Shown here: positions 1-64,000 of the stretch, piece by piece
Layout: each line of letters starts with the position of its first letter
Position numbering within the stretch: the first letter of the stretch is position 1
Origin: Phytoactinopolyspora mesophila
GTDB lineage: Bacteria; Actinomycetota; Actinomycetes; Jiangellales; Jiangellaceae
Assembly: GCF_010122465.1 (NCBI RefSeq)
Contig: NZ_WLZY01000004.1
Span: 310,001-374,000, forward strand
Length of the DNA stretch: 64,000 nucleotides
Direction: 5' to 3'
Position numbers and translations under genes: made by a program
Notes under the pieces: generated by a model
Told to the model about the DNA's origin: nothing
What the model saw: the letters and a program-made list of their open reading frames with translations, nothing else
The model's database searches: none

Positions 1-36
1 CGACTCAGCGCTGGTTTTGGGCCGGGGTCACGAGAC

Positions 37-777
37 ATGAACGGCATGGCTGCGGTTGGGCTGATCATTCCGGCTGCCGGGATGGGTGAACGCTTGGGTG
101 TAGGAGTGCCCAAAGCGTTGTACACGGTCGGTGGCCAGACGCTGCTCGGCCACGCGCTCAGGTCCAGCGTGGACTCCGGTGTGGTCTCGTCTGTGGTGAT
201 CGCCGCGCCGGTCGGGCTGGCCGGCAGAGTGCTGGACATCCTTCAGCCGCCGCTTCCCAGAACGGTCAACGTGCAGGTTGTTGATGGCGGCCGGTCCCGG
301 CAGGAGTCCGTGCGAGCCGCGCTGGCCGTGCTGCCGGAGAATCTGGATGTCGTGCTGGTACACGATGCCGCCCGGTGCCTGACGCCGGCAAAGATGTTCG
401 TGGACATCGCGCACGCTGTATGGAGCGGCCACGACGCCGTCGTTCCGGGTCTTCCTGTGGTCGACACCCTCAAACAGGTCAACGGTGCCGGCGAGGTGAC
501 CGGCACGCCGGATCGCTCTGTCTTGCGTGCCGTGCAGACCCCACAGGGCTTCCGTCGTGCGGTTCTCGAACGTGCTCACAACGCCGGAGCGCAGAACGGC
601 AGCGATGCCACGGACGACGCCGGCTTGGTGGAGCGTATGGGCTCCCCGGTGCACGTCGTTCCCGGTGACGAGGAAGCATTCAAGGTGACCCGGCCGCTGG
701 ATCTTCTACTGGCCGAAGCGGTGCTGGCCAGGCGCCGAGCCGCGGATGGGCCTGACGAGCCAGGTACTGAGCGTTGA
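37..777 (+). CDS. ispD: 2-C-methyl-D-erythritol 4-phosphate cytidylyltransferase
   Basis: Couples CTP to 2-C-methyl-D-erythritol 4-phosphate in the cytosolic MEP isoprenoid pathway. The 246-aa product has the N-terminal nucleotide-binding signature [11 protein letters not shown]...PK (residues 11-26, with Arg19 and Lys26 matching the catalytic Arg/Lys of the family), the LVHDAARCL segment near residue 107 and a C-terminal FKVTRPLDL motif. Length is normal. The start is ATG at 37; ATG at 46 is an alternative and neither has a strong ribosome site. It is followed directly by ispF. In actinobacteria carD usually precedes ispD, but only 36 bases are visible upstream. Confidence 0.95.
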
Positions 778-808
778 TAGGCAGATCTCCGAGCCGGCGA
801 GCCGCCGC

Positions 809-1279
809 ATGATTCCCCGAGTAGGTATCGGCACTGACGTGCACCCGCTCGAGGCGGGCCGGCCGTGTTGGGTCGCGGGTCTCCTGTGGCCGGACGAGCC
901 TGCGGGTTGTGCAGGGCATTCCGACGGCGACGTCGCCGCGCACGCGGCATGTGATGCCGTGCTCTCGGCGGCGGGGTTGGGCGACGTTGGTGCGGTCTTC
1001 GGCACCGGCCGCCCGGAATGGGCCGGAGCCTCCGGGGTGACACTATTGACCGAGGTCGCCAGGTTAGTGCGGCAGGCATCCGGAACCATCGGCAATGTCA
1101 CTGTTCAAGTAATCGGCGACCGTCCCAAGATCGGGTCGCGGCGCGCGGAGGCGGAAAGTGTGCTGAGCCGAGCCGTGGGTGCACCGGTCAGCGTCAGTGG
1201 AACCACCACTGACGGGCTCGGCCTCACTGGCCGTGGGGAAGGGCTCGCCGCGGTTGCTGTCGCCTTAGTGAGTTTCTGA
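809..1279 (+). CDS. ispF: 2-C-methyl-D-erythritol 2,4-cyclodiphosphate synthase
   Basis: Converts CDP-methylerythritol 2-phosphate to the cyclodiphosphate, the step after IspE in the MEP pathway. The metal-binding GTDVHP motif sits at residues 8-13 and the HSDGD motif at 37-41. I chose ATG 809 because family homology begins at IPRVGIGTD. The open frame runs back to 746 inside ispD, but those extra residues do not look like IspF. The 156-aa length is normal. Its last 15 bases overlap the convergent PAP2 gene. Confidence 0.94.
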
Positions 1280-2065
1280 CGGCCGGCTGGTGGGGCGCCC
1301 TAGCACCGGCCACGGAAGCGGCGCTCGCAGAATCGCGATGGCCACCGCGAGCGCCAGACCTCCGAGCAGCCAGCCACCAGGGATATCGCTGAACCAGTGG
1401 TAGTCGAGCAGTGTCATCAACATGCCCACGACGAACACCGCGCCGAATGCGACAGCCAACCAGTGCCGGAACAACCGGCGATTGGGTCGTCCGCCCCATG
1501 CGCTGAAGAGGACCACCACGATGAGAATCCAGGTGAGTGTGGCGTTGGCCGTGTGCCCGGATGGAAACGCCTGGCCCTCGCCGTGGAGGATGTCGATCCC
1601 GGTGTGCGGCGGGGTGCGGGACAAGCTGAACTTGATCCAGTAGCCGACGAAGAAGACGGTGGCCAGGCCGGCGCCGATGGCGATGAGCGGGCGGATATTG
1701 CGCTGGTTCCACGCTACCCATGCCCCAGTTGTCACCAGGATGGGCAGGGTGTAGAGCCGCTGGCCGCCCAGGCTGGCGATGCCGTTGAGAATGCCGCGGG
1801 CGATGCCTGAAGGTTGCCGCGGATCGACGTAGCTGTGCAGGGGCCAGTCCCAGGCGATGGCCGGTCCGCGCACCACCACCTGCCAGGTCAGCAAACCCAG
1901 CAACGCCGCGCTAGTGGCGCCGAGGATCAGCGGCAGTACCCACCACCGGGTGTTCTCCTGGTCGCCGGGCACCCGAAGGTGCATGTCAGCGCCATTCTCC
2001 GGCTTGCCGGCGGCAGGCAAGCCGGGGTCGCGATGATCCGGTTCGGACCGATCGACGTCGGACAC
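1265..2065 (-). CDS. PAP2-family membrane phosphatase
   Basis: Integral membrane phosphatase of the type 2 phosphatidic acid phosphatase family, probably acting on lipid phosphates or undecaprenyl pyrophosphate at the outer face of the membrane. About six hydrophobic helices are visible. The three catalytic blocks are a KFSLSRTPP motif, PSGHTAN, and [10 protein letters not shown] with the His and Asp of the third motif. The first 40 residues are polar and poorly conserved, so the GTG start at 2065 is uncertain. It is convergent with ispF and divergent from cysS. The substrate cannot be told from sequence. Confidence 0.85.
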
Positions 2066-2135
2066 AGGTGCTGCTCCACGGGTGTTCGGGGTCTGGGACA
2101 GTGCCGATAGCGGCCAGACTAGCTACCCTTGTCCG

Positions 2136-3557
2136 GTGAGTTTCCGCCTGTACGACACCGCCACGCGTCAGATCCGTGATTTCCTTCCCGTCAATCCGGG
2201 CAAAGTGGGCATCTATCACTGCGGTCTGACGGTACAGGGGCCTCCGCACGTGGGCCACATCCGGAAAGAGGTAGTTTTCGATGTCTTGCGGCGTTGGTTG
2301 GAGTATCGCGGTCTCGAAGTGACGATCGTGGCAAACGTCACCGACATCGACGACAAGATCTTGAACAAGTCGGCGGCCGAAGGTTATCCGTGGTGGGCGT
2401 GGGCCTATCAGAACGAGCGAGCGCTCGACGCCGCCTATGAGATCCTGGGCTGCACACCGGCCACCTACCAGCCCCGGGCAACCGGACATATTCCGGAGAT
2501 GGTCGAGCTGATGCAGGAGCTGCTGAAGCGCGGACACGCATATGAGGGCACCGACGGCTCCGGCGACGTCTACTTCGACGTGCGGTCGTGGCCCGACTAC
2601 GGTGAGCTGTCCGGCCAGAAGATCGAAGAGATGGAGCACGCCGCCGACGCCGACCCGCGGTGCAAGCGCGATCCACGCGACTTCGCCCTCTGGAAGGGCT
2701 ACAAACCGCATGAGCCGGTCACGGCATCCTGGCCGACGACGTTCGGTCGAGGCCGCCCGGGGTGGCACCTTGAATGCTCCGCGATGGCGGCGAAGTACCT
2801 CGGCGAAGAGTTCGACATCCACGGCGGCGGTCTCGACCTGCGCTTCCCGCATCACGAGAACGAGCTGGCCCAGTCACGCGCGGCAGGCCAGCGCTTCGCC
2901 CGGTATTGGATGCACAACGCCCTGGTGACTCAAGCCGGCGAGAAGATGAGTAAGTCGCTCGGCAATTCGCTGCTGGTGTCGGAGGTGATCCGGCGGATCC
3001 GTCCGGTCGAGCTGCGCTATTACCTGCTGGCGGCGCACTATCGGAGCAACATCGAGGTCTCGGACGAATCGATGGCGGCCGACGCCGCCGCGTTCCGTCG
3101 GCTCGAAGGGTACGTGATCCGTGCCGCGGAGTTCGTGCCGGGTGTCGCGCCCGCTGACAAGGTCCCGCGTGAGTTCGCCACGGCGATGGACGACGATCTG
3201 TCGGTGCCGCAGGCGCTGGCGGTGCTCTTCGACTCCGTCCGGGCCGGCAACAGCTACCTTGCCGCCGACCAGCGCAGCGAGGTCGCGCGGAATCTCGCCG
3301 ACGTCCGGGCCATGCTGGGTGTACTGGGGCTCGATCCGCTCGCCGAGCCGTGGGTCGGCCTGGATTCGGTGGGTAGCTCCGGCGACCGGCTGCGCCGCGT
3401 CGTGGAGGGTCTGGTCGACACCTTGCTGGAGCAGCGGCAGGAGGCGCGCAAGCGCAAAGACTTCGCCGCGGCCGACGCACTTCGGGACCGGCTCGGCGAG
3501 CTGGGTATTGTCGTAGAGGACGGACCGTCCGGAACACGGTGGGAGCTGGCTGACTGA
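2136..3557 (+). CDS. cysS: Cysteinyl-tRNA synthetase
   Basis: Charges tRNA-Cys. A class I synthetase with the HVGH nucleotide motif (residues 38-41), zinc-ligand candidates Cys29, the CSAMA Cys and the HHENE His, and KMSKS near residue 270. I chose GTG 2136 because conserved sequence starts at [11 protein letters not shown]; the frame is open to 2082, but the extra 18 residues are not family-like. A TAGCTA hexamer at 2120-2125, about 10 bases upstream, suggests leaderless or near-leaderless transcription (inference). The 473-aa length fits. The stop overlaps the rlmB start by one base. Confidence 0.96.
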
Positions 3558-4522
3558 TGCCTGGAAATTCGCGACGACGCGGAGCGATGCGCAAGCCCGG
3601 CACCAAGAAGGGCATGCAGGTGGGCTCCGGTGGTCAGCGCCGTCGTGGTTTGCAGGGTAAGGGGCCTACGCCACGGGCCGAAGAGAGAACCAGCCATCCG
3701 GCGGCGCGACAGTCGGCGAAGAAGCAGAAGTCCGGCGCCACGCAGACGCCCCGCAGGTCGTCCACCGAGCGTGGTCGCCCGGGCACGACTGAAACCGTAG
3801 CGGGGCGCAACTCCGTCGTGGAGGCGCTGCGTGCCGACGTGCCGGTCAAAGCGCTGTACGTGGCTGAGCGGATCGATAACGACGACCGCGTGCGGGAGGT
3901 CCTGCGCATCGCGTCGGATCGCCGGCTTCCGTTGCTGGAAGCGCCGCGATCGGAGCTGGATCGCGTCACCGGCGGCGCCGTGCATCAAGGCCTGGCGCTC
4001 ACGCTTCCGCCGTATCAGTACGCCGAGCCGGCAGACTTGCTCGAGACGGCTCATGAGGCTGGCGAGTCGCCGCTGGTTGTCGCGCTCGACGGCGTCACCG
4101 ATCCGCGCAACCTGGGTGCCGTCGTCCGATCTTCGGCCGCGTTCGGCGCGCACGGCGTCGTGGTGCCGGAACGTCGCAGCGCTGGTATGACAGCGGGTGC
4201 ATGGAAGACATCCGCCGGCGCGGCCGCGCGGCTTCCGGTCGCCCGAGCCGTCAACTTGGCCCGGCAGCTGCGCGCCTACCAGGACGCGGGCCTGTTCGTC
4301 GTCGGTCTCGACAGCACGGGTGAGATGGAGATCGCCGACGTCGCGGCGTTGACCGAACCCCTGTGCCTGGTGATCGGCTCGGAGGGAGCGGGCATGTCGA
4401 GGGTGGTCAGTCAGGCCTGTGACCTCGTGGTGAGAATCCCGATCACACGCGAGGTCGAGTCGCTGAACGCGGGTGTGGCGGCCGGCGTGGCCCTGTACGA
4501 GATCGCCCGTGCGCGTAGCTGA
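3557..4522 (+). CDS. rlmB: 23S rRNA (guanosine-2'-O)-methyltransferase, RlmB/TrmH family
   Basis: SPOUT-fold methyltransferase predicted to 2'-O-methylate a guanosine in 23S rRNA using SAM. The three SPOUT motifs are clear: DPRNLGAVVRSS, VIGSEGAGMSR and IPITREVESLNAGVAAGVALYE's Leu-Asn core. A very basic, low-complexity extension of about 75 residues precedes the substrate-binding domain, as is common in actinobacterial members. The gene overlaps the end of cysS by one base, so the two are probably co-transcribed and translationally coupled. Confidence 0.93.
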   Translation: MPGNSRRRGAMRKPGTKKGMQVGSGGQRRRGLQGKGPTPRAEERTSHPAARQSAKKQKSGATQTPRRSSTERGRPGTTETVAGRNSVVEALRADVPVKALYVAERIDNDDRVREVLRIASDRRLPLLEAPRSELDRVTGGAVHQGLALTLPPYQYAEPADLLETAHEAGESPLVVALDGVTDPRNLGAVVRSSAAFGAHGVVVPERRSAGMTAGAWKTSAGAAARLPVARAVNLARQLRAYQDAGLFVVGLDSTGEMEIADVAALTEPLCLVIGSEGAGMSRVVSQACDLVVRIPITREVESLNAGVAAGVALYEIARARS

Positions 4523-4695
4523 ATCCGTCTCCTCAGTTCACTGAGCATGCCAGCGCATCGAATGCGCTATGCTTGCGGCTGCCCTCGCGGGGCTTGTGAT
4601 GCGGGTCACCACCTGCCATCGCGGCCCGCTGAGGCAACGACCACCGTCGGCGGGGCGATCTCCGGCCGGCGCGCGAGCCGTGGAGGTACAAGGAC

Positions 4696-5856
4696 GTGCC
4701 AGTCGAACGTATGCTGCCCACTCCCGAGTCCAAGGATCTGCTATCGCTGGTCAGGGACATCGCCGACTCGGAGTTGGCGCCCAGGGCCGACGCCGCCGAG
4801 GCGGCCGCCGAGTACCCGCGGGGGCTGGTGCGCCTCTTGGGTCGATCCGGTTTGCTCGGGTTGCCCTACAGCGCCGATTACGGCGGTGCCGAGCAGCCTT
4901 ATCAGGTCTATCTCCAAATGCTCGAGGAGATCGCGGCGCGCTGGGCGACGGTAGCGCTCACCGTCAGCGTCCACACGCTCTCATGCTGGCCACTTGCCGC
5001 ATACGGCACTCTCGAGCAGCGCAAGCGCTGGCTGCCGGATATGGTCGGCGGCGAGTTGCTCGGCGCGTACTGCCTCTCGGAGCCGCATGCGGGTTCGGAC
5101 GCAGCCGCGCTGTCCACTCGCGCCGTCAGCCGCGGTGAGGACTACATCCTGAGCGGCACCAAGGCGTGGATCACCCATGGTGGGCATGCCGACTTTTACA
5201 CGGTGTTCGCCCGTACGTCCGACGATGGTCCACGCGGTATCTCTTGCTTCGTGGTGCCTGCGGATTCCGAAGGGCTGTCTTTCGGTGCTCCAGAGAAGAA
5301 GATGGGCCTCACGGGCTCGCCAACCACTCTGGTGCACTTCGACGGTGTCCGTGTTCCCGGCGAGCGCCGAATCGGTGAAGAAGGCGCCGGCTTCGGGCTC
5401 GCGCTGGAGGCACTCGACTCCGGCAGGCTAGGCGTGGCGGCTATCGCCACCGGCCTGGCCCAGGCCGCGCTGGACGCTGCCGTGGCCTACGCGAGGCAGC
5501 GCGAGCAATTCGGCCGGCCGATCATCGGTCATCAAGGGCTGGGCTTCATGCTGGCCGACATGGCCGTCGCGGTGGAGTCGGCCCGCGCCACCTATCTCGT
5601 GGCTGCTCACCGGCGAGACGCCGGATTGCCGTACCGGCATCAGGCCAGCGCCGCGAAGCTGGTCGCCACCGACGCCGCGATGAAGGTCACCACCGACGCG
5701 ATCCAGGTCTTCGGCGGGGCCGGCTACACCCGGGACTTCCCGGTGGAGCGCTACTTCCGGGAGGCGAAGATCATGCAGATATTCGAGGGCACCAATCAGA
5801 TTCAGCGCATGGTGATCGCCCGCAGTCTCGAACGAGGGGACACGACCGAGCGCTAA
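4696..5856 (+). CDS. Acyl-CoA dehydrogenase
   Basis: FAD-dependent acyl-CoA dehydrogenase of normal length (386 aa) with a complete family pattern: N-terminal helical domain, the CLSEPHAGSDAAAL flavin-binding beta-domain signature, and the C-terminal QIFEGTNQIQR motif that supplies the catalytic Glu. The closest functional class is the short/branched-chain group, but the substrate is not predictable. The start is GTG 4696 with GGAGG at 4682-4686. Its 3' end overlaps the convergent DUF6221 gene by four bases. Confidence 0.9.
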   Translation: MPVERMLPTPESKDLLSLVRDIADSELAPRADAAEAAAEYPRGLVRLLGRSGLLGLPYSADYGGAEQPYQVYLQMLEEIAARWATVALTVSVHTLSCWPLAAYGTLEQRKRWLPDMVGGELLGAYCLSEPHAGSDAAALSTRAVSRGEDYILSGTKAWITHGGHADFYTVFARTSDDGPRGISCFVVPADSEGLSFGAPEKKMGLTGSPTTLVHFDGVRVPGERRIGEEGAGFGLALEALDSGRLGVAAIATGLAQAALDAAVAYARQREQFGRPIIGHQGLGFMLADMAVAVESARATYLVAAHRRDAGLPYRHQASAAKLVATDAAMKVTTDAIQVFGGAGYTRDFPVERYFREAKIMQIFEGTNQIQRMVIARSLERGDTTER

Positions 5857-6272
5857 CGGTCACACTCAGACGCCCAGTCTGGGTCGTAGTCCTGGTGGTC
5901 GTCCCATGCGGTGGCCAGGATGCACAGCACGATGGTGGCCGCGCTGCCCATGCAGGGCGGTTCCTCTTCCATCTCACGCCAAGTGGCACATTGTTCGATC
6001 AGAGCGCGCTTGGCGGCAATGTCGGCGAGCACCCGTGCGGGCGAGTGCAGGGCTACGTGCCAGCCGGCGCCTTCGAGCTCGCCTACCACCGGTGCGGCGA
6101 TCACCATTTCGTCCGGTGTGACCGACACCGGCGGAGGTGGCGGCTCGAGGACGACATCTCCGCCGGTTTCGACGCCCCAACGGGCGCCGCCGACCGCGTA
6201 AGCCGCGTTGCGCGCCGCGGTCTCCATCTCCTCGAGCCGGGCGCGTAGAAAAGTGATCAGGTCGACGCTCAT
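5853..6272 (-). CDS. DUF6221-type protein of unknown function
   Basis: A 139-aa acidic protein beginning SVDLITFLRARLEEMET, with a proline run PPPPP near residue 47 and a short conserved WASECDR end. It resembles the actinobacterial DUF6221 family, often found in accessory or phage-like regions and without known function. The ATG at 6272 is chosen because its first bases overlap the stop of the upstream microprotein (ATGA), indicating coupled translation. The longer frame to 6344 is the microprotein read in another frame. Confidence 0.7.
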   Translation of the reverse strand: MSVDLITFLRARLEEMETAARNAAYAVGGARWGVETGGDVVLEPPPPPVSVTPDEMVIAAPVVGELEGAGWHVALHSPARVLADIAAKRALIEQCATWREMEEEPPCMGSAATIVLCILATAWDDHQDYDPDWASECDR

Positions 6273-6445
6273 CGTGGCTTCCGTAGCTCTTCCGGCACGG
6301 TCGACTCGTCCGGTGCGGCGGTGCACGAACCGCAGCTCGCGCATTGGGTGACATCCATGGTGAAGCCGGAGGGGAAGCGGACAGTCCGGGTTTCGAGGAT
6401 GCAGTCACCGTGCCGCGGTTTCATACACCGATACTCATCCATCAT
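6269..6445 (-). CDS. Cys-rich 58-aa microprotein
   Basis: Short gene read directly from the sequence: ATG at 6445, TGA at 6269-6271, 58 residues. It has a GGAAGGAGT ribosome site 7 bases before the start and ends in an ATGA overlap with the DUF6221 gene, both strong signs of a real gene. It carries Cys7, Cys15 and a tight CASCGSC cluster near residues 35-41, suggesting a small metal site or redox centre. ATG 6442 is an alternative start. I do not recognise the family. Confidence 0.65.
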   Translation of the reverse strand: MMDEYRCMKPRHGDCILETRTVRFPSGFTMDVTQCASCGSCTAAPDESTVPEELRKPR

Positions 6446-6506
6446 TTGGTGACTCCTTCCGTTAGAGGAGCACAGTACACCTACATGCGAAGAGATATGA
6501 AGACCT

Positions 6507-6530
6507 ATATAGAGATGGACTTCTCTATAT
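6507..6530. promoter_or_regulatory. Palindromic operator candidate between divergent small genes
   Basis: Perfect 9-bp inverted repeat (ATATAGAGA at 6507-6515, TCTCTATAT at 6522-6530) separated by TGGACT, extended by CC/GG pairs after one mismatch. It lies in an A/T-rich gap unlike the surrounding GC-rich DNA and overlaps the first bases of the ribbon-helix-helix gene, a classic place for autoregulation. Confidence 0.6.
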
Positions 6531-6678
6531 GGGAATGGCCAAGGCTATATATGTGAAAGACCGTGACGTCGAGCTGTGGCGACGCGCCGAACTGTACGCC
6601 GAATCCCGGCGGTTGACGATGTCCGCGCTGGTTCTCACCGCTCTAGAGCGCTTCCTGGAGAGCGCCGAGCGTGAATGA
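6529..6678 (+). CDS. Small ribbon-helix-helix (CopG/Arc-like) DNA-binding protein
   Basis: A 49-aa protein (47 aa from ATG 6535). The pattern is a short beta strand, KAIYVKDRDVELW, followed by RRAELYAESRRLTMSALVLTALERFLE, which matches the strand-helix-helix layout of MetJ/Arc/CopG repressors, many of which are antitoxins. It is divergent from the Cys-rich microprotein and preceded by a palindrome, so it probably represses itself and perhaps its neighbours. No clear ribosome site is visible. No toxin-like partner was recognised next to it. Confidence 0.6.
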   Translation: MGMAKAIYVKDRDVELWRRAELYAESRRLTMSALVLTALERFLESAERE

Positions 6679-6800
6679 ATCGCGACGTCCAGGCGTCATC
6701 CATCCGCCCGGGCATGACCAACCGAGCTTCGCCCCGGCCGGCGCGTCACCCGCAGTGACGGCCGAGTACCACTAGCGACGCGAACTTCCGGTCCGCGTCA

Positions 6801-8075
6801 CTAGAACTGGTCCCACGGGACGCGAAACGGCTGTGTCTCCTCCGGATCTTCCGAGGTGCCGCCGAGGATGGCCAGCTCGTCGGGCTTGTGACGGAGCACG
6901 TTCTCGACGTAGTCCTCAGCTGCTTCAGCGATGCCGACGTCGTGGCCGGCCTGCTCCGACAGGTACCACCGATGCTCCAGGACCTCATGGAAAATCTCCG
7001 GTGCCTCGAGCTTGCCGCGGAACTCGCGGGGGATTGCCCGCACTACCGGCTCGAAGCAGTCCATGACCCATGCGTTCGCGACGATCTCCTCGTCCTCACC
7101 TTGTTGCTCGGTCTCGGCGGCATAGGCGTCCAGGTCATTGAGCAGCCGTCGGGCTTGGTTCTCCTGAGCATCGATGCCGGTGAGCCGCAGCAGCCGGCGC
7201 GAGTGGTGTCCGGCGTCGACCACCTTCGGCTGGACGCGTACCGTCCGGCCCCCGATGTCGGTCACGATGTCGAGCTCGGCGACGTCGAATCCCAGCTCAT
7301 TGAGTCGTTCGACCCGGCGGGCGATCCTCCAGCGTTCATTGACGTCGAACGCTTCCCACTCGGTGAGCTCTGACCACAGCGCATGGTAGCGCTTGACCAC
7401 GTGGTCGCTGGTGGCGATCGGATCGACCGAGTCGTCGAGATAGCCCGCCGCGGCGAGGTCCATCATCTCGCCGGCGATGTTCACCCTGGCGATGTCGATG
7501 TCGTGGTGGCGTTGCCCGTCGCTGAGTTCGTTGTGGAGTTCCCCGGTCTCCGCGTCGACGAGATACGCGGCGAACGCACCGGCATCGCGCCGGAAGAGAG
7601 TGTTCGACAAAGAGCAGTCGCCCCAATAGAAGCCGAGCAGGTGCAGGCGGCCGATCAGCACGACAAGAGCATCGATGAGCCGTTCGACGGTGTCCCTGCG
7701 CATCATGCGAGCGAACAGGGCACGGTACGGCAGAGAAAACTGCAGATGCCGGGTCACGAGGATCGAGTCGAGTGGGGATCCGTCCGGCGCCTGCCGCCCG
7801 CTGACCACGCCGACGGCCTGAACGGACGGAACCTCGAGACGCTCCAGGTCCCGCAGCAGCCGGTACTCGCGGTCCGCGTACGCCTGTACCACTTCTTTCA
7901 GGGCGTAGATCCGCCCACCCAGCCGGGTGAAGCGGACAACATGGCGCGAAATGCCGCGAGGCAGCGCGACCAGGTACCACTCCGGCCATTCCTCGAGGGG
8001 CATGTCCCACGGCAGGTCCAGCAGCGCCTGTTGTTCCTGCGGTGTGGCCAGAATGCGCAGTTCCATAGAGCACAT
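6801..8075 (-). CDS. DUF4032 protein with kinase-like catalytic loop
   Basis: A 424-aa cytosolic protein. The N-terminal half looks like a lipopolysaccharide-kinase/WaaP-type phosphotransferase fold: a GRIYALKEV lysine segment near residue 56 and a YWGDCSLSNTLF catalytic loop near residue 168 with DxxxxN spacing. The C-terminal half is the actinobacterial DUF4032 region. The phosphorylated substrate is unknown. Start choices are ATG 8075 and ATG 8066; a TAGTAC stretch just upstream would fit a leaderless transcript. Confidence 0.72.
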   Translation of the reverse strand: MCSMELRILATPQEQQALLDLPWDMPLEEWPEWYLVALPRGISRHVVRFTRLGGRIYALKEVVQAYADREYRLLRDLERLEVPSVQAVGVVSGRQAPDGSPLDSILVTRHLQFSLPYRALFARMMRRDTVERLIDALVVLIGRLHLLGFYWGDCSLSNTLFRRDAGAFAAYLVDAETGELHNELSDGQRHHDIDIARVNIAGEMMDLAAAGYLDDSVDPIATSDHVVKRYHALWSELTEWEAFDVNERWRIARRVERLNELGFDVAELDIVTDIGGRTVRVQPKVVDAGHHSRRLLRLTGIDAQENQARRLLNDLDAYAAETEQQGEDEEIVANAWVMDCFEPVVRAIPREFRGKLEAPEIFHEVLEHRWYLSEQAGHDVGIAEAAEDYVENVLRHKPDELAILGGTSEDPEETQPFRVPWDQF

Positions 8076-8095
8076 TGTGTACTAGTGCCCACTCA

Positions 8096-8208
8096 GCTCC
8101 GGCAATTGGAATCCCTCCCCGCCCAGCAGACTCGGTCGGAGGAGGCTTCGCCATTGGCCTTCCTCGCTGATGCCCACCACGCCAGGGAGGGGTTCCAATT
8201 GCCGGAGC
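8096..8208. repeat. Intergenic palindromic element R1 (GCTCCGGCAA family)
   Basis: A 113-bp unit bounded by inverted arms: GCTCCGGCAATTGGAATCCC at the left and the complement (GGGGTTCCAATTGCCGGAGC) ending at 8208. The interior holds GCCCAGCAGACTCGGTCGG and GCCCACCAC, which recur in related units at 11788-11954 and about 60055-60150. It lies in the gap between DUF4032 and MsiK and has no credible gene. Confidence 0.75.
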
Positions 8209-8515
8209 AGAGTGGGCTGCGACCTTGGGCGTACCCGCAACTGCTGTGGTGGTGGGAGCATGGGGCCGCCATGGAGAGGTCCCAATCACCGGAGCCGATA
8301 GGTGGTATCAGCTCGGAGGCAACTGCTGGGGCGGTGGGAGCAAGGGGGCGGTCGGAGGAGGCTTCGCCATTGGCCTTCCTCGCTGATGCCCACCACGCCA
8401 GGGAGGGGTTCCAATTGCAGGAGCAGAGTGGGCTGCGACCTTGGGCGTACCCGCAACTGCTGTGGTGGTGGGAGCATGGGGCCGCCATGGAGAGATTCCA
8501 ATCCCCGAAGCCGAG
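8134..8515. repeat. Direct duplication of about 166 bp, offset 216 bp
   Basis: Bases 8134-8299 are repeated almost exactly at 8350-8515, both starting GGTCGGAGGAGGCTTCGCC. The copies diverge slightly at the far end and at one base of the GCCGGAGC motif (GCAGGAGC in copy two). Each copy carries the right arm of R1 plus about 90 bp of extra sequence. The 8076-8628 gap between genes is otherwise filled only by this repeat and a terminator. Confidence 0.8.
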
Positions 8516-8566
8516 CCGTCGCCCCCGATGCGCTTAGAGGAACTGCGACAGGAGAAGCATGCGAAA

Positions 8567-8600
8567 GGGCGGGCCTGCTGGCAATCCAGCAGGCCCGCCC
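8567..8600 (-). terminator. Hairpin terminator downstream of msiK-like gene
   Basis: Perfect 15-bp stem (GGGCGGGCCTGCTGG, loop CAAT, then its complement), 28 bases beyond the stop of the ABC ATPase gene. Confidence 0.8.
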
Positions 8601-8628
8601 GTTCAACGGATAGCGTTCAGGTGATCTT

Positions 8629-9753
<1,125 letters not shown>

Positions 9754-9971
9754 GGTGCTGTGTTCCCTTCACCGGCAGGTACGTGCCGGACGATCCGTAG
9801 TGAAGTGGATAGGTATGAAGTTTTCCACCGCATGGGTGTCTTGTGACGATACACGGACGGTTGGATCGGCGCCATCGTGGGTTGTTTGCCAAGAAGGGCT
9901 TTCGCTACCGCCCGATACGCCGTACGGTGCAAAAGCACGAGGTGTGCTCCGAGACGCTCAGGAGGCTCCCC

Positions 9972-10409
9972 ATGCACGTATCCGATTTGATTCGCGCCAA
10001 GGGCAGTGATGTCGTCACCGTGTCGCCGGACGACGACATCCGCAGGCTGCTCGCGGTTCTGGCAGAGCACCATATCGGCGCCACGGTCGTGGCGGCCGGC
10101 GACGGCTCCATCGCGGGCATCGTTTCGGAAAGAGACGTGGTGCGGGCGATGGCCCGGCAGGGCGCGTCGATCCTGTCCGACCCGGTCTCGTCGATCATGA
10201 CGTCCGATGTGCAGACGTGTCAGCCGGAGACCGGCCTGGAAGAGTTGTCCAGGGTGATGACCGACGGCCGCTTCCGGCACGTTCCAGTCGTCGTCGAGGG
10301 AAGGCTGGTCGGCATCGTCAGCATCGGCGACGTCGTCAAGAGCCGGATCACCGAGCTCGAGGTCGAAAGAGACTCGTTGTCCTCGTACATCCGGACAGCA
10401 TCGACGTGA
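9972..10409 (+). CDS. CBS-domain protein
   Basis: A 145-aa protein made of two CBS motifs (about residues 8-60 and 72-125), a module that binds adenosyl nucleotides and senses energy state. There is no attached catalytic domain. ATG 9972 with AGGAGG at 9960-9965 gives a start that begins at HVSDLIRAKG; the open frame upstream to 9843 is unlikely to be translated. Similar stand-alone proteins in actinobacteria are linked to stress or hypoxia responses, but the role here is unknown. Confidence 0.85.
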   Translation: MHVSDLIRAKGSDVVTVSPDDDIRRLLAVLAEHHIGATVVAAGDGSIAGIVSERDVVRAMARQGASILSDPVSSIMTSDVQTCQPETGLEELSRVMTDGRFRHVPVVVEGRLVGIVSIGDVVKSRITELEVERDSLSSYIRTAST

Positions 10410-10473
10410 TCAACATGAGCGAAACTGCGCCTTGGTCCTGACGGCTGAACTCCGCGGTGGACAATAGCTATTG

Positions 10474-11784
10474 ATGTCCACTTCGTTTCGTGCCCAGGTC
10501 GTCTGGGGTGTCGGTCTGATCGCCTACATAGTGGCGGTGTTGCACCGAACGTCCTTCGGCGTGTCCGGACTCGAAGCGTCGGCTCGATTCGAGACGTCGG
10601 CCAGCGTGCTGGCCTCGTTCGTCGTCCTTCAGCTGGTCGTGTACGCCGGGTTGCAGGTCCCGGTGGGCGTCCTGCTCGACCAGATCGGACCACGACGGCT
10701 GCTCATCATCGGTGCTTTGATCATGGCATCGGGGCAGGCCGTGCTGGCGTTCGCCGAGACCGTTCCGGCGGCGGCCGGCGGCCGCATCCTAGTGGGCTGT
10801 GGCGACGCCATGACGTTCGTCAGCGTTCTCCGATTGGTGGCTACCTGGTTCCCACCGGGCAGGGTGCCGGTGCTGACCCAGGTCACCGGCCTGACTGGAC
10901 AGCTGGGGCAAGTTCTTTCCGCGGTGCCGTTCGTGGCCGTGCTGAACAACTACGGCTGGACGCAGGCCTACGGTTCGGCCGCCGCGCTCAGTGTGGTGGT
11001 CGCCGTCGTGGCCATCGCGACGTTGAGGGACTCCCCGGAAGTCCGCGCATATCCGATTCAGGTGAATACCTGGAGCGGAGTGGGCAGCGACCTGATGACC
11101 GCCTGGCGCCATCCCGGTACCCGGCTCGGGCTCTGGACCCACACCACCACCGGGTTCGCGGGCATGGTTTTCGTGATGATGTGGGGGTACCCGTTCCTGG
11201 TGGCCGGGCAAGGGCTGTCTCGAGCCATGGCCGGCACGCTGCTGACGGTGATGGTGCTGGCCGGAGCCGTCGCCGGACCGTTGGTTGGTGTCCTGGTGCA
11301 GCGGCATCCTCTGCGCCGCTCCTGGCTGGTGCTTGGTGTGGTCCTGGCCAACGCCTCGGCCTGGACCGCGGTTCTGTTGTGGCCCGGCACGGCACCCTTC
11401 TGGCTGCTGGTCCTGCTGGTGCTGTCGCTCGCGCTGAGTGGACCAGGGTCGATGATTGGCTTCGACTTCGCGCGGACATTCAACCCACCCAACCGGCTCG
11501 GGACCGCCACCGGAATCGTCAACGTGGGTGGGTTCACCGCGGCCTTGCTATCGATTCTCGCGATCGGTGTGGTGCTCGACCTGCGCAGCGGCGGCACCGC
11601 GACCTACGAGCTCGACGATTTCCGGATCGCCTTCAGCGTCCAGTACGTGGTCTGGGTCGGTGGCCTACTCGGCATTCTCCGGACCCGCCGCCGGGTGCGC
11701 CGCAGGATGGCAGAGCACGGCGTCGTGGTGCCCCCTATCCGCGAGGTCATCGCCCGGCGTCGTCGCCATCGCCGCGGCCCGTAG
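10474..11784 (+). CDS. Major facilitator superfamily transporter
   Basis: A 436-aa membrane protein with about 12 hydrophobic segments, the loop motif GVLLDQIGPRRLL between helices 2 and 3 (an MFS motif A variant), and a basic C-terminal tail. Substrate unknown. ATG 10474 directly follows TTG 10471. The sequence TAGCTA at about 10465-10470 suggests a leaderless message like that of cysS. The gene is followed within four bases by repeat element R2. Confidence 0.85.
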   Translation: MSTSFRAQVVWGVGLIAYIVAVLHRTSFGVSGLEASARFETSASVLASFVVLQLVVYAGLQVPVGVLLDQIGPRRLLIIGALIMASGQAVLAFAETVPAAAGGRILVGCGDAMTFVSVLRLVATWFPPGRVPVLTQVTGLTGQLGQVLSAVPFVAVLNNYGWTQAYGSAAALSVVVAVVAIATLRDSPEVRAYPIQVNTWSGVGSDLMTAWRHPGTRLGLWTHTTTGFAGMVFVMMWGYPFLVAGQGLSRAMAGTLLTVMVLAGAVAGPLVGVLVQRHPLRRSWLVLGVVLANASAWTAVLLWPGTAPFWLLVLLVLSLALSGPGSMIGFDFARTFNPPNRLGTATGIVNVGGFTAALLSILAIGVVLDLRSGGTATYELDDFRIAFSVQYVVWVGGLLGILRTRRRVRRRMAEHGVVVPPIREVIARRRRHRRGP

Positions 11785-11787
11785 GCG

Positions 11788-11954
11788 GCTCCGGCAAGTG
11801 GGTCTCTCCTCGCCCAGCAGACTCGGTCGGAGGGGCTTCGCTATCAACCTCCCTCGCCAGCTGATGGTCACGCTTGCCGGCTCCCTCGTGCCTCGTCCGC
11901 CGCCTCGCCGTTCGACATGCCCACCACACCATGGAGAGACCCATTTGCCGGAGC
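11788..11954. repeat. Intergenic palindromic element R2 (GCTCCGGCAA family)
   Basis: A 167-bp unit with inverted arms GCTCCGGCAAGTGGGTCTCT at the left and AGAGACCCATTTGCCGGAGC at the right. It shares GCCCAGCAGACTCGGTCGGA with R1 and ACCATGGAGAG with R1 and R3. It fills the gap between the convergent MFS and mtnP genes and could act as a two-way terminator. Confidence 0.75.
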
Positions 11955-11968
11955 ACCTGACTGCGTGA

Positions 11969-12769
11969 TCATGGGAGGTTCGGGATAGCCGCGGCCAGGA
12001 GGGCACGCACACGATGCAGGTTCTCCTCGAACACCTGGAAGACCGTTTCCTGGGTGACCGGTTGTACGCCGGGATCGTCGTCGAGACCGGCGTCGTAGTC
12101 GGTGACGAGTGCGATCCCGGCGAAGGGAATCCCGGCTTCACCCGCGAGGGCCGCTTCCGGATACTGCGTCATGTTGATCACGTGCCAGCCGGCGGCGCGA
12201 TAAGCAGCGGACTCGGCACGGGTGGAGAACCGCGGACCATTGGTGACAACGACGGTGCCGCCGTCGTGCACCGTGACGCCGGAGGCTCGTGCGGCGTCCA
12301 GGAGCACCTCGCGCAAGCGTGGATCGTACGGGTCCGCGAAGGGAAGATGCTGAGGACCTTCGTCGAAGTGGTCGTAGAAGGTGTCGGCCCGACCCCGCGT
12401 GCGATCAACAAGCTGGTCCACGACGACGAATTCGCCGGGACCGATCTCTGAGCGCAGCGAACCCGCGGCGAACGGCGCCACCAACGCGCGGACGCCGAGT
12501 TGGCGCATCGCATCGACATTGGCGCGGTAGTTGACTCGATGTGGCGGGAATTGATGCCGCACACCGTGCCGGGGCAGGAAAGCCACCTTGATTGGGGAAC
12601 CGTTCGCCGGGCGGAACGTAGCGATGGTCACCGGGGCCGATGGCTGACCCCAGGCGGTGTCCAGGCTGACCGTTTCCAGATCCGCCGCCTGTTCCGACAC
12701 GAAGGTATAGAAACCGGATCCACCGAATACGCCGACGTCTGCGCTTTTCAGGTGAGGTTTGTTGTTCAT
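11969..12769 (-). CDS. mtnP: S-methyl-5'-thioadenosine phosphorylase
   Basis: Cleaves methylthioadenosine (or a related 5'-modified adenosine) to adenine and the ribose 1-phosphate. The 266-aa product is a typical MTAP/PNP: GVFGGSGFY near residue 13, PRHGxxHxxPPHxVNYRAN, GPRFSTRAE, and the substrate motif NMTQYPEAALA whose Met-Thr favours MTA. The end VTDYDAG is also typical. ATG 12769 has GGGGG 6 bases upstream. It heads a minus-strand set with two transferase genes. Confidence 0.9.
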   Translation of the reverse strand: MNNKPHLKSADVGVFGGSGFYTFVSEQAADLETVSLDTAWGQPSAPVTIATFRPANGSPIKVAFLPRHGVRHQFPPHRVNYRANVDAMRQLGVRALVAPFAAGSLRSEIGPGEFVVVDQLVDRTRGRADTFYDHFDEGPQHLPFADPYDPRLREVLLDAARASGVTVHDGGTVVVTNGPRFSTRAESAAYRAAGWHVINMTQYPEAALAGEAGIPFAGIALVTDYDAGLDDDPGVQPVTQETVFQVFEENLHRVRALLAAAIPNLP

Positions 12770-12836
12770 GTGGTTCCCCCGGGTGCGGTCGTGGGGTGCG
12801 GCCGGTGAGGCCGTGGGGTGAGCATGTCAGACGTAC

Positions 12837-13505
12837 TCATCGCGTCCGTGCCGCCTCGCGTGCCCGGATCAGATGCGCTCGCATGTCCATCACGGCGCGC
12901 ATTGTGCCCCGTACGGTGCCGGTGACCTTACTCCGGCCAACCCTGCGGCGGTATGGCACAGGCACTTCGGACACTCGCCAGCCGGCTTGACCGGCTCGTA
13001 ACACCATTTCCAGCGGCCAGCCGGAGCGGCGGTCGGTGATCCCGAGTTCCAGGAGCGGCTCTCGCGCAGCGGCTCGCATCGGGCCGATGTCGCTGATCTG
13101 GGCTCCGCAGTACCGGTTGACCTGCCTGGCAAGATACCGGTTGGCGAGCCGGCTGTGCATCGAGAGTGCGCCGTCGCCGGCTTGCCGGGCGCCCAGCACG
13201 AGATCGGCGGTGCCGGTGGACACCGGCTGCGTGACCGTGGGGAGGTCGGCCGGATCGAGCGATGCGTCGCAGTCCATGAAACACACGACGGGCGTGGTGG
13301 CGGCCTCCAGCCCGGCGTAGCATGCGGCCCCGAACCCGAGCCGCGGCTCGGCCACCACCGTGGCGCCGTGGTCGGCAGCGATATCCGCCGAGCCGTCGTC
13401 GGAGCCGTTGTCCACGACGATCGGCCGGTAGCCGGGTGGCATCCGCTCGAGCACCCACCCGATCGCCGCTCGCTCGTTCAGTACCGGCAAGATGACGTCG
13501 ATCAC
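12837..13505 (-). CDS. Family 2 glycosyltransferase
   Basis: A 222-aa GT-A fold transferase: VILPVLNE at the N-terminus, VVDNGSDDGS for nucleotide binding, and FMDCDAS carrying the DxD metal site. It lacks membrane helices. The pair formed with the next gene (a DUF2064 transferase) overlaps by four bases, so both are translated together. This pairing resembles the two transferases of radical-SAM-linked clusters (TIGR04282 and TIGR04283). The acceptor is unknown. Confidence 0.83.
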   Translation of the reverse strand: MIDVILPVLNERAAIGWVLERMPPGYRPIVVDNGSDDGSADIAADHGATVVAEPRLGFGAACYAGLEAATTPVVCFMDCDASLDPADLPTVTQPVSTGTADLVLGARQAGDGALSMHSRLANRYLARQVNRYCGAQISDIGPMRAAAREPLLELGITDRRSGWPLEMVLRAGQAGWRVSEVPVPYRRRVGRSKVTGTVRGTMRAVMDMRAHLIRAREAARTR

Positions 13506-14164
13506 GGGGCTGCCTCCGGTGCCGGGGCGGTCGAGGTGGGGGCCTGGCAGGCATCCAGCACACGCGCGGTGTTGGAGCCCGGGATGAGTTCGGCGATGGC
13601 CTGCGCGTCAGCCGCATCGTCGAGATCGCGCAACGGCGGCAGCTCGGCGACGGTGAGCCCGAGCGAGCGCAGCCGGGAACACTGCCGGCTACCGGTGTCA
13701 GATCGGCTCATCGGTACTCCGTGGAAGGCAAGTGGATGCGGCGTGCCGAAGGCGATCGCCCACCAGCCGCCGTCTTCAGCCATACCGAGTGCGGCGTCAG
13801 CGGGGCCGTCCACGACGGTGGCGAGCGAGGCATCCAGGAGGGCGGCGGTGATCTGCGGCGTATCCATACCGATTTGCAAGCCCGGGCCACCGGCATATTC
13901 CCAAGCGGCGGCCAAGCGCTCGTTGAGCGAGCCATCCACCTGCGTGACGACCTCAAAACCGGGCGGCAGCCAGGGGCCGGGCGGGCCGTCCAGCGCGACA
14001 ATGCGCCGTTCCGCGTGACACGCCGCCACCGCCGTCAGCGTGTCGGTCAGCGCGGCCTCGGCTATCGCGGCGGCCTGGTCCGGTGTGTAGGGAGGTGAAA
14101 GCCTGGTTTTCGCCTGACCGGCTACCGGCGATTTCGCCAGCAGGAGGATATGCGGCCGCTGCAT
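13502..14164 (-). CDS. DUF2064/TIGR04282-type nucleotidyl- or glycosyltransferase
   Basis: A 220-aa protein beginning LLLAKSPVAGQAKTRL, the start signature of the CofC-like DUF2064 family (TIGR04282, transferase associated with radical SAM gene sets). IGMDTPQI is the likely metal-binding segment. It is first in a minus-strand operon and its stop overlaps the GT2 start (ATGA). It is divergent from the membrane glycosyltransferase-like gene, with 102 bases for two promoters. The family is linked to arsenosugar-type clusters in some bacteria, but the arsenic enzymes are not present here. Confidence 0.8.
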   Translation of the reverse strand: MQRPHILLLAKSPVAGQAKTRLSPPYTPDQAAAIAEAALTDTLTAVAACHAERRIVALDGPPGPWLPPGFEVVTQVDGSLNERLAAAWEYAGGPGLQIGMDTPQITAALLDASLATVVDGPADAALGMAEDGGWWAIAFGTPHPLAFHGVPMSRSDTGSRQCSRLRSLGLTVAELPPLRDLDDAADAQAIAELIPGSNTARVLDACQAPTSTAPAPEAAP

Positions 14165-14266
14165 GCCTTAGACGCTAGAGGCAGCCCGCGGCCCGAATCA
14201 TTACGAACCGCGAAAGTCTTTGCTCGCACCGCGACGTGTGTGGTCCCGATCGGTCATCGTGAGTGG

Positions 14267-15703
14267 ATGAACGAGAGCGCCCGTCGGATCGAGGCGCCGG
14301 ATAGTGAGCGGACACACCAGCCGGACGGCTCCGGGTTCGGCGTCTGTTTCCGGCCCACGCGGCTGACGCTCCTTGTCCTGGTCGCCTGGGTGGTGCTCCT
14401 GGTGGGCGTCCGGCTGCTCGGGTTGCACGTCGTCGCCACCAGGGATGCGGATCTCAAACTCCGGGCGATCCCGTTGTACGGGGACTGGCAGTGGGGTATC
14501 AGCTGGTGGCTGCTGGCGCCCATCGTCGCCGGCTCGGTGTTCATTGCGGTCCTGCCGCCGTTGGTACAACGGTGGTCCTGGCGGGGAGTCCTGGCGGCCA
14601 CGGCCGCTGCGGGTGTGGTGTTCAGCCTGGCGCTGGCGCTGGCCGAGACGCATCCGACGGTATGGTCCGACATCCACCACACCTATGCCGGGCATATCGG
14701 CTTCATCGACGACGCCGGTGGCGTCGAGCCGTTTCTCCGCGAGTACGCCGAAAGCCAGCTGATTCCGGCCTATCCGGTGCACCTGCGCTCGCACCCGCCA
14801 GGTTTGCTGCTGTTCTTCTGGTGGGCCGCCGAGGCCGGCGTGTCCGGCGTGGTGTTCCAGAACGTGGTCGCCATGGCCGGCGCCGCGGCGATGATCGTGG
14901 CGGCCCTGGCCATCCTGCGTGATGTCGCGAGCGAGCGGACGGCCCGCGCCGCCGCGCCGTTCCTGGTGGTGGTGCCCGCGGCGGTCTGGCAGACCAACGC
15001 GGACATCATCTTCGCCGGCGCCGGGCTCGCCGCAGTCGCGTGCCTGATCCTGGCCACCGGCAGATCGGGTCGCGAGACGGTGGCGTTCACGGTGGCGGGT
15101 GGGCTGCTGGCCGGAATCGCGTTGATGTTGTCTTTTGGTATTGCCCTGCTGGCCATTCCGGTCGTGGTCATCGCGGTATGGCGAAAGCGTTGGTGGGTGC
15201 TGGTGGGTGGCGGCGCCCTGGCGGCTGTTGTGGTGGCGCTGCCGCTGGTGTGGGGCTACTGGTGGGTGGAGGGTCTGGGGGCGACCCGAGTGCGGTACTT
15301 CGACGGTGTCGCGTCCGCGCGCGGATACTGGTATTTCCTCATCGCGAATCCGGCGGTGTATGCGCTGGCACTCGGGCCGGCGATCGTGGTCGCCCTGTCC
15401 CGCTTGCGCGACCGGCGGGTATGGCTGGTTGTCGGCGCGGGTTTGGCCGTGGTGGCGATGGCGAATCTGTCTGGGCTCTCGTCCGGCGAAACCGAACGGA
15501 TCTGGCAGCCGTTCATGCCGCTCGTACTGCTGGCCGGGTGTGCCCTCGACCGGACCTCCGGTGCGTCCTGCGGATCGAGCGCTGGAGGCCCCGCCCTGCA
15601 GGACGCAGCGGACAGGCGGGCGCTGGGTGAGGTGCGCGGCTGGTTGACGCTGCAACTCGTGGTCACGGTGGCGCTCGTCGCAGCCTTACGAGTGCCATGG
15701 TGA
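14267..15703 (+). CDS. Polytopic membrane protein, GT39/GT87-like
   Basis: A 478-aa protein with about 10-12 hydrophobic helices. The first external loop after helix 3 contains THPTVWSDIHHTYAGHIGFID and LRSHPPGLLLF, reminiscent of lipid-linked sugar transferases (GT-C fold). I infer transfer of a sugar from a polyprenyl carrier, but no catalytic motif is decisive. ATG 14267 is chosen since upstream residues look random. Near the C-terminus a hairpin repeat (15561-15609) is read in frame as a Cys/Gly/Ser-rich stretch. Confidence 0.6.
   Translation: MNESARRIEAPDSERTHQPDGSGFGVCFRPTRLTLLVLVAWVVLLVGVRLLGLHVVATRDADLKLRAIPLYGDWQWGISWWLLAPIVAGSVFIAVLPPLVQRWSWRGVLAATAAAGVVFSLALALAETHPTVWSDIHHTYAGHIGFIDDAGGVEPFLREYAESQLIPAYPVHLRSHPPGLLLFFWWAAEAGVSGVVFQNVVAMAGAAAMIVAALAILRDVASERTARAAAPFLVVVPAAVWQTNADIIFAGAGLAAVACLILATGRSGRETVAFTVAGGLLAGIALMLSFGIALLAIPVVVIAVWRKRWWVLVGGGALAAVVVALPLVWGYWWVEGLGATRVRYFDGVASARGYWYFLIANPAVYALALGPAIVVALSRLRDRRVWLVVGAGLAVVAMANLSGLSSGETERIWQPFMPLVLLAGCALDRTSGASCGSSAGGPALQDAADRRALGEVRGWLTLQLVVTVALVAALRVPW
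15561..15609. repeat. GCGTCCTGCGG hairpin repeat lying inside a coding sequence
   Basis: Left arm GTGCGTCCTGCGGATCGAGC and right arm CCTGCAGGACGCAGC form a hairpin within the 3' part of the membrane-protein gene. The same sequence, with one change in GCGTCCTGCGGAxCGAGCGC, occurs as an intergenic hairpin at 43485-43534. Confidence 0.65.
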
Positions 15704-15734
15704 TTCTCCACTCACGGGAAATGCTGGAGGTGTG

Positions 15735-16769
15735 ATGCGGGTCTTGGTGACCGGAGGGGCCGGGTTCATCGGCAGCCAGGTGGTCGAGCAACTGGTGGAG
15801 CGGGGTGCCGACGTCGTCGTGCTCGACTCTTTGGCGGCTCATGACGACGCGCCGGATTACCTTCCGCCGGTTGTCGATCTGCGGATCGGCGACCTCATGG
15901 ACGAGGACACGGTTCGCGACGCCGTGCATGGCGTGGACGCGGTGTGCCACCAGGCGGCCCGGGTGGGCCTGGGCGTCGACTTCGACGATGTGACCAGCTA
16001 TGTGTCCGACAACGATCTCGGCACGGCGTCCCTGCTCAGAGCCCTGTGGCGGCGCTCGTTCACCGGACGGCTCGTCGTCGCGTCGTCGATGGTCGTGTAC
16101 GGCGAGGGCAGATATCGTTGTGCCGTCGACGGCGAGACGGCAGCCGCCCCGCGGCAAGCCGAAGACCTGCGCGCTGGCCGGTTCGACCCACCGTGCCCGC
16201 GCTGCGGAGCACCTCTCGAGTGGGTCCTGGTAGGCGAGAACGCTCCTCTCGACCCGCGCAACGTCTACGCGGCGACCAAGGTGCACACCGAGCAGTTGGC
16301 CTTCCTGTACGGGCGCGAGGCAGTCGCTTCGGTCTGTGCGCTGCGCTACCACAACGTTTACGGGCCACGGATGCCGAAAGACACCCCCTACGCGGGGGTG
16401 GCCAGCATCTTCCGCAGCGCGTACGAAGCCGGCCGGGCACCGAGGGTTTTCGAGGACGGCGGGCAGATGCGCGACTTCGTCCACGTCCGCGACGTCGCCC
16501 GGGCCAACGTGCTGGCGCTCGACTCCTCCTGGTCGGGCGCCTGCAACATCGCCAGCGGCCAGCCGCACAGCGTGCTCGACATGGCCACCGCACTCGCCGC
16601 CGGCTTCGGTGCAGCCGCGCCCGCACCGCAAGTGACCGGCGAGTTCCGGCTGGGCGACGTCCGCCATGTGGTTGCCTCTGCCGCGCTGGCCGGCGATGTC
16701 CTGGGCTTCCGCGCGGAGGTGGGTTTCGACGACGGGATGGCCGCCTTTGCGAAGGATCCGCTCCGATGA
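15735..16769 (+). CDS. NAD-dependent sugar epimerase/dehydratase
   Basis: Extended short-chain dehydrogenase (344 aa) acting on a nucleotide sugar. NAD-binding TGGAGFIG is at residues 7-14, and the catalytic YxxxK is NVYAATK. A PPCPRCGAP insert between these may bind zinc; similar inserts occur in actinobacterial enzymes annotated as dTDP-L-rhamnose 4-epimerase. ATG 15735 follows GGAGG; GTG 15732 is possible. It probably forms one transcription unit with the membrane gene upstream (31-base gap). Confidence 0.82.
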   Translation: MRVLVTGGAGFIGSQVVEQLVERGADVVVLDSLAAHDDAPDYLPPVVDLRIGDLMDEDTVRDAVHGVDAVCHQAARVGLGVDFDDVTSYVSDNDLGTASLLRALWRRSFTGRLVVASSMVVYGEGRYRCAVDGETAAAPRQAEDLRAGRFDPPCPRCGAPLEWVLVGENAPLDPRNVYAATKVHTEQLAFLYGREAVASVCALRYHNVYGPRMPKDTPYAGVASIFRSAYEAGRAPRVFEDGGQMRDFVHVRDVARANVLALDSSWSGACNIASGQPHSVLDMATALAAGFGAAAPAPQVTGEFRLGDVRHVVASAALAGDVLGFRAEVGFDDGMAAFAKDPLR

Positions 16770-16914
16770 GCGCGTCAGCAAGGACGGGCACACTTTCGCA
16801 GTTTGTAAGGATCGTCGAGCCGATGTCATGTTTCGATCAACTACGAGCCGGGAGGGTGCTCGACGCACCCGCCCCTCGAGACGATCCGGCACCGCGACGA
16901 AGCGAGACGTGATC

Positions 16915-17451
16915 ATGACGGCGGAGAAGGCGACGCAGGAAGCGCCCACGGGGCTGCGGGTCAACGGCTGGCTGCTCGCTGTCGTCCGGGTCGGCGTCGC
17001 CATGATGTGGATCGACAACACGTCGTGGAAACGGCCGCCGGATTTCGGCGAGGGTGATCCGCCGAGCATGCTCTACCGCTGGACGCTGATGGGCGTTGAG
17101 CATGAAGTGTTCGGACCGTACGCGTGGTTCCTCGAGAACATCGTGCTGCCGAACTTCACGGTCTTCGGGTGGCTGGTCCTGATCGTGGAGGCCTCGCTCG
17201 GGGCGTTCCTGCTGGTTGGCCTGCTGACCCGGGCATTCGCCGTGGTCGGCATGGTGCAAAGCGTCGCTATAGCGATGTCGACGCTCAATGCTCCGCACGA
17301 GTGGTATTGGGCATACCTGCTCATGTTCCTGGCACATCTGGCGCTGTTCGCCACCGCCGCTGGGCGCTATGTAGGCCTGGACGGTGTCCTGCGACCCATC
17401 TGGCTGCCTCGCGACAGCCGGCTTGCCCGTTTGCTGGAGAAGGTGTCATGA
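16915..17451 (+). CDS. DoxX-like membrane protein
   Basis: A 178-aa protein with four hydrophobic helices and a long first loop (NTSWKRPPDFG to ENIVLPNF). The topology and the charged WKRPP motif after helix 1 resemble the DoxX/DoxD family, which includes the thiosulfate:quinone oxidoreductase small subunit. ATG 16915 is selected because the upstream open frame lies in the epimerase gene. Its stop overlaps the next start (ATGA). A role in electron transfer from the flavin or radical enzymes downstream is a guess. Confidence 0.65.
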   Translation: MTAEKATQEAPTGLRVNGWLLAVVRVGVAMMWIDNTSWKRPPDFGEGDPPSMLYRWTLMGVEHEVFGPYAWFLENIVLPNFTVFGWLVLIVEASLGAFLLVGLLTRAFAVVGMVQSVAIAMSTLNAPHEWYWAYLLMFLAHLALFATAAGRYVGLDGVLRPIWLPRDSRLARLLEKVS

Positions 17452-17819
17452 CTGGTCAGGACACTCTGAACAGAGCCACGGCAGGCCTGGGTCTGGCGTC
17501 GATAGCCGGGCTGGTCTTCGTGATCGAGGCACTCGGTGACTTCCGGTTCATGCGGGTCAGCGGCGCGGCCATCGCGGTCGCGCTGGTGCTCGGCCTGCTG
17601 GCGTGCGTGGCGGGATGGCTCGCCCGGCCGGTGCTGGCCGTCGTCGCCGGAGTGGCGTTTCTCGCAGCCGCGTTGCTCCAGCTGATCTCGACGGCCACCG
17701 GAAACGACTGGCTGGGCGCCAGCCTCAGCACGATGTCGTTCTGGCTCGGCCTGGGTGTCGGCCTGCTCTTGGTCGGGCTGACGGCTCATTTCACCGACAC
17801 CATGATCGAGAGGGAGTAG
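17448..17819 (+). CDS. Small four-helix membrane protein
   Basis: A 123-aa protein that is almost entirely hydrophobic: four helices at about residues 14-30, 38-58, 61-82 and 92-114. No family recognised. It overlaps the DoxX-like gene by four bases and its TAG stop touches the ATG of the next gene, so it is in the middle of a tightly packed operon and probably works with the DoxX-like protein in the membrane. Confidence 0.7.
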   Translation: MTGQDTLNRATAGLGLASIAGLVFVIEALGDFRFMRVSGAAIAVALVLGLLACVAGWLARPVLAVVAGVAFLAAALLQLISTATGNDWLGASLSTMSFWLGLGVGLLLVGLTAHFTDTMIERE

Positions 17820-18971
17820 ATGGATCACACAGACCCGCCGCTGGAAGCGGCCCTTGTTCCGGTGCTGGCTGCCGCCCGTGCCGCCGCCGTCGACGTCGAC
17901 GCCGAAGGCCGGTTCCCGCAGGAGGCGGTTGCCGCGTTACGCGAATCCGGGCTGCTCGGGCTGACGCTCCCGACCGATGCCGGCGGCATGGGCCGAGGGC
18001 CGGAGGAGCTGGCGGACACCCTCAGCCGGATCGCCGCGGTCTGCGGTTCGACGGCCATGGTCTATCTCATGCACGTGAGTGCCGCCATGACAGTGGCCGC
18101 CGCGCCGCCGGCCGGCCAGCCCAAATTGCTCAGGCAGATGGCCGACGGAACCACGCTGGGCACGCTGGCGTTCTCGGAGCCTGGCTCGCGTTCGCATTTC
18201 TGGGCTCCGACATCGCAGGCAATCGCGGACGGCGACGGCACACGTCTGGCTGCCGAGAAGAGCTTCGTGACGTCGGCCGGACACGCCGACATCTACGTGG
18301 TCTCTACCATGACTCCGGCGGGCCAGGCAGACGGGGAGCCTGCTGTTGATCTCGTGGCCGTCCCGGCCGACCGCGATGGCGTATCCGTTTCCGCGCCGTG
18401 GCGAGGTCTGGGCCTGCGCGGGAATGCGTCATCACCGATGACGTTCGCGTTGGGCACCGCCGCCGGCGACCGGATCGGACCGGCCGGCGGCGGTTTTCAG
18501 CTCATGCTCGAAGCGGTGTTGCCGTGGTTCAATCTCGGCAACGCCGCGGTTTCGGTGGGGCTGGCCCAGGCAGCTGTCGACGCCGCGGTGAAGCATGCCT
18601 CTGGCGCCCGGCTAGAACACCTCGATGAATCGCTGGCCCACCTGCCGACCATCCGTGCGCAGCTGTCGAAGATGTCGATCGAGCTCGCGGCAACCCGGTC
18701 TTACCTCAACACCACGGCTCGCAGCCTCGCCGCTCCGGACGACACCACCACTCTGCACGTACTGGGCGTGAAGGCGATGGCCAACGACGCCGCCCTACGT
18801 ATCACCGATGCGGCCATGCGGGTCTGCGGCGGGGCGGCCTTCTCGAACCGCCTGCAGCTCGAACGGTTCTTTCGTGATGCCCGCGCCGGCCATGTCATGG
18901 CCCCCACCGCCGATGTCTTGTACGACCTCTACGGCAGGGCGATCACCGGCCTGCCGTTGTTCGGAAACTGA
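17820..18971 (+). CDS. Acyl-CoA dehydrogenase-fold flavoprotein lacking the usual catalytic Glu motif
   Basis: A 383-aa protein with the acyl-CoA dehydrogenase fold: N-terminal helices, LAFSEPGSRSHFWAP flavin-domain signature and C-terminal MRVCGGAAFSNRLQLERFFRDARAG. In the position where true dehydrogenases read EGTxxIQ it has HVMAPTADVLYD, so the canonical base seems absent. This resembles flavin monooxygenases of the DszC/SfnC group, which use reduced flavin and oxygen. Reaction unknown. Contiguous with neighbours on both sides (0 and 15 bases). Confidence 0.75.
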   Translation: MDHTDPPLEAALVPVLAAARAAAVDVDAEGRFPQEAVAALRESGLLGLTLPTDAGGMGRGPEELADTLSRIAAVCGSTAMVYLMHVSAAMTVAAAPPAGQPKLLRQMADGTTLGTLAFSEPGSRSHFWAPTSQAIADGDGTRLAAEKSFVTSAGHADIYVVSTMTPAGQADGEPAVDLVAVPADRDGVSVSAPWRGLGLRGNASSPMTFALGTAAGDRIGPAGGGFQLMLEAVLPWFNLGNAAVSVGLAQAAVDAAVKHASGARLEHLDESLAHLPTIRAQLSKMSIELAATRSYLNTTARSLAAPDDTTTLHVLGVKAMANDAALRITDAAMRVCGGAAFSNRLQLERFFRDARAGHVMAPTADVLYDLYGRAITGLPLFGN

Positions 18972-18986
18972 GAGGGACACACTCAT

Positions 18987-19802
18987 ATGGCCAAGCCGCT
19001 ACTCGTCGGAGCCGTCGCCTACACACCGAACGCGGTGCCCATCTGGGAGGGCATCCGCGACTACTTCACCGGCGCTCCGGTGGAGATGGACTTCGTGCTC
19101 TTCTCCAACTACGGGCGTCAGGTGGACGCGCTGATCGCGGGCACCATCGACATCGCCTGGAACACCAATCTGGCATGGGTGCGCACCGTGTTACAGACCG
19201 ACGGCGGCTGCCGGGCGCTTGCCATGCGCGACGTCGACCGGACGTTTCAGACGGTCTTCGTCACCCGAGCCGGAAGCGGCTTCGCGGACCTGACCGACCT
19301 GCGTGGCCGGACACTGGCGCTCGGGTCGCGCGACTCCGCTCAGGCAGCCATCCTTCCGGTGCACTACTTGCGTGCGGCTGGGTTGAGCGACGACGACGTG
19401 ACGATCGTGCGCATCGACTCCGACCTGGGCAAACACGGCGACACCGGCCGTAGCGAGCTGGACGCGATCCGGCTGCTCCTCGACGAGGAGGCCGACGCCG
19501 TCGCCCTCGGGATCAACACCTGGGAGGCCATCGGCAAGGACGAGCTGATGCCGGATGCCTTGACCGAGTTCTGGCGTTCGCCGGAGTACTCCCACTGCAA
19601 CTTCACCGCCCTCGACGCCTTGCCCCAATCGGTGTCCGAACCGTGGGTCGATCACCTGCTGGCCATGTCGTGGCAAGACCCGGAGCAGCGGCGGGTCATG
19701 GAGCTGGAAGGACTGCGTGAAGCGTGGGTGCTGCCGGACCTGGCCGGGTACACGTCGTTGTTCGAAGCGGTCCGCGATCAGGGGATCTCGGCGCGATGGT
19801 GA
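18987..19802 (+). CDS. Cytoplasmic phosphonate-binding-protein-like protein (PhnD type)
   Basis: A 271-aa protein with the PhnD/SsuA-like periplasmic-binding fold: LLVGAVAYTP start, LIAGTIDIAWNTNLAWV, LRGRTLALGSRDSAQAAILP and ADAVALGINTWEA, all typical ligand-site segments. It has no signal peptide or lipobox and there is no ABC permease or ATPase nearby, so it likely stays in the cytosol. Members of this fold can be enzymes (MqnA, MqnD, Thi5). ATG 18987 follows GAGAGGG. The stop overlaps the radical SAM start. Confidence 0.75.
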   Translation: MAKPLLVGAVAYTPNAVPIWEGIRDYFTGAPVEMDFVLFSNYGRQVDALIAGTIDIAWNTNLAWVRTVLQTDGGCRALAMRDVDRTFQTVFVTRAGSGFADLTDLRGRTLALGSRDSAQAAILPVHYLRAAGLSDDDVTIVRIDSDLGKHGDTGRSELDAIRLLLDEEADAVALGINTWEAIGKDELMPDALTEFWRSPEYSHCNFTALDALPQSVSEPWVDHLLAMSWQDPEQRRVMELEGLREAWVLPDLAGYTSLFEAVRDQGISARW

Positions 19803-20800
19803 GCCGTGTCGTGCTGGACCTGGTGGAGCGTGTCGGAGGCGCGGCCGCCGGAGACCAGGTCAACGTCGACGTCGCCCCGGAAGACAACGATGTCGTCGCC
19901 CGTTGGTGCACCCGCGCCGGACACCGGCTCGTGTCGATCCAGAACGGTGTCGCGGTCATCCGGCGGGGGCCGATACCCGATGAAGCCGGCGTGCTCGCCT
20001 CGATGCCTGCCGATCGCCGGCCAGGGGCGCGGCTGTGGATCTACACCAACTTCGACTGCAACCTGGCGTGCGACTACTGCTGCGCCCGTTCGTCGCCGCA
20101 AGCGCAACGGCGGGCGCTCGGCCCGGACACCATCCGAAAGCTCGTTGGCGAGGGGGTGCAGCACGGTGTCAGCGAGGTGTTCCTCACCGGCGGTGAACCG
20201 TTCATGCTGCTCGACCTCGACGAAATCGTCGGTGCCTGCGTCCAGCAGGCGCCGACGACTCTCCTCACCAACGGCATGCTGTTCCGCGGCCGGCGGCTGG
20301 ACATGCTGCGCTCGATGCCACGCGACGGCTTCGCGTTGCAGATCAGCCTCGACTCGGCCACCGCTGACCTGCATGACCTTCATCGCGGAACGGGAAGCTG
20401 GCGACGAGCGCTCGAGGGCGTCCGGACCGCAGTGGCCGAAGGGTTCCGGGTACGAATCGCCGCGACCGTAGCCACCGGTGAGGCAGGCGCCGACGAGTTC
20501 GCCGCCTTCCACGAGCTGCTCGACGGTCTCGGCATTCCCCGGGAGGACCAGGTGATCCGTCCGATCGCGCAGCGCGGCTTTGCCGACACGGGTGTGGCGC
20601 TGACCGTCGAATCACTCATCCCGGAGGTGACCGTCACCGCCGAAGGCGTCTACTGGCATCCGGTCGCCGCCGACCACGAGGACCAGCTCGTGACCCGTCA
20701 GCTGTTCCCGCTGGGGGATGCTATCGACGAGGTGCAACGACGGTTCGTTGCCTACCGGCAGGAGACCGAAGACGCGGCCAGGCAGTTCACCTGTGCGTAG
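19796..20800 (+). CDS. Radical SAM protein with TusA-like N-terminal domain
   Basis: A 334-aa protein. Residues 1-58 (GDQVNVDVAPEDN...WCTRAGHRLVSIQNGVAVIRRG) match the C-terminal half of the TusA/SirA sulfur-carrier fold but lack the usual CPxP cysteine. The radical SAM core starts at about 80 with the cluster motif Cys88-x3-Cys92-x2-Cys95, then FLTGGEPFM and LQISLDSA. No Cys-rich SPASM tail, only FTCA at the end. ATG 19796 and GTG 19799 both overlap the previous stop. Substrate unknown. Confidence 0.82.
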   Translation: MVSRVVLDLVERVGGAAAGDQVNVDVAPEDNDVVARWCTRAGHRLVSIQNGVAVIRRGPIPDEAGVLASMPADRRPGARLWIYTNFDCNLACDYCCARSSPQAQRRALGPDTIRKLVGEGVQHGVSEVFLTGGEPFMLLDLDEIVGACVQQAPTTLLTNGMLFRGRRLDMLRSMPRDGFALQISLDSATADLHDLHRGTGSWRRALEGVRTAVAEGFRVRIAATVATGEAGADEFAAFHELLDGLGIPREDQVIRPIAQRGFADTGVALTVESLIPEVTVTAEGVYWHPVAADHEDQLVTRQLFPLGDAIDEVQRRFVAYRQETEDAARQFTCA

Positions 20801-20809
20801 GCAGCGCCC

Positions 20810-20826
20810 CGTGATCAATGATCACG
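20810..20826. terminator. Short palindrome between convergent genes
   Basis: CGTGATCA-A-TGATCACG, an 8-bp inverted repeat in the 14-base gap between the radical SAM and SARP stops and covering the SARP stop. It could be a weak two-way terminator. Confidence 0.4.
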
Positions 20827-23814
20827 AGAGAGATTCAGCTTCTCCCGCACGACTCGTGATTCCAGCGCGTGTAATTCCTGGTAGATGTCGAGTGCGGCCT
20901 GCCAATGCTGGAGCGCCTTCTCGGTCTCACCCAGGGTGGAGTGGGCATCCCCGAGCCCATTGTGGCTGCGGGCGAGTTCGTAACGCAGCCCGAAGTCGGA
21001 GGCGACGGCCAGAGCGTCGTGATGGTAGCGGATCGCCTCGGCCGAAGCGCCTCGCGCCGCATGGGCCAGGCCCAGTCCGTTGAGCGCTTGGGCCCGGCTC
21101 TCGTTGTCGCGGGCGGAGGCGAGCGCTTCATGGTGGTGATGCTCGGCAGTTTCGTAGTCGCCGAGCAGCCGGTGCACCGCGCCGAGATGCTCGAGTGCCT
21201 GACCTTCCAGGCCGTGGATCTCGCTCGCGCGAGCCAGATTCAGCACCCGCTGTGCGTAGCGCAGCGCGTCGTCGTAGTTGCCGGCATCGCGGTGTAGACC
21301 TGCCAGGTTGAGCAGGATATAGGCCTGGCTCGGCGAACTCCCGAACTGTTCGTCGATCTCCACCGCTCGCTCGAGGCTTTGGAAAGCCTCCTCGTATCGG
21401 CCGAGCCGGTGGTGGATACGCCCCAGGTTGGTCAGCGGCTTGGTCTGTAGGAACTGGTTGCCCAGCTTGCCGTAGAGATCGATGGAGCGTTCCAGGTGCT
21501 GGATCGCCTCGGTGGTGGCGCCGATGTAATGACAGGTCGCGCCGAGATAGTTGAGCGTAGTGGCGAGCAATTGCGGGTCGCCGAGTTCTTCCTGCAACGC
21601 CAGCGCCTGCCGCAGGTGGCCGGCGGCGGTTTCGTACCGATCCATACGGTGGTTGGCCAATCCGAGAGCGCGTAACGCCAGTGCCTCGCCAACCCGGTCC
21701 GCATGCTCGCGCGCGGCCACGAGCGCCCGGGTGTGCAGCCGGTGCGCGTCGTCCACGTGCCACCCGACATCCAGGAATCGCCAGAGCACAGCGGACATGT
21801 CGATCGCGTACGTGGAAATGCCGTATTCGGTCGCCCGGTCCGCGGCCGACAACAGGTTCTGCCGCTCCGTTTCCAGCCATTGCAGAGCCGCCTGGTATGT
21901 GGACAACACAGGCCCGGTGACCGGGTGTTTCGTCACGGCGGGGCGCATCTCCACATGCTGCGGAGCGATGACATCCACCGCTGTCCAGGCGACTTGCAGG
22001 TAGTAGTCGAACAGCCTCGTGATTGCCGTCTGCCGGGACTCCTCGTCGTCGACCTCGCCGGCCAGTTCCGCGGCGTACGCCAGCAGGAGATCGTGCGGCT
22101 GGTAGCGACCCTCCCGAGTCTCGTCCACCAGACGGGCACGCACCAGCTCGTCCAGTAGCCGCCGGGTGGCGCGCAGGTCTTCGGTCCCCATCAGTGCCGT
22201 CAGAGCGTGCGCATCGAGGTCGTAGCCGGGATGCAGGCCGAACATGCGGAACAGGCGGGCACTTTCCGGGCTCAGCTCACGATAGGACCAGGAGAACACC
22301 GAACGCACCGATGTGTGCGCGTCACCGGCGTCGAACAAGTCGAGCTGAGCTTGCTCGTCATCGAGTTCGGCGATCAGATCCGCGACCCCGACGCCGCGCC
22401 GCTCGCCGATCCGTTCCGCGGCGATCCGCAGTGCCAACGGCAGCCGGGCGCAGCGCTCGACGAGTTGGGCGGTGGCCTCGGGATCGGCGTTGCGCCGCTC
22501 GTCGAGCAGTTCGTTGAGTAGCCTGCTGGCGTCGTCGCCGGTCATCCGGTCGAGATCGAGCCGGCGGGCGCCCTCCCGAACAGTCAGACCGGCCAGCGAA
22601 TCACGGCTGGTCACCAGGACGAAACAGGTCGGTGTGCCAGGCAGCAGGGGCCGGACCTGGTCGGCTGTCACGGCGTTGTCCAGCACGATCAAGATGCGCC
22701 GCTGGTCCGCCAGCGTACGGAAGCGGGCGGCGCGCTCGGTCAGGTCTTGTGGGACGGACGTGCCTTCGACGCCGAGATCGCGCAAGAAGCGGGCCAGCGC
22801 GTCGTTGGGAGCCATCGGTTCGTCCGGTCCGTAGCCGCGCAGGTCGATGTAGAGCTGGCCATCCGGGAACCGCTCGCTCATCTGATGTGCCCACCGCACG
22901 GCGAGTGTGGTCTTGCCGACGCCGGCGGTCCCGGTGATGGTGACTATGCGCGCCGGTTCGTCGAATTCTCCAGCCGCGATCCGATCCAGTTCGGCCAGTT
23001 CCGCGGCACGTCCGACGAAGGTTCCGGGACTGTGTGGAAGCTGCGCCGGTCGTTCAGTGGTCGGACTCCCCGTTGTACCCGGCCGGATCGACTCGCCGGT
23101 GAGGATCTGCTGCTCGATCTGTCGCAGCTCTGCGCCAGGTTCCAGGCCGAGTTCCTCGACCAGCACATGGCGCGCGCCGTGGTAGGCAGCCAGTGCGTCT
23201 GCCGGGCGCCCGCCCTGGTAGAGGGCGGTCATCAACAGTGCGTGGAAACGCTCGCGCAGCGGGTGCCGCCGGACGAGGTCAGACAGCTCACCGACGATTC
23301 CGGCGTTCCGGCCGCAGCGGAGCTCGGCCGCGTACAGTTCCTCCAGCGCTACCAGGCGGACGTCTGCGAGCCGCTCGATCTCCGCCGCCAGATCAGTGAC
23401 ATCCAAGCCCTGGTACGGCGTCCCGCGCCACAAGCTCAAGGCCTTGCGGGTCAGCTCGGCACAACGCGCGGGATCTTGGTCGGCTACGTCGCCGGCCTCG
23501 TCGATCAGGGTGCAGAATCGTTCCGAGTCCAGCTCTCCGGGCATGACCTCCAGGCAGTAGCCTGCTGAGCTGTACGAGAGCCGTTCCGGGCGGTCGAGCA
23601 TGCGGCGCAACTTGTAGATATGCAACTGGAGCTTCTGGTGCCCGCGAGGCTCTGGCTGCTCTCCCCACAAGGCGCCGAGCAAGGTGTCTACCGCGACCGG
23701 CTGGTTGGCGCGGGCCAGCAAGACGGCCAGGACGGTCTGGCGCAGTAACCCGGACACCGGCACTTCCTCGCCGTTGTCACGAAGCCGGATTGGTCCCAGA
23801 ACTTCGAACTGCAA
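20815..23814 (-). CDS. SARP/AfsR-type regulator with NB-ARC ATPase and TPR repeats
   Basis: A 999-aa transcription regulator. Residues 1-90 form an OmpR-like winged helix, 95-240 the bacterial transcriptional activation domain, 265-560 an NB-ARC ATPase with P-loop GTAGVGKTT (295-303) and LLIVLDN-type Walker B, and about 690-990 are repeated tetratricopeptide units (NLGRIHHRLGRYEEAFQ and similar). This is the AfsR architecture that activates secondary-metabolite genes in Streptomyces. It is convergent with the radical SAM operon, which makes it a candidate regulator of it. Confidence 0.9.
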   Translation of the reverse strand: MQFEVLGPIRLRDNGEEVPVSGLLRQTVLAVLLARANQPVAVDTLLGALWGEQPEPRGHQKLQLHIYKLRRMLDRPERLSYSSAGYCLEVMPGELDSERFCTLIDEAGDVADQDPARCAELTRKALSLWRGTPYQGLDVTDLAAEIERLADVRLVALEELYAAELRCGRNAGIVGELSDLVRRHPLRERFHALLMTALYQGGRPADALAAYHGARHVLVEELGLEPGAELRQIEQQILTGESIRPGTTGSPTTERPAQLPHSPGTFVGRAAELAELDRIAAGEFDEPARIVTITGTAGVGKTTLAVRWAHQMSERFPDGQLYIDLRGYGPDEPMAPNDALARFLRDLGVEGTSVPQDLTERAARFRTLADQRRILIVLDNAVTADQVRPLLPGTPTCFVLVTSRDSLAGLTVREGARRLDLDRMTGDDASRLLNELLDERRNADPEATAQLVERCARLPLALRIAAERIGERRGVGVADLIAELDDEQAQLDLFDAGDAHTSVRSVFSWSYRELSPESARLFRMFGLHPGYDLDAHALTALMGTEDLRATRRLLDELVRARLVDETREGRYQPHDLLLAYAAELAGEVDDEESRQTAITRLFDYYLQVAWTAVDVIAPQHVEMRPAVTKHPVTGPVLSTYQAALQWLETERQNLLSAADRATEYGISTYAIDMSAVLWRFLDVGWHVDDAHRLHTRALVAAREHADRVGEALALRALGLANHRMDRYETAAGHLRQALALQEELGDPQLLATTLNYLGATCHYIGATTEAIQHLERSIDLYGKLGNQFLQTKPLTNLGRIHHRLGRYEEAFQSLERAVEIDEQFGSSPSQAYILLNLAGLHRDAGNYDDALRYAQRVLNLARASEIHGLEGQALEHLGAVHRLLGDYETAEHHHHEALASARDNESRAQALNGLGLAHAARGASAEAIRYHHDALAVASDFGLRYELARSHNGLGDAHSTLGETEKALQHWQAALDIYQELHALESRVVREKLNLSRDH

Positions 23815-24000
23815 ATGACCGCACTCCTGGACAAGCCAACGCTGTCTCCTCAGGGGAAACCTGTGGTGACGATACCGCAGTCGGTTGCCGCCGCATCACC
23901 ATTAATCCGCACGCTGCTGCCGGGGAAAGTGTCAGGAAAGTCCCTCGATGGTGCCGAGTAGCACCATAACGGTGTATTTGACGCCGTAACGGGGACGACG

Positions 24001-24633
24001 ATGGCCAGCGAGGAAGCGAACTTCGAGGCGCTCTACAGCGCGACAAGCCGCGCGCTACTGCACCAGATGTATGCGATGACCGGAAACATCGACGACGCAC
24101 GAGAGTGCGTGCAAGAAGCCTACGTGCGGGCGTGGCAACACTGGCCTAAGGTGTCCCGTGCGGACGACCCCGCCGCGTGGCTGCGGACCGTCGCCTGGCG
24201 GATCGCAGCCAGCCGTTGGCGTAAGAGCCGCAACGGGCTTCGCGCGCTGGCCCGCAACGGCCAGTTCGAACATACCCAGCCGCCGTCGCTCGACCATGTC
24301 AGCCTGGTCACCGCGCTCCGCAAGATCCCGGAAGAACAGCGCCGGGCCATCGTTCTGCATCACCTGGTGGGGATGCCTGCCCGCGAGGTGGCCGAGGAGA
24401 TCGGCGCCCCGGTGGGCACTGTCAAGGCCCGGTTGGCGCGGGGCCGCGCGGCCCTAGCCGTGCTGCTTAGGGAGGAGTTCGGCGACGAGCGTGGCGACGC
24501 GGCCGATACGGGCGCGAGTGTTCCCACGCAGCAATCCGTTCCGAAGCGGGCACGAGCACGCCGGCCACCGATGGGATCGGCGCGCCGTGCCGTGGTGAAA
24601 CCAGCCGGGGTCCGTTCATCGGCCGCTGCGTGA
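24001..24633 (+). CDS. ECF-type RNA polymerase sigma factor
   Basis: A 210-aa sigma-70 family protein. Region 2 (EANFEALYSATSRALLHQMYAMTGNIDDARECVQEAYVRAW split over residues 5-45) and region 4 (ALRKIPEEQRRAIVLHHLVGMPAREVAEEIGAPVGTVKARLARGR around 100-145) are both evident. The last 45 residues are basic and low-complexity. No anti-sigma gene lies beside it. It is divergent from the SARP gene across 186 bases that must hold both promoters. Confidence 0.85.
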   Translation: MASEEANFEALYSATSRALLHQMYAMTGNIDDARECVQEAYVRAWQHWPKVSRADDPAAWLRTVAWRIAASRWRKSRNGLRALARNGQFEHTQPPSLDHVSLVTALRKIPEEQRRAIVLHHLVGMPAREVAEEIGAPVGTVKARLARGRAALAVLLREEFGDERGDAADTGASVPTQQSVPKRARARRPPMGSARRAVVKPAGVRSSAAA

Positions 24634-24671
24634 CCGGCCCAGGGCCAGAGGGTCTCGGTCTCGTTCAGTTA

Positions 24672-24748
24672 TGGAGCCCGAAGTCGGATTCGAACCGACG
24701 ACCTACCGCTTACAAGGCGGTTGCTCTGACCAACTGAGCTATTCGGGC
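24672..24748 (-). tRNA. tRNA-Thr (anticodon UGU), CCA encoded
   Basis: Reading the minus strand gives a complete 77-nt cloverleaf: acceptor stem GCCCGAA/TTCGGGC, D arm with GCTC AGTTGGTC A GAGC, anticodon stem ACCGC/GCGGT with loop CTTGTAA (anticodon TGT), variable loop AGGTC, T arm GTCGG TTCGAAT CCGAC, discriminator T and genomic CCA. Confidence 0.95.
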
Positions 24749-24860
24749 GTGGGCGGCGTGCACCCGGGTGGGCGCGCATCCGCGTGGAGCCTGCTCCGGG
24801 AGAACGGTACCCGAGCAGGGCGGGTCTTCTCCAATCCGTTCCCCGTGCCCCGCCACTTCC

Positions 24861-24950
24861 GGTGATCGTGAGCGCGTTGCTGTCGCAGAATGACGACCAC
24901 AACGCGCTCACGATCACCAGATCACGACAGAAACGCGCTCACGATCACGG
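24861..24950. repeat. Three-armed GTGATCGTGAGCGCGTT inverted repeat
   Basis: GGTGATCGTGAGCGCGTT at 24861-24878 is matched by its exact complement at 24901-24918 and again, save the last base, at 24932-24949. Two alternative hairpins of 17-18 bp are possible. It lies just beyond the secDF stop and probably serves as its terminator. Confidence 0.75.
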
Positions 24951-24961
24951 GGAAGTGGGGG

Positions 24962-27493
24962 TCAGACGACGGCGCCGTAGTTCGGGTCCTCGCGGTCCCC
25001 GACGCCGGCCTTGGGCTTTTCCTCGCGTTCGGGCGCTGGGTACTTGGTCTCGAGCTCGACGGCCAGTGGTGTGGACGTGAAGTTGGACGAGTAGGTTCCG
25101 ATCACGATGCCGATGATCAATGCGAAGGCGAAGTCCGACAGCGAGTCACCGCCCAGGAAGTACAACGCGATGAGTGGGAACAGGGTGCTCAACCCGGTGT
25201 TGAACGACCTGGGCAAAGTGTTCAGCACCGCAGAGTTGGCTACCCCGGCGAAGTTCTCTTCCGGTCTCCGGGTCCACATCTCGCGGATCCGGTCGAAGAC
25301 CACCACGGAGTCGTTGACCGTATAACCGATGACGGTCAGGATCGCCGCCAGGAAGATCCCGTCGATCGGTTTGCCGAGCCAGGCGAACACGCCGACAACA
25401 ACCACGACGTTCTGGAACAGCGCCGTGACCGCACCGGCGCTGAAGGTCCAGCGGAACCGGATCGCCAGATATGACAGTTGGGCGGCCAGCGCTATACCCA
25501 ACGCGATCAGAGCGTTGCGCTGGAGCTCTGAGCCCAGACTGGGGCCGATGAGCTCGTCGCGGAGCATCTGCCCGCCATTGCCGAGTTCACTGATCGCGTC
25601 GATGATCTCGCGGGCTTCGGTGTCGCTCATCTCGACCGTGCGTACCGAGATGGCGTCCTCACCGGCGGCTCCGGACTCGTTGACGATCGCGGTGGGGAAG
25701 CCGAGCGCGGTGACGGCATCGCGGGCGTCGTCGATGTCGACCACCTCCGCGGGCTCGACCTCCACCAGGCGGCCGCCGGTGAACTCGATACCGAAGTTGA
25801 GCCCGCGCATCGCGATGCCGGCACCTGCCACGATGATCGCGATCAGGGAGGCGGCGAGCAGCCGGCGGGTGTGCTTCATGATGTCCGGGCTGCGCTCACG
25901 CAGCCATAGCCGGATGCGCCCGTGTTTCGCCAGACCGCTGATGGTGGGCCGGACCCGCACCCAGCGCTGACGGATCAGCCAGTCGGCCAGCGCCCGGCTG
26001 AGCACCAGGGCGGATAGCAGCGATGCCAGGACACCGATGGTCAGCGTGACACCGAAGCCTCGCACCGGCCCGGAGGCGAGGAAGAACAGCAGGATCGCCG
26101 CCAGCAACGTGGTGACGTTCGAGTCGGCGATGGCTGAGATGGCCTTCTTGAAGCCGCTGGGCACAGCGTTTCGCAGGCTCTTCACCTCGCCGTCGACATA
26201 GTCCTCTCGTGCTCTTTCGAAGATCAGCACGTTGGCGTCCACCGCCATACCGATGGCCAGCACGAATCCAGCCAGGCCAGGCAGGGTCAACGTGGCGCCG
26301 AGGGCGGTGAGTGCTCCGTAGGCCATCGCGGCGTATCCGATCAGGGCGCCGACGGCCATCAGACCGACCAACCGGTAGCTGACGATGATGAACAACGCCG
26401 TCAGGGAGATACCGATGGCCGCCGCCCAGGCGCTGGCCCGGATGGCCGCGTCACCGAGTGTCGGGCCGACGACGCGCTGTTCGATCACCTCGACCGGCAG
26501 CGGCAGCGCGCCACCCTCGATCAGCGCGGAAAGCTCTTCGGCGGACTCCCTGCTGAAATCGCCAGTGATGACCGATGTGCCGCCGCGGTGCCCGATGTCA
26601 CAGGCTGCTCCGATGACTCGTGGTGAGGAGATGACTTCCTCATCGAGAACGATCGCGATCCGCCGCTGTGGGTCTCCCTCCGGAAAACAAGCGGCGTCGC
26701 CAGTCAAGTCGGCCCAGACATTGCCGCCCCGGCCGGTGAAGTTGATGTCGACGTACCAGCCGTCGAACTGCGCGATATCGAATTGGGCGCTGGCGCTGGA
26801 CACTTCCTCACCGGTCATGGCGGAGGAGGCGATCACGATGGGGCCGCCGCGCTCGTCCTCGATCTCGATCCGCTCCGCGGTGGGGTCGAAATGGTCGTCG
26901 GTGACGCCGTTCTCAGCCGCGCCGTTGTCGGCATCGTCTTCGCTGGCGTCGTCGTCGGTGTTGGCGTCTTCGTCCGAGGCCTCGTCGCCGTCGTCTTCGA
27001 CGGCCTCATCCTCTGCCTCCCCGTTGATCTGGCCGTAGCCCAGGACGGGATGGAACGTCAGCTGTGCGGTCTGGCCGAGTGCCTCCGAGGCCTCCGTGGG
27101 GTCCTCGAGACCAGGCAGTTCGACGATGATCCGGTTCTCACCGGAGCGGGACAGCGACGGCTCGGAGACACCCAGCGCGTCGACCCGGCGCCGCAGTACC
27201 TCGACGGCCCTGTCGGTGTTCTCGGAGTTGGCCTCGACATTGGGCGCGTCCTGGGCCTCGAGCGTGATCTGGGCGCCGCCCTCGAGGTCGAGTCCGAGGT
27301 TCGGTGAGGCCGTCATGGTGACCCAAGCGGAGGCTCCCAGCAGCAAGAAGGCGAGCACCACGCGCAGAACGCGGCTGCCTTCGGTGACAGAGCGGTCGCC
27401 TTTCTTGGCCGCCCGGTGCCGGAAGAGTGAGTACGCGGCCGCGCATGCGGCGACGACGGCGAGAACGAGATAGAACGCGGTCGTACCTTCCAC
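24962..27493 (-). CDS. secDF: Fused protein-export protein SecDF
   Basis: An 843-aa fusion of SecD and SecF, the membrane factors that use proton flow to assist late export through SecYEG. The SecD half has LGLDLEGGAQITLE (about residue 67), the P1 periplasmic domain and helices with GFVLAIGMAVDANVLIFER; the SecF half starts near 545 with LNFGIEFTGGRLVEVE and has VIGYTVNDSVVVFDRIRE. A stretch rich in Asp/Glu (about 158-205) interrupts P1. Actinobacteria usually carry separate secD and secF next to yajC, so this is probably an extra copy. Confidence 0.9.
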   Translation of the reverse strand: MEGTTAFYLVLAVVAACAAAYSLFRHRAAKKGDRSVTEGSRVLRVVLAFLLLGASAWVTMTASPNLGLDLEGGAQITLEAQDAPNVEANSENTDRAVEVLRRRVDALGVSEPSLSRSGENRIIVELPGLEDPTEASEALGQTAQLTFHPVLGYGQINGEAEDEAVEDDGDEASDEDANTDDDASEDDADNGAAENGVTDDHFDPTAERIEIEDERGGPIVIASSAMTGEEVSSASAQFDIAQFDGWYVDINFTGRGGNVWADLTGDAACFPEGDPQRRIAIVLDEEVISSPRVIGAACDIGHRGGTSVITGDFSRESAEELSALIEGGALPLPVEVIEQRVVGPTLGDAAIRASAWAAAIGISLTALFIIVSYRLVGLMAVGALIGYAAMAYGALTALGATLTLPGLAGFVLAIGMAVDANVLIFERAREDYVDGEVKSLRNAVPSGFKKAISAIADSNVTTLLAAILLFFLASGPVRGFGVTLTIGVLASLLSALVLSRALADWLIRQRWVRVRPTISGLAKHGRIRLWLRERSPDIMKHTRRLLAASLIAIIVAGAGIAMRGLNFGIEFTGGRLVEVEPAEVVDIDDARDAVTALGFPTAIVNESGAAGEDAISVRTVEMSDTEAREIIDAISELGNGGQMLRDELIGPSLGSELQRNALIALGIALAAQLSYLAIRFRWTFSAGAVTALFQNVVVVVGVFAWLGKPIDGIFLAAILTVIGYTVNDSVVVFDRIREMWTRRPEENFAGVANSAVLNTLPRSFNTGLSTLFPLIALYFLGGDSLSDFAFALIIGIVIGTYSSNFTSTPLAVELETKYPAPEREEKPKAGVGDREDPNYGAVV

Positions 27494-27588
27494 AGGGAAT
27501 CTCCATGGGATGCCACCCGGGTGAGCACAGGCGATGCGAGATGATCGCTACCGCTGGCTCCGGGCGTTGCTGGACAGGGCTAAGGCGT

Positions 27589-27975
27589 CTACTGCTGTCC
27601 AGTGACCGGTGGGCCACGATTGTGGTCGGTGGAGCGCGGCACCGACTGCGCGTCAGTCCGGCCGGGATCGCCCAGCAGCCCCTGCAGCGGGTAAAGGTCC
27701 AGCGGGTGCACCACGCTCCCAGCGGGAGTGTGCGCGGCGACGTCACGTTCGGGGGCTACCGTCGCTACCTTGGCGACCGGTTCGGCGAACTCGGCGATGC
27801 CGGCCAATGCGGCGGTGCTGGACGTCCCTTGGTAGGTCTCCGGAGAAAGCTCCCGGGCCGGCGTCGCCGATGCGGTGACGCCGCCGGTGATCACCATGAA
27901 CAAGCCGGTCAGCAACACGGCGGGAATGGCGCGAGCGAGCAGTTGCAGCCGTCGAGAGGCGCGCGGATGGAGCAC
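27589..27975 (-). CDS. Small secreted or membrane-anchored protein
   Basis: A 128-aa product from GTG 27975, which has GGGAGG 9 bases before it. After a basic start (LHPRASRRLQLLAR) comes one hydrophobic segment, AIPAVLLTGLFMVITGGVTA, then an ASA-type cleavage site and a low-complexity tail. No family recognised. The frame stays open upstream to 28113, but that part lacks a ribosome site. Translation as a real gene is likely but not certain. Confidence 0.5.
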   Translation of the reverse strand: MLHPRASRRLQLLARAIPAVLLTGLFMVITGGVTASATPARELSPETYQGTSSTAALAGIAEFAEPVAKVATVAPERDVAAHTPAGSVVHPLDLYPLQGLLGDPGRTDAQSVPRSTDHNRGPPVTGQQ

Positions 27976-28049
27976 GGCGCTGAACCTCCCTAGCTCACGT
28001 TGGCGCCCTTCACCATACACCTCGGGCAGCCCACGCCACAGAGCCGTAG

Positions 28050-28138
28050 GTGGGGTGGCACGGACAGGTGCTGCGCCCAGGCACCCCACCTCCGCCTTCG
28101 AGGCCGGGACCACTCGGGGAACGAGCGATCCCGGCCTC
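28050..28138 (-). terminator. Two hairpins downstream of the glycoside-hydrolase-like gene
   Basis: GAGGCCGGGA (28100-28109) pairs with TCCCGGCCTC (28129-28138). A second pair, AGGTGGGGTG and CACCCCACCT, lies at about 28050-28092. Both are in the gap after the minus-strand gene ending at 28194 and probably stop its transcription. Confidence 0.55.
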
Positions 28139-28193
28139 GCGGGGCCGATCGGCGACGAGGGCAGCGGTCACCTGGTCGCCGAGACTCTGCGGT

Positions 28194-29786
28194 CTATCGG
28201 ACCCTGATCAGCGGTGCGAAGTCGGCATCGGCGATCTCGCCGTTGCGCACCTGCACCTGGGTGACGGGCTTGCCGACGATGCCCTTGGGCAGGTCGATCT
28301 GGACCAGGTAGCGGCCGTCCGGCACATGCGCGAAGCCGAACCAGCCCGAACCGTCAGTGGTGCGTGTCAGCCGCTCCCCGCCGCCGGTCAACGGCCGGAG
28401 TCTCACCTCGACCTGGTCGAGCGCCTCTCCGCTCCGGGTGACGAGTGCGCCGGTGATGTGGCCGTCCTCAGGCGCGTCCTTCCAGGGCATGGACGGCACC
28501 GTGGCCGGATCTGCGAAGGGCGCGTCGGGTCCTTCGGTCAATGCCTCCGTGAGTGCGTCACGCTCGGCGTTCTTGACCGCCTGGTCAGAGCTACCGGCCG
28601 CGGTGAGGCTCGCGTTGGCGTACGAGTACCCGCTCCAGCCGACCACGGTGTTTCCGGCTTCGGTCGGAGTCAGTAGTTCGTGGACCTGCTCGAGGCTGTC
28701 CTCGATCTCGTTGAGATATAGCGCGGGACCAGAGACCGACTGCCGCTCGCCCTGCCAGTCGGCCAGGACCTCGTTCCACTCAGTGAACATCTGGGCCTGG
28801 TCGGGCATCCACTGGCGCTTGTAGTTCATGGCCACGACCGTGTCCATGATCCCTTCCTCCAGCCAGCCCTTCCAGTCCTGCAGGACCTCCGCATAAGTGC
28901 GGGTCTGTTCCCAGCCACCGACCGATTGCGGGCCGAAGCCGTAGGTGATGGCATCCATGGTCAGCCGTGCCGACGGGTCCACCTCCCACATGCCCAGATA
29001 GATCTTGCGCACGAGGTTGCTCACTTGATCGCGGCGCCAGTCGTTCCAGTCCTGATCGGAGGCGGCCGGCACGTCGTCGCGACCGGTGGCCTCTTGGAAC
29101 CTTTGGACGGAGACCTCGTTGTAGCCCCAGTCGCTGTGCGTAGTGGAGGAGTTGAAGTCCGGGTAGCGGACGTAGTCGAGGTTGATGCCGTCGACGTCGT
29201 ACTCGGTGACGATGCTCTGGATGGCCTCGACGATGTAGTCGACGGCGTCCGGGTGCCCAGGGTCGATGTAGGCGTTGTTGCCCTGGAACTCGGTGCCGTC
29301 CTCCTTCTTGTTCAGCCAGCGGTCCGCACCTTCGGCATCAGGACCGTGCTGATTGAAGACATGGTCCGGTGAGCTCGGCGGCGTGGCGAGGTTCCACATC
29401 GTGTTGACGTTGACCCAGGCGTGGACCTCGAGGCCGGCGGCGTGCGCCGCCTCGATGATCTCGTCCAGCGGATCGTACGGCGCGGGGTCGATGGCCGCGT
29501 CGGTGCGTGGGTAGAGGGCGCGGTTGCAGAAGCAGTCGTAACGCCGCGCGGTCTGGACGATGAGCGCGTTGGCGTTCACCGCCAGCGCGTCGTCGACGAG
29601 CTTCTCAACCTGGTCCGGGTTGTAGATTCCCGGATTGAAAGCGTCGACCCAGTAGCTACGCCACTGTTCAGGTGGGTCGTCAGGCTCTGCCGCGGACGAC
29701 GGCGCGGCGATCGTGCCGATCAGCAAGCCGCTGATCGCTGCTCCTGCGGTAGCGAGCGCTCGAGGGGTTCGGAGTGATCGTGCCAT
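28194..29786 (-). CDS. Secreted glycoside-hydrolase-like protein (GHL10/DUF187 family)
   Basis: A 530-aa exported protein with a signal peptide (RSLRTPRALATAGAAISGLLIGTIAAPSSAA). Residues about 40-390 form a TIM-barrel of the glycosyl-hydrolase-like 10 family (compare DigH, which cleaves denuded peptidoglycan glycans): RSYWVDAFNPGIYN, VHAWVNVNTMW, DGINLDYVRYP and DTVVAMNYK. The C-terminal 80 residues look like a carboxypeptidase-regulatory/Ig-like beta domain (ITGALVTRSGEALDQVEVRL). Likely target is a cell-wall or environmental glycan. ATG 29786 lies just below a dre-like operator. Confidence 0.85.
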   Translation of the reverse strand: MARSLRTPRALATAGAAISGLLIGTIAAPSSAAEPDDPPEQWRSYWVDAFNPGIYNPDQVEKLVDDALAVNANALIVQTARRYDCFCNRALYPRTDAAIDPAPYDPLDEIIEAAHAAGLEVHAWVNVNTMWNLATPPSSPDHVFNQHGPDAEGADRWLNKKEDGTEFQGNNAYIDPGHPDAVDYIVEAIQSIVTEYDVDGINLDYVRYPDFNSSTTHSDWGYNEVSVQRFQEATGRDDVPAASDQDWNDWRRDQVSNLVRKIYLGMWEVDPSARLTMDAITYGFGPQSVGGWEQTRTYAEVLQDWKGWLEEGIMDTVVAMNYKRQWMPDQAQMFTEWNEVLADWQGERQSVSGPALYLNEIEDSLEQVHELLTPTEAGNTVVGWSGYSYANASLTAAGSSDQAVKNAERDALTEALTEGPDAPFADPATVPSMPWKDAPEDGHITGALVTRSGEALDQVEVRLRPLTGGGERLTRTTDGSGWFGFAHVPDGRYLVQIDLPKGIVGKPVTQVQVRNGEIADADFAPLIRVR

Positions 29787-29801
29787 GGAGGGAGCCTCCC
29801 A

Positions 29802-29817
29802 AGTGGACTAGACCAAT
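29802..29817. promoter_or_regulatory. dre-like site (candidate GntR/DasR operator)
   Basis: AGTGGACTAGACCAAT differs at two positions from the DasR consensus A(C/G)TGGTCTAGACCA(C/G)T. It is 16 bases upstream of the glycoside-hydrolase-like start and about 145 bases from a DasR-like regulator. Confidence 0.55.
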
Positions 29818-29822
29818 ATCCC

Positions 29823-29837
29823 GTCCACAGTGTGGAC
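29823..29837. promoter_or_regulatory. Perfect palindrome GTCCACA-G-TGTGGAC
   Basis: A 15-bp perfect inverted repeat directly upstream of the dre-like site, in the shared promoter region of the glycoside-hydrolase-like and GntR genes. Possibly a second operator. Confidence 0.45.
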
Positions 29838-29960
29838 TATAGGGACCGGGTACGTCTAGAGCCAGCCGGAGAACGATTCGAATCGGGGCAACGGATCAGG
29901 CGGGCCTGCAAAACTTGAGTCAGCCTGGAAGAATGCGACCAGCTAACTTCGGAGGGCAAC

Positions 29961-30701
29961 GTGGCAACGAAGTATCACTCGATCCGAGACAAGATTCTGG
30001 ATCTCATCGCGGAGATGGACGTCGGCGATGCCCTTCCTCCGGAGCGCACGCTTGCGCCCGAATTCGGCGTCGCGAGGATGACGCTGCGCCGCGCGATCGA
30101 GGAGGTCGTGCGTGAGGGGCGGCTGAAACGCAAGCACGGGGCGGGCACCTTCGTTGCCGGTCCGAAGATCGCGCAGGGACTTGCCGTCACGTCGTTCTCC
30201 GAAGACATGCGCCAACGCGGCAACGTCCCATCCAGTCGCACACTGGACGCTGGCGAGCTCACGGCCAGCCCCAAGCTGGCCAAACGTCTCGAGATCTCCT
30301 CTGGAGAACTCGTGATGCGGGTGGTGCGGTTACGGCTGGCCGACGACGCTCCGATGGCTGTGGAGACGTTGCATGTGCCCGCACGGGTGGTGCCTGAGCT
30401 GGAAGGCGAGGCTCTGGACGACGCGTCGTTCTACGAGCTGCTGCACGAGCGGTACGGCATCGACCTGGCGGGCGGCGTGCAGACGATCGAAGCGACCGTG
30501 ACCGACGAACGTGAGTCGGAGATCCTCGAAGTGCCGCTGCACTCGCCGGCTTTCCTCTTCGAACGAGTCTCGCGCGCCCGGGACGGCCAGGTTGTCGAGT
30601 TCGTCCGCTCGGTATACCGAGGAGACCGGTACCAATTCCGGGTGGAGCTGCAGCCCGCCCGGCCGGCTCGCACCGACGATCATCCGGCTGGTTCAGCTTA
30701 G
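29961..30701 (+). CDS. GntR-family regulator, DasR/HutC type
   Basis: A 246-aa repressor: winged helix at residues 6-70 (PPERTLAPEFGVARMTLRRAIEEVVREGRLKRKHGAGTFV pattern) and a UTRA effector domain at 90-235 ending VEFVRSVYRGDRYQF. These features parallel DasR, the N-acetylglucosamine-6-phosphate-responsive regulator. GTG 29961 is preceded by GGAGGG at ideal spacing. It is divergent from the glycoside-hydrolase-like gene, with operator-like sites between them. NagA, whose substrate is the DasR effector, is encoded at 57911-59038. Confidence 0.85.
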   Translation: MATKYHSIRDKILDLIAEMDVGDALPPERTLAPEFGVARMTLRRAIEEVVREGRLKRKHGAGTFVAGPKIAQGLAVTSFSEDMRQRGNVPSSRTLDAGELTASPKLAKRLEISSGELVMRVVRLRLADDAPMAVETLHVPARVVPELEGEALDDASFYELLHERYGIDLAGGVQTIEATVTDERESEILEVPLHSPAFLFERVSRARDGQVVEFVRSVYRGDRYQFRVELQPARPARTDDHPAGSA

Positions 30702-30863
30702 AGGCCGCGCAGAATGGGAGTCGCCTGGCTCGCAGGCCCGGGCATCCTGGCTGGCGGCGTTGTCGTCAGTCGACGCACAAACCCAGTGCGACTCCCTCCG
30801 CCGCCTTGCCATCCAGGCGCCCGACCCCGCTCACTATCAGGCGCCCCATTCTGCGCGGCCTCT
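30700..30863. repeat. Long inverted-repeat element at the GntR gene 3' end
   Basis: AGAGGCCGCGCAGAATGGG (30700-30718) has its exact complement at 30845-30863, and flanking bases also pair (CGCCTG with CAGGCG). The unit of about 165 bp begins at the GntR stop codon and fills most of the gap to 30935. No gene is visible in it. Confidence 0.75.
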
Positions 30864-30934
30864 TAGAACCGGCGCCGTTGTTCACGCGGGTTCTCAGCCG
30901 TGCGGTAGCGCGGGACTGTGTCGGCCCGGCGAGG

Positions 30935-31708
30935 TCAGCGACGACCCGCTGACTCCTCCGTTGGTTCAGTTCGCTTGCGGTGCTTGCCGCCGGAACTGCG
31001 CTGCGGTGGCACTATCGGGTCATCGCGTTGAGGCATGGAGGTGGGACTTTCCTGCGTCTGCTCGGGCACCCCTGAGTGCGAATGCCAGTGCGGCGCCGGA
31101 CGGTGTGTGTGTGGCTGTCCGCTAGGAGGTGGCGGAGGTGGCGGCGCAGCGTCGACCGGTTGATAGTCGAACGGGCCGGATTGGGCAGTGGACTCGTTGT
31201 CCGGCGGCGAGTAGGCGGCCGAAGAGGGCTCGTGTGATGCGTCTGGCTCGTCGTCGGACTCGGCGGACTGATCGTAGAGTTCGGTGCTCTGGTCCCTTAA
31301 CTCCACCGGACGGGTGGTGTAGCTAGGCGAGTCCTCGCGCTGCGGTGCACGTCGAGCGCGCCTGCCTGGACTCGCTCCCAGCATCTCCATCGCCTCCTGA
31401 AGCCGATCGGTCGTGTCGTCGATCCACTGGACGCTGGTCGCGTCGCCGTGTCCGTGGATGGCGAGCACGTCGTCGATCGAATTCCACAGACTGGTCGCGG
31501 GATGCTCCGAGCACCACCGGAGTGCCACATGTCCGTCGGAGAACACCACACCGTACGCAACCACGCCGACGCCGGAGATGCCGGTGTAATCGACGTGTCG
31601 GACAAGGGCGAACCTGCGAGGGAACAAACGACCACCGTGGAAGAGAGTCGGGCGAGCTGATGAAAACGGCCGCCTGTACCCCCGTATCATTTGGCCTGTA
31701 CGCTGCAC
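30935..31708 (-). CDS. Conserved actinobacterial protein with disordered tail
   Basis: A protein of up to 257 aa. A compact segment (FALVRHVDYTGISGVGVVAYGVVFSDGHVALRW to VQWID, about residues 33-96) matches a conserved actinobacterial domain of unknown function. The remainder is Pro/Ser/Glu-rich, includes a run of eight prolines, and ends in basic residues. GTG 31708 is the longest start; TTG at the LFPRRF position is plausible, so the N-terminus is uncertain. Confidence 0.65.
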   Translation of the reverse strand: MQRTGQMIRGYRRPFSSARPTLFHGGRLFPRRFALVRHVDYTGISGVGVVAYGVVFSDGHVALRWCSEHPATSLWNSIDDVLAIHGHGDATSVQWIDDTTDRLQEAMEMLGASPGRRARRAPQREDSPSYTTRPVELRDQSTELYDQSAESDDEPDASHEPSSAAYSPPDNESTAQSGPFDYQPVDAAPPPPPPPSGQPHTHRPAPHWHSHSGVPEQTQESPTSMPQRDDPIVPPQRSSGGKHRKRTEPTEESAGRR

Positions 31709-31958
31709 ATCTTGCTTGATGTGTGCTCAAGCTGTCACGGCGGCCTGCCGCGAGTGAGACTATTGATCTTGATTTGATGGCCTTTTCGTCAACTTTTGCC
31801 CGCTTTGCGGCCGCGTGAGAGCCCTCACAGTTTCGGCCCCACTGGTGCGTCCGGCACCATCGTGCGCCGGAATGACGCGTTACGGTTAGAGGCCGCGTGC
31901 AAGCGGGCGGTCCAGCTTTCGGACCGTTGGGTAGCGCCGACGACGAGGGAGCGTTCAA

Positions 31959-32243
31959 ATGATGCAAGGGTCTGATCCAGCTCGGCCAGAGGTCGATCCA
32001 ATGGTGCTCGATGCGGTGAAGACGGTGCGGGATAGGTTCGGCGCGGTCGGCTTGCGGCACTTGGTGACGTTGGCCAGAGACGAACTCGCCAGGGTGGAGC
32101 AGGCGGAGGCTCAACTCGGCTCCATCGACCAGACGGATCCAGTAGTCGAGCCCACCGCAGGGCCGCTGGATGTTGCGGACACGCAGGCGTGGCTGGCCTA
32201 CACCGAACAGGATCCCGAAGAAGGCGAGCAAGGGCGCTCTTGA
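31959..32243 (+). CDS. Small acidic protein of unknown function
   Basis: A 94-aa protein, ATG 31959 (ATG 31962 alternative) with GAGGGAG 7 bases upstream. The sequence has a short amphipathic helix (VLDAVKTVRDRFGAVGLRHLVTLARDELARVEQAE split over residues 16-50) and an acidic end. No family recognised. It is convergent with otsA, sharing a terminator-like hairpin at 32252-32273. Confidence 0.55.
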   Translation: MMQGSDPARPEVDPMVLDAVKTVRDRFGAVGLRHLVTLARDELARVEQAEAQLGSIDQTDPVVEPTAGPLDVADTQAWLAYTEQDPEEGEQGRS

Positions 32244-32251
32244 CGCGTGCC

Positions 32252-32273
32252 CGAGCGGCTTTTAGACCGCTCG
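32252..32273. terminator. Hairpin between convergent genes
   Basis: CGAGCGG, loop CTTTTAGA, CCGCTCG. It overlaps the last codons of otsA and follows the small acidic gene. Confidence 0.5.
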
Positions 32274-33662
32274 CAACGTGTCGAGGAAATTCTGAGCCCA
32301 GCGAGTGATGTCATTGCCGAGTACCCGTTCGCGGAGCAGTTTCATCCGCTGGGTGGCTTCGGCGGCGTCGAGTCGCATGGCGGCAAGCAGGGCGCGCTTC
32401 AGCCCGTCGATGTCGTGCGGGTTGACGAGGAACGCGCCGTCGCTCAGCTCATCCGCCGCTCCGGCGAATTCGGACAGCACCAGCGCTCCGCCCAGATCCG
32501 TCCGGGCAGCGACGTACTCCTTGGCCACGAGGTTCATGCCGTCACGCAGTGGCGTCACGACCATCACATCGGCCGCCCGGAGCAACGAGACCAGTTCGGC
32601 ACGCTCGTAGGACGAATGTAAGTAGTGCACGGCCGGCTGGCCGATGGTGCCGTACTCGCCGTTCATCCTGCCGACCTGCAGTTCGATGTCGTCGCGTAAC
32701 GTCTGGTACGCCTCGACCCGCTCCCGGCTGGGAGTAGCCACCTGGACCATGACGGCTTCGTCGGGAGTGACATCCGCTCCGGCCAAGAGCTCATCGAAGG
32801 CCTTGAGCCGGTGCCCGATTCCCTTCGTGTAGTCCAGCCGGTCGACACCGAGCAGGATGTGTTTCGGAGAGCCGACCTCCGATCTGATCCGATCGCTTCG
32901 GGCCTGGACATCGGGGTCGGACACGAGCTGGGTGATTTCGCTGACGTCGATGGAGATCGGGAAGGAACGGGCCAGCACGGTGCGGCCGTCGGCCGTGACG
33001 ACTTGACGGTCGCCGGCGGTGGCATCGGTGTAGCGCTCGGCGAGGCCGATGAAGTTGTCAGCCGCCCCTTCGCGCTGGAAGCCGACCAGGTCCGCGCCGA
33101 GCAGGCCCTCGAGGATCTGCCGTCGCCATGGCAACTGGGCGAAGAGTTCCCCAGGCGGAAATGGAATGTGCAGGAAGAACCCGATCTTCAGGTCCGGCCG
33201 CAGCTGGCGCAGGATGTTCGGCACCAGTTGAAGCTGGTAGTCCTGGACGAACACGATGGCGCCGTGGTCCGCGACGTCGGCCGCGGCCCGGGCGAAACGT
33301 TCGTTGACCCGTCGGTACGCCTCCCACCACTCGCGGTGGTATTCCGGGGCCACGATCACGTCGTGATAAAGCGGCCACAGCGTCGCGTTGGAGAACCCCT
33401 CGTAGTACAGCGCGATCTCTTCCGCCGACAACGGCACCGCGATCAGATCCATCTCGTCAGTCGAGAAGGGCGCCGGCGCATCGTCACGGGATCCGGTCCA
33501 GCCGACCCACGCTCCATCGAAGGAGCGCATGACCGGCGCCAGTGCGGTGACCAAGCCGCCTGGGCTCCGTCTCCAGCTGGTGGGCCCGTCACGGGGCGTC
33601 ACCCGGTCGACCGGGAGCCGATTGGCAACAACGACGAAGCTACTCTTTCCGATATCCACCAC
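32262..33662 (-). CDS. otsA: Alpha,alpha-trehalose-phosphate synthase
   Basis: Makes trehalose 6-phosphate from a nucleotide-glucose and glucose 6-phosphate. A GT20 enzyme of normal length (466 aa): [10 protein letters not shown] at the N-terminus, GGLVTAL loop, WPLYHD, HDYQLQ-like [21 protein letters not shown] and [16 protein letters not shown]. Partner of otsB at 34808. Trehalose is a stress protectant and osmolyte. Divergent from the DUF3263 gene with about 115 bases between them. Confidence 0.95.
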
Positions 33663-33778
33663 GTGGCCTCCTCGTCCGTTCTACGGTAGCTGGCCGTGAC
33701 GCCGGTTGGGTGCTCGGGTGCCGCACTTCGGCCTTTCGGCGGTGTCGGAACATGGCTCGGAGCGGGCTTGTGCTTACC

Positions 33779-34081
33779 ATGGCCCGCATGGAAGCTGTTG
33801 CCGACATGCCCATGAACGCCGCCTCGTCGGACGCGCTCGATCCACGGGAGCGTGAGATTCTCGAGTTCGAACGGCAGTGGTGGAAGTACGCCGGTTCGAA
33901 AGAACAGGTGATCCGGGAGCGCTTCGACATGACGGCCACCCGGTACTACCAGGTGCTCAACGCGCTGATCGATCGGCCGGAGGCGCTCGCGCACGACCCC
34001 ATGCTCGTCAAGCGGCTGCGCCGGTTGAGGTCATCGCGTACACGTGCGCGATCCGCCCGTCGGCTTGCGGCTGAGGCGTGA
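33779..34081 (+). CDS. DUF3263 protein
   Basis: A 100-aa protein with the DUF3263 signature: LDPREREILEFERQWWKYAGSKE followed by IRERFDMTATRYYQVLNALID, a helix-turn-helix-like arrangement, and a basic tail. The family often sits next to otsA in actinobacteria and may be regulatory. ATG 33779 is chosen; ATG 33788 and 33809 are also possible. The TTACCAT stretch overlapping the start could mark a leaderless transcript. Confidence 0.75.
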   Translation: MARMEAVADMPMNAASSDALDPREREILEFERQWWKYAGSKEQVIRERFDMTATRYYQVLNALIDRPEALAHDPMLVKRLRRLRSSRTRARSARRLAAEA

Positions 34082-34215
34082 AACCAAGCGCGCCGGGCAC
34101 GCTTCACCGGAAGGCCTCCACTGGACGTCGGCCGTGACGATGAACCTGGTGCCCCGTGACACTGGCGAGCATTCGAGGTGACGTAGATGCCCGCCCGACG
34201 TAGGCTATACATCCC

Positions 34216-34824
34216 GTGACGATGCGCGAACGTCTTGACCGAGCCTGGCCGTCCCTGGTGGCGCTCCTGGGCACCGTTGGTGTCGTGCTCGTGTTGCTGT
34301 TCATCTTCGGTGACAACACCGGTGACGGTACGGGAGACGATCTCGGCGACATCGTGGTCGGTGACGATCCTGAGTTCGAAGAGGATCCCGCCGACGAGGA
34401 CGACGAGCCTACGGGTGAACCGACCGATCCGGCCGACCCCGAGGCCGACGAGTCAGGTGAGGACGCCGGCGAATCCGGCGACGAGAACGAGAATGGTGAA
34501 GAGCCCGATCCCGAACCAACCACGGCGCCGCCGGAGCTGCGCTCGCCAGTGGGGATCGCCAACCAGACGGCTGTTCAGGGTCTCGAGCTGCGCGCCCAGG
34601 AGCGGCTGGAAGCCGGCGGCTGGGAGGTCGCGGCCACGAGTGGCTTTGAGGGAAATGTCCCTGCCACCACTGTGTACTACCCGCCGGGCATGGAAGAGCA
34701 GGCCCAGGCGCTGTCGCGGCAGTTCCCCGAGATAGGCAGGGTCGAGCCGACATTCGAGGGCGTGAACCAAACCCGGTTGGTTATCGTGCTGGTCGAGGAC
34801 TACTCCGATGTCGTCGATGGATGA
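34216..34824 (+). CDS. LytR C-terminal-domain membrane protein
   Basis: A 202-aa protein with one N-terminal helix (LVALLGTVGVVLVLLFIFG), a very acidic linker (about residues 33-100, mostly Asp/Glu/Pro), and a LytR_C domain (VGIANQTAVQGLELRAQERLEAGGWEV to VEPTF). The domain occurs in cell-wall proteins and may bind cell-wall polymers. GTG 34216 (ATG 34222 alternative). Its 3' end overlaps otsB by 17 bases. Confidence 0.8.
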   Translation: MTMRERLDRAWPSLVALLGTVGVVLVLLFIFGDNTGDGTGDDLGDIVVGDDPEFEEDPADEDDEPTGEPTDPADPEADESGEDAGESGDENENGEEPDPEPTTAPPELRSPVGIANQTAVQGLELRAQERLEAGGWEVAATSGFEGNVPATTVYYPPGMEEQAQALSRQFPEIGRVEPTFEGVNQTRLVIVLVEDYSDVVDG

Positions 34825-35599
34825 CGCCGTCGCGGTTGTCCGGGAATCACTCCGGCCACGCCTGGCGCAAACACTTCTCGCTCTGGACTTCGACGGCGTA
34901 CTGGCACCGATTGTCGAGCGGCCGCAGGATGCCAGGGCGCTGCCGGGTACAGCGGAGTTGCTGACCCAGATCAGCCCGCGGGTGGCCCAGGTGGCCATCG
35001 TGACCGGCCGGCCGGCGTCCGATGCCGTCCAACTGGGCGGATTGGCTGATGTGCCCGGGCTGGTTGTGTGCGGCCACTACGGGCTCGAACGCTGGATGGG
35101 CGGCCGGCTGGAGACGCCGAGCTCGGACAGCGCGGTGGACGAGGCAAGGGTTCGTGTCGCCGAACTGGTGGCGCAGCGGCCGGGAACCGCCATCGAGGAC
35201 AAAGGCCACTCGGTGGCGGTGCACACCCGCCGTGCCCCCGATCCCGCCGCGAGTCTGGAAGACCTCCGGCCGCTGGTGTCCGCCATAGCTGAGGACACCG
35301 GCCTTCAGGTCACACCTGGCCGTTTCGTTCTTGAGCTACGTCCGCGAGGCGCCGACAAAGGTGTGGCGGTGCGACAGCTCGCGGCTGAAGCAGGTGCCGC
35401 GGCCGTCGTCTACGGCGGCGACGACCTGGGTGATCTTCCGGCCATTGAGGCGGTCCGTGCTCTCGAGGCTGACGGCATGCTGGGTGTGATCATCTGCAGC
35501 GATGGCACCGAGGTAGCAACCGAGCTGCGGGAGGCGGCGGATCTCGTGGTTCCGGGCCCAGAAGGTGTCCAGCGCGCCCTGCGCTCACTGTTGCTGTAA
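34808..35599 (+). CDS. otsB: Trehalose-6-phosphate phosphatase
   Basis: HAD-superfamily phosphatase, 263 aa, that releases trehalose from trehalose 6-phosphate. Motif I is LDFDGVLAPI (residues 27-36, nucleophile Asp28), motif II VTGRP, motif III includes ADKGVAVRQL, and motif IV GGDDLGD. ATG 34808 overlaps the LytR_C gene; ATG 34817 is also possible. Forms the OtsAB pathway with the gene at 32262. Confidence 0.92.
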   Translation: MSSMDDAVAVVRESLRPRLAQTLLALDFDGVLAPIVERPQDARALPGTAELLTQISPRVAQVAIVTGRPASDAVQLGGLADVPGLVVCGHYGLERWMGGRLETPSSDSAVDEARVRVAELVAQRPGTAIEDKGHSVAVHTRRAPDPAASLEDLRPLVSAIAEDTGLQVTPGRFVLELRPRGADKGVAVRQLAAEAGAAAVVYGGDDLGDLPAIEAVRALEADGMLGVIICSDGTEVATELREAADLVVPGPEGVQRALRSLLL

Positions 35600-35642
35600 C
35601 CGGCATAACGGCTGGGCAGTCGTCCGGCGCAGCTAAGCCATC

Positions 35643-35674
35643 CACCATGTAAGACACTTTTGTCTCACATGGTG
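35643..35674. terminator. Hairpin between otsB and the SAM riboswitch
   Basis: CACCATGTAAGACA, loop CTTT, TGTCTCACATGGTG: a 14-bp stem with one mismatch, probably the otsB terminator. Confidence 0.55.
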
Positions 35675-35722
35675 AACAGTTCTGCGAGACCCCGTTACAC
35701 ACCACGTACGCTTCTGGGCAGT

Positions 35723-35835
35723 ACTCATCCAGAGGGGGCAGAGGGACCGGCCCGGTGAAGCCCCGGCAACCACCCGCAATCCGGCGGGTTAGGTGCCAAG
35801 TCCGGCCCGCTGACCATGCGGGAAAGATGAGGAGG
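35723..35835 (+). promoter_or_regulatory. SAM-I (S-box) riboswitch
   Basis: Conserved SAM-I landmarks appear in order: CTCATCC opening stem P1, GAGGGACCGGCCCGGTGAAG, CCCCGGCAACC, GGTGCCAAGTCC, and GGGAAAGATGAG closing P1 (CTCATC 35724-35729 with GATGAG 35826-35831). The AGGAGG ribosome site (35830-35835) overlaps the last bases of P1, so SAM binding could block translation of thrC directly. Confidence 0.93.
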
Positions 35836-35848
35836 TATCTCCGAGATC

Positions 35849-37126
35849 ATGACCATCACCGAGACGCCCGTCGCCGGAAAGGCCCGTGCGGACGGCCCTG
35901 ATCTGGGCCGAGCCACCCACCTTTCATGTCGTGAGTGTGCGGCGACAGTTGAGCTGGGCCCGCATTACGCGTGTATGGAGTGCTTCGGGCCGCTGGAAGT
36001 TGCCTACAACTACGGCACCGTGACGCGCGAGCGAATTGAATCCGGACCAAAGTCGATCTGGCGGTACCGGGATCTGCTACCCGTGCCGGAAAACGTGGCG
36101 AGCATCCCGAACACCGAGCCGGGCTTCACGCCACTCTTGCGAGCTGACAATCTCGGGCGTGAGCTCGGCCTGAAGGCGCTCTGGGTGAAGAACGACGCCG
36201 CCAATCCCACCCACTCCTTCAAGGACAGGGTCGTGGCCGTGGCGCTGGCCGCAGCGCGTGAGCTGGGCTTCACGGTGCTCGCCTGTCCGTCCACCGGAAA
36301 CCTGGCGAACGCCGTTGCTGCCGCCGCTGCCCGCGCCGGGATCCGCAGCTTTGTGTTCATTCCGAGCGACCTCGAGCAGCAGAAGGTCATCACCAGCGCC
36401 GTTTACGGCACCACTCTCGTGGCGGTTGAGGGCAACTACGACGACGTCAATCGGCTTGCGTCGGAGCTGGCCGGTCAGCACGAAGACTGGGCGTTCGTGA
36501 ACGTCAACGTCCGTCCGTACTACGCCGAGGGGTCGAAGACGCTCGGATATGAGACCGCCGAGCAGCTGGGTTGGCGCTTGCCGCAGCAGGTCGTCATCCC
36601 GGTGGCCAGCGGGGCGCAGCTGGTCAAGGTCGACAAAGCTTTCCACGAGTTGGTGAAACTCGGCCTGGTCGAGGGCGAGCAACCGGCCATCTTCGGCGCG
36701 CAGGCCACCGGATGCTCGCCGGTCTCGACGGCATTCCGCGAGGGCCACGACGTCGTCCGGCCCGTTCGGCCCGACACCATCGCGAAATCGCTGGCGATCG
36801 GCAATCCTGCCGACGGTCCGTACGTCCTGGACGTGAGCCGGCGCACCGGCGGAGCTGTCGCCGATGTCTCCGACGACGAGGTCGTGGAGGGTATTCGCCT
36901 GCTGGCGCGCACCGAAGGGATCTTCGCCGAGACCGCGGGTGGTGTCACCGTCGCGGTCCTCGCCAAGCTGCTGCGCGAGGGCAAACTCGACCCGGACGCC
37001 GAAACGGTTATCTTCAATACCGGAGAGGGCTTGAAGACCCTCGACGCGGTCGCGCCCGTGGTCGGGCCGGCCGGCACCATCGCACCGACTACCGAGGCGT
37101 TCCACACCCTCGTCCCGGAGGCATAG
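35849..37126 (+). CDS. thrC: Threonine synthase-family PLP enzyme
   Basis: A 425-aa fold-type II PLP enzyme, normally converting O-phosphohomoserine to threonine. The PLP lysine is in NPTHSFKDRVV (about residue 125), and STGNLANAVAA binds the phosphate. An N-terminal CRECAATVELGPHYACMECFGPL resembles a zinc ribbon. It lies under a SAM riboswitch and is followed by a CysO-like sulfur carrier, an odd setting for plain threonine synthesis. ATG 35849, 13 bases after AGGAGG. Threonine synthase is the safest name. Confidence 0.88.
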   Translation: MTITETPVAGKARADGPDLGRATHLSCRECAATVELGPHYACMECFGPLEVAYNYGTVTRERIESGPKSIWRYRDLLPVPENVASIPNTEPGFTPLLRADNLGRELGLKALWVKNDAANPTHSFKDRVVAVALAAARELGFTVLACPSTGNLANAVAAAAARAGIRSFVFIPSDLEQQKVITSAVYGTTLVAVEGNYDDVNRLASELAGQHEDWAFVNVNVRPYYAEGSKTLGYETAEQLGWRLPQQVVIPVASGAQLVKVDKAFHELVKLGLVEGEQPAIFGAQATGCSPVSTAFREGHDVVRPVRPDTIAKSLAIGNPADGPYVLDVSRRTGGAVADVSDDEVVEGIRLLARTEGIFAETAGGVTVAVLAKLLREGKLDPDAETVIFNTGEGLKTLDAVAPVVGPAGTIAPTTEAFHTLVPEA

Positions 37127-37134
37127 AGAGAGCC

Positions 37135-37419
37135 ATGAGTGTTGCTGTTCGAGTCCCCACGATTCTGCGTACCTACACGAAGGGTGAGGCAGACGTCTCT
37201 GTCGACGTGGCAGATGATGCCGTGCTGGCCGATGTGGTCGAGGCCCTCGATGCCGCTTACCCGGGAATCAAGGCGCGGATTCTCGACGACACGGGGGAGA
37301 TCCGGCGTTTCGTCAACGTCTATGTCAATGACGATGACGTGCGCTTCGCTTCGGGGCTGAAGACGCCGACGCCGTCCGGGACCAAGGTCGCCGTTATTCC
37401 TGCCGTCGCCGGCGGCTGA
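37135..37419 (+). CDS. CysO-like sulfur carrier (ThiS/MoaD family)
   Basis: A 94-aa ubiquitin-like protein, close in pattern to mycobacterial CysO: SVAVRVPTILRTYT start, RFVNVYVNDDDVRF, and the C-terminal AVAGG whose Gly-Gly would be converted to a thiocarboxylate that donates sulfur. ATG 37135 is 8 bases after the thrC stop, in the same operon. In mycobacteria CysO works with CysM in cysteine synthesis; here the co-operon partner is a thrC-family enzyme. No mec-type protease or CysM gene adjoins it. Confidence 0.88.
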   Translation: MSVAVRVPTILRTYTKGEADVSVDVADDAVLADVVEALDAAYPGIKARILDDTGEIRRFVNVYVNDDDVRFASGLKTPTPSGTKVAVIPAVAGG

Positions 37420-37429
37420 CGCGCTCCTG

Positions 37430-37516
37430 AATGATCATGTTTGGTAGGTCTTCTCGGGCCTCACCATGCCTGCGGGCCTGATGACGCGCGAGAAAACCCA
37501 CCAAACGTGATCATTT
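37430..37516. repeat. TGATCATG-type hairpin H1
   Basis: Arms AATGATCATGTTTGGTAGG (37430-37448) and CCACCAAACGTGATCATT (37499-37516) pair with few mismatches. Its left arm plus one base (20 nt) is repeated identically at 41838-41857. It lies between the convergent cysO-like and microprotein genes, so it may be a two-way terminator. Confidence 0.75.
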
Positions 37517-37558
37517 TGCGTTGGTGGGTGGGAGTGTTGGGCGGCGGTCCGCGCTCGG

Positions 37559-37714
37559 TTAGCCGACCGTCACTCGGTTGATCTCGAAGGTCTCCTCAAC
37601 CCAGGGAAAGACCCAGAAGAACAACGCAGCCATGATTCCGACGATCAAGATAAGAAAGGTCACCAGGCGAACCGGCCAGGGGCCGGGTAGGTGACGCCAC
37701 ACCCACGCGTACAT
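37559..37714 (-). CDS. 51-aa single-helix membrane protein next to the sortase
   Basis: Read from the sequence: ATG 37714, TAA at 37559-37561. The product begins MYAWVWRHLPGPWPVRLV, then has one hydrophobic helix (TFLILIVGIMAALFFWVF) and ends ETFEINRVTVG. It starts six bases after the sortase stop, so it is in the same operon. Similar tiny proteins with WRHLPGP accompany class E sortases in other actinobacteria. Function unknown. Confidence 0.75.
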   Translation of the reverse strand: MYAWVWRHLPGPWPVRLVTFLILIVGIMAALFFWVFPWVEETFEINRVTVG

Positions 37715-37720
37715 ATCTGT

Positions 37721-38419
37721 CTATCGCTCCTCAGCGTCGACCAGGACTCCGCTGGCGTACATCCGGTGGGATGATCCCCATCGAGGCCAGCAGGTGGTCA
37801 ACGTCAGGCGGGCTTCGGTTGGTTCCGTACTGCGGGGCTCGCCCGGTACTGGGTCGACGACCCAGCTGTCACGAATCCCGATTTTGTTGCCGTCCGGGTG
37901 CCCGTTGGGTGCGGTGTCGAGCTCGTAGCGGTAGATGCCTTTGGCGGTCTCGATCTCGATGATGTCGCCTTCGTGTAGCTCGGGGAACTTGGCGAACGGC
38001 TCGCCGTGCCCGGAGCGGTGGGCAGCAATGGCGAAGTTTCCGAGCTCTCCCGGGTGGGCGTTGTCCGGATACCGTCCGGGCCCGTTCTTCAGATCTTCAT
38101 CCTCGACGCCCTCGACGACGATCCGTTCCCAGTTCTCCCCGAAACGTTCGATGCGCAGGATGCCATAGGCGTCGCCGAGCTCGAGGCCGTCGTAAACCTC
38201 TTCGGCTTCGTCCTCGGTATCGATCTGCAACTCGAACTGATTGCGGAGATCGTTCTGCGCAGCCGCCGTCTGGAGCCCGGTGCCCCAGAGCGTGTACGCG
38301 ACAAAGAGCAGGACGACAACGCCGGCGGTCAGCATGAGCTCCCCCAGCGCGCCAGCGATGACAGCTACGGGGCTGCGTTTCGGTGCGCGTCGGCGCCCCC
38401 GCCGTGCCTTGCGATGCAT
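37721..38419 (-). CDS. srtE: Class E sortase
   Basis: A 232-aa transpeptidase that joins secreted proteins to peptidoglycan. It has a basic N-terminus, a membrane anchor (VIAGALGELMLTAGVVVLLFVAYTLW), the catalytic His in FAIAAHRSG, Cys in TLTTCWPRW, and Arg in SSHRMYASG. The length and TLTTC motif fit class E, which usually recognises LAxTG. The LPDTG protein encoded divergently at 38692 is the nearest likely substrate. Confidence 0.9.
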   Translation of the reverse strand: MHRKARRGRRRAPKRSPVAVIAGALGELMLTAGVVVLLFVAYTLWGTGLQTAAAQNDLRNQFELQIDTEDEAEEVYDGLELGDAYGILRIERFGENWERIVVEGVEDEDLKNGPGRYPDNAHPGELGNFAIAAHRSGHGEPFAKFPELHEGDIIEIETAKGIYRYELDTAPNGHPDGNKIGIRDSWVVDPVPGEPRSTEPTEARLTLTTCWPRWGSSHRMYASGVLVDAEER

Positions 38420-38691
38420 GGCATGAGCTTAACCCGGGAGACGCATCTTGATTAAACCCACTGATCGACAACGCACCGGAGAATGCGATCATTCTTGGTT
38501 CGCCTGCCGTGGCGCCGCGGCGCAAGCCGGGACAGATCGCTGAAATCGGGCGCTCGGCGTTGGAAGATCCGGAATCTTCCCGGATGGGGATGGACGATAT
38601 GGCGAAATCTGCTAGCGTCCCCTGGGCGGCTAGTAGCACTATCGGCTAGCTCCATACCGGATCGATAGTCCACCCGGGGAGATAAGAACCA

Positions 38692-41133
38692 GTGAAAAGC
38701 ACCCATCGCAGACGGTGGGCGGCGGCGGTAGCCGTGACAGGTGCCGGAGCTCTGGCACTTGGCGGTTCCGCGTTGCCCGCTGTCGCAATTGAGACGCAGC
38801 CCGCACACGTCGAGGACGACGCGAAGGAGTTCGGCTTCCTCGCCTCCCTGGTTGAGCCACTCGTCAGTGGGCCGGAGGCTCTCGATCAACTGGCTGAGTC
38901 CGCGCTCGCTTCGGTAGCGGACCGAGCCGGTCTGACGGTCGAGCGCCTGACCAGCTACCTGGAGCAGGATCTGGCGAGGGTTTCGCCCAACGGCTTCGTG
39001 ACGTTCGTCGACGAGTGGGAGGTAACCGGCCACGATCACACGCTGGAACTCGACCAGGCGTCCGAGGTTCCCGGTGATCCGGTCAACGGCTCACGCCCGG
39101 ACGCTTCCCACACACTCTTCATCGACTTCGACGGTCACACCATCGAGAACACGGAGTGGAACAAGGCCTACGAGGTCGACACCATCGAAATCGGCGCCTA
39201 CGACGTCGACGACGATTTCAAGTACGTCGTATGGGAGCGCATCGCGCAGGACTACGCGCCGTTCGACGTCAACGTGACCATTTCCGACCCTGGTCCGGAC
39301 GCGTTGTTCAAGTCCAGCGCGGACGACAACTCGTACGGGTCGCACCTGCTGGTTGTGCCGGACAGCAGCGTCCTTCCGCCGGCTTTGCAAGGCACAGGCG
39401 GCTGGGCGTTCGTCGGCGGTTTCGGCTCGGAGTACTTGAGCCCGGCTTTCGTGATGGCGGACGTCCTGCAGGACAACGCGGCGTACATCGCCGACGCCGG
39501 TAGCCACGAGGTCGGCCACAACCTGGGCCTCGACCACCACGGCATCGCCGGCGAAGAGTATTACTACGAAGACACACCGGCCGCGCCGGATGCACTCTGG
39601 GGCCCCATCATGGGCGCCGCGTACACCGTGCCGCTGAGCACCTGGTCCGACGGTGGCTACGCCGATGCCACGAACCCGGGTCAGGATGACATCGCGACCA
39701 TTCTCGACCGAGACAGCGCGGACCATTTCGCCACCGGCTTGGTGGACGAGAACGGCGACCCATGGACCAGCGGAATCTGTCCCTACCTGGACGGCCGGCT
39801 GGACGAGGACTTCGACGGCACCCTTCGCCCGGAGCACGAAGTCTTCGAGCCGGACGCCCAGAACGAGTGCGCGTTCCAGCAGAGCGGGCACGACGGCGCT
39901 CCGCTGACGGTTCTCTGGGAGTACGTGGACCGGACCGACCGCGCGTCGGACCCCCACGGTGACGACCCCAGCGACGCCACCAGCCTCGATAACTCCACGG
40001 GTGAGTTCGCCGAGGACGGCGTGATCGTCAGCGACGGCGATGTCGACGTCTTCTCGGTGCTCACCGATGGCGGCGACTTCACCGCCACGGCGTCCCCGGT
40101 CGGAATCGGCGCCAACCTCGACGTCAAGCTGTCGCTGCTCGACGGTGAGGGCAACGTGCTCGACGAGGTAGAGCAGGAAACGACCGTCGACCCACTCGGT
40201 TACCCGGGCGACCCGGCGGCGCTGGGCCTGGACGCCACGATCGACGCGGAGCTCGAAGCCGGGGTCTACTACGTCCAGGTCGAAGGCCGTGGCCAAGGCG
40301 ACCCTGGCGATAACACGCCGTCCGACGGCTCGGGTTACACCGACTACAGCAGCCTCGGTTTCTACGAGCTGACCGGTGCGGCCGAGCCGTTCGAGGCCGA
40401 CCCCGTCGTCATCACGTCGCCGGAGGACGGTGCCGAAGTCGAGGCCGATGACCTCGAGGTCACCGGTAACGCCGAGGCCGAGGCCACGGTCACGCTGACC
40501 ATCGACGGCGAGACGGTCGGTTCGGTCGACGTCGATGCCGAAGGTGCGTGGAGCACCACACTCGATGACAGCCTCCCGTACGGTGAGTCCACCATCACCG
40601 CTCAGCAGACGGTCGGCACCATCGAGGTTCCGGAGACCGACTCGGTCACCGTGACCGTGCCGCTGGAGGCTCCGGTCATCGTCAAGCCTGAGGAGGGTGA
40701 CACGGCCGCGACCCCCACGCCGACGTTCAGCGGGACCGGAATCGCCGGTGCTACGGTCACGATCACCATCGAGTGCGACGGTGAACTCGTGGGCGAGACT
40801 GAGGTCGACGACGAAGGCGACTGGGCCTTCACACCGGACGAGGGCCTGCCCAACGGCGACTGCACTGTTGTCGCGGTGCAGTCCGTCGGTGACACCGTGT
40901 CGCCGAGCAGCGATGTGGTGAACTTCAGCGTCAACGTCGACGAGCCCGGTGACGAGGACGGCACCGAAGACGGGACCGAGGACGGGACCGACGATGGCAC
41001 CGAGGAAGGCGACGAGGACGGCGACGACCTGCCGGACACCGGTTCGGGCAACCAGCTCGGACTTATCGCCGGCCTGGTGCTGCTGGCCGCAGGTGGCGCT
41101 CTGTACGCCCGGACTCGTCGGGCTGTTGTGTAG
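38692..41133 (+). CDS. LPDTG-anchored secreted metalloprotease
   Basis: An 813-aa cell-wall protein. Signal peptide at 1-32; a short domain (61-108, GPEALDQLAE to VSPNGFVTFVD) shared with the protein at 41299; catalytic domain with zinc motif HEVGHNLGLDH at 272-282; two Ig-like domains (about 570-740); an Asp/Glu/Gly-rich spacer; then LPDTG, a hydrophobic helix and RTRRAVV, the sortase signal. GTG 38692 with GGGGAGA upstream. Likely anchored by the divergent class E sortase. Substrate unknown. Confidence 0.88.
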   Translation: MKSTHRRRWAAAVAVTGAGALALGGSALPAVAIETQPAHVEDDAKEFGFLASLVEPLVSGPEALDQLAESALASVADRAGLTVERLTSYLEQDLARVSPNGFVTFVDEWEVTGHDHTLELDQASEVPGDPVNGSRPDASHTLFIDFDGHTIENTEWNKAYEVDTIEIGAYDVDDDFKYVVWERIAQDYAPFDVNVTISDPGPDALFKSSADDNSYGSHLLVVPDSSVLPPALQGTGGWAFVGGFGSEYLSPAFVMADVLQDNAAYIADAGSHEVGHNLGLDHHGIAGEEYYYEDTPAAPDALWGPIMGAAYTVPLSTWSDGGYADATNPGQDDIATILDRDSADHFATGLVDENGDPWTSGICPYLDGRLDEDFDGTLRPEHEVFEPDAQNECAFQQSGHDGAPLTVLWEYVDRTDRASDPHGDDPSDATSLDNSTGEFAEDGVIVSDGDVDVFSVLTDGGDFTATASPVGIGANLDVKLSLLDGEGNVLDEVEQETTVDPLGYPGDPAALGLDATIDAELEAGVYYVQVEGRGQGDPGDNTPSDGSGYTDYSSLGFYELTGAAEPFEADPVVITSPEDGAEVEADDLEVTGNAEAEATVTLTIDGETVGSVDVDAEGAWSTTLDDSLPYGESTITAQQTVGTIEVPETDSVTVTVPLEAPVIVKPEEGDTAATPTPTFSGTGIAGATVTITIECDGELVGETEVDDEGDWAFTPDEGLPNGDCTVVAVQSVGDTVSPSSDVVNFSVNVDEPGDEDGTEDGTEDGTDDGTEEGDEDGDDLPDTGSGNQLGLIAGLVLLAAGGALYARTRRAVV

Positions 41134-41174
41134 GTAAGGGGGCCATCAGCTCCTAGGACACAGATGCTGACCGG

Positions 41175-41208
41175 CTGGGGCGCGGAGACGATCGTCTCCG
41201 CGCCCCAG
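41175..41208 (+). terminator. Perfect 34-bp palindrome after the metalloprotease gene
   Basis: CTGGGGCGCGGAGACGA followed at once by its complement, no unpaired loop bases. It is 42 bases after the stop, so it is a strong terminator candidate. Confidence 0.8.
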
Positions 41209-41298
41209 TTGCGTGTGGCCGGCAGGCGAACCCGGCTGTGCGCCGAACCTGCCGGAACCCGAGGCCGGTCGGTTACGTCCCATTCGTAGTAGAAGGTA

Positions 41299-41814
41299 AT
41301 GAACTTCGATAGAGAGGCGGCCAACGTGACCGTTAACTCGGAGCGCCGCAAGCTGATCGCGGTGGTGGCCGTTGCGGCAGCCGCGGTGGTGATCGTGGCG
41401 GCCGGTGCGGCAGCCCTTGGGTGGCTAGCGGATCGGGACGATGAGACGGTTGTCACCCAGGAGCCTGGCGACGGTGAGGACAACACGGATACTGACGGCG
41501 ATCCCACCGATGACGCGGGCACACAGGACGACGCCGGCACCCAAGACGACCCGGGTACGGATGAGGACGTTGCCGAGGACGACGTGACCGAGGGAATGAC
41601 GCCCACGGGTGGCGATCTCCTGCCTGAGCCGATGGCTGGACAGGAAGCGATCGATGCGCTGGGTGACGACCTCGAGGCCGTGGCCGCGCTCAACAACCGC
41701 GACGTGGACGAGCTGCGGGAGCTGTTATTGCGCGATCAGACGCTGCATGTCAGCCCGAGCGGGTTCCTGTTCTACATCGATACCGCTACCCCGAACCTTC
41801 CCGACGATGACTAG
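41299..41814 (+). CDS. Membrane-anchored protein sharing the protease N-terminal domain
   Basis: A 171-aa protein (162 aa if GTG 41326 is used, which has a better GAGAGG site). It has one N-terminal helix (LIAVVAVAAAAVVIVAAGAAALGWL), an acidic linker (48-100) and a C-terminal domain (114-162) similar to residues 61-108 of the LPDTG metalloprotease: both read EAxDxL...(D/E)LR/LTxxL...VSPxGFxxFxD. Outside the membrane this could bind or inhibit the protease, or mimic its propeptide. Unrecognised otherwise. Confidence 0.7.
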   Translation: MNFDREAANVTVNSERRKLIAVVAVAAAAVVIVAAGAAALGWLADRDDETVVTQEPGDGEDNTDTDGDPTDDAGTQDDAGTQDDPGTDEDVAEDDVTEGMTPTGGDLLPEPMAGQEAIDALGDDLEAVAALNNRDVDELRELLLRDQTLHVSPSGFLFYIDTATPNLPDDD

Positions 41815-41837
41815 CATCGGCCCGGCTCCCGCCAACT

Positions 41838-41897
41838 CAAATGATCATGTTTGGTAGGTTCTTACGTGCGTTACCAGGTTTACAGACCTGGTAACGC
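41838..41897. repeat. TGATCATG-type repeat H2 with 14-bp hairpin
   Basis: Begins with AATGATCATGTTTGGTAGGT, identical to 37430-37449, followed by a perfect stem GTGCGTTACCAGGT (41864-41877) with complement at 41884-41897. Located after the small membrane-anchored protein gene and likely to end its transcript. Confidence 0.75.
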
Positions 41898-42017
41898 ACC
41901 AATACTCCTGGTGATGTCGCCCCATCGCCTGCTCCGCCGGACGTGACGGCCTACGATGACACCGGGTGCTGGTGTCAAGAGCTGGTGCCGAAAAGCAGGC
42001 GCGCGGCAGGAGGCGAT

Positions 42018-43481
42018 GTGGGCCCTACTGAGCGGTGCGACGTCGTGGTTGTCGGCTCCGGGCCGAACGGCCTGGCCGCCGCGGTCACGATGGCACGAGC
42101 CGGCCTGGATGTGCGGGTCTACGAGGCTCAGTCCACACTGGGCGGCGGTGCTCGTACCCTCGACCTCGGGCTCGCACCGGGCTTGGTGCACGATATCTGC
42201 TCCGCGGTACACCCGCTGGCCGCCGCTTCGCCCTTCTTCCGCGACTTCGACTTGGGTGCCAGGGGAGTACAGCTGCGGTATCCCGATGTCTCCTACGCGC
42301 AGCCGCTCGACGGCGGACGGGCCGGAATCGCCTACAGAGACCTGGAGCGCACGGCGGACGGGCTCGGGGCGGACGGTCGAGCCTGGAAGCGCCTTCTCGG
42401 CCCGCTGGTCAAGCATGTTCCCGGTGTGGTCGATGCCGCGTTGTCGGATCGCCGCAGCCTTCCCAAAGACCCGCTCTCGGCGGCTCAGCTGGGGCTGGCG
42501 GTGCTCGAACAAGGCACGCGGGTGTGGAACCGGCGCTGGACCGAAGACGAAGCGCCGGCGTTGCTCACCGGGGTCGGCACCCACGCCATCGGGCCGCAGC
42601 CGAGTCTCCCGGTGGCCGGCACCGCGGTCATGCTGGCAGCGCTGGCCCATTCACCTGGCTGGGCACTGCCCGTCGGCGGAAGCCAGTCGATCATCGACGC
42701 GATGGTAGATGATCTCAAGGCGCACGGCGCGCTCATCACCACCGGCGTCCACGTCACCGCACTGGACCAGCTGCCGCGCGCCCAGGCGTATCTCTTCGAT
42801 ACGACGCCGGACAACCTCCTTGAGGTGATGGGCGACCGGCTACCGCCCCGGTACCGCCGTGCGATGGCCCGGTATCGCTATGGCGACGCCGTCGCGAAGG
42901 TCGACTTCGTGCTCTCGGGACCGGTGCCGTGGCAGCATCCGGAGGTTGGCGCCGCCAGCACCGTGCACGTGGGAGGCACGCGTGCGGAGATGGCGTTCGC
43001 GGAGGCTGAGATCGCGTCCGGGAAACACGCGGAGCGCCCGCTGGTGCTTGTCTCCGACCCGACGCTGACCGACCCCGGCCGGGAGGCCGAGGGCTTGCGT
43101 CCCCTATGGACCTACACACACGTGCCGTCCGGATCCACGGTCGACGTCGGCGACACCGTTCAGGCGCAGATCGAGCGGTTCGCGCCGGGTTTCGGCGATG
43201 TCGTGGTCGCCCGCCGGACCATCCCCGCGGCTCAGATGCCGCACCACAATGCCAACTACATCGGTGGTGACTTCGCGGCGGGCGCACTCACCACCTGGCA
43301 GCTCCTGGCCCGGCCGGCGCTGAAATGGGATCCGTGGGCCACACCCGTTCCGGGCGTCTATCTGTGTTCGTCGGCCACCCCGCCCGCGCCGGGCGTGCAC
43401 GGCATGTGTGGTTGGCACGCGGCGCGCCGGGCCCTGCGGTCGAGGTTCGGCATCCGGCGCACGCCGGACCTCTCCCCGTAA
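42018..43481 (+). CDS. FAD-dependent oxidoreductase, phytoene-desaturase family
   Basis: A 487-aa flavoprotein with the dinucleotide motif VVVVGSGPNGLAAAVTMARAG followed by VYEA and the GGGARTL loop. The C-terminus VPGVYLCSSATPPAPGVHGMCGWHAARRAL is the second FAD-binding block of the CrtI/amine-oxidase-like family. I chose GTG 42018 because AGGAGG stands five bases before it; the frame is open to 41943. No carotenoid genes are nearby, so the substrate is unknown. Confidence 0.85.
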   Translation: MGPTERCDVVVVGSGPNGLAAAVTMARAGLDVRVYEAQSTLGGGARTLDLGLAPGLVHDICSAVHPLAAASPFFRDFDLGARGVQLRYPDVSYAQPLDGGRAGIAYRDLERTADGLGADGRAWKRLLGPLVKHVPGVVDAALSDRRSLPKDPLSAAQLGLAVLEQGTRVWNRRWTEDEAPALLTGVGTHAIGPQPSLPVAGTAVMLAALAHSPGWALPVGGSQSIIDAMVDDLKAHGALITTGVHVTALDQLPRAQAYLFDTTPDNLLEVMGDRLPPRYRRAMARYRYGDAVAKVDFVLSGPVPWQHPEVGAASTVHVGGTRAEMAFAEAEIASGKHAERPLVLVSDPTLTDPGREAEGLRPLWTYTHVPSGSTVDVGDTVQAQIERFAPGFGDVVVARRTIPAAQMPHHNANYIGGDFAAGALTTWQLLARPALKWDPWATPVPGVYLCSSATPPAPGVHGMCGWHAARRALRSRFGIRRTPDLSP

Positions 43482-43484
43482 CCC

Positions 43485-43534
43485 GTTGCGTCCTGCGGAC
43501 CGAGCGCTCAAGGGCTCGACCCGCAGGACGCAAC
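43485..43534. terminator. GCGTCCTGCGG hairpin (intergenic copy)
   Basis: GTTGCGTCCTGCGG (43485-43498) and CCGCAGGACGCAAC (43521-43534) form a perfect 14-bp stem between convergent genes. A near copy is embedded in a gene at 15561-15609. Confidence 0.75.
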
Positions 43535-43550
43535 AAACTCACCCGGGCGG

Positions 43551-44876
43551 TCAGGTGTCTTCCGAGATGGGGGACGGGTCGTCGCCCAGGAACGGCACCA
43601 ACCGAGAGAGCGCCACGTGCGCCGCCGACACCTTCCGCTCGAGTTCAGCGCTCTCGGGATTCTCGGGGTCGACCAACTCGCCAGTACCGATCACGACGTG
43701 AATGCCGGCACGGTCGCCAAGGGCGCCGGAGGCGCCAGGTCCAACGAGCCCATCGAGGTCATCTTGTCCAGCGACGTCGCTACCCCAGCTGAAGAGGTGG
43801 CAGCCCCCGATCCGTTCGTGGCAGAACGGCTCGTACATCCGGGCGACCTGCCAGACCATGACATCTACTTCGATGCCGTCCTCGGTTGCGTACCGGGCCG
43901 CGATGGTCCCCGTCTGCCATTGCTCGTCGACATCGGCGACCGCACCCGTCTCGGGGTCGTAGGTCCCTTCGACAGACGCTTCGTCACTGGGTGCGACCGG
44001 TGTCAGCGGGCCGAGGTCCAGCCGCTCTTCCAGCGTGGCCTGCATCTCCGGCCACGCGGCAAGCGCCTCCGACAAATCAATACCGCTCGTCAGGTCGGCC
44101 GGATCGTGCCGTTCGCCGACCGCCCACGCCGCGGCGGCGATGGCGTCGGTCTCCTCCGTGCTCAGGTTCCACTCAACCGGTCCCAGAGCTGTGCCGTCTT
44201 CCGCAATGTCGGAGGACGTCTGGTCCAGCGAAACGGTTGCCGCCGCGGACTGGTCCTCCAAGACCGTCAACCGCTGTACCGGCCCATCAGATTCCGACAT
44301 CAGCCGCCAGCGGCCGGCATGGTCATGGCCTTCATCGCAGGTGTGCGCATTGCTCCAAAAGATTGAGTCGGCCGGAGCGTCGCTACAAGGTCGGAAGTCC
44401 TCGAGATCGGGACGGCCGTTCCCGACGGAGATCGTCAGCGTGAACCATCGCTCGTGGCGTTCAAGGGACAGATAGATTCCGTTCGCTCCGAACCCGGAAT
44501 CGTAGACGTATGAGTCGTCCACGAGCTCGACGTCGTCTGGCAGCTCAGTTTCGACAGCCGCCCAGATCTCTCGCAGCAGTGGACTCTCCGCGACCTCGGG
44601 ACTCAGCGGGGCACCGCCTGGCGAAGTGGCCGCCGGCTGGACCGAATCGGGGCTGCCGTCGCGTTCGTCGTCGATCAACGACAGCGGCGACGCCGGCACC
44701 ACCAACGCGGCCGCCACCAGCGCTGCGGCCCCGGCACCCGCTCCGCCGACTCGTCGCCGCATGCGGCGCCCGCGCAGCGCCCGGCCACGGGCGACGTCGT
44801 CGTCGACCAGTCCGGTGTTGGTCGGTTCGTCGGTCAGCGCGTCCTCGAACATGGCGCGCAACCTCTCCTGGTTCAT
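43551..44876 (-). CDS. Single-pass membrane protein coupled to a sigma factor (anti-sigma-like)
   Basis: A 441-aa protein. Residues 1-45 are cytosolic and charged (NQERLRAMFEDALTDEP), one helix follows (VGGAGAGAAALVAAALVVPA), and about 370 residues lie outside, containing scattered Cys pairs (PCSDAPAD, HTCDEGHD, CHERIGGCH) that may form disulfides. The start ATG overlaps the sigma-factor stop (ATGA). I infer a sensor or anti-sigma role from this coupling. No standard zinc anti-sigma motif is seen. Confidence 0.65.
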   Translation of the reverse strand: MNQERLRAMFEDALTDEPTNTGLVDDDVARGRALRGRRMRRRVGGAGAGAAALVAAALVVPASPLSLIDDERDGSPDSVQPAATSPGGAPLSPEVAESPLLREIWAAVETELPDDVELVDDSYVYDSGFGANGIYLSLERHERWFTLTISVGNGRPDLEDFRPCSDAPADSIFWSNAHTCDEGHDHAGRWRLMSESDGPVQRLTVLEDQSAAATVSLDQTSSDIAEDGTALGPVEWNLSTEETDAIAAAAWAVGERHDPADLTSGIDLSEALAAWPEMQATLEERLDLGPLTPVAPSDEASVEGTYDPETGAVADVDEQWQTGTIAARYATEDGIEVDVMVWQVARMYEPFCHERIGGCHLFSWGSDVAGQDDLDGLVGPGASGALGDRAGIHVVIGTGELVDPENPESAELERKVSAAHVALSRLVPFLGDDPSPISEDT

Positions 44877-45424
44877 AGCTGCTCCTTCATTTCGGCCAGC
44901 GTGGTGGCGCCGAGCAGGTCGCGGAGCCGGTCGAGGCCCCGAGCCGTCTGGCTCTTGACCGTGCCCGTCCGGCAATTGAGGAGATCCGCGACTTGTTCGA
45001 CAGAGAGGTCTTCCCAGAACCGCAGCACGAGGACAGCTCGCTGCCGTGGTGGCACGTCAGCGAGGGCGTCGAGCAGTTGCCGTCGCATACCCGGGTCGCC
45101 CTGATCAGCAGGATCGCCTGATCCGCCGGAGCCGTTCAGGGCGGCGGTCGAGGCATCGTGACGAGTGGTGTCCGTGGTGTGTTCTCTACGCCACGGGCGC
45201 CGCCGACTGTCGATGTACGTGTTGAGGAGCGCCTTGCGCGCGTAGGCGTCGACCTCATCACGGCGTTGCACCCGCCGCCAGGCTACGTACAGCTTGGCGA
45301 GTGTGTCCTGGACCAGATCCTCGGCCAGGTGCCATTCCCCGCACAGCAGGTAGGCGGTGCGCAGCAGAGATCGGCGCCGGGCGACGACGAACTCCCGGTA
45401 CGACGCCTCGTCGATCTTCAGCAC
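44873..45424 (-). CDS. SigE-family ECF sigma factor
   Basis: A 183-aa sigma factor of the actinobacterial SigE-like group. Region 2 is YREFVVARRRSLLRTAYLLCGEWHLAEDLVQDTLAKLYVAW-like (residues 9-48) and region 4 VPPRQRAVLVLRFWEDLSVEQVADLLNCRTGTVKSQTARGLDRLR-like (about 120-165). GTG 45424 has GGAGG five bases upstream; the frame runs open to 46204 but only as a shadow of the HTTM gene. Coupled to the membrane protein gene downstream. Confidence 0.87.
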   Translation of the reverse strand: MLKIDEASYREFVVARRRSLLRTAYLLCGEWHLAEDLVQDTLAKLYVAWRRVQRRDEVDAYARKALLNTYIDSRRRPWRREHTTDTTRHDASTAALNGSGGSGDPADQGDPGMRRQLLDALADVPPRQRAVLVLRFWEDLSVEQVADLLNCRTGTVKSQTARGLDRLRDLLGATTLAEMKEQL

Positions 45425-45528
45425 GTCCGCCTCCGTGGGTGGTGAGTTGACTCTCTCACCCGGTGCACGGAAGACGGGGCCGATCGCGTTGCACGACGAT
45501 GGGCTGCGTCCCGCAGGCCGGGAATTCC

Positions 45529-46569
45529 CTAGGCCGGCGCGGGACGGAAGCGGCGCGGCAGGAGCTTCTCGGTCGGGAAGAACGCCAGCCAGCAGACCAC
45601 CGTCGGCAGGAAGTGAATGCCCAGCGTGATGAAGGTGATCGCGTGAAAGCCGAGGAAGAACGCCGCGGCGAGGTATAGCGCCTTGCCACGCAGGAAGAGC
45701 ACCACCGGGGAGAGGTACTCGGCGATCAGCATGATCCATTGAGAGAGCCGCAGTATCCATGGGTAGTCCAGCGACCACCTGGCCAGAGCGCTCCCGCGAC
45801 GGATGAATGCCCACGTGAGCACGGCGCTGCTGCCCCAGGCGAACGGTGCGCCGTTGCGGACCCACTTGGCCAGCGCCGCGCCGAAGTAGGTGGCGATCAC
45901 CGCGATCTGGATGCACCGGAACGCCCAGCCACCCCCGGGTGTGGTGCCCCGGTCGGTGATACGGGCCCGGCCGATAGTCGGCAGGACGAAGGCGGCGATG
46001 ATCAGCGCGAGGTGGTCGTGGTCGACCTTGCCGAACGACATGCTGAGGATCAGCCACTGGAAGTAGCAGAGTGCGACCGTCCATCCGGCCAGCCTGGGCA
46101 ACCTGCCCGTGGCCGCTATGAGACAGCCCACGATGATGACGATCTGCAATGTCTGAGCCAATGCCACCGAAGGCTCGGGCAGCGGAAGCGCGCGACCGAT
46201 CCACAGCGGCTGGTACAGCTCCGGTGCGTATCCGTGCGGAATGACGTCATTGCGGAGATACAAGATGTCGTAGATCAGGAAGAGGTAGATGACCGCTCGC
46301 ATTATCCCGACTCGGGATCGCGGGATCTCCGGTAGCCACCAGCCGACGATGCGTGAGCCGAGGCGTCGCGCTCGAGTCGGCCGAGCAGGACCCGGCTCCC
46401 CACCACTGCCGGGCGCCCGATCGAGGCCGGGGCCGTCGCTGCCCGAGCCGGCGCCGGACGCGCCGGTGGCTGGAGCGGCTGTCGTGGTGGTCTCGGGTCC
46501 CGAGCCGGCCAGCAGCGTCTCGGCGCTGGAGACGGCCCCGGAGCGAGGCTGACTTCCTCGGCCGATCAT
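45529..46569 (-). CDS. HTTM-domain membrane protein
   Basis: A 346-aa membrane protein with a disordered N-terminus (about 75 residues) and about eight helices forming an HTTM (horizontally transferred transmembrane) domain, related to the membrane part of vitamin-K-dependent carboxylase: SRVGIMRAVIYLFLIYDI, SFGKVDHDHLALI, FGAALAKWVRNGAPFAWG, ITLGIHFLP. ATG 46569 overlaps the previous stop (ATGA) and has GGGAGG upstream; GTG 46584 is an alternative. Function unknown. Confidence 0.8.
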   Translation of the reverse strand: MIGRGSQPRSGAVSSAETLLAGSGPETTTTAAPATGASGAGSGSDGPGLDRAPGSGGEPGPARPTRARRLGSRIVGWWLPEIPRSRVGIMRAVIYLFLIYDILYLRNDVIPHGYAPELYQPLWIGRALPLPEPSVALAQTLQIVIIVGCLIAATGRLPRLAGWTVALCYFQWLILSMSFGKVDHDHLALIIAAFVLPTIGRARITDRGTTPGGGWAFRCIQIAVIATYFGAALAKWVRNGAPFAWGSSAVLTWAFIRRGSALARWSLDYPWILRLSQWIMLIAEYLSPVVLFLRGKALYLAAAFFLGFHAITFITLGIHFLPTVVCWLAFFPTEKLLPRRFRPAPA

Positions 46570-47051
46570 CGGATGACCTCCCACTCTGCGAGCAGTACGG
46601 TCTCCGGGTCTCCGACGACATAGCCGTCGTGCAGCTGGTAGACGTCCCGCATCAGATACATGTACGTGTATTGGTCGCGGTCCGGATGGATCTGCCGGAA
46701 AGCATCCGCAATGACCTGCATCAACGAGGGGTCCTCGATGAAGCGGCCCAACTGGCCCTCGACCTCGGCCCGGCCGATTCCGGTGCCGGTCGCGTTCAGC
46801 GGAACGCGGACGAGTTCGCCCCCCGCCTCCGTCTCGGCCTCGATATATGTCGATCTGGTCTGGCCGTTGAGGTTATGGGCGGTGGCGTACTGTGCCATCG
46901 AGCCGAAGGGGAAGTAGTCGTCTGAATCTCGAAGTGTCCCGTGCAGCAGCGCCACCATGCCCAGGCCGGCCAGCGCGATCCGCCAGCCTTTGGCCCAGCG
47001 CGGGAGCGTCTTTCGCTCCGGGGGCGCCGCAGTCATCTCGCCGTTCGTCAC
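46566..47051 (-). CDS. Membrane-anchored partner of the HTTM protein
   Basis: A 161-aa protein with one helix near residue 25 (IALAGLGMVALLHGTL) and a compact domain: DYFPFGSMAQYATAHNLNGQTRSTYIEAE and IADAFRQIHPDRDQYTYMYLMRDVYQLHDG. It overlaps the HTTM gene start. In actinobacteria such proteins are found next to HTTM genes, so a two-subunit membrane enzyme is plausible. Start GTG 47051 or ATG 47036. Confidence 0.7.
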   Translation of the reverse strand: MTNGEMTAAPPERKTLPRWAKGWRIALAGLGMVALLHGTLRDSDDYFPFGSMAQYATAHNLNGQTRSTYIEAETEAGGELVRVPLNATGTGIGRAEVEGQLGRFIEDPSLMQVIADAFRQIHPDRDQYTYMYLMRDVYQLHDGYVVGDPETVLLAEWEVIR

Positions 47052-47214
47052 GTCCTAGAGACTACGCATCGTGGGGGTGGAGTCGTCTACGTCATGGCGG
47101 ACTTCCGGATCATCCGATAGCGCTAGGTGCTCGGCAGTGGATCCTCCCGTGCATGGATGACGGCTCAACCGATGTGTGCCGGGGCGGAGGTGACAGGGCG
47201 AGCCCTCCTCGCGG

Positions 47215-47241
47215 CTTGCACTCACGGTGGGAGAGTGCTAA
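47215..47241 (+). promoter_or_regulatory. CIRCE element 1 (HrcA operator)
   Basis: CTTGCACTC, nine-base spacer, GAGTGCTAA: 16 of 18 arm positions fit the consensus TTAGCACTC-N9-GAGTGCTAA. It is upstream of groEL. Confidence 0.85.
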
Positions 47242-47248
47242 AACAGCG

Positions 47249-49021
<1,773 letters not shown>

Positions 49022-49053
49022 GTCCCGTCCGCTTCAACACCGAACAACGATGG

Positions 49054-49077
49054 TGCCCCGGCCTACTGGCCGGGGCA
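49054..49077 (+). terminator. groEL terminator
   Basis: TGCCCCGGCC, loop TACT, GGCCGGGGCA, followed by CCTTCTTTTC. Starts 33 bases after the groEL stop. Confidence 0.85.
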
Positions 49078-49103
49078 TCGCCTTCTTTTCGTCTCCCTTG
49101 CCC

Positions 49104-49165
49104 GTTGATCATGGGCATGTGACACCCGTTCGGCATCTGAAAGGCTGCTTTAGGCCATGATCAAC
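49104..49165. repeat. TGATCATG-type hairpin H3
   Basis: GTTGATCATGG (49104-49114) and CCATGATCAAC (49155-49165), 11-bp perfect arms around a 40-base loop, between the convergent groEL and SWIM genes. Confidence 0.7.
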
Positions 49166-49192
49166 ACGAAGGGGTGGAGCTGCTTTGGGGCG

Positions 49193-49945
49193 CTAGCGGT
49201 TGGTCGTGGGTGGGCAGGCGCGGGACAGGAGATCAGCGGCCCGTCCCGCGGCCTCTGAAACGACCCGCTCGATCGTCTCCGGGTCGAGTTCGATCACAGC
49301 AGTCCCGATGGCACCGCTTCCGGCTCCCGTCGCTTCCGTCGCTCCGACCTCCTCGGTCCGTCGCGCCGGAGCCGGGCCGGCGTTGCGTTCCTGAAGCTCG
49401 TCCAGGAGCGCGTGCTCGCCTCGGCCCCGCATCAGCAGGAGCAGGAAAGGGTCGGTATCGAGTAGCCACGACGCCTGGTAACACAACGCCGCGGCATGCG
49501 TGCAGGGATGCCCCCACTCATCGCAAGTGCACTGGGGCTCCAGATCGCCGATCCCGGGCAGTAGCCGGACTCCGGCGTCGTCCGCGGTCTCCACCAAGTC
49601 GTCGGGCACGTCGCGTTCGAGTAGGGCCGCTACGTGGCCGGCCTTGGCGGCGATGTGCTCGAGCAGCCGATCCCAGTCGGGTGCGGCGAGTTCTTCCAGG
49701 AAGACCATCGTCTCGTGCGGGGTGTAGTCGTCGCCGTAGACGGTGGCGGAGATCCGCCCCGGACTCACGGTGATGGTCCCCACATGGCCGCCGTGAGCGT
49801 AGGTCCGCCCGCGGCGCAGTTGGTCCGAGTCGAGTGACGTGTCTTCCAGAGCGTCGATCCAGGCATTTCCCCACCACGTCTGTGCCCGCCGGGTACGACG
49901 CTTGCGGGCCGGAAACGCCGGAAAGCCCTTGGCCAACTCACTCAT
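49193..49945 (-). CDS. SWIM zinc-finger protein
   Basis: A 250-aa protein with an N-terminal conserved region (FPARKRRTRRAQTWWGNAWIDALE, RGRTYAHGGHVG) and a SWIM zinc finger in CTCDEWGHPCTHAAAL (CxCx-n-CxH) near residue 139. SWIM domains bind DNA or proteins, and such genes pair with SNF2 helicases in actinobacteria, as here (next gene upstream at 50028). The pair may act in DNA repair or chromatin-like remodelling. ATG 49945. Confidence 0.85.
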   Translation of the reverse strand: MSELAKGFPAFPARKRRTRRAQTWWGNAWIDALEDTSLDSDQLRRGRTYAHGGHVGTITVSPGRISATVYGDDYTPHETMVFLEELAAPDWDRLLEHIAAKAGHVAALLERDVPDDLVETADDAGVRLLPGIGDLEPQCTCDEWGHPCTHAAALCYQASWLLDTDPFLLLLMRGRGEHALLDELQERNAGPAPARRTEEVGATEATGAGSGAIGTAVIELDPETIERVVSEAAGRAADLLSRACPPTTNR

Positions 49946-49971
49946 GACCGCTGCACCCCCAAGTCTGCTGT

Positions 49972-50032
49972 GTTGATCATGGGCGGATGTCGCCTCAAAC
50001 GGTTCGAAAACTGGAATCTGCCCATGATCAAC
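49972..50032. repeat. TGATCATG-type hairpin H4
   Basis: GTTGATCATGGGC (49972-49984) and GCCCATGATCAAC (50020-50032): perfect 13-bp arms, extended by further pairs. It overlaps the 3' end of the SNF2 gene and precedes the SWIM gene. Confidence 0.75.
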
Positions 50033-52712
50033 CCGATTCGGGGCGGAGTTCGACGAGCTCGGCCAGCTCTGCGTCGGACAGTTCGCTCAGCGCTGCCTCG
50101 CCGGCGCCGAGAACGGAGTCGGCGAGACCACGTTTGGCTGCCAGCATGGCGGCGATCCGGTCCTCTACCGTGCCCTCGGCGATCAGCCGGTGTACCTGGA
50201 CCGGCCGCGTCTGCCCGATCCGGTAGGCACGGTCGGTGGCCTGTTCCTCAACAGCCGGATTCCACCATCGGTCGTAGTGGATGACGTGGCCCGCGCGGGT
50301 GAGGTTCAGCCCGGTCCCGGCTGCCTTCAGGGAGAGCACGAAGATCGGTGCCTGGGCGGGCGCGCTCTCCTGGAACCGGCGAACCATGGCTTCACGCTGG
50401 TCAACGGGCGTCCCTCCGTGCAGCACCTGGATAGGCATGCCGCGGGTGGTGAAGTGTTCCTCGATCAGTTTGGCCATGCTCACGTACTGGGTGAACACCA
50501 GAACGGCGTCTTCTTCTGCTGTGATGGTGCTGACGAGATCGTCCAGCAAGTCGAGCTTGCCGGAGCGGCCAGCGGCGCCCAGCGGCTCCTTCAGATATTG
50601 CGCCGGATGGTTGCAGACCTGTTTCAGCGCCGTGAGCAGCGACAAGACGAGGCCCCGCCGGGCGATTCCGCTGCTGTTCTTGATCTTGGCCAGGGTTTCG
50701 CGAACGGTTGCCTCATAGAGAGCGGCTTGCTCCGCGGTGAGCGTTACCGGACGGTCCGTCACTGTCTTGGGTGGCAGTTCCGGCGCGATGCCCGGATCTG
50801 TCTTGCGCCGGCGCAGCATGAAAGGCGCGATCAGCCGGCTCAGCCGCTGCGCGGCAGCGGTGGCCGCCGGCTCTTTGCCGGATTCGATGGGCTCGGCCCA
50901 ACGCCTGCGAAACGCTCCCAGCGAGCCGAGGAACCCCGGCGTGGCCCAGTCCATGATGGCCCACAACTCGGAGAGATTGTTCTCCACCGGGGTCCCGGTC
51001 AGGGCCACCCGTGCGCCGGCCGGGATCTCGCGCAGCGCTCTGGCAGTCTTGGAATCGGCATTCTTGACGTGCTGGGCTTCGTCGGCGACAACCAGTTGCC
51101 ACGGCGTCGTGGTAAGTCCTCGGGCGGTGTAGCCGGTATCGAGTCGCATGGTGCCGTACGTCGTGAGGACGAAGCCGCCGTCGGTCTCGCCGAGAATCGC
51201 GGCCAGCTCACGCCCGGAGCCGTGATGGCGAAGCACCGGAGTGCCCGGCGCGAACCGGTTGATCTCGCGCTCCCAGTTGCCCAGCAACGAGGCCGGGCAG
51301 ACGACGAGCGTCCGGCCGGCCGTGGCCGGGTCGGTCTGCCGATGAAGATGCAGCGCGATCACGGTGATCGTCTTGCCTAGGCCCATGTCGTCGGCCAGGC
51401 AAGCGCCCAGCCCCAATGACGTCATCCGATGCAACCAGCGTAGGCCGCGCAGCTGATAGTCGCGCAGAGTGGCCGCCAGCGCGGATGGAGCCTCGAGCGG
51501 CTCTGCGCCGGACTCCGGTTCGGCGATCCGCTGACGGAGTTGCTCGAGCCATCCGGTGGGCGCGACCGGGACTTGTTCACCGTCGATCTCGGCGGTCCCG
51601 GTCAGCGCCGCGCCCAGCGCCTCGAAAGCGCCGAGTGCTTTGGGGTCGGTGTCCTCAGCTTTGCGGGCGAGCCTCGGGTCGACCAGCACCCACTGACCAC
51701 GCAGCCGCACGAACGGGCGGCGAGCCTCGGCCAGGGTGTCCAGCTCGGCCTGGGTGAGTTCACTGCCGCCGAGCTCGATACGCCAGCTCATGTGCAGGAG
51801 CTCGGTGCTGTCGAACGACGACGGACCGGCTTCGTCACCAGTTCTCCGCCGCAGCCGGGACAACGGGCCGGACGTCGGAATGATCGCCGTCGCGGTCAGA
51901 CCGTTGGCCAGCTCCGGCGGCCATTGCACGCCGGTGCCGGTGCTGGCCAGCCGTTGCGCGCCGCCGCTGAGAAGGTCCGCCAGCTCGTCGTCGTCAAGCA
52001 AGATCCGGTCCGGGACCTTGCTCCGAAGCAATCGGTCCAACGGTTGCCAGGCACCGGCGGCCCGGCGCACCGCGAGCATGGCGCCGGCCCGGGCGCCCGG
52101 CCCGAACTGTTCGGGCCGCTCCCACAGCTCCGCGGCGTCGGCGGTGGCCGACGGCTCGGACAGGCTGTGCACCTGGACGGTGACCTGGAAGCGCTCGTCG
52201 CTTGTGTCGTCGGCGAGTCCTGCGACGCCGTCTATGAGCTCCACTCGCAGTGAGATCCGGACGCCGGCGTCCATGTCCGGATTGGCCAGATAGTCTGCGA
52301 CAGCGTCGAGGTATGCGCGGACATGGCCGAGCTCTGGTGGTGCGGTTGTCTCCAGATCGCGGATCATGGACTCTGCGGTGTCGTCGAGCTCTCCTAGGCT
52401 CCAGACGATGCCGTCGTCCGTTGCGTGCGGCTCGATCCGGTGGTCGGCGACCAGCCGCAACGCGACGAAGGTGGCAGCCCGCCAGAATTCGACCGTGGGG
52501 TGAGCGGGCAATTCTCCGGACCAGCACAGCGCCGGTACGGCTTCGGCCAGGGGCAGCTCGACGAGAGTTTCGGCACTATCCGGCGGGTGGAACGACAGAT
52601 GGCCGCTACGGGCCGGCACCCGGGGATTGAACACTGCGGTACATCGACGGAGTTCTGCTTCCACCCACAACCTCTTCAACGCTCGTGTGCGCGGACCCTT
52701 TTCGATGATCAT
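50028..52712 (-). CDS. SNF2-family DNA-dependent ATPase (HepA/RapA-like)
   Basis: An 894-aa superfamily 2 translocase. The first 450 residues are the SNF2-associated region; the ATPase core begins near residue 455 with LRDYQLRGLRWLHRM, Walker A DDMGLGKTITVIAL, DEAQH, LTGTPVENNLSELW, and motifs V-VI SLKAAGTGLNLTRAGHVIHYDRWWNPAVEEQATDRAYRIGQ. ATG 52712 sits inside hairpin H5; GTG about 52667 (VEAELRRC) may be the true start. Probably coupled with the SWIM protein. Confidence 0.9.
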   Translation of the reverse strand: MIIEKGPRTRALKRLWVEAELRRCTAVFNPRVPARSGHLSFHPPDSAETLVELPLAEAVPALCWSGELPAHPTVEFWRAATFVALRLVADHRIEPHATDDGIVWSLGELDDTAESMIRDLETTAPPELGHVRAYLDAVADYLANPDMDAGVRISLRVELIDGVAGLADDTSDERFQVTVQVHSLSEPSATADAAELWERPEQFGPGARAGAMLAVRRAAGAWQPLDRLLRSKVPDRILLDDDELADLLSGGAQRLASTGTGVQWPPELANGLTATAIIPTSGPLSRLRRRTGDEAGPSSFDSTELLHMSWRIELGGSELTQAELDTLAEARRPFVRLRGQWVLVDPRLARKAEDTDPKALGAFEALGAALTGTAEIDGEQVPVAPTGWLEQLRQRIAEPESGAEPLEAPSALAATLRDYQLRGLRWLHRMTSLGLGACLADDMGLGKTITVIALHLHRQTDPATAGRTLVVCPASLLGNWEREINRFAPGTPVLRHHGSGRELAAILGETDGGFVLTTYGTMRLDTGYTARGLTTTPWQLVVADEAQHVKNADSKTARALREIPAGARVALTGTPVENNLSELWAIMDWATPGFLGSLGAFRRRWAEPIESGKEPAATAAAQRLSRLIAPFMLRRRKTDPGIAPELPPKTVTDRPVTLTAEQAALYEATVRETLAKIKNSSGIARRGLVLSLLTALKQVCNHPAQYLKEPLGAAGRSGKLDLLDDLVSTITAEEDAVLVFTQYVSMAKLIEEHFTTRGMPIQVLHGGTPVDQREAMVRRFQESAPAQAPIFVLSLKAAGTGLNLTRAGHVIHYDRWWNPAVEEQATDRAYRIGQTRPVQVHRLIAEGTVEDRIAAMLAAKRGLADSVLGAGEAALSELSDAELAELVELRPESG

Positions 52713-52754
52713 GAATGCCTGGCGACCGTATAGGTCTAGAAGTGTTCATGATCA
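52706..52754. repeat. TGATCATG-type hairpin H5
   Basis: TGATCATGAA (52706-52715) and TTCATGATCA (52745-52754), perfect 10-bp arms, in the gap before the SNF2 gene and covering its apparent start codon. Confidence 0.7.
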
Positions 52755-52847
52755 CCGGGGAAGGCGAGTTGTCCGCGCGGTCTTCAGGGGCAGAAGGTCA
52801 TAAGGCGCGGCGTACGCGGATGTATTCCCCACATGGCGAAAAAGACA

Positions 52848-53198
52848 TCACAGACCTCCCAGCGGGGCCACTACGAGCCCCCCTTTCTCACAGACCCACT
52901 GCGGATCCGGACCGAGCTCCGGTTCGACGCGGAGCTCGTGCACAGCAGTTTCGTCACATGCCGTGCACCGAGGCCAGCGTCCGAATCCATTGTCGAGGAG
53001 CTGCTCCTGGACGTCCTGGGCGACCTGCCCGGCAACGTAGTCGGCACCGTCCGGCCATTGTTCCACCCACCAGCGGCGTTCGGCGATGACCGCGTCGAGG
53101 ATATCCACCGCTGCCGGTGAGTCGGCTCCGCGCGCGTTGAGGTCCCGGAGCACAACTGCTCGAGCGGCGAACATGGCGTCGTCGTCGATGGTCACCAT
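52848..53198 (-). CDS. Small zinc-ribbon-like conserved protein
   Basis: A 116-aa protein with an N-terminal helical part (VVLRDLNARGADSPAAVDILDAVIAERRWWVEQWPDG) and a C-terminal CTAC...VC pattern (WPRCTACDETAVHEL, QWVCEKGG) that could bind one metal ion. Similar short proteins are common in actinobacteria with no assigned function. ATG 53198. Confidence 0.65.
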   Translation of the reverse strand: MVTIDDDAMFAARAVVLRDLNARGADSPAAVDILDAVIAERRWWVEQWPDGADYVAGQVAQDVQEQLLDNGFGRWPRCTACDETAVHELRVEPELGPDPQWVCEKGGLVVAPLGGL

Positions 53199-53282
53199 CT
53201 GATGGTGCCAGGAGAAGGACGGACCTGAAAACCGGCGCTGGTGATCTCCAGCAGCCGGGCTGAAGATGGCACACTATCCTCT

Positions 53283-53987
53283 GTGCAGCCCCTCCTCGAA
53301 GTCATCGCACTTGGACCCGCCGACGCAGCCGGGGCGGTTGAGGGTGGCGCCGACCGCCTTGAGGTAGTGGCCGACATGGCCGCAGACGGCCTTACGCCGG
53401 CCGTCGAGACGGTGCGCGATCTCAAACGCGAATGCGACCTGCCACTGCGGGTCATGCTGCGAGCCAACGACGGTTTCGCCACCAGCGGGTCGGAGCTCTC
53501 GCGTCTGATGGGCGCTGCGCATCAGCTCTACGCCGCGGGCGCGGACGGCTTCGTTCTCGGGTTTCTCGGACCGTCCGTACAGATCGACGTCGACGCGACC
53601 ATGACTCTGGTCGAGGAGCTCAGTGGCGCCCCGTGGACCTTTCACCGGGCCATTGACCACGCGCTCGATCACGATGAGGCCTGGCGGACGCTGCTGGATC
53701 TGCCCGGCCTGGACACCGTCCTCACGGCGGGGTCGGCGCGAGGCGTGGGCACCGGGCTGGACGACCTATGCCGCCGGGCGGCGGACTCGCCCGCGGTGGC
53801 GGCGCTGATGATGGCTGGCGGCGGTCTGGCCGCAGATCATGTGCCCTGGTTGGCCAGAGCCGGCGTGCGCAAGTTTCACATCGGCAGCGCCGCTCGGCCC
53901 GGACGGTCGTGGAAGACGTATATCGACGCCAGCTTGGTGCGTTCGTGGCGGACCCTGGTCGACGACTCCGTGGCCTCAGCCCTGTGA
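53283..53987 (+). CDS. cutC: CutC-family protein
   Basis: A 234-aa TIM-barrel protein of the CutC family, historically linked to copper homeostasis though the activity is unproven. The sequence LLEVIALGPADAAGAVEGGADRLEVV at the start, VMLRANDGFATSG, DGFVLGFL and TFHRAIDHALD are characteristic, and VRKFHIGSAAR is near the end. GTG 53283 fits the family start; the frame is open to 53241. Its stop overlaps the next gene. Confidence 0.85.
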   Translation: MQPLLEVIALGPADAAGAVEGGADRLEVVADMAADGLTPAVETVRDLKRECDLPLRVMLRANDGFATSGSELSRLMGAAHQLYAAGADGFVLGFLGPSVQIDVDATMTLVEELSGAPWTFHRAIDHALDHDEAWRTLLDLPGLDTVLTAGSARGVGTGLDDLCRRAADSPAVAALMMAGGGLAADHVPWLARAGVRKFHIGSAARPGRSWKTYIDASLVRSWRTLVDDSVASAL

Positions 53988-54253
53988 TCCTGATCGATCC
54001 GCCGATCTGGCCCGGCCACGGCCAGCGTTGGGCACATCTGATCTCGGACGAGTCATACGAAGAGTTGCATGCCTTCGCCGCTGAACTCGGGTTGTCCGCC
54101 CGGGCCTTCGACGGCGATCATTACGACGTTCCCGAGTCGATGTATGCGTCGGTGGTGGCGGCGGGAGCCGTCCCGGTGAGTGGCCGTGAGCTGGTCGCCC
54201 GGCTGAACGCGGCGGGCCTGCGGCGGCGCAAGAGAAGCCACGGAGCTGGGTGA
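53984..54253 (+). CDS. DUF4031 protein
   Basis: An 89-aa protein starting ILIDPPIWPGHGQRWAHLISDESYEELHAFA, with FDGDHYDVPESMY and a basic end, the DUF4031 pattern. Function unknown. GTG 53984 overlaps the CutC stop (GTGA), so the two are translated together. Confidence 0.85.
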   Translation: MILIDPPIWPGHGQRWAHLISDESYEELHAFAAELGLSARAFDGDHYDVPESMYASVVAAGAVPVSGRELVARLNAAGLRRRKRSHGAG

Positions 54254-54378
54254 GCCCGGGCGCGGCTGCGTGTCATCAGGCGACGGCGGGGTAAATGTAG
54301 AGACGCGGGATATTTGTAAAGATTCTCGAGGCGATTCCCGAAAAGGATGCACCCCCGGACCCGGCAGACTGGATCTCC

Positions 54379-55530
54379 ATGGCATCTCGAGGTCGGTTGG
54401 GCGAGGCCATCGCCCGTGTAGACGAGCTCGCCGAGGCCACGCCGGCGGAGCGTAACCGGGCTGTGGATTTCCTTCGGGTGGCCGCGATCTGCGTCGTGGT
54501 TGTCTGGCACTGGGCGCTTTCGGTGAACCATCGCCGGGACGGCACCTTGGTGAACCCGAATCCTGTCGAAGACGTGCCCGGTGGCTGGTTGCTGACCTGG
54601 TTCTTGCAGGTCATGCCGCTGTTCTTCATCATCGGTGGTTACGCGAACCTGACCGGCTGGGATTCTGTGCGGCGCGCCGGGCAGGGGGCCGTGGCGTTCC
54701 TGCAACGCAGGCTGAGCCGGTTGCTGCTTCCTGCGTTGGTCTTCGCCGTCGTCTGGGTCGCGATCGATGCCGTCAGCAGGGCGACGATCGAGGGCTATGA
54801 GGGCGCGCTCACGGTGATGCCGCTTCTCTTCACGCCGCTGTGGTTCCTCGGCGCCTATCTGTGGGTCACCCTCCTGGTGCCGATCACCGCCACCCTGCAT
54901 CGCCGGTTCGGAGTGCTCGCAACGGTGGTGCTGGGCCTCGTCGTGGCCGGAGCCGATCTGGGGCGTTTCGCTGCCGATCAGGAATGGCTCGGCGGGCTCA
55001 ATACCGCCCTGGTCTGGGTCTTTGCCCACCAGCTCGGGTACTTGTGGCGAGATGGCGTGCTGGAGCCGGTGTGGCGGCGCTGGGCGTTCGCCTTCGGTGG
55101 TCTGGCAGTGCTAGCCGCTGCCACCACACTCGATGTCTATCCGCGCTCTATGGTCTCGATCCCCGGTGAGGACATCAGCCACATGCTTCCAACCACCGCG
55201 GTGATCGCAGCCCTGGCGGTCTCACAGGTGGGGTTCGTGACTCTGCTCGCGCCGGCCTTGTCCAGGTGGATGGAGCGGAAACGGCCGTGGCGCCTGGTCA
55301 TTGCGCTGGGCAGCGTCCTGCTCACCGTTTTCCTCTGGCACATGACAGCGTTCCTGCTCGTGTTCCTCGCTGTAGAGGGACTCGGATTCACGCCGGGTTC
55401 CGAACCCACAGCCGAGTGGTGGGCGTTGCGGCCGTTCTGGATCGTGGCGCCGGCCCTTGTCCTCGTCGTGCTGGTGGCGATCTTCGCGCCGGTCGAGCAG
55501 AAGGTCCGCCGGGCGCTGGCCCTCAATTGA
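54379..55530 (+). CDS. Acyltransferase-3 family membrane protein
   Basis: A 383-aa protein with about 10 helices and the acyltransferase-3 opening pattern RNRAVDFLRVAAICVVVVWHWAL (catalytic-type His in the first helix) plus the MPLFFIIGGYAN segment. This family O-acylates surface sugars, lipids or antibiotics. ATG 54379. The promoter region just upstream is relatively A/T-rich (TATTTGTAAAGAT). Acceptor unknown. Confidence 0.82.
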   Translation: MASRGRLGEAIARVDELAEATPAERNRAVDFLRVAAICVVVVWHWALSVNHRRDGTLVNPNPVEDVPGGWLLTWFLQVMPLFFIIGGYANLTGWDSVRRAGQGAVAFLQRRLSRLLLPALVFAVVWVAIDAVSRATIEGYEGALTVMPLLFTPLWFLGAYLWVTLLVPITATLHRRFGVLATVVLGLVVAGADLGRFAADQEWLGGLNTALVWVFAHQLGYLWRDGVLEPVWRRWAFAFGGLAVLAAATTLDVYPRSMVSIPGEDISHMLPTTAVIAALAVSQVGFVTLLAPALSRWMERKRPWRLVIALGSVLLTVFLWHMTAFLLVFLAVEGLGFTPGSEPTAEWWALRPFWIVAPALVLVVLVAIFAPVEQKVRRALALN

Positions 55531-56046
55531 GGCTCTTGTGGCACGTGCGTGGGTGGGGTTCGTGAAGGGGTTACTGCGGTGTTCTTGCGGAATTGGCGCG
55601 TCGGCCGCGCGGCTGGCTGACTTTTCGCACGACGATCTTCACGACCATTGCCCCACGCCTGGCGGCAGGGCTGTGGCTGGTGCCACCGGTTGCGAAGATC
55701 GCCGTGTGCTGCCGCGCGGTGGATCGGCATTCGCGCGCGGGTCGTGAAGATCGTCGTGTGAACATGGGCCGCCCGCCGGGCCAGTACGGGCGTCGTGAAG
55801 ATCGTCGTGCCAAGAAACGCCGCCGGAGGCCGTCAGGAGTCACACGAGCGGGCACACACCGGTCGTGAAGATCGTCGTGTGAACCACGACGGGCCGCCGC
55901 CAGCTTCGGCAGTCGAGCCAAGCACTGACGCCGCCCCGCCGCCCGAGGGGTCGGGACGCAGGCGCGCCACAGCACGCCACCGGCCTGCTGACACACAACG
56001 CGGCATGCGCCACCACCCACGGACAAGCAGGAAGCGCCTCAATTGA
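55531..56046. repeat. Gene-free region with five copies of an 18-bp motif
   Basis: No convincing gene in 516 bases. GTCGTGAAGATCGTCGTG occurs exactly at 55741-55758, 55792-55809 and 55862-55879, exactly in reverse at 55628-55645, and with three changes at 55689-55706. Direct copies are spaced 51, 51 and 70 bases. GTGAAC follows two of them. Confidence 0.8.
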
Positions 56047-56670
56047 TCATGGAGAAGTGCGGAGGTGTGTCAGTTCCACGGCGAGGTTGCGCCTGGCAGC
56101 GTCGTCCCAGAGCGCCTGACCGGTCGGGGTGCGAAACAGCCGCTGGCGGTTCAGCAGGGTCTCCACCACGATGAGGCGTCCGTTGCGGAAAGCAGCATCG
56201 GAGACGTGAGAGTAGTCGCGGCGCACGGCCTCGGCGTATTGCTGATAAGCGGCCTGAGTGCTGCCGAGTACCGAGAGATCGGCATCGCAGAGCGTTGCGC
56301 CGTCGACATCGCCGGGCTCGGGGTCATGGTGGACCGTGAGCAGGACGAGCCGCGCGACATCTTCCACCTGTCCGCCGGGGTAACCCAGCTCGGCAAGGGC
56401 CTCGGCGGCCAGGGCGGCGCTGGCTCGTTCGTCCTCGCCGGGTCGGCCGTCGTAAACGGCGTCGTGAAACCAGGCAGCCAGACGGACGCTGACCGGCGAT
56501 TTCATCTCGGCGGCCAGTAGATCTAGCGCATCGAGCACAGCCCGCAGGTGAGCCAGGGAATGGTAATGGCGATGCGGCTCGGACCAGCGGGCCAGCAAGT
56601 CGTTGCCGCGGCGGACGGACGACGCAGAGCTGCCCACCAGGGCTGTCCAGCGTTCTTGCAGATCCCGCAC
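56047..56670 (-). CDS. HD-domain hydrolase
   Basis: A 207-aa metal-dependent phosphohydrolase of the HD superfamily. The metal-ligand pattern is clear: PHRHYHSLAHL (His), WFHDAVYD (HD), VHHDPE and CDADLSVLG (Asp). The domain often hydrolyses nucleotides or cyclic nucleotides; the substrate is unknown. GTG 56670. The nearby plus-strand small gene is divergent. Confidence 0.82.
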   Translation of the reverse strand: MRDLQERWTALVGSSASSVRRGNDLLARWSEPHRHYHSLAHLRAVLDALDLLAAEMKSPVSVRLAAWFHDAVYDGRPGEDERASAALAAEALAELGYPGGQVEDVARLVLLTVHHDPEPGDVDGATLCDADLSVLGSTQAAYQQYAEAVRRDYSHVSDAAFRNGRLIVVETLLNRQRLFRTPTGQALWDDAARRNLAVELTHLRTSP

Positions 56671-56750
56671 GTCCCTATTGTCGTGACATGGCTAACGATT
56701 CGCGAATTGCGAATGCAAACAACTATGTGGTCGGGCCATACTCGGGTCCT

Positions 56751-57017
56751 ATGAGTGACCTTCAGGACGACACCTACGAGCGGCCGGCGTTCTCGGATGC
56801 GCTGGTTACCGTGACCCGGCGGGGCAAACTCATGCCGGCACGACGCGGCGGTGTTCTCGAGCTCGAGACGGATGAGGAACGGGTCGAGTTGCTCGGCCCG
56901 TTCGCGAGTTCAGCACGCGTCGGGGACGAGGTCGAGGTGGTGGGCATCCCGGCCCCCGAGCCGCATGATCGACCGAGTGAGCCAGGCATGCTGGTCCGGG
57001 AGGTCCGCGTTCTGTGA
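56751..57017 (+). CDS. Small protein of unknown function
   Basis: An 88-aa protein from ATG 56751 (109 aa if ATG 56688 is used; the added residues look random). The sequence predicts mainly beta strands: FSDALVTVTRRGKLMPARRGGVLELETDEERVELLGPF with a VREVRVL end. It may be a small OB- or SH3-like fold. CATACT at about 56737 would allow a near-leaderless transcript. Family not identified. Confidence 0.55.
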   Translation: MSDLQDDTYERPAFSDALVTVTRRGKLMPARRGGVLELETDEERVELLGPFASSARVGDEVEVVGIPAPEPHDRPSEPGMLVREVRVL

Positions 57018-57124
57018 CGCACGCGTCACATCATGTGCCCGCACAGGCGGTTCGGGCGCCGTGCGGCCACCGTCACTCTGAGACGTCAGCCGCATCCTTC
57101 GATGTGGGTCTATGAACGGTGAAC

Positions 57125-57808
57125 CTACGGGGTGCTGACGAAGATGTGCCCGGCGTCGCCCAGCGCCAACTCGACCAGCTCCGAGCCGCGCAGCTGGACA
57201 CCGGCGTCGGTGGTCTGAGCCTGGATGGTCTTGCCCGGCGTCAGATCCGCACGGCGCAACGTGGCCAGCAGTTTCTCATCGACCTGGAGTGGTTCGCCGA
57301 TGTGGCGGATGGTGACGTCCACGCCGCTGGTGGTGCTCGCGTGGCGAAGTGTGGAGACCCCGGCCCGGAAATCCTCTACCTCGACATTGCTATCGAGCTC
57401 TTGGAGACCCGGGATGGGGTTGCCGTAGGGATCGGTGGACGGCTCGTGGAGGAGGTCAACCAGCCGTCGCTCGACCGCTTCGGAGACGACGTGCTCCCAC
57501 CGGCAAGCCTCGTTGTGGACGAGTTCCCAGTCGAGGCCGATGACGTCAACCAGCAGGCGTTCGACGAGCCGATGCTTGCGCATCACGCGGGTGGCGAGGG
57601 CGCGGCCCTTCTCGGTGAGCTCGAGGTGCCGGTCTTCGTCGACGTGAAGTAGCCCGTCGCGTTCCATCCGGGCGACGGTCTGGCTGACTGTCGGCCCGGA
57701 TTGGTGTAGCCGTTCGGCTATGCGCGCGCGCAAGGGCACGATGCCTTCCTCCTCAAGCTCAAAGATCGTCTTGAGGTACATCTCAGTGGTGTCGATCAGG
57801 TCGCTCAC
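57125..57808 (-). CDS. ideR: Iron-dependent regulator, DtxR/IdeR family
   Basis: A 227-aa metalloregulator. The N-terminal winged helix (IDTTEMYLKTIFELEEEG, with Met10 of the metal site; IAERLHQSGPTVSQTVARMERDGLL) is followed by the dimer/metal domain (KHRLVERLLVDVIG, VHNEACRWEHVVS with the Cys and Glu-His ligands) and an SH3-like domain from about 150. It represses iron-uptake genes when Fe(II) is bound. It is the minus-strand neighbour of nagA, about 100 bases away. Confidence 0.93.
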   Translation of the reverse strand: MSDLIDTTEMYLKTIFELEEEGIVPLRARIAERLHQSGPTVSQTVARMERDGLLHVDEDRHLELTEKGRALATRVMRKHRLVERLLVDVIGLDWELVHNEACRWEHVVSEAVERRLVDLLHEPSTDPYGNPIPGLQELDSNVEVEDFRAGVSTLRHASTTSGVDVTIRHIGEPLQVDEKLLATLRRADLTPGKTIQAQTTDAGVQLRGSELVELALGDAGHIFVSTP

Positions 57809-57910
57809 CGGACCGCTCTCCTCGCTCGTGCCAACTCCCGACTCAACCTTATCTCCTCGCGGGGACAGCGCCCGCGCCTTTCTCAGCCTGGCCCGTCCTG
57901 AAGCAGGTGC

Positions 57911-59038
57911 TCACCGGGTCCACGAGCCCCGCGACATGACGCGCTGCACGGCATAGTCCTCGTCCAGGACAACGAGGTCGGCATAGTACCCCTCGCTCAG
58001 GGCGCCGACGCGGTCATCGAGCCCGAGCAGCCGCGCGGGGTTGGCCGCCGTCGCCTGGACTGCCTCGGAGACGGAGAACCCGGCCCGCGTGACAGCGAAC
58101 TGGAACGCAGCGCCCATGGTCAGCGTGCTACCGGCGATAGAGTCACCGTCGACCAGACGCGCCACACCTGCCTCGACTCGAACGGCGAGACCACCCAGCA
58201 CATACTCTCCGTCGCCGACGTCCGTGGCAGACATCGCGTCGGTGACCAGTGCGATCCGCTCCGCCCCTGCCGACCGGCGCACGTGCGAGGCGACCGCGTC
58301 GTGTAGATGCGCTCCATCGAGGATCAGCTCCACGGTCACGCGGTCGTCTTCGAGCAACGCGATGATCGGCCCAGGCTCGCGGTGATGCACCGGCGCCATC
58401 GCATTGAACAGGTGGGTGGCGACGCTGGCTCCCGCCTCGATCGCGGCGCGTACGAGGTCGTACGACGCATCGGTATGACCGATGGCTGCGATCGCGCCCG
58501 CATCGATCACCGACCGGATGGCGTCCATGCCATGTTCCAGCTCGGGTGCGAGCGTGACCATGCGGATGCGACCGCGCCCGGCATCGAGCAACCGGGTGAC
58601 CGTCGACGGGTCCGGCGCGGCCAGGGCATGGGGGTCGTGCGCGCCGCGGCGCTGTGGTGAGATCCACGGACCTTCCAGGTGAATCCCCGCGACCAGGCCG
58701 TCGTCGACGAGCTCCGAGAGCCGTCGGACGTCGCGCTCGAGCTCGTCCGGAAAACCCGTGACCAGGCTCGCCATGAGCGTGGTGGTGCCATGCCGGCGGT
58801 GGGTCTCGGCGAATGTGTGTACCTGCTCCGGGTCGGCACCGACGACCGTGGCTCCGCCGCCGCCATGACTGTGAATGTCCACGAAGCCGGGCACGATCCA
58901 GCCACCGACGGTGTGGTCCGGCGGGCTCGGCGGAGTGCCGCTTCCCACGGCCGCGATCCGAGCGCCGTCGATCTTGATCCAGCCGTCTTGCACGACCTTG
59001 TGAGGGGTTACCAGTGTTCCGCCGGCTATCACTGTCAT
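57911..59038 (-). CDS. nagA: N-acetylglucosamine-6-phosphate deacetylase
   Basis: Amidohydrolase of 375 aa that converts GlcNAc-6-phosphate to glucosamine-6-phosphate. PGFVDIHSHGGGG (metal-site HxH), GIHLEGPWISPQRRGAH (the Glu ligand), IGHTDAS, HLFNAMAPVHHREPG and VTDAMSA are all as in NagA. Normal length. Links to the DasR-like regulator at 29961 and MsiK at 8629 in an amino-sugar theme. ATG 59038. Confidence 0.93.
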   Translation of the reverse strand: MTVIAGGTLVTPHKVVQDGWIKIDGARIAAVGSGTPPSPPDHTVGGWIVPGFVDIHSHGGGGATVVGADPEQVHTFAETHRRHGTTTLMASLVTGFPDELERDVRRLSELVDDGLVAGIHLEGPWISPQRRGAHDPHALAAPDPSTVTRLLDAGRGRIRMVTLAPELEHGMDAIRSVIDAGAIAAIGHTDASYDLVRAAIEAGASVATHLFNAMAPVHHREPGPIIALLEDDRVTVELILDGAHLHDAVASHVRRSAGAERIALVTDAMSATDVGDGEYVLGGLAVRVEAGVARLVDGDSIAGSTLTMGAAFQFAVTRAGFSVSEAVQATAANPARLLGLDDRVGALSEGYYADLVVLDEDYAVQRVMSRGSWTR

Positions 59039-59068
59039 GGCATGACCGTAGCCGGTACTGTCTCGGCC

Positions 59069-59752
59069 ATGACGCTCACCATCGGCCGCCGCTTCCGCGG
59101 CCCCTCGACCTCAGGTAATGGCGGTTACGTAGCGTCGCTGGTTGCCGCTGGTCTAGGTGTCGATGTCGCCACCGTCACGCTCCGGATCCCACCGCCTCTT
59201 GACGTCGAGTTGCGCGTGCTCGACGGCCCAGAGGGACTCCTCCTGGTCGACGGGGACACCACGGTGGCTGAGGGGGTGCCGGCGGCGGAGGCCGAGCTCG
59301 AAGCGGTCGCACCGGTGCCGGCCGACGACGCACGAGAGGCGTCAGCCAGCTACCCCGGACTCCAACGGCACCCCTTTCCTGAGTGCTTCGTCTGCGGAAC
59401 AGAACGGGCGCCGGGAGATGGCATGCGGCTGTTTCCAGGGCGCCTCGGCGACGGCCGGACCGCCTGCGTCTGGACCGTCGAGCCGGATGTCGCCAAGGAC
59501 CCCCGGTTCGTATGGGCGGCGCTGGACTGCCCGGGCGGCTGGAGCGCACCGATCGAGGGCCGTCCGATGGTGCTGGGCCGGATGACGGCGCGAGTGGCCG
59601 ACGTGCCCGAAGCAGGCGAGAAATGTGTCGTGATGGGTTTGCTGATCGGCAGCGAAGGCCGCAAGACATGGACGGCGACGACGGCATACGGCGCCGACGG
59701 CCGCGAACTCGGGCGTGCGCACTCCACCTGGATTCGCGTGCCGACGGAATGA
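59069..59752 (+). CDS. Conserved protein, probable hot-dog-fold thioesterase-like
   Basis: A 227-aa protein. GPSTSGNGGYVASLVAAGLG, a FPECFVCGTERAPGDGMRLFPG block (Cys-x-x-Cys) and VWAALDCPGG and LGRMTARVADVPEAGEKCVV match a conserved actinobacterial group with a predicted double hot-dog fold. Acyl-CoA thioesterase activity is possible but unproven. ATG 59069; a TACTGT stretch at 59056-59061 fits a leaderless transcript. Divergent from nagA with 30 bases between. Confidence 0.65.
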   Translation: MTLTIGRRFRGPSTSGNGGYVASLVAAGLGVDVATVTLRIPPPLDVELRVLDGPEGLLLVDGDTTVAEGVPAAEAELEAVAPVPADDAREASASYPGLQRHPFPECFVCGTERAPGDGMRLFPGRLGDGRTACVWTVEPDVAKDPRFVWAALDCPGGWSAPIEGRPMVLGRMTARVADVPEAGEKCVVMGLLIGSEGRKTWTATTAYGADGRELGRAHSTWIRVPTE

Positions 59753-59855
59753 TCCGCGCGGCCGCCGACGATTTCGCCCGCAGAAAACCCATTGCCTGAC
59801 CTTGTCGTGGCCGTCTAGCGTTGGGCTTACACGGGAGAGGAGGTGGTCCAGACAG

Positions 59856-59894
59856 ATGCATAGTTATTGGACTCGTGAGGTGGCTGCTCGCTAG
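59856..59894 (+). CDS. Possible 12-residue leader peptide
   Basis: ATG with a strong AGGAGG 12 bases ahead, encoding MHSYWTREVAAR and then TAG. It stands alone in a 397-base gap (59753-60149) and is followed 75 bases later by a strong terminator hairpin, a layout like attenuators or small RNA genes. No family is recognised. Confidence 0.35.
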   Translation: MHSYWTREVAAR

Positions 59895-59969
59895 CCGCCT
59901 GCTCGACGCAGGACCAAGGGTGACACCTGGTTCGCCGGCCGGTCGGCTGGCAATCTCGAGCAGTCACCC

Positions 59970-60034
59970 GGCCCGTGGGCTTCCGGTGCTAGTCCCACCG
60001 GACCGTGCAAATGCGCGGAAGTAGCCCACGGGCC
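59970..60034 (+). terminator. Nested hairpin terminator after the peptide ORF
   Basis: GGCCCGTGGGCT (59970-59981) pairs perfectly with AGCCCACGGGCC (60023-60034), and CCGGTG pairs with CACCGG inside. The next bases are GTTCTATTT. Confidence 0.75.
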
Positions 60035-60054
60035 GTTCTATTTCCGGCTTAGCG

Positions 60055-60150
60055 GCCCCGGCAAATGGAGTCTCTCCATGGTGTGGTGGGCATCGGCGAG
60101 CGAGGTACGAGCGAGTCCGCTGGGCGAGGAGAGACTCCATTTGCCGAAGC
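60055..60150. repeat. Intergenic palindromic element R3 (GCTCCGGCAA family)
   Basis: A 96-bp inverted repeat: GGCAAATGGAGTCTCTCC near the left and GGAGAGACTCCATTTGCC near the right. Relative to R2 it is in the opposite orientation (ATGGTGTGGTGGGC at left, GCTGGGCGAGG at right). It abuts the pdxH stop codon. Confidence 0.75.
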
Positions 60151-60788
60151 TAGGGAGCCAGCCGTTCCACTGCCCAGTCGCCACTGTCGCGGCGGTATCG
60201 AAGCCGATCATGTAGCCGACCAGGTCCGCCCTGCCAGAACTCGACGGTTGTGGGCACCACTCGGTGACCACCCCAGAACTCCGGCAGCGGTATCTCGTCC
60301 GGGAATCTCTGCGCCACCTCGGCGGCCGCGGCCTCAAGTTGCTCGCGGGATTCGATGACGGAGGACTGCGCGCTCGCCCAGGCACCGATCTGGGAGTCGC
60401 GGGGGCGGGTGCGCCAGTAGGCCTCGCTCTCCTCCCTGCGCAGTGGTATCGCGTTCCCGCAGATCACTACCTGGCGTTCCATCGCGAACCAGGGAAAACA
60501 CAATGAGACGTGCGGGTTCTGCGTCATCTCGGCGGACTTCCTCGACCCGTGGTTGGTGAAGAAGACGAAGCCATGCGCGTCCAGTTCCTTGAGCAGCACG
60601 TGCCGTGTGCTCGGTACGCCGTCGTTGGTGGCCGTGGCGAGGATCATCGCGTTGGGCTCGGCCAGCCCGGCCGTGACGGCGTCGTGGAGCCAGCTGCGGA
60701 ACTGCGTGAACGGCTCCCCTGCCACGTCTGCCTCGAGCAGCCGAGTCGATGTGTACCGGCGTCGCATCCGGGCCAGTGTGTTCCTCAC
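60150..60788 (-). CDS. pdxH: Pyridoxamine 5'-phosphate oxidase
   Basis: FMN enzyme of 212 aa that oxidises pyridoxamine or pyridoxine 5'-phosphate to PLP. NAMILATATNDGVPSTRHVLLKELDAHGFVFFTNHGSRKSAEM is the FMN/substrate region, followed by FPWFAMERQVVICG and the C-terminal EFWQGGPGRLHDRLRYRR motif. GTG 60788 is the longest start. Divergent from citrate synthase. PLP is needed by the SerC and ThrC enzymes in this window. Confidence 0.92.
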   Translation of the reverse strand: MRNTLARMRRRYTSTRLLEADVAGEPFTQFRSWLHDAVTAGLAEPNAMILATATNDGVPSTRHVLLKELDAHGFVFFTNHGSRKSAEMTQNPHVSLCFPWFAMERQVVICGNAIPLRREESEAYWRTRPRDSQIGAWASAQSSVIESREQLEAAAAEVAQRFPDEIPLPEFWGGHRVVPTTVEFWQGGPGRLHDRLRYRRDSGDWAVERLAP

Positions 60789-61058
60789 AAGGACACTCTG
60801 TCACCGTGTACGGCCGAATGCCGCCTCGACGCACGACGCGCCTCTCGAACACGGACTTGTACGGTGACCATTTCGCGGACGAGGACTGGTCTAATGGCCG
60901 CTAAGTCTGTTGAACTGTGGGAAACAGCACATTCGGTACGTCCCAACTTGTCATGAGTCACTATGTCATTGGCATGATGGGTCCTCTGTCTGACTACTAC
61001 ACGCCCCGTGGGCGCTTCAACGCGCTGTGAAATCCGGGCCCGACACGAAGGAGTGTGC

Positions 61059-62165
61059 ATGACGGAGGTCCAGCATGGGCTCGAAGGCGTCATCGCGTTC
61101 GAAACTCAGATCGCCGAACCGGACAAAGAAGGCAGCGCGCTGCGGTACCGGGGCGTCAATATCGACGATCTGGTCGGACGCGTGCCGTTTGAGCATGTGT
61201 GGGGACTCCTCGTTGACGGTCGGTTCGAGCCTGGATTACCCGCCGACGAGCCCCTTCAGCTCCCGTTCCGGTCAGGCGACGTGCGCGTAGACGTCCAGAG
61301 CGGGGTCGCCATGCTCGCACCGGCGTGGGGAATGGGTCCGTTGCTGGACGTCAGCGATACCGATGCTCGCGACCACCTCGCCCGGGTGACCGCCACCGCG
61401 TTGTCGTTCGTCGCGCAGTCGGCCCGCGGCAGTGAGCTGCCGGCCGTTCCCGAGGCTCAGGTCGATGCCGCGTCCTCGACTGTCGAGCGGTTCATGACCC
61501 GCTGGCGTGGTGAACCCGATCCACGTCACGTCCAGGCGGTCGACGCCTACTTCACTTCGGCTGCCGAACACGGCATGAACGCCTCGACGTTCACCGCCCG
61601 GGTGGTCGCTTCCACCGGCGCGGACGCTGCCGCATCGCTGTCCGCTGCCGTTGGGGCCATGAGCGGTCCGTTGCATGGTGGCGCGCCGTCTCGGGTGCTT
61701 GCGATGATCGAGGAGATCGAGCGCAGCGGGGACGCCCAAGGTTATGTCAAGGGTGTACTCGACCGCGGCGAGCGGTTGATGGGCTTCGGCCACCGGGTAT
61801 ATCGCGCCGAGGACCCGCGCGCCCGCACTCTTCGCCGAGTGGCGCGGGAGCTGGCCGCGCCGCGCTACGAGGTGGCTGAGGCATTCGAGAAGGCCGCCTT
61901 GTCGGAGCTCGCGGCGCGAAAGCCGGATCGGGTGCTCGCGACCAACGTCGAGTTCTGGGCCGCGATCATCCTCGATTTCGCCGAGGTGCCTGCCTCGATG
62001 TTCACCTCGATGTTCACCTGCGCCCGTACCGCGGGCTGGAGTGCGCACGTGCTCGAGCAGAAGAAGACCGGACGTCTCGTACGTCCATCCGCGGTCTATT
62101 CCGGCCCTGGTGAGTCCGACCCCAGCACGGTCGACGGGTGGAACCCGGCCTGGACCGTGGACTGA
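61059..62165 (+). CDS. Citrate synthase (second type)
   Basis: A 368-aa citrate synthase forming citrate from oxaloacetate and acetyl-CoA. GPLHGGAPSRVL carries one catalytic His, GFGHRVYRAEDPRA the second with the CoA-binding arginines, and LDFAEVPASMFTSMFTCAR the Asp and Arg region. Shorter than the main actinobacterial enzyme (about 430 aa), so probably the CitA/citrate synthase 2 type. ATG 61059 with GAAGGAG six bases upstream. Confidence 0.88.
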   Translation: MTEVQHGLEGVIAFETQIAEPDKEGSALRYRGVNIDDLVGRVPFEHVWGLLVDGRFEPGLPADEPLQLPFRSGDVRVDVQSGVAMLAPAWGMGPLLDVSDTDARDHLARVTATALSFVAQSARGSELPAVPEAQVDAASSTVERFMTRWRGEPDPRHVQAVDAYFTSAAEHGMNASTFTARVVASTGADAAASLSAAVGAMSGPLHGGAPSRVLAMIEEIERSGDAQGYVKGVLDRGERLMGFGHRVYRAEDPRARTLRRVARELAAPRYEVAEAFEKAALSELAARKPDRVLATNVEFWAAIILDFAEVPASMFTSMFTCARTAGWSAHVLEQKKTGRLVRPSAVYSGPGESDPSTVDGWNPAWTVD

Positions 62166-62188
62166 TCCGCGATGTTACCCGGCGGTGA

Positions 62189-63418
<1,230 letters not shown>

Positions 63419-63486
63419 GTGTCAGCTGATCCCGGTACGGCGTTCGCCGGGCCGGTTGGCTCATCCGAAGTGGTCCTGACGTGAAC

Positions 63487-63520
63487 AAGGCCCGGAACTC
63501 CGAGAGGAGTTCCGGGCCTT
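63487..63520 (+). terminator. serC terminator
   Basis: AAGGCCCGGAACTCC, loop GAGA, GGAGTTCCGGGCCTT, then CTATGTTG. A perfect 15-bp stem, 69 bases past the stop. Confidence 0.88.
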
Positions 63521-63580
63521 CTATGTTGAAGTCTCCCGCCTCACCAGAGCGAAAGTCATGGCGGAGCGGGAGAAGCTTGT

Positions 63581-63689
63581 AGTCAACGAACACTGCGGGG
63601 AAGCCCGGCCGCTGATGTGGAAAGCGGCCGGGCCTTACCCCGGATGCCTCCGTAAGGAGGACTTTGATCCCCCGCCGTGTTCGTTGACT
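63581..63689. ncRNA. Candidate structured RNA or palindromic element (three-way junction)
   Basis: AGTCAACGAACAC plus GCGGGG at the left (63581-63600) pair with CCCCGC plus GTGTTCGTTGACT at the right (63670-63689): 19 base pairs and one mismatch. Inside are GCCCGGCCGCT/AGCGGCCGGGC and CCTCC-GTAA-GGAGG hairpins. The strand is unknown. A further pair, TCTCCCGC/GCGGGAGA, lies just upstream at about 63532-63574. Confidence 0.55.
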
Positions 63690-63878
63690 CGATATTAGAG
63701 GGCAGGCACGGTCCGGCACGATCGTCCATTCGGCCAGCTTTGCCGACCACCTGGCTTATGACATTCCACTTTTCGTTTAGTCGCACGTGGCCGGATGTGG
63801 CTCGACAGTCCACGCAACTGAGCTGGACCGGGCATATGGGATGCTGATGGTCCGGTTGGCTGCGGCAGGGGGATGGGT

Positions 63879-63962
63879 GTGAGACCGAAGACCACACGAC
63901 GTATCGTCGCAGTCGTGCTGGCCGCCATGGTGGTGGCGGTGATCGTCGCGGCGTTGCTGTGA
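63879..63962 (+). CDS. Possible 27-aa single-helix membrane peptide
   Basis: From GTG 63879, with GGGGG six bases before it, the frame encodes MRPKTTRRIVAVVLAA followed by valine/alanine/leucine-rich residues, then TGA. It would be a tiny membrane protein with a basic N-terminus. ATG 63873 is an alternative. Nothing else supports it. The rest of 63690-64000 holds no recognisable gene. Confidence 0.4.
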   Translation: MRPKTTRRIVAVVLAAMVVAVIVAALL

Positions 63963-64000
63963 GCTGCTCGCGTGTCAGGCCGGCGATGAGCCAGGGCCAA

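What the first reader, a model, noticed from the sequence alone, without database searches (positions are those of the whole stretch)
11969..23814. Uncharacterised radical SAM operon with a binding-protein-like enzyme, flavoprotein and glycosyl genes
From 15735 to 20800 seven plus-strand genes are packed with overlaps or short gaps: epimerase, DoxX-like, small membrane protein, acyl-CoA-dehydrogenase-fold protein, cytoplasmic PhnD-like protein, and radical SAM with a TusA-like domain, preceded by a GT-C-like membrane protein. The divergent set adds MTA phosphorylase and a GT2/DUF2064 pair of the kind linked to radical SAM clusters. A SARP regulator converges on it. Radical SAM plus a binding-protein fold plus a nucleoside phosphorylase parallels the futalosine menaquinone route, but none of these is an Mqn protein. 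I infer a new pathway making a glycosylated or sulfur-containing small molecule.
Basis: partly seen in the sequence, partly recalled or inferred. Interest (0 to 1): 0.82.

Follow-up and report, generated by a model that had tools for sequence, protein, structure and literature searches.

The report
Methylthio-sugar genes plus radical-SAM add-on module
The cluster joins two gene sets: one resembling the genes with which the tuberculosis bacterium makes an unusual sulphur-containing sugar for its surface, and an uncharacterised add-on set built around a radical enzyme; their repeated pairing in other bacteria suggests, but does not prove, that the add-on alters that sugar.

Summary
They form two modules. 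(1) MTAP, GT2, DUF2064, GT-C and epimerase (11969-16769) match a block found in Mycobacterium; a paper names its GT2 (MtxS, Rv0539) and GT-C (MtxT, Rv0541c; locus match partly recalled) as makers of the methylthioxylose (MTX) cap of lipoarabinomannan. (2) DoxD, small membrane protein, flavoprotein, PhnD-like protein and radical SAM (16906-20800); four of the five belong to NCBIfam families Rv1678-Rv1681, named but without a stated function. At least two module-1 genes lie within 10 kb of the PhnD-like gene in 19 of 80 loci, in varied orders; 39 of 46 other window ORFs never do. The SARP regulator is not conserved with it. In 12 of 13 loci from mostly other phyla, a ferritin/R2lox-like protein with a related TusA-like domain stands in place of the radical SAM. 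The PhnD-like protein keeps the oxyanion-binding fold, but a pocket Asp and Tyr have become invariant His and Cys; the flavoprotein lacks the usual glutamate. Best reading: module 2 tailors, or supplies a variant of, the MTX-type sugar. No reaction is shown. The futalosine parallel finds no support.

The parts
11969..12769 (-). MTAP-like phosphorylase (module 1)
   Evidence: NF005876 299.6 bits (cut-off 306) and TIGR01694 261.2 (cut-off 274.85): close to but under both cut-offs; homologue in the M. ostraviense block at 53% identity
12837..13505 (-). GT2, polyprenyl-phosphate-sugar-synthase-like, MtxS-like (module 1)
   Evidence: PF00535 65.4 bits; best NCBIfam hits NF041391 and TIGR04182, both far below cut-off; 47% to GT2 of the M. 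ostraviense block
13502..14164 (-). DUF2064, CofC-like nucleotidyltransferase-like (module 1)
   Evidence: PF09837 71.8 bits; TIGR04282 107.7, under cut-off 134; one match in G000
14150..15703 (+). GT-C-like integral membrane protein, MtxT-like (module 1); true start perhaps 14267
   Evidence: no Pfam or NCBIfam hit at E<=0.01; 29-35% to the membrane protein of the blocks in L134-L138
15732..16769 (+). NAD-dependent sugar epimerase with a CxxC insertion (module 1)
   Evidence: PF01370 150.4 bits; CxxC insertion in 15 of 19 relatives examined, M. ostraviense L134 included
16906..17451 (+). DoxD/DoxX-like membrane protein (module 2)
   Evidence: PF04173 41.4 bits; hit in 55 of 80 loci
17448..17819 (+). 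Rv1678-C-like small membrane protein (module 2); fused behind the DoxD part in some genera
   Evidence: NF049986 99.9 bits; the same family matches the C-terminal part of 275-317-aa DoxD-containing proteins in 4 of 4 tested (L061, L075, L081, L086)
17820..18971 (+). ACAD-fold flavoprotein without the acyl-CoA-dehydrogenase catalytic Glu (module 2)
   Evidence: NF049984 655.5 bits; YEGT of an ACAD aligns to MAPT; M360, A361, P362 each >=95% in 70 sequences
18987..19802 (+). PhnD-like binding-protein fold, no evident signal peptide by eye (module 2)
   Evidence: NF049985 493.9 bits; model pLDDT 94.0; Z 24.7 to PhnD 7s6g and 5lq5
19796..20800 (+). radical SAM protein with TusA-like N-domain and C-terminal Cys (module 2)
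   Evidence: NF049973 513 bits; CxxxCxxC invariant in 36 sequences; start; N-domain related to that of the diiron-type protein

Best explanation
Two cooperating modules. Module 1 (MTAP, DUF2064, epimerase, GT2, GT-C) makes a 5-deoxy-5-substituted pentofuranose donor as in the mycobacterial methylthioxylose pathway. Inferred steps: MTA is phosphorolysed to 5-methylthioribose-1-phosphate, activated by the CofC-like DUF2064 protein, epimerised ribo to xylo, loaded on polyprenyl phosphate by GT2, and transferred outside by GT-C. Module 2 (DoxD + Rv1678-type membrane protein, ACAD-fold flavoprotein, PhnD-like protein, radical SAM) tailors this sugar or supplies an altered version. I propose that the PhnD-like protein holds a phosphorylated intermediate, that the radical SAM (an R2lox-like diiron protein in other phyla) docks through its TusA-like domain and performs one hard C-H step, and that the flavoprotein makes or oxidises the substrate. 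Shown: gene content, conserved linkage, a related N-domain in the two catalysts, remodelled pocket, lost catalytic Glu. Inferred: every reaction, the substrate, docking, and the order of steps.
For: PMC8780516 states that MtxT (Rv0541c) transfers MTX to LAM caps and names MtxS (Rv0539) for MTX-P-C50 (passages). At least two module-1 genes lie within 10 kb of the PhnD-like gene in 19 of 80 loci, at least three in 14, in different orders; window control. DUF2064 is in 46 of 48 genomes with module 2 against 63 of 148 in the class. In the family all 5 genomes with the PhnD-like gene have the DUF2064 homologue, which is in 19 of 22 overall. A sister radical SAM sits beside the same DoxD in L126 with four of the five module-1 genes and no PhnD/ACAD hit, on a contig of limited length. 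N-domains of radical SAM and diiron-type protein: HHalign 91% and 75%, 51-88% for other cuts of the domain, 48 control comparisons at most 1.2%. PhnD fold with ligand-site changes.
Against: The core of module 2 (PhnD-like, ACAD, TusA-domain protein) occurs apart from module 1 elsewhere: DUF2064 is in only 3 of the 13 genomes of the loci without radical SAM, so it cannot depend on methylthioxylose everywhere. Module 1 is common without module 2: 14 of 17 family genomes lacking the PhnD-like gene have DUF2064, and all five module-1 genes are present in each of the five such stretches examined (L165-L168, L170). So module 2 is not needed for the basic sugar. 61 of 80 loci have fewer than two module-1 genes within 10 kb, some because contigs are short. 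Two of 48 genomes with module 2 lack DUF2064 (G436, G443). GT-C similarity is low (29-35%). MTAP, GT2 and DUF2064 fall below the specific NCBIfam cut-offs. The co-occurrence counts are not corrected for kinship; at least nine genomes of one genus (g3) in the class sample have DUF2064.
Confidence: 0.42

Rival explanations
1. The radical SAM adds its 5'-deoxyadenosyl radical to a substrate supplied by the PhnD-like protein and flavoprotein, giving a 5'-substituted adenosine. The MTAP-like phosphorylase removes adenine and the glyco genes use the new sugar, as in arsenosugar and hopanoid side-chain logic (HpnH/HpnG, ArsS; recalled).
For: HpnH 60.7 bits for the radical SAM and HpnG 25.7 for MTAP, both far below cut-off. 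The type-B radical SAM loci L121/L122 carry MTAP-like, DUF2064 and GT2 genes; in L122 DUF2064 passes TIGR04282 and GT2 passes TIGR04283.
Against: MTAP lies within 10 kb in only 7 of 80 loci. The other-phyla clusters carry a ferritin/R2lox-like protein instead, which would not be expected to make a 5'-deoxyadenosyl radical, so adenosyl transfer would not be the common reaction.
Confidence: 0.2
2. Module 2 is an independent small-molecule or detoxification pathway; its linkage to module 1 reflects shared envelope regulation or hitch-hiking.
For: PhnD-like + ACAD + TusA-diiron genes stand together without module-1 hits in the Arcobacter, Paenibacillus/Cohnella, Brachyspira and Acidobacteria loci, and DUF2064 is in 3 of 13 of those genomes. 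In M. ostraviense and G150 module 1 lies about 15 and 12 kb from module 2, not inside it.
Against: Linkage with rearranged order in many actinobacterial lineages and rarity of linkage for other window genes.
Confidence: 0.25
3. Sulfur or oxyanion assimilation: the PhnD-like protein binds an inorganic or simple organic oxyanion, and DoxD, TusA-like and SfnB/DszC-like parts move its sulfur.
For: TIGR04553 'selenate' SBP 84.3 bits, SfnB 94.1, NCBIfam DoxD 28.5, all below cut-off; Pfam DoxD 41.4 is above.
Against: In the diiron-type proteins the TusA match starts at profile position 14-15, and the radical SAM model has no strand before the first helix, where the TusA cysteine would lie (recalled); pocket Asp/Tyr changed to His/Cys. 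An ABC-ATPase family occurs in 9 of 80 loci but 3.3-8.9 kb away from the PhnD-like gene.
Confidence: 0.1

Closest known systems
Mycobacterial methylthioxylose (MTX) block, Rv0539 MtxS / Rv0541c MtxT (Angala 2017, not held; seen through PMC8780516 and PMC8081860)
   Same: GT2 + GT-C + DUF2064 + epimerase with CxxC + MTAP in one block in Mycobacterium genomes; that this block is the Rv0535-Rv0541c block is recalled
   Different: Outside mycobacteria here; next to module 2; divergent sequences (29-54% identity to the L134/L135/L137 genes); acceptor unknown
NCBIfam Rv1678, Rv1679, Rv1680, Rv1681 families (M. tuberculosis)
   Same: Four genes pass the curated cut-offs
   Different: DoxD and Rv1678-type parts are separate genes here and one protein in L086 (Mycobacterium), L075, L081, L061; adjacent to module 1 here
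PhnD/PtxB/AioX/ArrX oxyanion-binding proteins
   Same: Fold, Z 21-24.7 over about 250 residues; ligand Tyr46 of Pm_PhnD aligns to Tyr42
   Different: No evident signal peptide by eye; STS triad aligns to SAQ, Asp205 to His203, capping Tyr206 to Cys204
Arsenosugar set (ArsS, TIGR04282, TIGR04283)
   Same: Radical SAM + DUF2064 + GT2 + nucleoside phosphorylase logic
   Different: DUF2064 107.7 (cut-off 134) and GT2 40.3 (cut-off 182) fail the cut-offs

Membership tests
Rv1678-Rv1681 cassette (NCBIfam) | Scores above curated cut-offs of NF049986, NF049984, NF049985, NF049973 | tested here: met
   99.9/50, 655.5/600, 493.9/400, 513/380
Methylthioxylose pathway | Five-gene block as in Mycobacterium | tested here: met
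   Same five homologues in one block in L134 (M. ostraviense), L135 (M. gastri), L137 (unnamed G150); CxxC epimerase in L134. Identification of the block with Rv0535-Rv0541c is partly recalled
Methylthioxylose pathway | Makes polyprenyl-phosphate MTX and transfers it | not testable with these tools
   Needs biochemistry or glycan analysis
Arsenosugar glycosyltransferases | TIGR04282 / TIGR04283 cut-offs | tested here: not met
   107.7 vs 134; 40.3 vs 182
Acyl-CoA dehydrogenase | Catalytic Glu in the C-terminal YEGT segment (recalled role) | tested here: not met
   MAPT instead; A361 >=95% of 70. Some ACADs place the base elsewhere; not examined
Radical SAM | CxxxCxxC and GGE | tested here: met
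   C112, C116, C119, G156 G157 E158 invariant in 36; PF04055 79.2 bits
PhnD-type ABC binding protein | Export signal and ABC partners | tested here: inconclusive
   N-terminus MAKPLLVGAVAYTPN shows no signal-like stretch by eye, no predictor was run; one ABC-ATPase family is in 9 of 80 loci, 3.3-8.9 kb away
TusA | Pfam TusA match | tested here: inconclusive
   Diiron-type proteins: over the cut-off in 4 of 9 tested, below it in L110, no match in 4; window radical SAM none at E<=0.01, linked only through HHalign
R2lox / diiron oxidase (for the partner in other phyla) | Match to a curated family | tested here: inconclusive
   NF006200 43.9, 35.0, 18.8 bits, all below cut-off 194; Pfam AurF and DUF455 below cut-off; profile search finds R2lox structures at E 6e-9
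Futalosine (Mqn) enzymes | Match of the PhnD-like protein to an Mqn family | tested here: not met
   None among its 6 NCBIfam matches at E<=0.01

The most novel reading that the evidence does not exclude
A radical SAM enzyme and an R2lox-like diiron oxidase are interchangeable catalysts for one C-H step. Both are recruited by the same TusA-like docking domain to a cytosolic PhnD-fold protein whose oxyanion pocket has gained invariant His and Cys and which works as a substrate carrier or enzyme. In Actinobacteria this unit was attached to methylthioxylose biosynthesis and makes a new modified envelope sugar, M. tuberculosis (Rv1678-Rv1681) included.
Probability: 0.22. Interest if true: 0.86.

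Novelty: new variant of a known kind. Interest (0 to 1): 0.62.

Why it matters
It gives four M. tuberculosis protein families without a stated function a testable pathway context; it suggests that the methylthioxylose-type sugar block is not special to mycobacteria (its DUF2064 homologue is in 19 of 22 genomes of this family, and all five genes in each of five stretches examined); and it shows a radical SAM/diiron-type exchange that keeps a related accessory domain, a pattern often read as two solutions to one reaction. MTX is a feature of lipoarabinomannan and a target of tuberculosis immunoassays (PMC6258851, title and start of abstract in a search listing).

Tried and rejected
Futalosine-like route: no Mqn match for the PhnD-like protein. 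Arsenosugar membership: GT cut-offs missed. SARP as part of the system: 0 loci, one weak hit (L072). An intended arsenite-methyltransferase test failed because the recalled accession TIGR04345 is an OvoA domain; the arsenic idea was therefore not tested by that route. Families absent from the structure lists are not used as evidence.

Literature: no held paper has two or more of Rv1678, Rv1679, Rv1680, Rv1681. Of 326 papers with at least one of Rv1680, Rv1681, Rv1678, fadE16, moeX, 40 were listed: tuberculosis biomarker, vaccine, polymorphism or metabolism papers and unrelated 'moex-' words (listing only); one search listed a hypoxia proteomics paper and a glycoprotein paper naming Rv1679. For radical SAM with methylthioxylose terms, 11 papers matched two of four terms and none of the 10 listed contained 'radical SAM'. 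These cover only the open library. PMC8780516, PMC10675199, PMC10503756, PMC8081860, PMC3229680 and PMC5700983 were seen as passages; PMC6258851 as a listing. Angala 2017 is not held; its content is known here through PMC8780516 and PMC8081860. The numbers Rv0535, Rv0536 and Rv0540 for MTAP, epimerase and DUF2064, the roles of HpnH/HpnG/ArsS and the MTA route are recalled.
Full report
Observation. ORF lists and family scans confirm every gene in the finding. The window is G000:C4:310001-374000 of a 6.5 Mb genome. Four genes pass curated NCBIfam cut-offs: Rv1678-C membrane protein (99.9, cut-off 50), Rv1679/FadE16 (655.5/600), Rv1680 SBP-like (493.9/400), Rv1681 radical SAM (513/380). So the cassette is the set named after M. 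tuberculosis Rv1678-Rv1681; the NCBIfam names state no reaction beyond 'acyl-CoA dehydrogenase' and 'radical SAM protein'. The radical SAM start at 19724 is doubtful: the ATG at 19796 and GTG at 19799 overlap the end of the PhnD-like gene, and the family profile starts at residue 29.

Distribution. Rv1681-type proteins over cut-off occur in 3 of 396 genomes of the phylum, the own genome included. A scan of genome contigs with the PhnD-like protein found 154 relatives, of which the best 80 were kept (L039-L118). In these 80 loci an ACAD hit is found in 73, a radical SAM hit in 65, a DoxD hit in 55. The 15 loci without radical SAM are L080 and L082 (short contigs that end soon after the PhnD-like gene) and 13 loci from Arcobacter/Aliarcobacter, Cohnella/Paenibacillus, Brachyspira, Acidobacteria, Chloroflexi, Planctomycetia and one Solirubrobacteraceae genome. 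In the window's family the PhnD-like gene is in 5 of 22 genomes.

Module 1. MTAP, GT2, DUF2064, GT-C and epimerase recur near module 2 in changed orders: at least two of the five in 19 of 80 loci, at least three in 14, all five in L039, L042, L089, L097, L100 and L115. Control with all 56 ORFs picked in the window (counts are actinobacterial loci without Phytoactinopolyspora): GT2 in 17 loci, DUF2064 16, epimerase 13, MTAP 6, GT-C 3 at the strict cut; of 46 ORFs outside the cluster set (SARP included) 39 gave none, five gave 1-2, an ABC-ATPase-like ORF gave 7, and an ACAD paralogue gave 29; of that paralogue's 33 hits 32 fall on the ACAD gene. In that ORF picking the Rv1678-type ORF was displaced by an antisense ORF, so it has no count there. 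DUF2064 is in 46 of 48 genomes with module 2, in 63 of 148 genomes of the class (own genome included) and in 3 of the 13 genomes of the loci without radical SAM just named. These samples are not corrected for kinship, and at least nine genomes of one genus (g3) of the class sample have DUF2064.

Identity of module 1. In M. ostraviense the block ends about 15 kb, and in G150 about 12 kb, from the radical SAM gene (from coordinates). [quoted passage not shown] That the Mycobacterium block found here is the Rv0535-Rv0541c block is recalled, not looked up. The epimerase carries a CxxC insertion in 15 of 19 relatives examined, M. ostraviense included; the Rhodococcus one lacks it. In five relatives of the family without the PhnD-like gene all five module-1 genes are present together (L165-L168, L170); in L167 a histidine kinase and a response regulator stand between GT-C and DUF2064. 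No such pair lies between these genes in the window.

Module 2, radical SAM. The CxxxCxxC motif and GGE are invariant in 36 sequences; a C-terminal Cys (C357) is conserved in at least 90% of them. Sister proteins were seen among phylum genomes: type B with a metallophosphoesterase domain (Metallophos_2 over cut-off in 5 of 5 tested: L119, L120, L121, L123, L124), and type C (L125-L128, L130, L131) without the N-domain or the terminal Cys, beside DoxD in several and, in L126, with an AhpD/CMD-like protein (34.8, cut-off 23) and four of the five module-1 genes. In type-B locus L122 DUF2064 (162.7/134) and GT2 (184.9/182) pass the arsenosugar family cut-offs.

A possible swap of catalysts. Of the 13 loci named above, 12 carry, beside the PhnD-like gene, a protein of about 420 aa, broken in L112 and split in L113; the 13th (L105) starts at the contig end. 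Its N-domain passes the Pfam TusA cut-off in 4 of 9 proteins tested (L108, L109, L114, L116), falls below it in L110 and gives no match in L106, L107, L111, L118; the family profile finds TusA structures at E 5e-5 and R2lox (6e-9) and VlmB-like (8.5e-7) structures. No curated family is passed by the C-domain, but two DExRH motifs are invariant in 10 sequences. HHalign joins the N-domain to that of the radical SAM at 91% and 75% (E 1e-6 and 2.5e-5), 51-88% with other cuts; 48 comparisons with other stretches of radical SAM, ACAD, PhnD-like and DoxD gave at most 1.2%. A full-length copy is found in 10 of the 13 genomes, pieces in two (G399, G409), none in G404; and in 1 of 48 radical-SAM genomes (G425), four others of the 48 having weak partial hits. 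None of the 13 has an Rv1681-type radical SAM over cut-off (the best, G402, scores 265 bits without the N-domain).

Module 2, PhnD-like protein. The model is confident (pLDDT 94.0). Nearest solved folds: PhnD of Synechococcus and Prochlorococcus (Z 24.7), ArrX, PtxB, HtxB, AioX. Forty residues are invariant in 42 sequences from several phyla, among them Y42, S117, H203 and C204. Pm_PhnD contacts phosphite through Y46, S126, T127, S128, H158, D205, with Y206 as cap (PMC5700983 passages). In the profile alignment these align to Y42, S117, A118, Q119, a loop of uncertain alignment, H203 and C204. Loss of the capping Tyr, which that paper describes as a steric barrier, would fit a bulkier ligand such as a phosphate ester; this is inference.

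Module 2, flavoprotein and membrane parts. The acyl-CoA-dehydrogenase YEGT segment is MAPT, conserved in at least 95% of 70 sequences. DoxD and the Rv1678-type part are one protein in 4 of 4 longer DoxD proteins tested. An MFS transporter (74-86% identical over the main stretches) occurs in six of 80 loci at E<=1e-15; five of these six lack an ACAD hit; looser clustering added a seventh locus, L097, which has ACAD. Of the five genomes, two have no ACAD-family match at 1e-30, two only paralogue-level scores, one a 390-bit copy elsewhere. A 48% identical transporter precedes the type-B radical SAM in L121. This hints that the flavoprotein makes something that can otherwise be imported.

Interpretation. 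Conserved linkage makes one functional context likely; the published function of the MtxS/MtxT genes makes a 5-substituted pentofuranose the best guess for it. What module 2 does to that sugar is not shown. The existence of its core without module 1 in other phyla is the main result against a purely methylthioxylose role, and I keep an independent pathway at 0.25 and an adenosyl-transfer route at 0.2.

Noticed in passing
L060, L073, L082, L096, L115 (no ACAD hit) and L048: An AAHS-like MFS transporter is present in these six of 80 loci; five lack an ACAD hit, only L048 has both.
   Followed up: partly
L119-L124 (type B) and L125-L128, L130, L131 (type C): Two sister radical SAM types with other partners: metallophosphoesterase fusion near FAD oxidoreductases; AhpD-like protein and DoxD in some type-C loci.
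   Followed up: partly
L165-L168, L170 (relatives without the PhnD-like gene): All five module-1 genes stand together without module 2; in L167 a two-component system lies between GT-C and DUF2064, not seen in the window.
   Followed up: partly
   Followed up: partly
L146, L147 (G403): Extra relatives of the diiron-type protein that match only from about position 88, without the TusA-like domain.
   Followed up: no
window 20815-23814: SARP/BTAD regulator with NB-ARC and TPR, convergent on the cluster but not conserved with it.
   Followed up: yes
L118:7179-8714: A protein that by eye resembles a selenocysteine elongation factor lies upstream of the ACAD/PhnD/diiron genes; not tested.
   Followed up: no
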